Part shown: positions 1-34,057 of the stretch, piece after piece
Position numbering within the stretch: position 1 is the first letter of the stretch
Layout: each line of letters starts with the position of its first letter
Source of the DNA: Gammaproteobacteria bacterium
GTDB lineage: Bacteria; Pseudomonadota; Gammaproteobacteria; Steroidobacterales; GCA-2729495
NCBI GenBank assembly: GCA_029245525.1
Contig: JAQWPD010000083.1
Location: forward strand, 1-34,057
Direction of reading: 5' to 3'
Length of the DNA stretch: 34,057 bases
Made by a program: the position numbers and the translations under genes
Notes under the pieces: model-generated
Told to the model about the DNA's origin: nothing
Database searches by the model: none
What the model saw: the letters and a program-made list of their open reading frames with translations, nothing else

Positions 1-30
1 GAAATCGCCCGCACGCTTGATTCGATGTAG
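1..30 (+). CDS. infB: Translation initiation factor IF-2, last codons only (partial)
   Basis: The first 30 bases read in frame as EIARTLDSM followed by TAG. An ARTL-type ending just upstream of rbfA fits the C-terminus of IF-2, and infB-rbfA-truB is a conserved gene order. Only nine residues are visible, so the assignment rests mostly on position. The stop lies 7 bases before the rbfA start, which fits one shared transcript. Confidence 0.6.
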   Translation, partial: EIARTLDSM

Positions 31-37
31 CACCGAT

Positions 38-427
38 ATGTCATCACGGGATTTTTATCGCAGCAGTCGTCTTGAAGAACAGGTTCAACGTACTTTGAGC
101 GATGTGCTGCGCAGTGAAACCCGCGACCCGCGTCTGCTCAAGGTGATTGTGACAGATGCCCGGGTAACTAAAGATTTGAGTGTCGCGTGGGTTTATTACA
201 GCTTGCTCGATAAGGATGTTTCGCCTGAGGACGTCAACGAGGCTTTTGTAAAGGCGGGCGGATTTTTGCGCACGCGTTTAGCCAAAGAACTGACTGTTCG
301 TCGGGTGCCTGAGTTGCGTTTTGAATATGACGATTCCGAAATTCGTGGTGCGGAACTTGAAAGTCTTATCGACTCCGCCGTAGCAAAAGACAGAGAACAT
401 GAATCAGACGGTGACGAGGAAGTCTAA
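38..427 (+). CDS. rbfA: 30S ribosome-binding factor A (RbfA)
   Basis: RbfA is a small KH-fold protein that binds the immature 30S subunit near the 5' end of 16S rRNA and helps late maturation and cold adaptation. The 129-residue product matches the family in length. It has the typical N-terminal helix (SSRLEEQVQRTLSDVL), followed by a DPRL turn and the strand around VIVTDARVTKDLSVAWVYYS. I chose the ATG at 38, because the upstream TTG at 17 would overlap the infB end and add residues not typical of the family. The C-terminal tail is acidic. The last 29 bases overlap truB, so the two are probably translationally coupled. Confidence 0.95.
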   Translation: MSSRDFYRSSRLEEQVQRTLSDVLRSETRDPRLLKVIVTDARVTKDLSVAWVYYSLLDKDVSPEDVNEAFVKAGGFLRTRLAKELTVRRVPELRFEYDDSEIRGAELESLIDSAVAKDREHESDGDEEV

Positions 428-1337
428 GCGCGACGTCAACGGTATTTTGATTCTGGATAAGCCGCGGGGTATTTCGTCAAATCGCGCGCTACAGATAGCC
501 AAACGTCTTTACGCTGCTCGAAAAGCCGGACACACCGGCAGTTTGGATCCCCTGGCGACGGGCATGTTACCCCTGTGCTTTGGCCACGCGACAAAAGTAT
601 CAGGCCTGCTTCTGGAATCGGATAAGGCCTATGAGGTGCGCATTCGCTTCGGTGCCAAGACGAATACGGCCGATGCTGAGGGCGAGATTATTGAAGAGTG
701 CGCGGTGCAATCGGTTGGGCCTCGGATTCTGGAACAGCTGCTGCAGGGGTTTGTCGGCGATTTGGAGCAGATTCCACCGATGTACTCAGCGCTAAAGCAC
801 AAAGGTCAGCGGCTGTATAAGTTAGCGCGGGAAGGCATAGAGGTAGAGCGTAAGCCAAGGCATATTCGGGTTTTTGATGTGCGGGTGCTGCACGCAGACC
901 CCGCAGAGCCGACATTGTTTGTTCACTGCAGCAAAGGCACGTACATACGTTCGTTGGCAGAGGATATCGCTGCTGCAGCCGGCACGTTGGGGTACGTTAC
1001 CGAGTTGCGTCGCGTTTGGGTTAAACCGTTTGCGGATATGCCGATGGTCACCCTGGAGCAGTTAGAGGCGCTTGCAGAGCAGGGTGAGGCAGCGCTGGAC
1101 CAGCTATTGGCGGGTGCAGATATGGCGTTACAGCACTTGCCTGCTGTGTCGTTTGATGCGTTTAACGTAAGGCGGCTATTGCAGGGTCAGGTGGCGCACG
1201 GTGCCGGCCTGGCTGAATGCGGTGCCGATATCCGGATGTACGATGATAGTGGCCATTTTATTGGCCTTGGGCAGGTTTTGTCGGTGTCGGAAGGTGGTTT
1301 GGAGGTCGCGCCAAAGCGACTGTTTATGCCGGGGTAG
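399..1337 (+). CDS. truB: tRNA pseudouridine(55) synthase (TruB)
   Basis: TruB converts U55 in the T-loop of tRNAs to pseudouridine and also acts as a tRNA folding chaperone in the cytoplasm. The 312-residue protein has the family signature GHTGSLDPLATGMLP, with the catalytic aspartate at residue 50. It also has the motif GILILDKPRGISSN near residue 15 and the CSKGTYIRSLAEDI motif further on. The C-terminal part resembles the PUA-like region of the family. The start lies inside the end of rbfA. About 140 bases separate it from rpsO, which has its own leader. Confidence 0.97.
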   Translation: MNQTVTRKSKRDVNGILILDKPRGISSNRALQIAKRLYAARKAGHTGSLDPLATGMLPLCFGHATKVSGLLLESDKAYEVRIRFGAKTNTADAEGEIIEECAVQSVGPRILEQLLQGFVGDLEQIPPMYSALKHKGQRLYKLAREGIEVERKPRHIRVFDVRVLHADPAEPTLFVHCSKGTYIRSLAEDIAAAAGTLGYVTELRRVWVKPFADMPMVTLEQLEALAEQGEAALDQLLAGADMALQHLPAVSFDAFNVRRLLQGQVAHGAGLAECGADIRMYDDSGHFIGLGQVLSVSEGGLEVAPKRLFMPG

Positions 1338-1392
1338 TGGCGTTTGCTATTCCGATTGCGTGATTTATTGGAAATAAATAAAAATCAGGGTG

Positions 1393-1419
1393 TTACATGT
1401 GTGCAACAGCGGTTAGAAT
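1393..1419 (+). promoter_or_regulatory. Candidate sigma-70 promoter for rpsO-pnp
   Basis: A TAGAAT box (1414-1419) lies 15 bases after TTACAT (1393-1398). The spacing is shorter than the usual 17 and the -35 is weak, so this is tentative. Its position between truB and rpsO is where a promoter is expected in this gene order. Confidence 0.3.
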
Positions 1420-1475
1420 ACGGCGCGCATGCAATGGGCAAGTATTGAAAAGTAATAAGACAGGAGTAATAGCCA

Positions 1476-1745
1476 ATGTCTCTCTCCGGAGACCAGAAGG
1501 TCCAGTTAGTTAAAGATTACGCGGTGAACCCGAAAGACACCGGTTCACCAGAGGTTCAGGTTGCTTTGTTGACCACTCGTATTAATGAGCTTCAGGATCA
1601 CTTTAAGAGCAATATGAAAGACCACCATTCTCGTCGTGGTCTTTTAAGCATGGTAAACCGTCGCCGTAAGCTTCTTGATTACCTTAAGGGTAAAGATAGA
1701 GAGCGCTATCGTGAGTTAATTTCACGTCTTGGCCTGCGTCGTTAG
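1476..1745 (+). CDS. rpsO: 30S ribosomal protein S15
   Basis: S15 is a primary 16S rRNA-binding protein of the 30S platform. The 89-residue length is exactly typical, and the sequence has the family core: [11 protein letters not shown] near residue 23, [22 protein letters not shown] in the middle and [14 protein letters not shown] at the end. A clear ribosome-binding site AGGAG lies at 1462-1466, 9 bases before the ATG. In enterobacteria S15 represses its own mRNA through a leader pseudoknot; I could not verify an equivalent fold here. It is followed by a terminator-like hairpin and then pnp. Confidence 0.98.
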
Positions 1746-1778
1746 GCTCTGCATTCGCTGAAATAAAAATATTCAGTT

Positions 1779-1825
1779 AACCGGCAGGTAGCATTTCGTT
1801 ACCTGCCGGTTTGCTTATTTTTTTT
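1779..1825 (+). terminator. Rho-independent terminator or attenuator between rpsO and pnp
   Basis: A perfect 12-bp stem (AACCGGCAGGTA paired with TACCTGCCGGTT) encloses a 9-base loop and is followed by a T-rich run ending near 1825. It sits 33 bases after the rpsO stop. In the equivalent enterobacterial locus the terminator is partly read through, so pnp is expressed both from the rpsO promoter and from its own. Confidence 0.88.
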
Positions 1826-1850
1826 CAGTGGTATGTAACCTCAACACAGT

Positions 1851-1890
1851 TCCGGAAATTGGTATGCCTGTCGGAAACAGGCTTCCGGGA
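1851..1890 (+). promoter_or_regulatory. Leader hairpin upstream of pnp, possible RNase III or PNPase autoregulation site
   Basis: GCCTGT (1866-1871) pairs with ACAGGC (1877-1882) around a 5-base loop. Flanking TCCGGAA (1851-1857) can pair with TTCCGGGA (1883-1890) if one G bulges, giving a long imperfect stem with an 8-base asymmetric bulge. It ends 21 bases before the pnp start. In Escherichia coli a double-stranded pnp leader is cut by RNase III and then used by PNPase to repress itself. Equivalence here is an inference from position and shape. Confidence 0.45.
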
Positions 1891-1911
1891 CATCAAAATA
1901 GGAATAGGTAA

Positions 1912-3999
1912 GTGGCAGCAATTAAGAAAGTATTTCAGTATGGCGAACACGAAGTAACCATCGAAACCGGTGAGATAGCACGACAAGCCGGTGGCGCAGT
2001 AATGGTAACCATGGCAGACACTGTTGTTTTAGTAACAACTGTCGCGCGGAAAGAGGCTAAGCCTGGTCAGCCGTTTTTCCCCCTTACGGTTAATTACCAA
2101 GAAAAAACCTACGCAGCGGGTAAAATTCCCGGCGGCTTCTTTAAGCGAGAGGGTCGTCCGAGTGAGAAAGAGACTCTGACATCACGTCTTATCGATCGTC
2201 CTTTACGTCCGCTGTTTCCCAAAGGCTTTATGAACGAAGTGCAGATCATTGCAACCGTCGTTTCCATGAACCCTGATATTGATCCTGATATTCCTGCCAT
2301 CATTGGTGCATCTGCGTCTGTGGTTCTAACCGGTGCCCCATTTGCAGGACCTATTGGCGGCGCTCGCGTTGGTTACATCAACGGCGAATACGTGCTGAAC
2401 CCAACTTATTCACAGCTTGAAGAATCTAGCCTTGATCTGGTTGTTGCAGGTACTTCTGATGCAGTTCTCATGGTTGAGTCAGAAGCTGATCAGCTTTCTG
2501 AAGAAGTTATGCTTGGTGCAGTTATGTTTGGTCATGACGCACAGCAGGCTGTTATTACTGCCATTAATGAGCTGAAAGCAGAAGTCGGCACAGTTGATTG
2601 GGAGTGGGCTGCGCCAGCAGTTGATTCATCATTGTCTGATGCGGTTGCTGCTGCAGCGAGTGCAGATGTTACAGCGGCTTACGCAATCACTGATAAGCAA
2701 GCGCGCTATGAGCGCATTGGTGAAGTTAAGTCAGCGATGGTTGCTCAGCTTGCTGCCGATGGTAATGATCAGGGCTGGGGCGAAGGCGATGTTAAAGACG
2801 CCTTCGGCAAACTCGAAAGCAATATCGTACGTGAGCGTGTATTAGCTGGTGAAGCGCGTATTGATGGCCGTGATACCACTACGGTTCGCCCGATTGCTGT
2901 GCGCACAGGCGTTCTGCCACGTACTCATGGTTCGGCTTTGTTTACCCGTGGTGAAACACAGGCAATTGTTGTGGCAACTTTGGGTACTGATCGTGACGCG
3001 CAGATTATTGATGCGCTGGAAGGCGAGCGTCGTGATCGCTTTATGCTTCATTACAACTTCCCTCCATACTGCGTAGGCGAAACCGGTTTTGTCGGTTCAC
3101 CTAAGCGTCGTGAAATCGGTCATGGCCGTTTAGCACGTCGTGGTATTCAGTCGGTGCTTCCAGGTGAAGAGTTCCCGTATGTGATCCGGGTGGTTTCTGA
3201 AATTACTGAGTCTAATGGTTCAAGTTCTATGGCCAGTGTTTGTGGCACCAGTCTTGCGCTTATGGATGCCGGTGTGCCGATTAAAGCTCCCGTTGCTGGC
3301 GTTGCTATGGGCTTGGTTAAAGACGGCGATCGCTATCAGGTGCTGACCGATATCCTGGGTGATGAAGATCATCTTGGCGATATGGACTTCAAAGTTGCTG
3401 GAACCGCTACCGGTATTACTGCTTTGCAGATGGATATCAAGATCACCGGTATTACTGCGGACATCATGAAAGATGCTGTGGTTCAGGCCGAGGCAGCTCG
3501 CTTGTTCATTCTTCAGGAAATGAATGCTGTAATTAGTACTCATCGTGAAGAAATGTCTGATTTTGCTCCGACGATCATTACACTGAAGATTGATCCCGAG
3601 AAGATCCGTGACGTCATTGGTAAGGGCGGTGCAACCATTCGTTCAATTACTGAAGAAACAGGCGCCAGCATTGATATCGATAACGACGGTACCGTGCGTA
3701 TTGCTTCTGTTGTTGCTACCGATGGTAAAGAAGCTCTAAAGCGCATTCAGTTGATTACAGCTGAAGTTGAAGTGGGCACGATCTATGAGGGTCGTGTTGC
3801 ACGCTTGATGGATTTTGGTGCTTTTGTAACCATTTTGCCTGGTAAAGACGGCTTGGTTCATATCTCTCAGATTTCTGAAGAGCGCGTTGAGAAGGTCAGT
3901 GACAAGCTTACCGAAGGCGATATCGTGAAAGTTAAGGTGCTGGAAGTAGACCGTCAGGGTCGCGTGCGTCTGAGCATGAAAGAAGTAGAGCAGGGCTAA
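1912..3999 (+). CDS. pnp: Polyribonucleotide nucleotidyltransferase (PNPase)
   Basis: PNPase is a trimeric 3'-5' phosphorolytic exoribonuclease and part of the RNA degradosome. The 695-residue product has two RNase PH-like domains separated by a helical region, then a KH domain (about 555-617, with [13 protein letters not shown]) and an S1 domain (about 622-692, with [21 protein letters not shown]). The acidic active-site stretch [15 protein letters not shown] places aspartates at 486 and 492, as in the E. coli enzyme. The start is GTG, with AGGA 8 bases upstream and the conserved [11 protein letters not shown]-type N-terminus. The gene follows rpsO and ends at a strong bidirectional terminator. 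Confidence 0.98.
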
Positions 4000-4040
4000 A
4001 CTCACTGAACCCTCGCTTTGCCCGGTTACACAGGGCAATA

Positions 4041-4076
4041 AAAAGCCGCATCGCTTCCTGAGCTTTGCGGCTTTTT
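4041..4076. terminator. Bidirectional rho-independent terminator between pnp and phaR
   Basis: AAAAGCCGCA (4041-4050) pairs perfectly with TGCGGCTTTT (4066-4075) across a 15-base loop. The flanking A and T runs give a U-tract on either strand. It lies between the converging pnp and phaR genes and probably ends both transcripts. Confidence 0.9.
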
Positions 4077-4162
4077 ACATTAAAACAGTACTCGTTGGCT
4101 AACAGTTGCAACGTGAGTGCTGGTTTTAAGCACGACCGGGTGCTCTACGAGCCATTATTGGG

Positions 4163-4489
4163 TTAGTGATTCGGACTGCTCAGAACGGCCCGACAGGCGT
4201 CTTGCAGTCTTCCCACCAATGTCGAATCCTGAGTGCTTGCACTAGTACGAATCAGGTCTGTGAGTATGTCAGAGGACAGTAGCGGACCTCTTTCCGGCTC
4301 CTGTGCGGCGATAATCTGCAATAGAATGCCGTTGGTGATATCGCTCTTTGTTGCCTGGTCTTCAACTTTGACGTACTTGCCGGCAAGGATAAGCTGCCGA
4401 ACATCCTGAAGATTGACGTAGCGGCTTTGCGCCGTGTCATAAAGTCGCCGGTTTGCGTATTTCCGGATAAGTCGCAGGTTACCATCCAT
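4163..4489 (-). CDS. phaR: PhaR-like polyhydroxyalkanoate synthesis regulator, short form
   Basis: The N-terminal part (residues about 6-66) carries the PHB/PHA accumulation regulator DNA-binding domain signature: IRKYANRRLYDT, then YVNLQDVRQLI and the DITNGILLQII stretch. In PHA producers this family represses phasin and synthase genes and binds the polymer. I chose the ATG at 4489 (108 aa) rather than a longer frame starting at 4567, because the domain begins directly after it and an AGGGG ribosome-binding site lies about 10 bases upstream. It is shorter than the roughly 180-residue classical PhaR, with only one possible C-terminal repeat. No PHA synthase or phasin gene is in the window, so the target is unknown. 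It is downstream of gluQ on the same strand. Confidence 0.8.
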   Translation of the reverse strand: MDGNLRLIRKYANRRLYDTAQSRYVNLQDVRQLILAGKYVKVEDQATKSDITNGILLQIIAAQEPERGPLLSSDILTDLIRTSASTQDSTLVGRLQDACRAVLSSPNH

Positions 4490-4609
4490 AATATGAACCC
4501 CTGTTTTAATCGCAGGTTGTAGAATTCCGGCGAGATTAATTATCGGGACTGTAAGATCGCCAAACACATATTAAGTTGACACTGTCTTGTGCCACTAAGT
4601 TCGTCCTTT

Positions 4610-5557
4610 TTACTTAAGATGTCCAATTTCAGGTCGTTCCATAACCCCGCGCAGCGTCTCTATAGTCCAGCTATCCCTTGCCCAGAGCCAGATTTCGGCA
4701 ATTCCAGCGTTTTCTAGGTCAACCGGTGGCCGGAGTCCGAGAAACCGCATTCCCCGCACTAAATTGGCCCCGGCGAGCCCAGAATTCAGTTCATCGGCAC
4801 CGCCGCGCTTGGAGAGCTTTTTGCCGCCCTTATCGGTGGCAATAGGAATATGCGTATAGCCCGGTTGAACATAGCCTAAGCATTGTTGCACGTGAATGTG
4901 GCAAGGGGTCGACAAAAGCAGATCGCTGCCGCGAACGACATCAGTGATATTTTGCAGGGCATCATCAACAGTAACCGCTAAGTGATAAGCGGCTAGCCCA
5001 TCACCACGGCGAAGCAGAAAGTCGCCCACATCGTTATACAGATTTAGTTCAGTACGACCCTGTAATTTATCATTGAAGCTAATCGCATGTTCGTGAGTGC
5101 GCAGTCTGATGGCATGTCGCGTATCGAATAAATGTTTTTTTTTGCTGCAGTTACCCGGGTAAATCAGACCCAGAGGGCCGGGCTTTGCCAGCGCTCTGAT
5201 TTGCTTCCGGGTGCAGTGGCAGATATACGCAAGGTCATGGCGATGCAGTTTATTCAGCGCGCTGGCGTATAGGTCTAATCGACTGCTTTGCCATAGGGGT
5301 GCTTCATCCCATTCAAAGCCGTGTGCCTCGAGTGCGCGAAGAATGCTTGTATCGGCACCAGCGACTTCGCGGGGAGGGTCGAGGTCTTCGATGCGCACAA
5401 GCCATTCACCGTGATTGCAACGCGCTTCCAGGTAGCTGGCAATGGCGGTGACCAATGAGCCAAAGTGAAGGGGGCCTGTTGGAGAAGGAGCGAAACGACC
5501 CCGATAGCCTTTATTTTCAGGGGCTTCCGAGCTGTTAGGCGCCTTCTGGTTGCTCAT
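4610..5557 (-). CDS. gluQ: Glutamyl-Q tRNA(Asp) synthetase
   Basis: GluQ activates glutamate and attaches it to the queuosine base at the wobble position of tRNA(Asp). It is a paralogue of the glutamyl-tRNA synthetase catalytic domain without the anticodon-binding part, which fits the 315-residue length. Visible motifs are RFAPSPTGPLHFGSL (HIGH-type, residues 21-35), IEDLDPPR (56-63), zinc ligands C113, C115, Y133 and C137, and KLSKR (247-251, KMSKS-type). It begins 30 bases after the dksA stop, so the two are probably co-transcribed, as in many proteobacteria. QueF, a queuosine-pathway enzyme, is encoded just upstream of dksA. Confidence 0.95.
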   Translation of the reverse strand: MSNQKAPNSSEAPENKGYRGRFAPSPTGPLHFGSLVTAIASYLEARCNHGEWLVRIEDLDPPREVAGADTSILRALEAHGFEWDEAPLWQSSRLDLYASALNKLHRHDLAYICHCTRKQIRALAKPGPLGLIYPGNCSKKKHLFDTRHAIRLRTHEHAISFNDKLQGRTELNLYNDVGDFLLRRGDGLAAYHLAVTVDDALQNITDVVRGSDLLLSTPCHIHVQQCLGYVQPGYTHIPIATDKGGKKLSKRGGADELNSGLAGANLVRGMRFLGLRPPVDLENAGIAEIWLWARDSWTIETLRGVMERPEIGHLK

Positions 5558-5587
5558 TTACAACCGCGGAAAGTCTGCGGCACTGAG

Positions 5588-6616
5588 TTATCGATACCGA
5601 TCGTCATTGTCACGGAATTGCCTTTCCGCAAGTTCACGACGTTCCTGAGCCTCGACCGAAAGTGTTGCTACGGGACGGGCTTCCAAGCGACGCAGACCGA
5701 TTTCTTCACCGGTTTCTTCACAGTAGCCGTAGTCACCTTGTTCAATACGTTTGAGCGTGGAGTCGATTTTTTTGATCAACTTACGTTCCCGGTCACGGGT
5801 ACGCAGCTCTAGTCCAAATTCAGATTCTTGAGTTGCGCGGTCGGTAGGGTCGGGGAAGTTACTGGCCTCATCCTGCATATGGTGCATAGTGCGATCGACT
5901 TCCTGCATCAGTTCGGCCTTCCAGGCCAGCAAAATAGCCTCGAAGTGGTCGAGCTGATCATCATTCATATAGTGTTCGCCAGCCTTCGATTTATAAGGCG
6001 CAATACCATGGATTGCATCTTCTGCATCGCTGAACTGAACGTTGCGTTTACGCTCCGAAACACGGATGCGTTTGGGCGGGGTGGGTTTACTAATTACCCG
6101 CTTGGCTTTCGGCTTTTTAACGGTCTTTTTCTTGGCGACAGGCTTGACCGCACTGACAGTCTTCTTCTTGGAAGCTGTTTTCTTGCTCGAGGCTTTTTTT
6201 ACAACTTTCTTCTTAGAGGCGACCTTTTTGGTGCTTTTTTTCTTCGAAGAGATCTTTTTAACGACCTTTTTCGCCACTTTCTTCTTGGTCACTTTTTTCT
6301 TAGACGGGGCCTTTTTCGCGACCTTCTTCGCCACTTTCTTCTTGGAAGATGTCTTTTTAACGACCTTTTTCGCCACTTTCTTCTTGGAAGATGTCTTTTT
6401 TACGACCTTCTTCGCCGCTTTCTTCTTGGAAGAGGTCTTTTTTACGACCTTTTTGGCCGCTTTCTTCTTAGAAGCCGCCTTTTTCTTGCTCGCAGGTTTA
6501 GGGGCACTCTTTTTGGCTGCTTTTTTGGCAGCGACCTTCTTATTGGCGCTTGCGGCCTTCTTTACAGGCGGTTTCTTGCCCGCTGATTTTTTGGGAGATT
6601 TCTTCCTGGAAGCCAT
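5588..6616 (-). CDS. dksA: RNA polymerase-binding transcription factor DksA with a long Lys/Ala-rich N-terminal extension
   Basis: DksA binds the RNA polymerase secondary channel and, with ppGpp, retunes transcription in the stringent response. Residues about 195-342 form a complete DksA: the coiled coil with the tip motif DPTDRA (D256, D259, A261), then the globular end with GYCEETGEEIGLRRLEARP. Of the four zinc-finger cysteines only C299 remains; the others are T302, S320 and A323, as reported for zinc-independent DksA homologues. Residues 1-185 are very rich in Lys, Ala, Ser and Val and contain a 14-residue repeat resembling histone H1-like and AlgP-type tails. The usual length is about 150. 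The start has AAGGGA upstream and a good promoter. The extension may bind nucleic acid, which is an inference. Confidence 0.95.
   Translation of the reverse strand: MASRKKSPKKSAGKKPPVKKAASANKKVAAKKAAKKSAPKPASKKKAASKKKAAKKVVKKTSSKKKAAKKVVKKTSSKKKVAKKVVKKTSSKKKVAKKVAKKAPSKKKVTKKKVAKKVVKKISSKKKSTKKVASKKKVVKKASSKKTASKKKTVSAVKPVAKKKTVKKPKAKRVISKPTPPKRIRVSERKRNVQFSDAEDAIHGIAPYKSKAGEHYMNDDQLDHFEAILLAWKAELMQEVDRTMHHMQDEASNFPDPTDRATQESEFGLELRTRDRERKLIKKIDSTLKRIEQGDYGYCEETGEEIGLRRLEARPVATLSVEAQERRELAERQFRDNDDRYR
6194..6478 (-). repeat. In-frame tandem repeats encoding the lysine-rich DksA tail
   Basis: This part of dksA (residues 47-141) has repeated codons for units of the form TSSKKKVAKKVVKK. Three adjacent 42-bp units are nearly identical (residues 61-102), and more degenerate copies flank them. 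The same tract on the plus strand is rich in TTC and TTT, which creates long artefactual Phe/Leu-rich open frames. Such repeats can change copy number by slippage or recombination. Confidence 0.9.
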
Positions 6617-6651
6617 GCGGAATCCCTTACTAAAAAGTCTGAAAACGCGGC

Positions 6652-6679
6652 ATTATACATATGCAGCCCTCGTGGTGAA
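6652..6679 (-). promoter_or_regulatory. Probable sigma-70 promoter of dksA
   Basis: On the minus strand, TTCACC (6674-6679) is followed after 16 bases by a perfect TATAAT (6652-6657). A start about 7 bases downstream would leave a leader of about 29 bases before the dksA ATG at 6616, containing an AAGGGA ribosome-binding site. This suggests dksA-gluQ-phaR has its own promoter rather than depending on queF. Confidence 0.65.
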
Positions 6680-6782
6680 GGCTTAATTTAGAGGAGTTGC
6701 TGATTTTGGTGTCTGTCAGACTCTGGACTCAGTCTCAGCATCACGCGGATTTAAACCGTTGAGTGCGCCTGAGGTCTCGTCT

Positions 6783-7202
6783 TTAAGGATTATTAAGTGA
6801 ATTGGTCAAACTGTCTGACAGAGCCCAGTCAGCAGCGGTGTGTTCAGCTACCACCTCAGTATAGACGCCCCCGCGCACATTGAAATCAGCCGTCACCCGA
6901 AGGTATCTGGGGTCAATAGCGGCAACCAAATCCTCGAGTATTGTGTTGGTCACAGCCTCATGAAACGCGCCTTCATTGCGATACGACCAGTAGTAGAGTT
7001 TCAATGCTTTCAATTCGATACAGTGCTCTGCTGGCACGTATTCAAGCCTAATGGTGGCAAAGTCAGGTTGCCCAGTTTTGGGGCAGAGGCAGGTGAACTC
7101 GGGGGTTTCGATCCGAATAATGTAGTCCCGCGATGGGTTGGGGTTCTCAAATGTTTCAAGAACCGTATTTTCTGGCGTTGGCTGCTGCGTCGTTTTTGAC
7201 AT
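6783..7202 (-). CDS. queF: NADPH-dependent 7-cyano-7-deazaguanine reductase (QueF), short single-domain type
   Basis: QueF reduces the nitrile of preQ0 to the aminomethyl group of preQ1, a step in queuosine synthesis. The 139-residue protein belongs to the short (Bacillus-type) subfamily, not the roughly 280-residue two-domain form of E. coli. The motif [14 protein letters not shown] gives the probable nucleophile C40 and proton donor D47. The family motif [16 protein letters not shown] (63-78) and FHEA (glutamate 82, base binding) follow. It is divergent from smc and upstream of dksA-gluQ, and GluQ acts on the queuosine made by this pathway. An AGGG ribosome-binding site lies about 12 bases before the ATG. 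Confidence 0.93.
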
Positions 7203-7283
7203 GAATCTTTACCCTGTGGATGTGGCTCACAATCGTGTGCCAAGTCGTTTTTTTTACTTTACACTAGAGCACTGTTGTCGACC

Positions 7284-7302
7284 ATGAGCAGATGTTGCTC
7301 AT
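7284..7302. repeat. Perfect 7-bp inverted repeat in the queF-smc divergent region
   Basis: ATGAGCA (7284-7290) and TGCTCAT (7296-7302) are perfect inverted copies separated by GATGT. Directly beside it (7306-7316) is an AT-rich stretch with TATAAT readable on both strands. This could be an operator or a small hairpin at the start of the queF transcript. No known operator was recognised. The rest of the 227-base region shows no strong -35 element. Confidence 0.5.
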
Positions 7303-7429
7303 AGGATTATTATAATAGGCATCATTGGGGAGCGTGTGACCTGCTGATCGTCCTGATTGGCATTCAGGCTAGGAGCTTTCCGGTGTTGTCAGATAGCCAT
7401 TTGGCTTCAAATTAGCGGGTTAATACATA

Positions 7430-10400
7430 GTGCGTCTAAGCAAACTTAAGCTGTCAGGCTTCAAATCATTCGTCGATCCAACCACCATTTTGCTGCCTAG
7501 CAACCTTGTGGGCGTGGTTGGACCGAATGGTTGTGGTAAGTCGAATGTTATTGATGCCGTGCGTTGGGTAATGGGCGAAAGCTCCGCTAAAAACCTTCGT
7601 GGCGATAACATGACTGACGTCATTTTTAATGGTTCCTCGCAGCGTAAACCGGTTGGCTCGGCTTCTATTGAGCTGTTCTTTGACAATACTGATGGCACCA
7701 TTACCGGGCAGTTTGCCGGCTACGCTGAAATATCTATTCGTCGCAAGGTTTCCCGTGACGGCACGTCGCAGTACTTTTTAAATAATGTGCGTTGTCGCCG
7801 GAAGGATATAGTGAGTATTTTTCTCGGCACCGGCCTGGGGCCCCGAAGTTATTCCATTATCGAACAGGGCATGATCTCCCGTCTTATTGAAGCGAAGCCG
7901 GATGATCTGCGCGCGCACCTTGAAGAAGCTGCTGGTATTTCCAAATACAAAGAGCGGCGTCGTGAAACTGAAAACCGGATTCGTCATACCCGCGATAATC
8001 TTGACCGGCTTAATGATCTGCGCGAGGAAGTTGAAAAGCAGATCGTGCATCTGCAGCGTCAGGCGAAGCAGGCTGAGCGGCATAAAAATTTGAAGCGAGA
8101 GCAGCATCAGCTTGATGCAGAGTTTCTCGCAATTCGTCTGCGTGAGCACGACATCGCTTTGCAGGAAACTAAGCTTGAATACGAGCAGTATCAAACCGGC
8201 TACGAAGCCGCAGTGGCATCGCAGCGTCGTGTTGAGGCTGAGACTGAATCTGCCAGGGAGAAACAGCATGGCGTAAGCGAGGCTCTGAATGAAATTCAGG
8301 CAGCGCATTACAAAGTTGATCTTGAGATATCCAAGTCGCAGCAAGGTATCGAGCACAACAAAGCCACCAAAGAACGCCACCAGAATGATCTGGCTGATGC
8401 ACAGGAGCAGCTCAATAAAATCACCCATGAGATCGAAGTGGACGAGCAGCAGTTGCGCGACCTTGACGAGCGCTTGAATGAAATTAGCCCTGATCTTGAT
8501 CGTATTCGCACGTCTGCTGCGAGCACTTCTGAATCACTGTCTCAGTCTGAAAGTGAGCTGAATAAGTGGCGCGAATCGTGGCAGAAAGTGAGCGATTCTA
8601 TTTCTGAGACTACTCGCAGCAGCGAGGTTGAAGAGGCTCGTATTCATCATTTGGATGAGCAGCAGCAAGAGTTAGATCGTCGACGTCAGAGTCTCGAAGA
8701 AGAGTTGGGGCACCTGTCGGTCGAGACGCTTGAGAATGACCTCGCCGAAAAGATTCGTGAAGATTCCGATGCATCAGCTAAAGCTGAAAGCTTGGGCCGC
8801 AAGCTGCAGGAAGTCATTAGCATTATTAATAACCTGCGTGAGCAGGCGAAAGTTGTTACTGCAGAGCTGGAAGACTCACGCAATGAGCTTGAAGGACACC
8901 GTGCGCGTTTAATGACACTAGAGGCCTTGCAGAAGGCAGCCCTTGGTCAGGATATGGAGGCCGTTGAGGGTTGGTTAAAAAACCACTCTTTGGGCGAGCG
9001 GCCACGATTGGGTCAGCAGCTCAGTGTTGAGTCGCCCTGGGAAAGAGCAGCGGAGACTGTGCTCAGCAGCATGCTTCAGGCTGTGTCGGTTGGCGATTTC
9101 GAACAGCACCTCAACGATGGGCTTCCCGATGCAAATTTGGTGCTGTTGGGCGACGAGGTTCCAGCCAGCGATGATGACTATGTGGATTGGCCTACGTTGT
9201 TTAGTCAGGTCAGCAATGCCGGCCCGGTAGCCTCATTGCTTAAGCAGGTTCGCTTGGCCGATTCAGTGGGTGAGGCTTTGCGGGTTCGGCATAGCCTGTC
9301 TGAGTCTGAATCAGTAATCACTCCGGATGGTATTTGGGTGAGCCGTAATTGGGTGCGTATTAATCGTGCTGAAGATTCCGCAGGCGGTGTTATTACCAGG
9401 GAGCAGGAAATCCGTGCTTTGCAGGCTGAAATAAGCAACAGAGATGCTGCCGTAGCGCGCAATGAGCAGCGTCGCACTGACACAAATACACAGTTGGAAC
9501 AGCAAGAACGTCTGCGTTCAGAGTTGCAAAATGAGAACAATGGCGCGGTTCAGTTTTCAGCCCAAGCGAGTGCCGCCTTAGCGGCTTTTCGTCAGGATGT
9601 TGAAAAAACCCGTAATCGCCAGTCAACATTGCTCGAGGAATTTCAGGGAACAAAGCGCCAGTTTGAATCTGTAGCTGGGCATGTTCGTGAGTCACGCTTG
9701 CGCCTCAGTCAGGCAAAGCAGCTGGGTTTGCAGCACGAAGAAAGTCGTGAATCGCTGCGTTCTCAGCAAGAGTCACTGAATGCAGCCGTGGAGGATGCTC
9801 GTTCTGCGGCTGAAGCTGAACGCTCGCGGTTGCAGGAACTGACTATTGAGCTAGAAACCCGGCGCTCTAGCCGTGAGTCTGCCAGCACCACCCTTGAGCG
9901 TGCGGTGGTTGCACGCAAGCAGTTGACGCAGCGTATTGAAAGCTTAAATGTCAGTATTGAAGATAATGCAGGGCCGCTTGCCGGGCTTAAGGAAACACTG
10001 CAGTTGCACTTGCAGCGCAAAATCGAGGTCGATGATGAGTTAAAAATTCGTCACCAACGTCTGGATGCAGCAAATTCATTATTGAATGAGCTTGATCGTC
10101 AGCGTATCAATTGTGACAAGAACGTTAATGAGGCGCGTGAGCAGGTTGATTCACGTCGTATGCGAGTTCGTGAAATTGAGGTGCGGTATGAGGGCATAAC
10201 AGAGCAGTTCGATGAGCTTGAAATGGTTCTTGAAGATGTTCTTGCTGCCTTGCCAGAAGATGCGACTACAGAGGGCTGGGAAGCAAAGCTCGATAAAATT
10301 ATTCGCAGTATTGAGCGACTCGGTAATGTAAACCTATTGGCTATCGAAGAGTATGAAGAACAGTCCGAGCGCAAGATTTATCTTGACGCTCAGCTTGAAG

Positions 10401-10933
10401 ATTTAATGTCCGCGCTAACAACGCTGGAAAACGCTATCCAGAAAATCGATCGTGAAACTCGTACCCGGTTCCAAGAAACCTTCGATAAAGTTAACGCGGG
10501 CATTCAGCGTATTTTCCCGCGTCTGTTTGGCGGCGGCCATGCTTACTTAACGCTTGAGGGTGATGATGCTCTGACTGCCGGTGTATCGGTTATGGCGCAA
10601 CCTCCGGGTAAGCGCAACAGCAGTATTCATCTGCTCTCTGGTGGCGAAAAAGCGTTGACTGCGGTGTCTTTGGTGTTCTCTATCTTTGAGCTGAACCCCG
10701 CACCGTTCTGTTTGCTTGATGAGGTTGATGCACCGCTTGATGATGCTAACGTTAGCCGGTTCTGCGATATTGTGCGTGAAATGTCAGAGCAGGTGCAGTT
10801 TGTGTTTATTACCCATAACAAGATCACCATGGAGTTGGCAGGTCAGTTGATGGGTGTCACTATGTATGAGCCCGGTGTGTCGCGTCTGGTATCTGTTGAT
10901 ATTGATGAAGCGGTCAAGCTCGTGGCCAGCTAA
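7430..10933 (+). CDS. smc: Chromosome partition protein Smc
   Basis: Smc is the ATPase core of the bacterial condensin and forms a dimer closed by ScpA and ScpB, both encoded further along this window. The 1167-residue protein has the full layout: Walker A GPNGCGKS (31-38), a long coiled coil, a hinge at about 500-655, a second coiled coil, the signature LLSGGEKALTAV (from 1068) and Walker B CLLDEVDAPLDD (D1097, E1098). The GTG start gives the canonical N-terminus MRLSKLKLSGFKSF. There is no strong ribosome-binding site. Using Smc-ScpAB implies a non-MukBEF condensin lineage, although MukBEF could exist elsewhere. Confidence 0.98.
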   Translation: MRLSKLKLSGFKSFVDPTTILLPSNLVGVVGPNGCGKSNVIDAVRWVMGESSAKNLRGDNMTDVIFNGSSQRKPVGSASIELFFDNTDGTITGQFAGYAEISIRRKVSRDGTSQYFLNNVRCRRKDIVSIFLGTGLGPRSYSIIEQGMISRLIEAKPDDLRAHLEEAAGISKYKERRRETENRIRHTRDNLDRLNDLREEVEKQIVHLQRQAKQAERHKNLKREQHQLDAEFLAIRLREHDIALQETKLEYEQYQTGYEAAVASQRRVEAETESAREKQHGVSEALNEIQAAHYKVDLEISKSQQGIEHNKATKERHQNDLADAQEQLNKITHEIEVDEQQLRDLDERLNEISPDLDRIRTSAASTSESLSQSESELNKWRESWQKVSDSISETTRSSEVEEARIHHLDEQQQELDRRRQSLEEELGHLSVETLENDLAEKIREDSDASAKAESLGRKLQEVISIINNLREQAKVVTAELEDSRNELEGHRARLMTLEALQKAALGQDMEAVEGWLKNHSLGERPRLGQQLSVESPWERAAETVLSSMLQAVSVGDFEQHLNDGLPDANLVLLGDEVPASDDDYVDWPTLFSQVSNAGPVASLLKQVRLADSVGEALRVRHSLSESESVITPDGIWVSRNWVRINRAEDSAGGVITREQEIRALQAEISNRDAAVARNEQRRTDTNTQLEQQERLRSELQNENNGAVQFSAQASAALAAFRQDVEKTRNRQSTLLEEFQGTKRQFESVAGHVRESRLRLSQAKQLGLQHEESRESLRSQQESLNAAVEDARSAAEAERSRLQELTIELETRRSSRESASTTLERAVVARKQLTQRIESLNVSIEDNAGPLAGLKETLQLHLQRKIEVDDELKIRHQRLDAANSLLNELDRQRINCDKNVNEAREQVDSRRMRVREIEVRYEGITEQFDELEMVLEDVLAALPEDATTEGWEAKLDKIIRSIERLGNVNLLAIEEYEEQSERKIYLDAQLEDLMSALTTLENAIQKIDRETRTRFQETFDKVNAGIQRIFPRLFGGGHAYLTLEGDDALTAGVSVMAQPPGKRNSSIHLLSGGEKALTAVSLVFSIFELNPAPFCLLDEVDAPLDDANVSRFCDIVREMSEQVQFVFITHNKITMELAGQLMGVTMYEPGVSRLVSVDIDEAVKLVAS

Positions 10934-10990
10934 GTTTGCCGCAGTTCTGTAATCGTTTGACCATAGTTGGTTTTAGTGGGGTTGTATTGA

Positions 10991-13737
<2,747 letters not shown>

Positions 13738-13884
13738 GAACGCAGAAGTGCCCACGGTAAATAGTCATGGGTGCACTGCTGCACGTCAATTTTTATAAGC
13801 AATTGTTTTATGAGCTTTTTATTGGGAGGCACAGCGCATCCTCAACCGCTTCTGGGCGAAATGGACCATATGTGGCGTTTTTCT

Positions 13885-13913
13885 TTGACTCTGTAACGCA
13901 GCAAACCTATATT
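13885..13913 (+). promoter_or_regulatory. Strong sigma-70 promoter of the DUF6502 gene
   Basis: TTGACT (13885-13890) and TATATT (13908-13913) each match the consensus at five of six positions and are spaced by exactly 17 bases. The expected start point is 13919-13921, which coincides with the ATG at 13921, so the message would have almost no leader. The 7 bases between the -10 and the ATG (GCGGGGC) are all G or C, a discriminator type linked to inhibition by ppGpp and DksA. Confidence 0.72.
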
Positions 13914-13920
13914 GCGGGGC

Positions 13921-14712
13921 ATGCTTAGCGAAATACAAAAAAAGATTTTATCGGCACTGTTCGTTTTCCTGCGCCCGCTTATATCGGCGCTTATGCGCTC
14001 AGGCATTGGCTACGCTGAGTTTTCTGAAGCGGCAAAAGCGTGTTACGTTCAGGTTTGTTTGGATGAGTTCGGGGTGCGTGGTCGAAAAACCAATATCTCC
14101 CGGATTGCCATTATGACGGGCTTAAGCAGAAAGGAAGTGCGCCGTATTAGCGATAGAGAGTGGCGCAATTGTGGTGTTAGCAATCCGCTCTCTGAGATCC
14201 TTCATCTCTGGCATACAGATAAAGATTTTCAAGATGAGTTGGGCCAGCCATTAGCGATTCCATACGACGGAGAGGTCCCCTCTTTTTCGAGTCTTCGGCG
14301 ACGCGTTCGGTGTGACGTTCCTTCAGGTGCTGTTAAAACCGAGCTGGTTAGAATGGGTATTGTTTCGATTGCTGAAGATGGAAAGCTCCGCGTTAATCGA
14401 AGAGAGTTTGTTCCCGACCGTGTGGACGATAGTCTTGCCGAAGGACTTTTAGCGGGGTTGAAGAGCCATGCGGATACAATTGCATTTAATGCCGATCCGG
14501 CCAACCCAAAAGATACTCGTTACGAGTGTTTGGTTGAGTCCCGGAACGCCGATATTCGGCTGCTGCCAAAGCTTCGGAGGGTGTCTCGTGAACGACTGTA
14601 TGATTTTGTGTCGTCATTTGATGACTGTCTTGCCGAATATTCAGTTGAGGACGGTGATGAGGATCGCGCGACGAGGGCGGGCATTGGCGTGTTTTATTTT
14701 GAGGACACTTAA
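13921..14712 (+). CDS. DUF6502 family protein, function unknown
   Basis: The 263-residue protein matches the DUF6502 pattern as I recall it: LRPLISALMRSGIGYAEF near residue 17, an AKACYVQV segment, then GRKTNISRIAIMTGLSRKEVRR (54-75), which looks like a helix-turn-helix. No catalytic motif, signal peptide or membrane segment is evident. The C-terminal half is charged with an acidic end. I chose the ATG at 13921, because the in-frame TTG at 13912 lies inside the -10 box of the apparent promoter. A later ATG at 13993 would remove the conserved N-terminal motif. It stands alone between ligA and the converging bolA. A DNA-binding role is only an inference. Confidence 0.8.
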   Translation: MLSEIQKKILSALFVFLRPLISALMRSGIGYAEFSEAAKACYVQVCLDEFGVRGRKTNISRIAIMTGLSRKEVRRISDREWRNCGVSNPLSEILHLWHTDKDFQDELGQPLAIPYDGEVPSFSSLRRRVRCDVPSGAVKTELVRMGIVSIAEDGKLRVNRREFVPDRVDDSLAEGLLAGLKSHADTIAFNADPANPKDTRYECLVESRNADIRLLPKLRRVSRERLYDFVSSFDDCLAEYSVEDGDEDRATRAGIGVFYFEDT

Positions 14713-14804
14713 GGCAGGCACGGGGCGCATCTGCAGCTAAGTCTGCCGCCACCGAAATTGGTTTTTTCAGCTTGTAATGCTCTCGGCACATAACATCGGT
14801 AAGC

Positions 14805-14837
14805 GGCAGAAGACCTTGTCAAGACAACAGTTCTGCC
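14805..14837. repeat. Inverted repeat between convergent DUF6502 and bolA genes
   Basis: GGCAGAA (14805-14811) pairs with TTCTGCC (14831-14837), and TTGT pairs with ACAA inside around a CAAG loop, leaving a small internal loop. No T-run follows on either strand, so it is not a standard rho-independent terminator. It may still mark the 3' ends of the two converging transcripts. Confidence 0.45.
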
Positions 14838-14882
14838 ATTCAGCTTAATTTAGTGGGTCAAATCAGCAAGGGCGCTTCTCTT

Positions 14883-15176
14883 TTATGTGCTTACCTGCAA
14901 TTCAGAAGGTGCTTTTGCATCGATTCTAAGGGCATGAATATCCGTTTGCATCAGGTTGCCGACCGCATCATAGATAAGTCGATGGCGTTGTAACATTCGG
15001 AGACCTTCAAAGGCTTCGGCGACAACAACGACATGAAAGTGCCCCATGCCGGTTTTCGCTCCTGCATGCCCTGCGTGCAGATGGCTTTCATCTTCAATGG
15101 CTATGCTCACCGGCCTCAGAGCACTCCGGACAGCGCTGTCGATTAGGTCCATACGGTCGGCGTTGATAGCGCTCAT
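14883..15176 (-). CDS. bolA: BolA family protein
   Basis: BolA-type proteins work with monothiol glutaredoxins in iron-sulfur trafficking, and some bind DNA. The 97-residue protein has the family core: [17 protein letters not shown] (27-43), GHFHVVVV (45-52), FEGL, then [16 protein letters not shown] and [11 protein letters not shown]. Conserved histidines are at 65 and 81. Whether it is BolA proper or the IbaG-like paralogue cannot be settled by eye; the HAGHAGA loop favours BolA. Its ATG overlaps the yciI stop by 4 bases, making it the last gene of a yciB-yciI-bolA unit. Confidence 0.9.
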
Positions 15177-15487
15177 GGCAGTACCTGTTTAAAGGGTTTG
15201 ACGGTTACTTTTTGGTAAACGCCCGCTGCAATATACGGGTCGGCCTCAGCCCATGATTTTGCCGCATCCAGGCTCTTGAACTCGGCAACAATCAAGCTCC
15301 CAGTAAAACCTGCTTCACCGGGGTCGGCGCTGTCAATAGCGGGGTGGGGGCCTGCCAGCTGGAGTTTGCCGGCATCGCGTAATGCGTTCAGTCGGGCCAG
15401 GTGCTCTGGTCGGGCATTCAGACGTTGAGCAAGAGTGCCCGGTATGTCTTCGCTGATGATGGCGTAAAGCATATTGCTGACTGTCAT
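15173..15487 (-). CDS. yciI: YciI family protein
   Basis: The 104-residue protein has the YciI ferredoxin-like fold signature: [56 protein letters not shown], then [21 protein letters not shown]. The biochemical role of YciI itself is not established. I chose the first ATG (15487), because it overlaps the yciB stop as ATGA; the second ATG five codons later is a possible alternative. The yciB-yciI neighbourhood is conserved among gammaproteobacteria. Confidence 0.9.
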
Positions 15488-16089
15488 TGCTGCGATTCAT
15501 CCGAGTTGCTGTCTTTATTTGCTTGCCCACCGCTGTTCGGAGTTTCATTCCCGGGTGCGCGGCTGGAAATCCAGATGGCTTGCAGCACCATAAACACCAG
15601 CGTGAAGCCGAGCAGACCAAACAGCTTGAAGTTAACCCATATTGCTTCTTCAAAATTATAGGCAACGTAGATATTCGCTGCCCCCGAGAGCATGAAGAAC
15701 ACTGCCCACATGAGGTTGAGAGTGCGCCAATCCGCCGGGTTGAGCTGAATTTCATTTTTGGCTACGGCCTGCATAATGCGCTGGATGATAGGTTTGGTGC
15801 CGATGAACTGACTGCCTATAAACACCAGAGCGAATGCCCAGTTCAGTACGGTGGGCTTCCATTTGAAGACAAGGTCATTCTTTAGCAGCAGGCTTATGCC
15901 ACCCAGCACAATCACCAGAGCAGCTGAAATCAGCAGCATCTTCGGTACGGTACGAGTCAGCACCAAGGTCACAATCACCTGTATGCCGACCGCAGCCATT
16001 ATGACTAGGATCGCCGTATTAAAGTCTTTGGTGACCCAGTAGGTCACCGCAAATGCGATCACCGGTAAAAAATCGAGTAAAGCCTGCAT
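15484..16089 (-). CDS. yciB: Inner membrane septation protein YciB (IspZ)
   Basis: YciB is a polytopic inner-membrane protein linked to cell envelope synthesis and septation. The 201-residue product begins [18 protein letters not shown] and has about five hydrophobic segments within residues 1-175, with the family motif [20 protein letters not shown] and the [15 protein letters not shown] stretch. The last 25 residues are hydrophilic and rich in Asn, Ser and Gln. An AGGATA ribosome-binding site lies about 11 bases upstream, and TATGAT (16119-16124, minus strand) is a possible -10. It is divergent from yciO and the first gene of a three-gene overlapping unit. Confidence 0.93.
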
Positions 16090-16188
16090 TCTTGGGTATC
16101 CTGTAAATAAGAAGGCGAATCATACTGAAATTCACTACACTTCTGTGCTGAATTTGCTCGTGAATTTCCGGCAGCGATTGGCAGCTAT

Positions 16189-16809
16189 ATGGCTCGACTC
16201 ATTGATATTCATCCCGACAACCCTCAGCCGCGGCGTGTTGCAGAGGTGTTGGCGACGCTGCAGTCCGGCGGATTGATCGCGTACCCATCGGACTCGAGCT
16301 ACGCTCTGGGTTGGCATATGGGCGATCAAAAGGCGATTAAGGAAGTTCAGCGGATCCGTAAAACCGATAAGCAGCACAACTTTACCTTGGTATGCCGTGA
16401 TTTGTCAGAATTGGCTAACTATGCGCGGGTGGAAAACTGGGTCTATCGACTGTTGAAAAGTCATACGCCCGGACCTTACACATTTATATTGGAGGCGACG
16501 CGTGAAGTACCGCGTCGATTACTGAACCCTAAGCGCAAAACCATTGGTTTAAGAGTTCCGGATCATCCGGTGCCTCTTGCCATACTTGAGGCGCTCGGTG
16601 AGCCGATGATGAGTTCTTCATTGATACTGCCTGGCGAGGACATGCCACTGACTGATCCGAGTGAGATTTTGCATCGACTCGGTAAAGATCTCGACACGAT
16701 TATTGATAGCGGTAACTGCGGCATCGACCCAACTACCGTTGTGGATTTAACCGGCGATTTTCCCGTGGTTCTGCGTCAGGGCAAGGGTGATGTTACCGAC
16801 TTTGCTTAA
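16189..16809 (+). CDS. yciO: YciO, Sua5/YrdC family protein
   Basis: The YrdC/Sua5 fold makes threonylcarbamoyl-AMP for the t6A modification of tRNA. YciO is a paralogue whose physiological role is less certain. The 206-residue protein has GGLIAYPSDSSYALGW (27-42), RIRKTDKQHNFTLVC (56-70, with the KxR-like nucleotide site), PGPYTFILEA (94-103) and TIGLRVPDHPV (117-127). It lacks the extra C-terminal Sua5 domain. It lies upstream of a site-2-type protease, scpA, scpB and rluB, a common gammaproteobacterial order. A canonical tsaC may exist elsewhere. Confidence 0.9.
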   Translation: MARLIDIHPDNPQPRRVAEVLATLQSGGLIAYPSDSSYALGWHMGDQKAIKEVQRIRKTDKQHNFTLVCRDLSELANYARVENWVYRLLKSHTPGPYTFILEATREVPRRLLNPKRKTIGLRVPDHPVPLAILEALGEPMMSSSLILPGEDMPLTDPSEILHRLGKDLDTIIDSGNCGIDPTTVVDLTGDFPVVLRQGKGDVTDFA

Positions 16810-16846
16810 GTCGTTGCGTTGGTATCTTTAGTTGTGAGCTTAACTC

Positions 16847-16852
16847 TATAAT
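16847..16852 (+). promoter_or_regulatory. Perfect -10 box directly upstream of the metalloprotease gene
   Basis: TATAAT ends 8 bases before the ATG at 16860. No good -35 is present 15-19 bases upstream and there is no ribosome-binding site before the ATG. If used, transcription would start at or within a base of the start codon, giving a leaderless mRNA. Without a -35 this remains a weak call. Confidence 0.35.
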
Positions 16853-16859
16853 AAACCCT

Positions 16860-17519
16860 ATGCCCTTTGATCTTGCCCAAATTCTCCAGGCCATCTCGGT
16901 GGCTGCTATTCCTGTTCTTTTTGCGATTACCCTCCATGAGGTTGCTCATGGCTGGGTGGCGCGCTCTTGCGGTGATCGAACGGCCGACATGCTGGGGCGT
17001 TTGTCGCTGAACCCGTTAAAACATGTGGACCCGGTGGGGACGGTGCTGGTGCCCACGCTCACCCTGCTGTTTACCGGTTTTGTATTCGGCTGGGCCAAGC
17101 CTGTGCCGGTTAACTTCAATGCATTGCGGCGCCCCAAGCAGGACATGATTTTGGTGGCTATTGCGGGTCCGCTCAGCAATCTGGTCATGGCGCTTTTCTG
17201 GGCGCTGGTGTTAAAAGCATCGCTGCTGGCGGGAGCAGCGCCCGATAGCAGCGCGTACTTCTTTTATCGCATGGCCGAGATAGGCGTATTTTTCAATGTC
17301 TTACTGGCTGTATTTAATTTTTTGCCGATACCGCCATTGGATGGTGGCAGGGTGCTGCGTGGCCTGGTGAGCGAGCCGATCGGAAAACTTCTCGATAGAT
17401 TAGAGCCATTCGGGCTTATAATTGTCGTAGGCTTATTGTACATGGGCTGGTTATGGGCTCTGGTTGAACCTTTAATGGCAGTAATTAAATCGCTCATCTT
17501 ATCTGTGGTTGGGCTATAA
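16860..17519 (+). CDS. Site-2 protease-type membrane metalloprotease (M50 family)
   Basis: The 219-residue protein is a short M50 peptidase embedded in the membrane. The zinc site is HEVAH (26-30) within the first transmembrane part, and the second zinc ligand is D161 in NFLPIPPLDGGRV. Between them are NPLKHVDPVGT and GPLSNLVMALF, both typical of this small S2P subgroup. Several hydrophobic segments alternate with short loops, and there is no PDZ domain, unlike RseP. Its substrate is unknown. It sits between yciO and scpA in a conserved order and is 11 bases from scpA. Confidence 0.92.
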   Translation: MPFDLAQILQAISVAAIPVLFAITLHEVAHGWVARSCGDRTADMLGRLSLNPLKHVDPVGTVLVPTLTLLFTGFVFGWAKPVPVNFNALRRPKQDMILVAIAGPLSNLVMALFWALVLKASLLAGAAPDSSAYFFYRMAEIGVFFNVLLAVFNFLPIPPLDGGRVLRGLVSEPIGKLLDRLEPFGLIIVVGLLYMGWLWALVEPLMAVIKSLILSVVGL

Positions 17520-17530
17520 AGCGGTGAGAC

Positions 17531-18475
17531 ATGACTGAAGCGGATAAACAAGCCGGTCCAGAGTTAACAGTGGTGCAATCCTCGGCGGAGCGAAAAGCGG
17601 CGATGCTTGCGGCGCAGCATCCGACAGGCGCTGTAAGGCCTGAGCAGGCAGAAATGCCTTTTGCCGTGGTTGAGGGCGAGGCGTACACCCGGCTGCCGCA
17701 GGATCTTTATATTCCTCCCCAGGCTCTGGAGGTTTTTCTCGAAGCATTTGCCGGTCCCCTGGATTTGCTGTTGTATCTGATTCGTCGGCAAAACATGGAT
17801 ATTCTTGATATCCCCATTGCCCAGATTACCGAACAGTATGTCGAGTACATTGACCTTATGAACGAGCTTCAGCTTGATCTGGTGGGCGAGTATTTGCTAA
17901 TGGCAGCAATGCTGGCGGAAATCAAATCAAGAATGCTGTTGCCGAGGTCCAAAGAGGTCGATGAAGACGACGAGGATGATCCACGTGCCGAGTTGGTGCG
18001 TCGTCTGCTTGAATATGAGCGATACAAAGGTGCCACTGATCAGCTTGATGGCATGCCGCGACTTGAGCGTGATATTTTTCCGGCAGCCATCGATCCCGGC
18101 AAGAGAGAGATTGTTGAGCAGTTGCCGGATGCCACCCTCAATGAGTTGTTGGTGGCATTTCGTGACGTGTTATCGCGGGCCAAGTTTAATGCGCACCATC
18201 ATGTTCAGGCTGAACAGCTTTCTGTTCGTGATCGTATGACGGATGTCCTCGGGCGCGTTAGTTCGACCGACTTTATTGAGTTCACCCGTTTGTTTGATGC
18301 GACTGAAGGCCGCATGGGCGCTACCGTCACTCTATTGGCTTTGCTGGAGTTATTGAAGGCCGGGATTATTGAGGTGGTTCAGCCTGAGTCGTTCTCACCG
18401 ATTCATGTGCGTGCTACCGGCAGTGCAAAGCAGATTTCTGCGGAGCAGGCAGAACAAGCCGACTCTTATTCCTAA
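17531..18475 (+). CDS. scpA: Segregation and condensation protein A
   Basis: ScpA is the kleisin subunit that bridges the two Smc heads. The core begins near residue 65 (EVFLEAFAGPLDLLLYLIRRQ), followed by DILDIPIAQITEQYVEYI, GEYLLMAAMLAEIKSRMLLP and an acidic break (EVDEDDEDDP). The C-terminal winged helix contains GRMGATVTLLALLELLKAGII. At 314 residues it is longer than the common 240-280, mainly through about 55 extra N-terminal residues. A later ATG at 17654 is an alternative start. It precedes scpB by 22 bases. Its partner Smc is encoded about 7 kb upstream. Confidence 0.95.
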   Translation: MTEADKQAGPELTVVQSSAERKAAMLAAQHPTGAVRPEQAEMPFAVVEGEAYTRLPQDLYIPPQALEVFLEAFAGPLDLLLYLIRRQNMDILDIPIAQITEQYVEYIDLMNELQLDLVGEYLLMAAMLAEIKSRMLLPRSKEVDEDDEDDPRAELVRRLLEYERYKGATDQLDGMPRLERDIFPAAIDPGKREIVEQLPDATLNELLVAFRDVLSRAKFNAHHHVQAEQLSVRDRMTDVLGRVSSTDFIEFTRLFDATEGRMGATVTLLALLELLKAGIIEVVQPESFSPIHVRATGSAKQISAEQAEQADSYS

Positions 18476-18497
18476 CCTACAGACCGAAAAAGGCGAC

Positions 18498-19394
18498 ATG
18501 GAAACTAAGCAACTTAAAAATATTATTGAAGCTGCGCTGCTGGCAAGCGGCGAGCCGTTGTCTCTCGATGCTTTGCTGGCCCTATTCGGCAAAGACAATG
18601 AGATGTCCAAAGATGACGTCCGTGCGGTGATAAAAGATTTGCAGGAAGAGTACGAAGATCGCGGTATCCAGTTACTGGAAGTGGCGAGCGGGTATCGTAT
18701 TCAGGTGTCTGATGCGATGTCACCGTGGCTGCAGAAGCTGTGGGAAGGTCGTCCGCCGCGATTCTCCCGAGCATTGATGGAAACCCTCGCTATTACTGCG
18801 TATCGTCAGCCGTTAACGCGTGGCGACATAGAAGATATACGCGGTGTTGCGGTAAGCACCAACATTATTCGCAATCTGCTTGATCGCGGTTGGTTGCGTC
18901 CGGTGGGGCAGCGTGATGTTCCTGGTCGCCCGACCTTGTACGCTACCACCAAAACATTCCTTGACTATTTTGGTCTTAAGAAGCTTGAAGACCTGCCGCC
19001 ATTGGCTGATTTGCAGGAGCTCGATCCGTTAAATGTGCAGCTTGAGCTCAATGTCCCGGTTGAAGAACGGGTCTTGCAGGAAGGTGCATCACCCGGTGCG
19101 CACTTGTTGGGGCCGGCCGAGGTCAATGAGCTGCCCGAAGAGCCGGCATCAGTCACATCGTTAGACGATAAGCGCAAAGAGCGCGATGGGCATCAAGCGC
19201 CTTTGGAAAATGCTGAATATGAGGTGGAAGCTGAAGGCGTAAGCACTGAAGATCAGCCACAACAAGATGCAGCCGAAGAGCTTAATATTAATGCTAAGAG
19301 GGACGAAGACATTGTGTTTGCGGAACTCGAAGCCGATGCTGAATATGAGGCCGACGAGCAGGGGTCTGCTGATGTCGTCCCGCTTAAGTCCTGA
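18498..19394 (+). CDS. scpB: Segregation and condensation protein B
   Basis: ScpB dimers bind the middle of ScpA and regulate Smc ATPase and DNA loading. The N-terminal winged-helix part starts METKQLKNIIEAALLASGEP, and the second one contains SRALMETLAITAYRQPLTRGDIEDIRGV (90-117) and GRPTLYATTKTFLDYFGL (143-160). I chose the ATG at 18498, because the open frame upstream (from 18369) overlaps scpA and lacks family similarity. Residues from about 180 to 298 form a low-complexity acidic tail with two similar segments (AEYEVEAEG and AEYEADEQG), making the protein longer than the usual roughly 190 residues. It ends 6 bases before rluB. Confidence 0.95.
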   Translation: METKQLKNIIEAALLASGEPLSLDALLALFGKDNEMSKDDVRAVIKDLQEEYEDRGIQLLEVASGYRIQVSDAMSPWLQKLWEGRPPRFSRALMETLAITAYRQPLTRGDIEDIRGVAVSTNIIRNLLDRGWLRPVGQRDVPGRPTLYATTKTFLDYFGLKKLEDLPPLADLQELDPLNVQLELNVPVEERVLQEGASPGAHLLGPAEVNELPEEPASVTSLDDKRKERDGHQAPLENAEYEVEAEGVSTEDQPQQDAAEELNINAKRDEDIVFAELEADAEYEADEQGSADVVPLKS

Positions 19395-19400
19395 TCGCTT

Positions 19401-20138
19401 ATGCCAGAACAGCGCTTACAGAAATGGCTGGCAAATGCCGGGCATGGGTCGAGGCGTCAGCTCGAAGAGCTGATTAAGGCCGGCCGTATTAGCGTTGACG
19501 GTGAGGTTGCTGAACTTGGCTGCAAGGTTACCGGTGACGAGCGCATTGTTCTCGATGGCAGGCCTCTCCGCTCGGCTAAAGGTCAGCGCATTGAGCGCAC
19601 TATTATGTACTTTAAACCGCCGGGTGAAATCTGCACCCGGTCGGACCCTGAGAAGCGCCGGACTATTTTTGACTCGCTGCCGCGTGTGAGTGGCGCACGC
19701 TGGGTCAGTATTGGTCGGCTTGACGCAGCCACATCTGGCTTGCTGCTGCTAACCACCGATGGGGAGCTGGCAAACCGCTTGATGCATCCTGGCAGCCAGG
19801 TTTCGCGCGAGTACGTGGTGCGCGTGCTGGGCGATCCCACCGATGAGGAGATTCGTCAGCTGCAAGAAGGGGTTGAGCTGGATGACGGCATGGCGCGGTT
19901 CGAGAGCGTGCACTTTACCCGCGGCGAAGGTTCTAACCGCTGGTACCGGGTGCTGTTGAGAGAAGGCCGAAACCGCATTGTTCGGCGATTATGGAATCAC
20001 TTTGGTTACGATGTGAGCCGGCTAATGCGGATCAGTTATGGTCCTATTTTGCTGCCGCGTGGCTTGGGCCGTGGCAAATTCCGTGATTTGACATCGTCCG
20101 AGATTGCCAGTCTTAAGAAGTGCATTAAAGCAAATTAA
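19401..20138 (+). CDS. rluB: 23S rRNA pseudouridine(2605) synthase RluB
   Basis: RluB makes a pseudouridine in helix 90 of 23S rRNA. The 245-residue protein starts with an S4 RNA-binding domain (RLQKWLANAGHGSRRQLEELIKAGRISVDG, written here as its span, residues 5-34). It then has the RsuA-family catalytic motif GRLDAATSGLLLLT with aspartate D108, and the EGRNRIVRRLWNHFGYDVSRLMRISYGP region. RsuA-family members are similar, so RluB rather than RluE or RluF is chosen from the scpA-scpB-rluB order and overall match. The C-terminal extension common in enterobacterial RluB is short. It converges on yciK. Confidence 0.92.
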   Translation: MPEQRLQKWLANAGHGSRRQLEELIKAGRISVDGEVAELGCKVTGDERIVLDGRPLRSAKGQRIERTIMYFKPPGEICTRSDPEKRRTIFDSLPRVSGARWVSIGRLDAATSGLLLLTTDGELANRLMHPGSQVSREYVVRVLGDPTDEEIRQLQEGVELDDGMARFESVHFTRGEGSNRWYRVLLREGRNRIVRRLWNHFGYDVSRLMRISYGPILLPRGLGRGKFRDLTSSEIASLKKCIKAN

Positions 20139-20189
20139 AACAAATACTTATAATTTAAACCTAAAGTGTTTTTTTGTCTGGCTGCGTGC

Positions 20190-20954
20190 CTAGGATTGGC
20201 AGTTAATGCTCGCACCGTTCACTGCCTTGCTGTCCGGCCCCATGAGAAACAAATACGGGCTCATTATTTCCTCAGCGGTTTTAACACTGAGCGGGTCTTC
20301 ACCGGGGTAGGCCGCAGCACGCATATTGGTTCGGGTTGCGCCCGGATTAATGCTGTTCGTCCTTACGGGGGTGTTTTCGAGTTCATCGGCAAGCACTTGC
20401 ATCAAGCCTTCGGTGGCAAACTTCGATACGGCATAGGCACCCCAGAAAGCTCGTCCTTTGCGACCGACTCCGCTGGATGTGAATATCAACGAGGCATCGC
20501 TTGATTTTTTCAATAATGGCAACAACGTGCGGGTGAGCACAAACTGGGCATTGACGTTGATGTGCATCACTTCCATAAAGCTGCCCACCGGAAACTGCTC
20601 GATAGGGGCTCTGTGCCCAAGCATGCCAGCGTTGTTAAGCAGTCCATCAAGTTGACCAAACTCTTGTTCGACCTGAATCCCTAGGCTCTCATAACTGTCC
20701 GCAATGGCTGTTTTGAAATCGAGGATAGCAATGCTTGGACGCGGACCGCCGTCGTTGATGATTTGGTCGTAAACACGCTCCAGTTTGACCTGAGTGCGCC
20801 CAACCAGAAGCACTGTGGCGCCATGAGAGGCATAGGCCAGGGCTGCGGCACGGCCGATACCATCACCGGCACCGGTCACCATAATCACGCGGTCTTTTAG
20901 AATGTCTGTGGGCGCTTGGTAGCTTTGTGCCTGGGCATTAAGTGGGTCGGTCAT
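20190..20954 (-). CDS. yciK: YciK-type short-chain dehydrogenase/reductase
   Basis: The 254-residue SDR has the cofactor loop TGAGDGIG (27-34), the NNAG motif (107-110), catalytic serine at 160 (TSSGVG) and YAVSK (Y174, K178). The strand after the cofactor loop ends VGRTQ, consistent with NADP use. The substrate of YciK is not established. It is the last gene of a deaminase-ubiG-mupP-yciK run on the minus strand, the same order as ubiG-mupP-yciK in Pseudomonas. A 97-base gap from mupP contains a possible own promoter. Confidence 0.9.
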   Translation of the reverse strand: MTDPLNAQAQSYQAPTDILKDRVIMVTGAGDGIGRAAALAYASHGATVLLVGRTQVKLERVYDQIINDGGPRPSIAILDFKTAIADSYESLGIQVEQEFGQLDGLLNNAGMLGHRAPIEQFPVGSFMEVMHINVNAQFVLTRTLLPLLKKSSDASLIFTSSGVGRKGRAFWGAYAVSKFATEGLMQVLADELENTPVRTNSINPGATRTNMRAAAYPGEDPLSVKTAEEIMSPYLFLMGPDSKAVNGASINCQS

Positions 20955-21040
20955 GATTTCTTTCGATTAGGAGTTGTCGCCGTCGCTGGGCTCGGGAGTT
21001 GGTCGAGTATTCTGTCAATCATTGGTGGTTCGTTGGGCTT

Positions 21041-21046
21041 ATTATA
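21041..21046 (-). promoter_or_regulatory. Candidate -10 box for yciK
   Basis: A perfect TATAAT is read on the minus strand just after the mupP stop, with only a poor -35 (TGATTA-like) inside the mupP end. It would give a leader of about 80 bases for yciK. The unusually wide gap to mupP within an otherwise tight gene run makes a separate promoter plausible. Confidence 0.3.
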
Positions 21047-21051
21047 GTGAT

Positions 21052-21720
21052 TTACAGATTGATAATCAGGTCGAACAGTTCGCCAGGGTGAGCGACCTGA
21101 TAGTCGGCCTGCCAGGCTGCCGGGTTGTCTTCCGGCAGGATATAGCCGTAAACGGCTGCAGCGGTCTTTACGCCGGCATTTCGTCCGGCCTGTATGTCGC
21201 GCTCAGCGTCGCCAACGTACAGCGTGTTTGCAGCAACAAGTCCAGCCTGCTGCATGCCAAGCAGCACGGGTTCCGGCTGTGGCTTGCGCTGTGGCAATGT
21301 GTCGCCACTGACAACACAAGCGCTGCGCTCGTGCAGGTTTAAGGCCTTAAGCAGCGGGTCGGTTAGGAATGCCGGCTTGTTGGTAACCACACCCCAACGA
21401 ATCGCGGACGCTTCTAGCGCACTCAGCAGTGCTTCCATGCCGTCAAACAGAACGGTCTCAGACGATAGGTTGGCAGCGTATATATCCAGGTACTCAGGCA
21501 CCAGCGCTGCAATTTCATCTTCATCCAGATAGGGCAGGGCACCCCTCAATAAGCCTGTGGCACCCATCGACACATAGTCGCGGGCAAACTCGTAGTCCGG
21601 AGCAGCAACCCCGAGACGATTGCAGATAGGGGTGAGTGCAGCAACCATATCGGGCGCGGTGTCGAGCAGGGTGCCATCGAGGTCGAGCAGCACCCCTTTA
21701 GGGGCTTGCATGGCGCTCAT
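21052..21720 (-). CDS. mupP: HAD-family phosphatase, probable N-acetylmuramic acid 6-phosphate phosphatase MupP
   Basis: The protein is a phosphoglycolate phosphatase-like HAD enzyme of 222 residues. Motif I is LLDLDGTLLDT (D13 nucleophile, D15 acid/base), motif II is the VVTNKP region, and motif IV is YVGDAERDIQAGRNAG. In Pseudomonas the gene between ubiG and yciK encodes MupP, which dephosphorylates MurNAc 6-phosphate in cell-wall recycling. The same position here favours MupP over Gph, but sequence alone does not separate them. The ATG overlaps the ubiG stop by 4 bases. Confidence 0.82.
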   Translation of the reverse strand: MSAMQAPKGVLLDLDGTLLDTAPDMVAALTPICNRLGVAAPDYEFARDYVSMGATGLLRGALPYLDEDEIAALVPEYLDIYAANLSSETVLFDGMEALLSALEASAIRWGVVTNKPAFLTDPLLKALNLHERSACVVSGDTLPQRKPQPEPVLLGMQQAGLVAANTLYVGDAERDIQAGRNAGVKTAAAVYGYILPEDNPAAWQADYQVAHPGELFDLIINL

Positions 21721-22439
21721 TCAGGAAGCCTGAAATGCGCTAGATAATTAATATCAATATCCGCCGCAAGCGCGAAGGTTTTGCTGAGTGGCTTGTAGGT
21801 AATGCCAGTGATGTCTTGCAGTTGCGCTCCGGCCGACTGTGCCCAGCGATTCATTTCTGAGGGCTTGATGAAGCGTTCAAAGTCATGTGTGCCTTTTGGT
21901 ACGAGACCAAGCAGGTATTCGGCGCCCACAATCGCACCCATAAATGATTTGATGTTGCGATTAAGCGTGGACAGCACCAGATGACCTCCAGGCTTTAGCA
22001 TGGCAACGCAATCTCTGATGAGCTCAGCCGGCTCCGGCACATGTTCGAGCACTTCGAGGCAGGTGACGACATCGAAATGATCGGGATGGCTCAGTTTTAA
22101 CTCCGCGGCTTCGATCAGTTGGTAGTCGATGCGGTAACCGCTCTCAAGCAGATGCAGGCGGGCAACTTCGAGTGAATCGGGTGCAAGATCAATTCCGGTT
22201 ACCTGCGCTTGGAGGGCGGCCATGCCCTCGGTTAATAAGCCACCGCCGCACCCAACATCAAGCACAATTTTGCCTGCTAGGCTGGTGCGTTCATTAATAT
22301 AGTTGACCCGCAGTGGATTGATTTGATGCAGCGGTTTGAACTCACTTTTTTCATCCCACCAGCGACTGGCGAGCTCATTGAATTTGTTGATCTCGGCCGG
22401 GTCGAGGTTCTGATTGATATTCTGGGTATGGTCATTCAT
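21717..22439 (-). CDS. ubiG: Ubiquinone biosynthesis O-methyltransferase UbiG
   Basis: UbiG carries out both O-methylations in ubiquinone synthesis using S-adenosylmethionine. The 240-residue protein has the family N-terminus (EINKFNELASRWWDEKSEFKPLH, residues 16-38), the SAM-binding motif LDVGCGGG (60-67), FDVVTCLEVLEHVPEP and the membrane-binding stretch NRNIKSFMGAIVGAEYLLG. Length is typical. It starts 30 bases after the deaminase stop and overlaps mupP, placing it in the middle of a four-gene minus-strand unit. Confidence 0.97.
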   Translation of the reverse strand: MNDHTQNINQNLDPAEINKFNELASRWWDEKSEFKPLHQINPLRVNYINERTSLAGKIVLDVGCGGGLLTEGMAALQAQVTGIDLAPDSLEVARLHLLESGYRIDYQLIEAAELKLSHPDHFDVVTCLEVLEHVPEPAELIRDCVAMLKPGGHLVLSTLNRNIKSFMGAIVGAEYLLGLVPKGTHDFERFIKPSEMNRWAQSAGAQLQDITGITYKPLSKTFALAADIDINYLAHFRLPE

Positions 22440-22469
22440 AAGGGCATTGAGGTTTCCACGTTGGTTAGG

Positions 22470-23789
22470 CTAGAGCTTGTGAGCAATGCGTGCGTGCCAG
22501 GCTTTGGATTGCTTGAGTATGGCCGTCTCGTCCAGCGTTGTCAGCTTGCGCCGGGTCAGCAGCGGCTTGCCGGCCACCCAGACATCGGATACTTGGTCGC
22601 GACCAGCGGCATAGATTATTTGCGAGATGGGGTTATAGACCGGCTGAGTTGCCGGCTCATTAAGGTCTATGCAGATCATGTCGGCAATTTTGCCCGGCTC
22701 GAGAGATCCGAGTTCGGCATCCATGCCCAATGCCTTGGCACCGTTGATCGTCCCCATTGCGAGAATCTGCTCAGCCGGCATAGCCGTGGCATCGCCACTG
22801 CTGCCTTTAGCCAGTAATGCGGCTGTGCGCATTTCACTCATCATATCGAGGTCATTGTTGCTGGCCGCACCATCAGTTCCGATTGCGACGTTGACGCCGG
22901 CCTCAGTGAGTGTGGTGATTGGGCAAATACCGCTCGCGAGCTTGAGGTTTGATTCGGGGCAGTGAACAACAGTAGCGCCGGCTTTTGCCAGCTCAGCAAC
23001 TTCTGTGGAGTTGAGTTGCGTCATGTGCACGGCCTGAAGATGCGAGTTGAGCAAGCCAGCTGTGGCAGTCCGTTGCAGGGGCCTGAAGCCATGTTTGTCC
23101 ATCGACTCCCTGACTTCGTCAGCCGTTTCTGCAATATGCATGTGCACGTGCTTGTCGAGTTCGTCGGCCAGCACTGCAAGATGCCGCATGTGTTCCTCAG
23201 AAACCAGATAAGGCGAGTGGGGGGCGAATACGGTGCTGATGAGGGAGTGGTCGCGGAATTTGTCTGCAACTGCCACGCCCTTGCTCAGATACTCGTCAAA
23301 ATCGTTTGCCCAGATGCTGGGTATATCGAGCACGATCAGCCCAATGCTCGCGCGGATACCGGTCTCTGAGGCAATGCGGGCGACTTCATCCGGAAAAAAG
23401 TACATGTCATTGAAACAGGTTGTGCCGCTTTTAAGCATCTCGGCAATTGCGAGCTGCGTGCCATCGCGGACAAACGCGGGGCTCACCCATTCGGCCTCGG
23501 CTGGCCAGATATGCTCGGACAGCCATTGCTGCAAAGGCAGATCGTCGGCATAGCCGCGCAATAAGCTCATTGCTGAGTGCGTGTGGGCGTTGATGAAGCC
23601 AGGCAGCAAAACGTGTTCCGGGCGCTCAATAACGTCGGCATCCGGCGCAATGGCCCGGGCTTCTTGTGGCGAGCAGATGCTGTTGATGCGCCCATTTCGA
23701 ATGACAACCGCTTGATTTTCAAGAACCTTGCCGAGAGGCTGCATTGGGATAATCCAGCGAGGCAGTACGATGATGTCGGAGCGTGGCAT
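22470..23789 (-). CDS. Amidohydrolase of the TRZ/ATZ family, probable methylthioadenosine/adenosine deaminase (MtaD-like)
   Basis: The 439-residue amidohydrolase has metal ligands H69 and H71 (NAHTHSAM), H218 (HMHIAET, with E221) and D306 (GTDGAASNNDLDM), plus the HCPESNLKLASG motif around residue 276. These belong to the MtaD/SAH deaminase branch. The homologue in the same neighbourhood of Pseudomonas aeruginosa has been characterised as a 5'-methylthioadenosine deaminase, so MTA or adenosine is the likely substrate. It is the first gene of the minus-strand unit with ubiG, mupP and yciK. The mtnA gene that lies between the homologue and gyrA in Pseudomonas is missing here. Confidence 0.85.
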   Translation of the reverse strand: MPRSDIIVLPRWIIPMQPLGKVLENQAVVIRNGRINSICSPQEARAIAPDADVIERPEHVLLPGFINAHTHSAMSLLRGYADDLPLQQWLSEHIWPAEAEWVSPAFVRDGTQLAIAEMLKSGTTCFNDMYFFPDEVARIASETGIRASIGLIVLDIPSIWANDFDEYLSKGVAVADKFRDHSLISTVFAPHSPYLVSEEHMRHLAVLADELDKHVHMHIAETADEVRESMDKHGFRPLQRTATAGLLNSHLQAVHMTQLNSTEVAELAKAGATVVHCPESNLKLASGICPITTLTEAGVNVAIGTDGAASNNDLDMMSEMRTAALLAKGSSGDATAMPAEQILAMGTINGAKALGMDAELGSLEPGKIADMICIDLNEPATQPVYNPISQIIYAAGRDQVSDVWVAGKPLLTRRKLTTLDETAILKQSKAWHARIAHKL

Positions 23790-24144
23790 AGCTGTTCCAG
23801 CTGATGGGTGAGACTGTGGGTGAGGTTTTTTTTCGCGGTTATTACTCGCGTCTTACCCGATAATGCCTGATTGACGCTGAGGGTGAAATATCAGTCCTGA
23901 CCGGCGATCAATTTAGGCGGCTTTTTACCCCCGTCTTTACGCGATTTTATTTGGGCTTTTGCTGCGGTTTACTGGGATGCTGTGATACCATATCGCCTTT
24001 GTTTTGTAGTGATTCCAGCGTTTTTTTTGGGCCCAGTGCAGAACCGATCAATAGCTCGAAAAATCAAGGCAGGAAGCTCGATTATCCGTAGTCCGAATTT
24101 CCGGTTTTTATCCATTTTCAACTCAGTGAAAAGTCGCATTGCCA
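23790..24144. other. Divergent intergenic region between the deaminase gene and gyrA, no gene seen
   Basis: No credible coding frame is present in these 355 bases; the one open frame on the minus strand lacks family features. The region must hold promoters in both directions. I see a possible extended -10 for gyrA at 23983-23991 and several T-runs (23827-23833 and 24021-24028), but no well-formed terminator or riboswitch. A short CGCG inverted pair (23834-23837 with 23847-23850) is too weak to call. Confidence 0.6.
23983..23991 (+). promoter_or_regulatory. Candidate extended -10 promoter for gyrA
   Basis: TGATACCAT fits the extended -10 pattern TG-n-TANNAT. No good -35 lies at 16-18 bases; TTGCTG occurs 21 bases upstream. 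The start would be near 23998, leaving a leader of nearly 150 bases before gyrA. Tentative. Confidence 0.3.
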
Positions 24145-26712
24145 ATGTCTGATCTGGCCCCACAAATATTCCCCGTAAACCTCGAAGACGAGATGCGCCA
24201 GTCCTATCTCGATTACGCCATGAGCGTAATCGTGGGGCGAGCGCTGCCAGATGTCCGCGATGGTTTGAAACCCGTTCATCGCCGAGTGCTGCACGCTATG
24301 CGTGTGCTTGGAAACGATTACAACAAGCCGTACAAAAAATCGGCTCGTGTGGTTGGTGATGTTATTGGTAAGTACCACCCGCATGGCGACTCAGCGGTTT
24401 ATGACACTATCGTTCGCATGGCGCAGCCATTTTCTCTGCGGTACTTGCTGGTAGATGGCCAGGGTAACTTCGGCTCAGTTGACGGCGATGCTCCGGCGGC
24501 TATGCGTTATACCGAAGTGCGTATGACCAAAATGGCCAGTGAGCTGTTGGCTGACCTCGATAAAGAGACCGTCGATTTTGCGGAAAACTATGACGGGTCT
24601 GAGACAGAGCCCACCGTAATGCCTACGCGTGTGCCCAACCTTCTCATTAATGGTTCGTCTGGCATTGCCGTTGGTATGGCCACCAATAGTCCGCCGCACA
24701 GTCTTAATGAGGTTATTGATGCCACCTTGTTAGTGATGGATGAGCCGGATGCCACCGTTATTCAGCTGATGGAAAAAATTCCGGGCCCGGATTTCCCAAC
24801 TGCCGGCATTATTAATGGCACTCAAGGTATCTTTCAGGCTTACACCACGGGCCGGGGCCGTGTGCATATTCGTGCTCGCCATCATATTGAAGATATCGAT
24901 GGCAAGGGCAAAGAGGCTATTGTCGTTACTGAATTGCCTTACCAGGTGAATAAGGCCCGCTTGATCGAGAAAATTGCTGATTTGGTTCGTGATAAGAAGA
25001 TTGAGGGTATTACCGAGTTGCGCGATGAGTCCGATAAAGACGGGCTGCGCGTTGTTATTGAGTTGCGCCGTGACATGCTGCCTGAGGTTGTGATGAACAA
25101 TCTCTATAAGCAGACCTCTTTGCAGACGGTGTTCGGTATCAACATGGTGGCACTGCGTGATGGCCAGCCACGACTTTTGAACCTAAAAGAAATTATCGAA
25201 GCGTTTATTAGGCACCGTCGTGAGGTGGTAACCCGTCGTACTGTGTTTGAGCTGCGTAAAGCCCGCGATCGTGCGCATATCCTTGAAGGGCAGGCCGTTG
25301 CGCTGAAGAACATAGATCCGGTCATTGCGTTGATCAAAGCGTCGCCAACGCCTGCGGAGGCGCGCGAGGCCCTAATGAGCACTACTTGGGAGCCGGGCGA
25401 CGTGGTCGGCATGCTCGAACGCGCCGGTGGCGTAAACACCCGCCCCGACAGTCTTGAGGGTGAAGTGGGCTTGATCGAGGGCGCTTACCGTTTATCCGAG
25501 GTGCAGGCTCAGGCGATTCTGGAGTTGCGTCTGAACCGTTTGACTGGCCTCGAGCGCGATAAAATTATCAGTGAATACAAAGAGATCTTGGAGAAAATTA
25601 AAGATTTTATTGATATTTTGGAGGATCCCGATCGCTTGGTTGAGGTGATCCGTCAGGAGTTGGCTGAAATCCGCGAAGCCTATGGCGATGAGCGGCGCAC
25701 AGAAATTCTTGAAGACTACAGTGATGTGACGATTGAAGATCTCATTCCTAAGGAAGATTTGGTCGTTACGCTGTCACATGGTGGCTATGCCAAGTCGCAG
25801 GGTCTGGATACCTACCAGGCGCAAAAACGTGGCGGGCGTGGGCGCTCGGCCACGAAAATGAAAGATGAAGATTTTATCGATAAGCTGTTTGTGGCGAACA
25901 GTCATGACACGCTGTTGTGTTTCTCAAGCCTGGGTAAGGTCTATTGGTTGAAGGTTTATCAGGTGCCGCGAGCGAGTCGTGGTTCACGCGGCAAGCCGAT
26001 TGTGAATCTGCTGCCATTGCAGCCGGAAGAGCGTATTAATGCTGTGTTGCCGGTTACAGGCTTTGATGACAAGCACTATGTGTTCATGGCAACGAGTCGT
26101 GGGACGGTTAAGAAAACCACTTTAGAAGCGTTTTCCCGCCCCCGCACCAATGGCATTATTGCGGTTGATTTGCGCGATGGCGATAAGCTCGTCGATGTAG
26201 CCATTACCAATGGCGAAAACGAAATTATGCTGTATGCCAGCTCCGGCAAGGCAATTCGATTTAATGAATCGGACGTCCGTGTGATGGGACGTGGCGCTAC
26301 AGGTGTTCGTGGTATCAAGATCGCTGCCGATCACGAAGTCATAGCACTTATTATTATTGGTGATGGCGATATTCTGACTGTATCAGAGCACGGTTACGGC
26401 AAGCGCACGCCGGGCGATGAGTTTTCGACTCAGGGCCGCGGTGGTCAGGGCGTCATTGCGATTCAGACCAGTGAGCGCAACGGGCGCATGGTCAGTGCTT
26501 GTCAGGTCAACAATGAAGATGAAGTAATGCTGATTAGTTCGGCGGGTACGCTGGTGAGGACGCCCGTCGGCGATATTTCCGTTCAGGGGCGCAATACTCA
26601 GGGTGTTCGTCTAATTAGAATGTCGGACGACGAGCGCCTGGTTGGTCTTGATCGTATCGTCACATTACCGGGTGATGACGAAGAGTCTGAAGGGGTTGCT
26701 GAAGAAGAATAG
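24145..26712 (+). CDS. gyrA: DNA gyrase subunit A
   Basis: GyrA forms the DNA-breaking and strand-passage half of gyrase. The 855-residue protein has the winged-helix active site with tyrosine Y122 ([10 protein letters not shown]), and the quinolone-resistance region [11 protein letters not shown] carries the unmutated S83 and D87 in E. coli numbering. The GyrA box QKRGGRG marks the start of the C-terminal DNA-wrapping pinwheel, followed by six repeat blades and a short acidic tail ([12 protein letters not shown]). The ATG at 24145 is preferred; an in-frame TTG two codons earlier is an alternative. The ribosome-binding site is weak. The gene is followed by serC, as in Pseudomonas. Confidence 0.98.
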
Positions 26713-26834
26713 CCTGCGGCATAGGTGCTGCCGGTGCTGAGGTGCTTCTTAAGCGTAATAAACCAACAATAAAATATTGAGCGGTGGGTGGCCCGTTTTA
26801 TGCTGCTGCTTATTTAGAAAGTAAACTTAAAGTA

Positions 26835-26865
26835 TTCCGGCAAATGTTTTAGTTAGCCACCGGAA
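26835..26865 (+). repeat. Inverted repeat in the gyrA-serC intergenic region
   Basis: TTCCGG (26835-26840) and CCGGAA (26860-26865) are perfect inverted copies separated by 19 bases. The hexamer GTAAAC occurs three times around it (26821, 26866, 26891). No recognised regulator site matches, and no standard terminator follows gyrA. The 188-base gap suggests serC has its own control region. Confidence 0.35.
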
Positions 26866-26900
26866 GTAAACGCACTCTTAGTGATGGAATGTAAACAATA

Positions 26901-27983
26901 ATGTCTCGTGTATTTAATTTTAGTGCCGGCCCGGCCGCGCTTCCGTTGGAAGTGCTTGAAGAAGCAAAAGCATCATTAACAGACCTTGATGGATCGGGTA
27001 TGTCGGTGATGGAAATCAGTCACCGGAGCAAGGCGTTCGATGCTATAGCAACTGAAGCTGAAGCTGATCTGCGTGAATTGATGGGTATTTCCGATGCGTA
27101 TTCGGTGTTGTTTTTGCAAGGCGGTGCGACCCAGCAGTTTGCATTGTTGCCCATGAACCTGTGTGCCCCCGGACAATCAGCGGACTATTTGGTTACCGGC
27201 AGTTGGTCAAAAAAGGCATATAAAACAGCGGCTAGCGTGATTGAGCCTAATCTTGTGGCCGATGCTGCTGCATCGTCTTATACCGATGTGCCGCCCCTGT
27301 CTGAGTGGAAGCTCAGCCCCGATGCCGCCTATTTTCATATGTGTCAGAACGAAACCATTGGTGGTGTGGAATTCCATGAGTTGCCAGACACCGGTAAGGT
27401 GCCGATTGTCTGTGACATGTCATCAACTATTTTGTCGCGTCCTATTGATGTTAACCGTTTCGCCGTCATTTACGCCGGTGCACAGAAGAACATCGGTCCT
27501 GCGGGTCTGACCATTATCATCGCCCGTAAAGACCTCATTGAGAAGGGGGGTGAAAACCTTCCGCCGATACTTCGTTATCAGAACCAGGCAGCAGCAGGCT
27601 CAATGTCGAACACACCGCCAACCTTTGCATGGTATCTCTCCGGTCTCGTGTTTAAGTGGATTAAGCGCCAGGGTGGTTTGCAGGCGATGGGCGAGCTGAA
27701 TAAGCGAAAATCAAATTTGCTGTACAGCGCTATCGACGGATCAGATTTTTACTCAAACCCGGTGGCACTGCCTTACCGTTCATGGATGAATATTCCCTTT
27801 ACGCTGGCGAAGCCCGAGCTTGACGGTCAATTTCTTGCCGAAGCAGAAAAGGTTGGCCTTATGAATCTCAAAGGTCATCGTTCTGTTGGTGGTATGCGCG
27901 CGAGTATTTACAATGCTGTTTCTGAAGAAGCGGTGCAGGCGCTAGTAGACTTCATGGCGGAGTTTGAAAAGCGCAACGCTTAA
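26901..27983 (+). CDS. serC: Phosphoserine aminotransferase
   Basis: SerC transfers an amino group from glutamate to 3-phosphohydroxypyruvate, the second step of serine synthesis, and also serves pyridoxal phosphate synthesis. The 360-residue class V aminotransferase starts RVFNFSAGPAALP and has ISHRSKAFDAI, the FLQGGATQQFALLPMNL segment, the PLP lysine K196 in YAGAQKNIGPAG, and the SVGGMRASIYNAV end motif. It lies directly before a phosphoglycerate dehydrogenase gene, so two consecutive steps are adjacent. A GGAA lies about 12 bases before the ATG. Confidence 0.97.
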   Translation: MSRVFNFSAGPAALPLEVLEEAKASLTDLDGSGMSVMEISHRSKAFDAIATEAEADLRELMGISDAYSVLFLQGGATQQFALLPMNLCAPGQSADYLVTGSWSKKAYKTAASVIEPNLVADAAASSYTDVPPLSEWKLSPDAAYFHMCQNETIGGVEFHELPDTGKVPIVCDMSSTILSRPIDVNRFAVIYAGAQKNIGPAGLTIIIARKDLIEKGGENLPPILRYQNQAAAGSMSNTPPTFAWYLSGLVFKWIKRQGGLQAMGELNKRKSNLLYSAIDGSDFYSNPVALPYRSWMNIPFTLAKPELDGQFLAEAEKVGLMNLKGHRSVGGMRASIYNAVSEEAVQALVDFMAEFEKRNA

Positions 27984-28018
27984 ACAGTCAGCTTATTTTT
28001 TGACAACGGCCAGGCGCA

Positions 28019-28047
28019 TTTACGGTCGATTTTTACCCTTTTAATAT
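28019..28047 (+). promoter_or_regulatory. Candidate promoter for the phosphoglycerate dehydrogenase gene
   Basis: TTTACG (28019-28024) and TAATAT (28042-28047) are separated by 17 bases and lie in the 79-base gap after serC. A start near 28054 would leave a leader of about 9 bases before the ATG. The -35 is moderate, so read-through from serC may be the main route of expression. Confidence 0.3.
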
Positions 28048-28062
28048 ATTTGGCAGGTAGTC

Positions 28063-29238
28063 ATGTACAAAGTACGTTCACTTAATAATATTTCCCCAGA
28101 AGGCCTTAAATTATTGCCTTCTGATCAGTACAGCGTTGGTGAGAAAGTTGAGTCTCCCGATGCCATTATTTTGCGTTCGTATAAAATGCACGGAGAGTCA
28201 TGGTCCAGCAGCATTAAAGCTATCGCCCGCGCCGGTGCGGGTGTAAATAATATTCCTGTTGATGAATTTACCAAGCGCGGTGTGCCGGTATTTAATGCGC
28301 CGGGTGCCAATGCTAATGCGGTAAAAGAGCTGGTCATTAGCGGTATGCTGCTGGCCGCGCGCAACTTGTGCCAAGCCTACGGTTATACGCAATCTCTGCA
28401 AGGTGAGGGCGATGCGCTGAATAAGCAGGTCGAAGCCGGCAAAAAGAAGTTCGTTGGCTATGAGCTGCCCGGTCGCACCTTAGGTGTTATTGGGCTGGGC
28501 GCTATTGGTGTTCAGGTGGCTAATGCTGCTCATTCACTGGGCATGAATGTTATTGGTTTTGATAACCACATTACTGTTTCTCGTGCATGGCAGTTGTCGG
28601 CAGGTGTAGAGCAGGCTCGCAGTCTGGAAGATCTGTTCAGCCGCTCAGATATGGTGACGCTGCATGTGCCATTGCTTGAAGATACGAAGCATCTGGTGAA
28701 TGCGAAACGCATTGCCATGATGAAACAAAATGGTGTTGTGCTTAATTTTGCTCGTGGCGGAATCGTTGACGATGCTGCAGTGCTGGAAAGCCTGAAAGCA
28801 GGCCATCTCGGTCGTTATGTTTCCGACTTCCCGTCACGCGAATTGTTGGGCAACGATCAGGTTATCGCTTTGCCACATCTTGGTGCGTCAACCGAAGAGG
28901 CTGAAACTAACTGCGCAATAATGGTCGCGCAGAATATGCGTGATTATATTGAGCATGGCATTATACGTTTCTCAGTGAATTTTCCTGATGCCGATATGCC
29001 GCGCACTAGCGGCAGCCGCATCACGATTGCGAACCAGAATAAGCCAAACATGGTGGCGCAGATTTCGACCTGCTTGGCGTCTGCCGGGCTTAATGTTGAT
29101 GATCTATTGAATAAGTCACGCGGCGATGTCGCTTACACCATCGTCGATCTTGATGGCCCGGTGCCGGCTGAAACTATTGCCGCTATCGGCGCTATTGAAG
29201 GTGTTATCAATGTGCGTTGCCTTGGGCAGGGCGACTAA
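28063..29238 (+). CDS. serA: D-3-phosphoglycerate dehydrogenase
   Basis: This enzyme oxidises 3-phosphoglycerate to 3-phosphohydroxypyruvate, the substrate of SerC encoded next to it. The 391-residue protein has the NAD-binding GLGAIG motif (144-149) and the catalytic triad of D-hydroxyacid dehydrogenases: R231 (NFARGGIVDD), E260 (FPSRELLG) and H272 (LPHLGAST). An ACT domain runs from about residue 320 to the end (NKPNMVAQISTCLASAGLNV), probably for serine feedback. It belongs to the shorter bacterial type with one ACT domain. In the Pseudomonas arrangement this gene is absent from between serC and pheA. Confidence 0.93.
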   Translation: MYKVRSLNNISPEGLKLLPSDQYSVGEKVESPDAIILRSYKMHGESWSSSIKAIARAGAGVNNIPVDEFTKRGVPVFNAPGANANAVKELVISGMLLAARNLCQAYGYTQSLQGEGDALNKQVEAGKKKFVGYELPGRTLGVIGLGAIGVQVANAAHSLGMNVIGFDNHITVSRAWQLSAGVEQARSLEDLFSRSDMVTLHVPLLEDTKHLVNAKRIAMMKQNGVVLNFARGGIVDDAAVLESLKAGHLGRYVSDFPSRELLGNDQVIALPHLGASTEEAETNCAIMVAQNMRDYIEHGIIRFSVNFPDADMPRTSGSRITIANQNKPNMVAQISTCLASAGLNVDDLLNKSRGDVAYTIVDLDGPVPAETIAAIGAIEGVINVRCLGQGD

Positions 29239-29266
29239 GTTGTTCGCCAATTTTTGAGGGTCCGTC

Positions 29267-30379
29267 ATGTCAGACTCAAAAGATTCAATATCGGAAGACC
29301 TGAGCGCTATTCGCAATCAGATTGATGAAGTCGATATCCAGTTAGCTTCATTAATTAGCAAACGGGCCTCGTTGGCGAAACAAATTGGAGATGCCAAACA
29401 CAGTGATGCCGGCAGCGGTGTTGTTGAGTTTTATCGTCCGGAACGTGAGGCGCAGGTGCTGCGTGCTGTTGCCGAGCGCAATGAGGGGCCGCTTGAGAAT
29501 GACGAAATGGTTCGCTTATTCCGTGAAATCATGTCGGCGTGTCGGGCTTATGAAGAACCTCTGAAAGTGGGTTACCTTGGGCCCGAAGGCACATTCACAC
29601 AGTCTGCTGTATTCAAGCATTTTGGCCATTCAGTCGGCCCTCTGCCGCTGGCCACTATTGAAGATGTGTTTCATGAGGTTGAGAACGGTGCTGCCCGTTT
29701 CGGCATTGTGCCAATAGAGAACTCCAGCGCAGGCATGGTAAATCACACTCTGGATATGTTTCTGGCTTCGTCGCTGAGTATCTGTGGTGAGGTTGAGATG
29801 CGTATTCGTCAGCATTTACTGGGCAAAATGGGAGATCCGAAAGACGTGCTGCGGGTGTGCGCACATCCGCAGGCTTTGGCTCAGTGCAGAGCTTGGCTGG
29901 CCGAGTCGCTGCCCAATGCAGAACAGATTCCTTGCAGCAGCAATGCCGAAGGTGCGAAACGAGCGGAGAGCGAGGTGGGCACCGCCGCTATTGCCGGTGA
30001 TTCAGCTGCCGATGTGTATGGGTTAAACGTGCTGGTGTCGAACATCGAAGACAGTCGCGACAACACCACACGATTTCTTGTTATTGGTCATCGTATCCCT
30101 CCTGCGAGTGGCGACGATAAAACCACGTTAATTATTTCTGCATCCAATACTGACGATGCAGGGTCGCTGCATAAAATGCTAAAGCCATTTGCTGCGAAGA
30201 ATATAAATATGACCCGCATCGAGTCGCGTCCTTCGCATCAGCGCAAGTGGCATTACGTCTTTTTTATTGATATCGATGGTCATACCGATGACGCTAACGT
30301 GCGCGAAGCGCTGGCGAAGCTCGAGGCCAGCGCACAACTCTTTCGGGTGCTTGGATCCTACCCGAAAGCCATTCTTTAG
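29267..30379 (+). CDS. pheA: Bifunctional chorismate mutase/prephenate dehydratase (P-protein)
   Basis: PheA converts chorismate to prephenate and prephenate to phenylpyruvate. Domains in order are AroQ chorismate mutase (about 10-97, with IRNQIDEVDIQLASLISKRA in its first helix), prephenate dehydratase (about 98-275, GYLGPEGTFTQSA through DNTTRFLVI, TRF at 268-270), and an ACT regulatory domain with the ESRPS phenylalanine-sensing motif (319-323). Length 370 is typical. The N-terminus carries about 10 extra polar residues. It is 28 bases after serA and 23 bases before hisC, so it is operonic. Confidence 0.97.
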   Translation: MSDSKDSISEDLSAIRNQIDEVDIQLASLISKRASLAKQIGDAKHSDAGSGVVEFYRPEREAQVLRAVAERNEGPLENDEMVRLFREIMSACRAYEEPLKVGYLGPEGTFTQSAVFKHFGHSVGPLPLATIEDVFHEVENGAARFGIVPIENSSAGMVNHTLDMFLASSLSICGEVEMRIRQHLLGKMGDPKDVLRVCAHPQALAQCRAWLAESLPNAEQIPCSSNAEGAKRAESEVGTAAIAGDSAADVYGLNVLVSNIEDSRDNTTRFLVIGHRIPPASGDDKTTLIISASNTDDAGSLHKMLKPFAAKNINMTRIESRPSHQRKWHYVFFIDIDGHTDDANVREALAKLEASAQLFRVLGSYPKAIL

Positions 30380-30402
30380 ATCGCACCCGATAGTTCATCG
30401 CG

Positions 30403-31539
30403 GTGCCTGATGCCAATAAACATTTTCCATTAAATTATGCCGCACCCGCGGTACGGGGTTTGCAGCCGTATGTTCCAGGCAAACCGCTGGATGAGCTTGA
30501 GCGTGAATACGGAATTCGCAATGCCGTTAAATTGGCGTCCAACGAGAATCCGGCGGGACCTTCGCCTAGGGTTTTTCAGGCTATTGAAGCGGCTGCAAAA
30601 ACCATCAATCGTTACCCTGATGGTGCTGGCTTTCAGCTGAAAAAATCGCTTGCAGTGCATCTTGGTGTAGAGCAAGAGCAGCTGACTTTGGGTAATGGCT
30701 CCAACGACATTCTGGTGTTGCTGGCAGAGGTCTTTTTAACCGCTGCCACTAATGCGGTGTTTTCTGAATATGCTTTTGTTGTCTATCCGCTAGCCGTGCA
30801 GGCTACCAGCGCCGAAGCGCGAGTGGTTCCCGCTAACAAAACAAATCATCCGCAAGCTCTGGGTCATGATCTTAATGCTATGTTGGCTGCGATTGATGAG
30901 TCGACTCGTTTGGTGTTTATTGCCAATCCGAATAATCCAACCGGAACCTGGCTGGAGCCCGACGCGCTTTATGCATTTCTAAAAAAGGTGCCATCCACCA
31001 CAGTGGTGGTGCTGGATGAGGCTTATTGCGAGTATAGTGGGGCGGGCCATGGGTCATTGGCGTGGCTGAGTGAATTTCCGAACTTGGTCGTCACCCGAAC
31101 CTTTTCTAAGATCTACGGTTTGGCAGGATTGCGTATTGGCTATGCTATCAGCAGCCCGGAGTTGGCAGAATTGCTTAACCGCATTCGCCAGCCGTTCAAT
31201 ATTAATAGCATTGCATTAGCCGCGGCAGAGGCGGCGTTGGTGGATCAGAGTTATATTGAGGCCTGTCGTAAAGCGAACTCGGAGGCGTTGGCATTTCTGA
31301 CGGAGGGCGTGACATCGATAGCCGGTGTGCGGGTTATTCCATCGCGGGGGAACTTTGTGCTCGTTGATCTAGGGCGACCTGCACTGCCGGTGTACGAGGC
31401 ATTGTTGCATGCCGGCGTCATAGTTCGTCCGGTGGGTAACTATGGGCTGCCAAATCATTTGCGGGTTACCGCTGGAAGCGTTGTTGAGAATACAGCGTTT
31501 TTGACGGCGCTTTCCGCGGCGCTTGTTCGCGTGATTTAA
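30403..31539 (+). CDS. hisC: Histidinol-phosphate aminotransferase family (HisC)
   Basis: The 378-residue class I/II aminotransferase has NENPAGPSP-type N-terminal residues, NPNNPTGTWL, VLDEAYCEY, and the PLP lysine K236 in TFSKIYGLAGLRIGYA. The start is GTG, with no clear ribosome-binding site, so translation may follow from pheA. HisC enzymes act on histidinol phosphate; copies located between pheA and aroA, as here, are often thought to work on aromatic keto acids as well. It should be checked whether another hisC exists in a his operon. Confidence 0.9.
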   Translation: MPDANKHFPLNYAAPAVRGLQPYVPGKPLDELEREYGIRNAVKLASNENPAGPSPRVFQAIEAAAKTINRYPDGAGFQLKKSLAVHLGVEQEQLTLGNGSNDILVLLAEVFLTAATNAVFSEYAFVVYPLAVQATSAEARVVPANKTNHPQALGHDLNAMLAAIDESTRLVFIANPNNPTGTWLEPDALYAFLKKVPSTTVVVLDEAYCEYSGAGHGSLAWLSEFPNLVVTRTFSKIYGLAGLRIGYAISSPELAELLNRIRQPFNINSIALAAAEAALVDQSYIEACRKANSEALAFLTEGVTSIAGVRVIPSRGNFVLVDLGRPALPVYEALLHAGVIVRPVGNYGLPNHLRVTAGSVVENTAFLTALSAALVRVI

Positions 31540-31551
31540 GAGGAGCTTTGC

Positions 31552-32883
31552 GTGAGTCAAAATGCACAGGCATTTGTGGTTAGCCCCGGCAATAGTTTGT
31601 CCGGTGAAGTGACTGTAGCAGGTGATAAGTCGATCTCTCATCGGGCCATAATGTTTGGTGCCATTGCTCTTGGTGTGACCCGGGTGCGCGGGTTTCTGCC
31701 TGGCGAAGATTGTTTGGCAACCCTCTCGGCAATGCAGTCGATGGGGGTTCGTATTGAACGCCCGGCTGACACCGAGGTTGTTATCCACGGTGTCGGTATG
31801 CATGGCCTGCAGGCACCGGCCTCAGCAATTGATCTGGGTAATTCGGGTACAGCCATGCGACTAATGATGGGTTTGTTAGCGCCGCAGTCATTTCCGGTTG
31901 AGCTTGTGGGGGATGCGTCCTTATGCAGTCGTCCGATGGAGCGTGTGGCTAAGCCCCTGCGCAGTATGGGCGCGAGTATCGAAACAACCGGTGGTAAGCC
32001 GCCTCTGCGCCTCGCTGGTAAGGCCGGCCTCACAGGTATTGAGTATGTGAGCCCCATAGCCAGCGCTCAGGTGAAGTCCGCAATCCTACTTGCTGGCTTG
32101 TACGCCGAAGGGGAGACCGCGGTCGTTGAGCCTGCCATCACTCGAGACCACACCGAACGAATGCTTGCCGCATTTGGGGTAAACATTGATGTTTCGGGTT
32201 TGCGCTCGGCGGTGCAGGGCGGTGCCGAACTTCGGGCTGTCGATGTCGATGTTCCCGCGGATATTTCTTCGGCGACATTTCCGCTGGCTGCAGCGTGCAT
32301 CTCGGCAACGGGTCCGGTGGTGATTCATGATGTTGGTATTAATCCGAGTCGCACCGGTATTCTCGATATTCTAAGTTTGATGGGTGCCGATATTCGTCTG
32401 AGCGGGCATCGCCAGATTGGCGGTGAGCCTGTTGCAAGGCTAACCGTAGTGCCTGCAGCTTTGAAAGGGGTTGAGATACCGCGGCACTTGGTGCCGCTAG
32501 CCATAGATGAATTTCCAGTGGTGTTTGCCTTAGCCGCGGTTGCACAGGGCAGCACTGTAATTAGTGGCGCCGAAGAATTACGTGCAAAAGAAAGCGATCG
32601 GATTGCTGCAATGGTTAATGGGCTGCGCGAACTCGGTGTTGCTGTTGAAGAGTTTCCCGACGGTGCCCGTATTACCGGCGGTGCGGTGCAAGCAGGTGTG
32701 GTTGACAGCCTTGGCGATCATCGCATTGCGATGGCCTTTGCGGTGTTGGCGGCAGTGGCAGAGGGACCGGTAAAAATCCTCAATACGGCTAATGTAGCTA
32801 CGTCTTTTCCTGGCTTTATCGCCTGCATGAATTCGCTTGGGCTTTGCATCGAAGTCGCAGATACAGCGGGGAGTGCCCGATGA
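31552..32883 (+). CDS. aroA: 3-phosphoshikimate 1-carboxyvinyltransferase (EPSP synthase), not fused
   Basis: AroA makes EPSP from shikimate 3-phosphate and phosphoenolpyruvate. The 443-residue protein has GDKSISHRAIM (24-34), the PEP-site NSGTAMR (97-103, with the glycine G99 typical of glyphosate-sensitive forms), CSRPMERVAKPL and RAKESDRIAAM. The start is GTG preceded by AAGAGGAG (31538-31545), a strong site. The family branch is close to the AroA half of Pseudomonas TyrA-AroA fusions, but no TyrA sequence is fused or adjacent. Its stop overlaps the cmk start as ATGA. Confidence 0.96.
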   Translation: MSQNAQAFVVSPGNSLSGEVTVAGDKSISHRAIMFGAIALGVTRVRGFLPGEDCLATLSAMQSMGVRIERPADTEVVIHGVGMHGLQAPASAIDLGNSGTAMRLMMGLLAPQSFPVELVGDASLCSRPMERVAKPLRSMGASIETTGGKPPLRLAGKAGLTGIEYVSPIASAQVKSAILLAGLYAEGETAVVEPAITRDHTERMLAAFGVNIDVSGLRSAVQGGAELRAVDVDVPADISSATFPLAAACISATGPVVIHDVGINPSRTGILDILSLMGADIRLSGHRQIGGEPVARLTVVPAALKGVEIPRHLVPLAIDEFPVVFALAAVAQGSTVISGAEELRAKESDRIAAMVNGLRELGVAVEEFPDGARITGGAVQAGVVDSLGDHRIAMAFAVLAAVAEGPVKILNTANVATSFPGFIACMNSLGLCIEVADTAGSAR

Positions 32884-33563
32884 GTTCTGTGCCTGTGATT
32901 GCGATTGATGGCCCCGGTGGTGCCGGAAAGGGCACGATCGCCAAGGCGGTGGCTCAGCAGTTGGGCTGGCACTTATTAGACAGTGGTGCCTTGTACCGTT
33001 TAGTCGCCCTTGCCGCGATTCGATGCGGTGTGGCTTGGGATGATGCGCAGGGTCTGGCAGCTTTGGCGCGGAATCTTGATGTCCGCTTTGATTTTGATGC
33101 CGCCGAAGGTGGAATTCTAATGTCGAATGAAGACGTTAGCGAACTCATCCGGGAGGCTGAGTGTTCGCGTGGCGCCTCATTTGTCGCCGCATTACCGGCG
33201 GTTCGGGGCGCCTTAATCCAGCGCCAGCGGGACTTTCAGGCAGCTCCGGGCCTGGTCGCAGACGGCCGCGATATGGGGTCGGTTGTTTTTCCCGAGGCGG
33301 CGCTCAAAATCTTTCTCACTGCCACAATCGAGGAACGTGCTCTTCGGCGCTATAAGCAGTTGAAAGACAAAGGAATGGATGCTAATCTGCGCGACCTTTC
33401 CAGCGAGTTGGAAGAACGTGACAGGCGCGACAGTGAGCGAGAGGTTGCTCCACTCAAACCTGCCCCCGATTCCAGATTGTTGGATACGACTGGCCTGAGT
33501 ATTTCTGATGTTGTTCAAACGGTGCTGAGTTGGGTGGCCGAAGCCTACCCCGCAAATCCCTAA
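32880..33563 (+). CDS. cmk: Cytidylate kinase
   Basis: Cmk phosphorylates CMP and dCMP to the diphosphates. The 227-residue protein begins VIAIDGPGGAGKGTIAKAVA with the P-loop at residues 11-19, then LDSGALYRLVALAA, the DGRDMGSVVFPEAALKIFLTA region, and RDRRDSEREVAPLKPAPDS near the end. I chose the ATG at 32880, because it overlaps the aroA stop by 4 bases; the open frame from 32844 adds 12 unrelated residues. It precedes rpsA, the standard cmk-rpsA order. Confidence 0.97.
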   Translation: MSSVPVIAIDGPGGAGKGTIAKAVAQQLGWHLLDSGALYRLVALAAIRCGVAWDDAQGLAALARNLDVRFDFDAAEGGILMSNEDVSELIREAECSRGASFVAALPAVRGALIQRQRDFQAAPGLVADGRDMGSVVFPEAALKIFLTATIEERALRRYKQLKDKGMDANLRDLSSELEERDRRDSEREVAPLKPAPDSRLLDTTGLSISDVVQTVLSWVAEAYPANP

Positions 33564-33590
33564 ATAACTCAGGCTTTGGTGCGTACCGCG

Positions 33591-33618
33591 TTGTTGCTGG
33601 TGCGTTTTTCATTAACAT
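33591..33618 (+). promoter_or_regulatory. Candidate promoter for rpsA
   Basis: TTGTTG (33591-33596) and TAACAT (33613-33618) are 16 bases apart. A second possible -10, TACAAT (33644-33649), lies downstream with a weak -35. rpsA in enterobacteria has several promoters, so more than one here would not be surprising. Tentative. Confidence 0.3.
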
Positions 33619-33654
33619 GTTCATCAGCAATTTCGCAGATGAATACAATCTGGC

Positions 33655-33668
33655 CTGCCGAAAGGCAG
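33655..33668 (+). promoter_or_regulatory. Small GAAA-loop hairpin just before rpsA
   Basis: CTGCC and GGCAG form a 5-bp stem closed by a GAAA tetraloop, 12 bases before the ATG. It lies where a normal ribosome-binding site would be expected, and no purine-rich site is otherwise obvious. S1 of E. coli autoregulates through a structured leader without a strong Shine-Dalgarno, so a similar role is possible but unproven. Confidence 0.4.
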
Positions 33669-33680
33669 TGAAATATAAAC

Positions 33681-34057
33681 ATGAGTGAAAGTTTTTCAGA
33701 GTTATTCGAGCAAAGTCTCGCTAACCAAGATATTAAATCCGGCATCATTATTACCGGTCAAGTCATCGAGATTTCTAACGACGTTGTTATTGTCAGCGCC
33801 GGCCTGAAATCAGAGGCTGTTATTCCCAAAAGCGAATTCCGTGATGACGCCGGAGAGCTGGAGGTTGAAGTAGGCGACGACGTAGAAGTTGCCCTTGATT
33901 CTTTGGAAGACGGTACCGGCGAAACCCGTTTGTCCCGCGAGCGTGCTAAACGTGAGCGCACCTGGACAATGCTTGAAGAGGCCTACGAGGCTGGCAAGAT
34001 TATCAACGGTATTATTAATGGTCGCGTTAAAGGCGGCTTTACTGTTGAAGTTGATTT
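33681..34057 (+). CDS. rpsA: 30S ribosomal protein S1 (partial, runs off the window)
   Basis: S1 unwinds structured mRNAs on the 30S subunit. The first 125 codons are present. The N-terminus MSESFSELFEQSL is the conserved 30S-binding helix; then the first S1 domain (GIIITGQVIEISNDVVIVSAGLKSEAVIP) and the start of the second (GKIINGIINGRVKGGFTVEV) follow. The sequence is open to the window edge. It is 117 bases downstream of cmk with its own leader region. Confidence 0.96.
   Translation, partial: MSESFSELFEQSLANQDIKSGIIITGQVIEISNDVVIVSAGLKSEAVIPKSEFRDDAGELEVEVGDDVEVALDSLEDGTGETRLSRERAKRERTWTMLEEAYEAGKIINGIINGRVKGGFTVEVD

Follow-up and report, generated by a model that had tools for sequence, protein, structure and literature searches.

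The biochemistry cited for DksA concerns the E. coli protein, which has no tail. In Pseudomonas aeruginosa, the zinc-independent DksA2 is a second copy that is produced only under zinc starvation, according to PMC9213440. AlgP and PhaF carry a long disordered Lys/Ala-rich repeat tail attached to another domain; these are C-terminal KPAA repeats, DNA binding in vitro is documented for a C-terminal AlgP fragment and for KPAA peptides, and AlgP localises to polyphosphate granules, as described in PMC9239181. Xanthomonas euvesicatoria dksA was first annotated with 147 aa, beginning near the core, and was later corrected to 256 aa from peptides and start-codon mutants, which gives an experimentally supported N-terminal extension; a processed form was also observed (PMC5559785). 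A longer, processed Xanthomonas DksA is already published in that paper, a point absent from the original prediction, and the tail described here may likewise be clipped off. For this extension, the main text of PMC5559785 holds no word starting with ‘lysine’. The Xanthomonas citri DksA paper mentions a C-terminal zinc-finger domain, and its main text is without the word ‘N-terminal’ (PMC6804348). Titles and abstract openings of the open-licence literature described no lysine-rich DksA tail, a result that does not prove its absence.

In the window, the whole stretch of 34,057 nt that was analysed, the dksA coding sequence lies at 5588..6616 on the minus strand (stop included). As predicted, one uninterrupted frame joins a Lys-rich tail to DksA; it starts with ATG, has zero internal stops, encodes 342 aa and sits in an open frame of 354 codons. 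The protein scored 162.6 bits with the NCBIfam dksA model TIGR02420 (cut-off 115.5) and did not reach the stricter E. coli-type model NF008045 (188.1 vs. 289). In Pfam, its core matched DksA_N (117.8 bits) and zf-dskA_traR (41.4 bits), both above cut-off. Residues 201–334 aligned with E. coli DksA residues 16–149 (PDB 1tjl, E = 3.1e-51), so the extra part replaces E. coli residues 1–15 and the protein exceeds E. coli DksA (151 aa) by 191 residues, in agreement with the unusual length first remarked on (342 against a normal length of about 150). The tail itself (6014..6616, minus strand) is long as claimed, and it counted 201 residues instead of about 185.

The core (5591..6013, minus strand) has the coiled coil, DPxDRA tip, globular domain and C-terminal helix of E. 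coli DksA (TIGR02420; 1tjl). Its coiled-coil tip, DPTDRA, is intact as originally read and has the D-x-x-D-x-A pattern of DksA. Identical counterparts of E. coli D71, D74, R91, L95, K98, and R129 were found, and K139 was replaced by Q, so that three of the four residues that we take to form the ppGpp site in E. coli DksA (L95, K98, R129, K139) are kept. Since the tip aspartates, R91, L95, K98, and R129 are retained, the core is expected to act as DksA. The AlphaFold model (mean pLDDT 56.6) showed core helices at 219–251 and 260–293 with moderate confidence, whereas tail residues 1–200 lacked helices and strands, with block pLDDT values of 46–52. The protein differs from E. coli DksA in its 201-residue Lys-rich N-terminus, in the K139Q exchange and in its zinc site. 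The description of a complete DksA therefore held for the core match and the tip and failed at the zinc site, where three of four zinc cysteines are gone.

The E. coli zinc cysteine positions correspond to C299, T302, S320, and A323, which leaves one of the four cysteines of zinc-binding (C4) DksA. This C-T-S-A set indicates a globular domain and core of the zinc-less type, as in P. aeruginosa DksA2, where the structure that we take to be DksA2 (PDB 4ijj) has a C-x-x-T layout. The zinc-less core is a feature absent from the original prediction. Elsewhere in the 2.28-Mb genome, the zinc-finger family was matched by one further protein, about 116 aa long and encoded on contig C110, so no full-length DksA other than the window protein was found; unlike the second-copy DksA2, the zinc-less form is here the only full-length one, and it is tailed. 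The small protein (L002:1264–1614, 116 aa) is of the zinc-finger DksA/TraR type and has kept its cysteines.

A core tree (138 columns, 204 rows) held 130 tailed, 63 tail-less, and 11 undecided rows. The zinc-less proteins clustered in a single group (64 rows; SH-aLRT 99). The remaining 140 rows were four-Cys, except one whose zinc motif could not be read by the script. Zinc type changed twice on this tree, one change resting on the row with the unreadable motif, and the tail trait changed at least 24 times, a rough figure given the many unresolved forks. Tails were present on zinc-less and on four-Cys cores alike, so possession of a tail is a trait separate from zinc loss. One relative (G051) carries two Lys-rich-tailed DksA proteins (L014 and L066), one zinc-less and the other four-Cys, the four-Cys copy being cut by a contig end. 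The zinc-less loci L272–L276 were absent from the 204-row tree. Among them, L273 and L272, whose DksA presumably resembles that of Xanthomonadaceae, have zinc-less cores and extensions that contain Lys/Ala and carry net charges of +15 and +53, respectively, counted from the first possible start.

The tail contains 41% K, 3% R, 15% A, 17% S+T, and 2% D+E, has a net charge of +84 and is predicted to be disordered from composition and the fold model. A 42-bp tandem repeat (6281..6485, minus strand; 14-aa unit, 4.9 copies) was detected inside it by Tandem Repeats Finder. Its repeats follow a KKxxKK pattern with zero KPAA and stand at the N-terminus, whereas AlgP and PhaF carry C-terminal KPAA repeats; the long disordered Lys/Ala-rich tail on another domain is what they share. 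With HC2 proteins (Pfam PF07382, histone H1-like), the tail shares lysine composition and spacing, and the tail alone scored 28.3 bits, below the 40-bit cut-off. The predicted H1 likeness thus stood for composition and not for Pfam HC2 membership. A whole-genome HC2 search at E 0.001 returned no match in the window’s genome, tail included, and the histone H1-like DNA-binding model NF038053 gave 21 bits against 80. Within the dksA frame of one relative (G040), HC2 matched with 63.5 bits, above the cut-off. In the favoured reading, the tail would be H1-like in its working mode, and not necessarily by descent from H1.

Ahead of the tail, a sigma-70-like promoter sequence (TTCACC-16-TATAAT, followed by GCCGCG) lies at 6652..6679 on the minus strand, and a probable ribosome-binding site, AAGGG (6624..6628, minus strand), precedes the ATG by 7 nt. 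Both stand at the far end of the tail, as originally predicted. A comparison within the order supported the promoter: 36 of 44 same-order loci had a perfect TATAAT 30–60 nt ahead of the start chosen for them, compared with 0.4 in shuffles. The chosen start was the first ATG with a basic stretch after it, and nine loci without such a start were dropped beforehand; the 44 include the tail-less L056 as well as L039 and L059, which are cut by contig ends and in which the chosen ATG is internal. Several relatives showed apparent MYN starts (ATG TAT AAT), which were rejected as start codons because this sequence is the −10 box. The conserved −10 box ahead of the tail indicates that the messenger begins just before it, and the usual distance would put the transcript start some 30 nt upstream of the tail. 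The six bases after the −10 box were 88% G+C in the 36 loci, against 54% in upstream regions (window 6646–6657). A GC-rich stretch at this place is typical of promoters repressed by ppGpp and DksA. It is consistent with the negative autoregulation described for DksA (PMC4370453).

Besides the window’s own genome, 59 relatives of the order were searched, and the main DksA was located in 52. A basic tail occurred at the same place, N-terminal to the same segment of the core, in 47 of these 52 (46 scored by a rule of net +20 and 20% K+R, and G042 added by eye). The tail is therefore not an assembly error, the case named beforehand as fatal to the prediction, since close relatives do carry it. The five located relatives outside the 47 were G002, whose DksA is cut by a contig end; G041, described below; G048 and G049, whose DksA has no tail; and G059, whose tail is weakly basic (+6). 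The clearest absence was seen in G048 (L047), which encodes a 144-aa DksA and has kept TATAAT; the tail is hence dispensable in some cells. In G041 (L069), the Lys-rich stretch and the DksA core stand in different frames within sequence of doubtful quality, which is probably an assembly fault and possibly a real split. Main DksA was not located in seven of the 59 relatives: G034 gave no match at all, and matches in G013, G015, G020, G025, G036, and G038 were short or without DksA motifs, among them zinc-finger proteins without DPxDRA and ELRxRDR in G013, G015, G038, and one of two G020 loci.

A wider sample covered 276 genomes of the class Gammaproteobacteria, 260 of them with a match, ranked by core similarity and scored among the matches listed. 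A Lys-rich tail was present in 61 of 132 scored genomes (the window’s own included) and absent in 71 of 132, among the matches listed. For this count, listed matches with frames of at least 190 aa were read; frames of 171–189 aa and unlisted matches lay outside it, as did G042, G060, G080, G315, and G213, which were unread by the script. The tail-less genomes include 54 with frames of at most 170 aa, nearly all assigned by length alone, and six with long frames that were not Lys-rich by the rule. Tailed examples are Alloalcanivorax, Alcanivorax limicola, Methylohalomonas lacus and a Woeseiaceae genome; the Peristeroidobacter tail is weaker (12% K, net +10), and Microbulbifer, Porticoccus, Methylobacter, and Methylophaga have a short DksA. 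The search for homologues with Lys-rich N-terminal extensions, proposed as a check of the prediction, thus recovered them in the order and the class, and this wide spread is a point absent from the prediction itself. Such tails in many related bacteria suggest a widespread, little-studied form of a textbook stress regulator. Beyond the class, at least six matches from the same phylum exceeded 210 aa (G344, G393, G349, G373, G440, G461). Plasmid (10) and phage (5) rows among those listed were annotated as DksA or had no annotation. Two DksA relatives, L274 and L275 (G069 and G205), are 366 and 379 aa long when counted from their earliest candidate start (GTG), and have a Lys/Ala-rich N-terminus and the tip GDEAERA in place of DPxDRA.

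Selection on the tail was compared between the window and a same-genus genome (G001, locus L054). Over 201 aligned columns the tail showed 75% identity, a dN of 0.19, a dS of 0.66 and a ratio of 0.29, a value from one pair aligned with gaps through the repeat; the core was 99% identical with a dN/dS of 0.02. These ratios indicate that the tail is much freer than the core, yet not free. Its changes fell mostly at Ala, Val, Ser, and Thr, and six columns dropped a window lysine, but the lysine count was kept (82 in the window and 81 in L054). Acidic residues numbered four in the window and 10 in L054. The alignment of this pair contained no Lys-to-Glu change. In this one species pair, selection is shown to keep charge and lysine density over exact sequence. 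Across the order, the composition suggests the same: 46 relatives’ tails (7073 residues) contained 29% K, 8% R, 1.1% D, and 0.6% E, although a single transition turns a Lys codon (AAA or AAG) into a Glu codon. Lysine fell below 20% in 15 of these 46, with Ala, Pro, and Arg in its place, and tail length ranged from 89 to 258 aa, some tails being cut by contig ends, while the sequence varied by genus.

Two readings would deprive the tail of a role, and both are judged by these data. Translation might begin near the core and leave the tail untranslated, as the first Xanthomonas annotation had it, but the peptides and start mutants of that species put the start far upstream (PMC5559785), the promoter with its conserved −10 box and the ribosome-binding site precede the tail ATG, and the tail is under protein-level constraint. 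A mis-called start is very improbable on these grounds and was rejected because the promoter is conserved, the frame is retained and the start has been mapped in Xanthomonas. The tail is very probably translated from its own ATG, as had been claimed. A translated tail might still be near-neutral, a repeat-prone Lys/Ala-coding stretch that lengthens and shortens by slippage and is tolerated by the cell. The 42-bp repeat, the variation of sequence and length (89–258 aa) among genera, two relatives without a tail, at least 24 changes of state, counted on a tree of poor resolution, and an evolution far faster than that of the core all agree with this. Against it stand the ratio of 0.29 with zero Lys-to-Glu changes, the acidic residues below 2% in the 46 pooled tails and the frame kept open in almost all located relatives, and we regard near-neutrality as distinctly unlikely.

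On balance, we lean towards an ordinary secondary-channel factor of RNA polymerase in which a disordered polycation binds DNA or RNA and holds DksA at the nucleoid. From the behaviour of the family, the core would enter the secondary channel via the coiled coil and the D-x-x-D-x-A tip and would help ppGpp to set promoter activity. The tail, a predicted disordered polycation of the same protein, would most likely bind DNA, and possibly nascent RNA as well, in a sequence-independent manner; its H1-type make-up and the DNA-binding AlgP tail fragment and peptides favour such non-specific binding. Binding of this kind would locally enrich DksA around the nucleoid and near polymerases engaged in transcription. 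The tail-less relatives G048 and G049 and the 71 of 132 class genomes without a tail, among the matches listed, weigh against this anchor. So do the origin of the 0.29 ratio in one gapped pair, the 10 acidic residues of L054, the 15 tails with less than 20% lysine, the +6 tail of G059, the missing HC2 match and the processed Xanthomonas form (PMC5559785). If a large share of Gammaproteobacteria carries a polycation of about 50–250 residues, their DksA may depart from the model in location, in affinity for RNA polymerase and in effective concentration. The tail-less G048 with its kept −10 box and the two zinc types are natural comparisons, which makes the role of the tail directly testable.

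Other roles for the binding tail were considered beside the anchor. The tail may be a sensor and not an anchor alone, if DNA, RNA or polyphosphate, by holding it, shifts the N-terminal region that in the E. coli protein restrains its action on RNA polymerase, and so alters DksA activity. It occupies the place of E. coli residues 1–15, E. coli DksA becomes more active and loses its pH sensitivity once its first 18 residues are deleted, and docking models show a clash of the N-terminal helix with the rim helices (PMC4370453). With a tail sequence that varies from genus to genus, gating of any kind would have to rely on charge alone, and we consider such a gate unlikely for this protein. It is rather improbable that many gammaproteobacterial DksA proteins are gated in this way, with free DNA, RNA or polyphosphate setting, through an H1-like tail, their action on RNA polymerase; if true, the stringent response would be coupled to the state of the nucleoid. 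Similarly doubtful is a tail that ties DksA to polyphosphate or its granules during the stringent response. Polyphosphate binding is possible: of four P. aeruginosa proteins examined, two bind polyphosphate through their Lys-rich stretches (PMC12077175), AlgP itself is found on polyphosphate granules (PMC9239181), and the window’s genome has a PP_kinase match (G000:C7). Nevertheless, PP_kinase matched in 41 of 61 tailed and 53 of 71 tail-less class genomes (among the matches listed; Fisher P = 0.44), and 20 tailed class genomes gave no match to the PP_kinase model, the one model used, among the matches listed; a fixed link to polyphosphate kinase was rejected for want of association.

A tether to PHA granules of the PhaF kind was prompted by the adjoining PHB_acc_N (PhaR-like) gene at 4163–4567 (86.3 bits) and by the recurrence of a PhaR-type motif near dksA in relatives. 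In contrast, the assembly of the window’s genome has no PhaC_N match, while 29 of the 60 searched genomes, the window’s own counted among the 60, have one; the tether fails for this genome and is extremely improbable. The predicted storage or tethering tail is thereby weakened in its PHA form by the missing PhaC match, and its fixed polyphosphate kinase link by the P value above. On the minus strand, dksA is flanked downstream by a glutamyl-Q tRNA(Asp) synthetase-like gene, which we take to be gluQ (4610..5557, Pfam tRNA-synt_1c 154.9 bits), and upstream by queF (6783..7202, Pfam QueF 116.6 bits). In the window, queF, dksA, gluQ and the PHB_acc_N gene are grouped within 4163–7202 although the genome has no PhaC match. 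A scan of 182 loci, with duplicates among them and many loci too short to reach the motif, showed the PhaR-type motif in 24, and loci with it usually have gluQ too and often queF.
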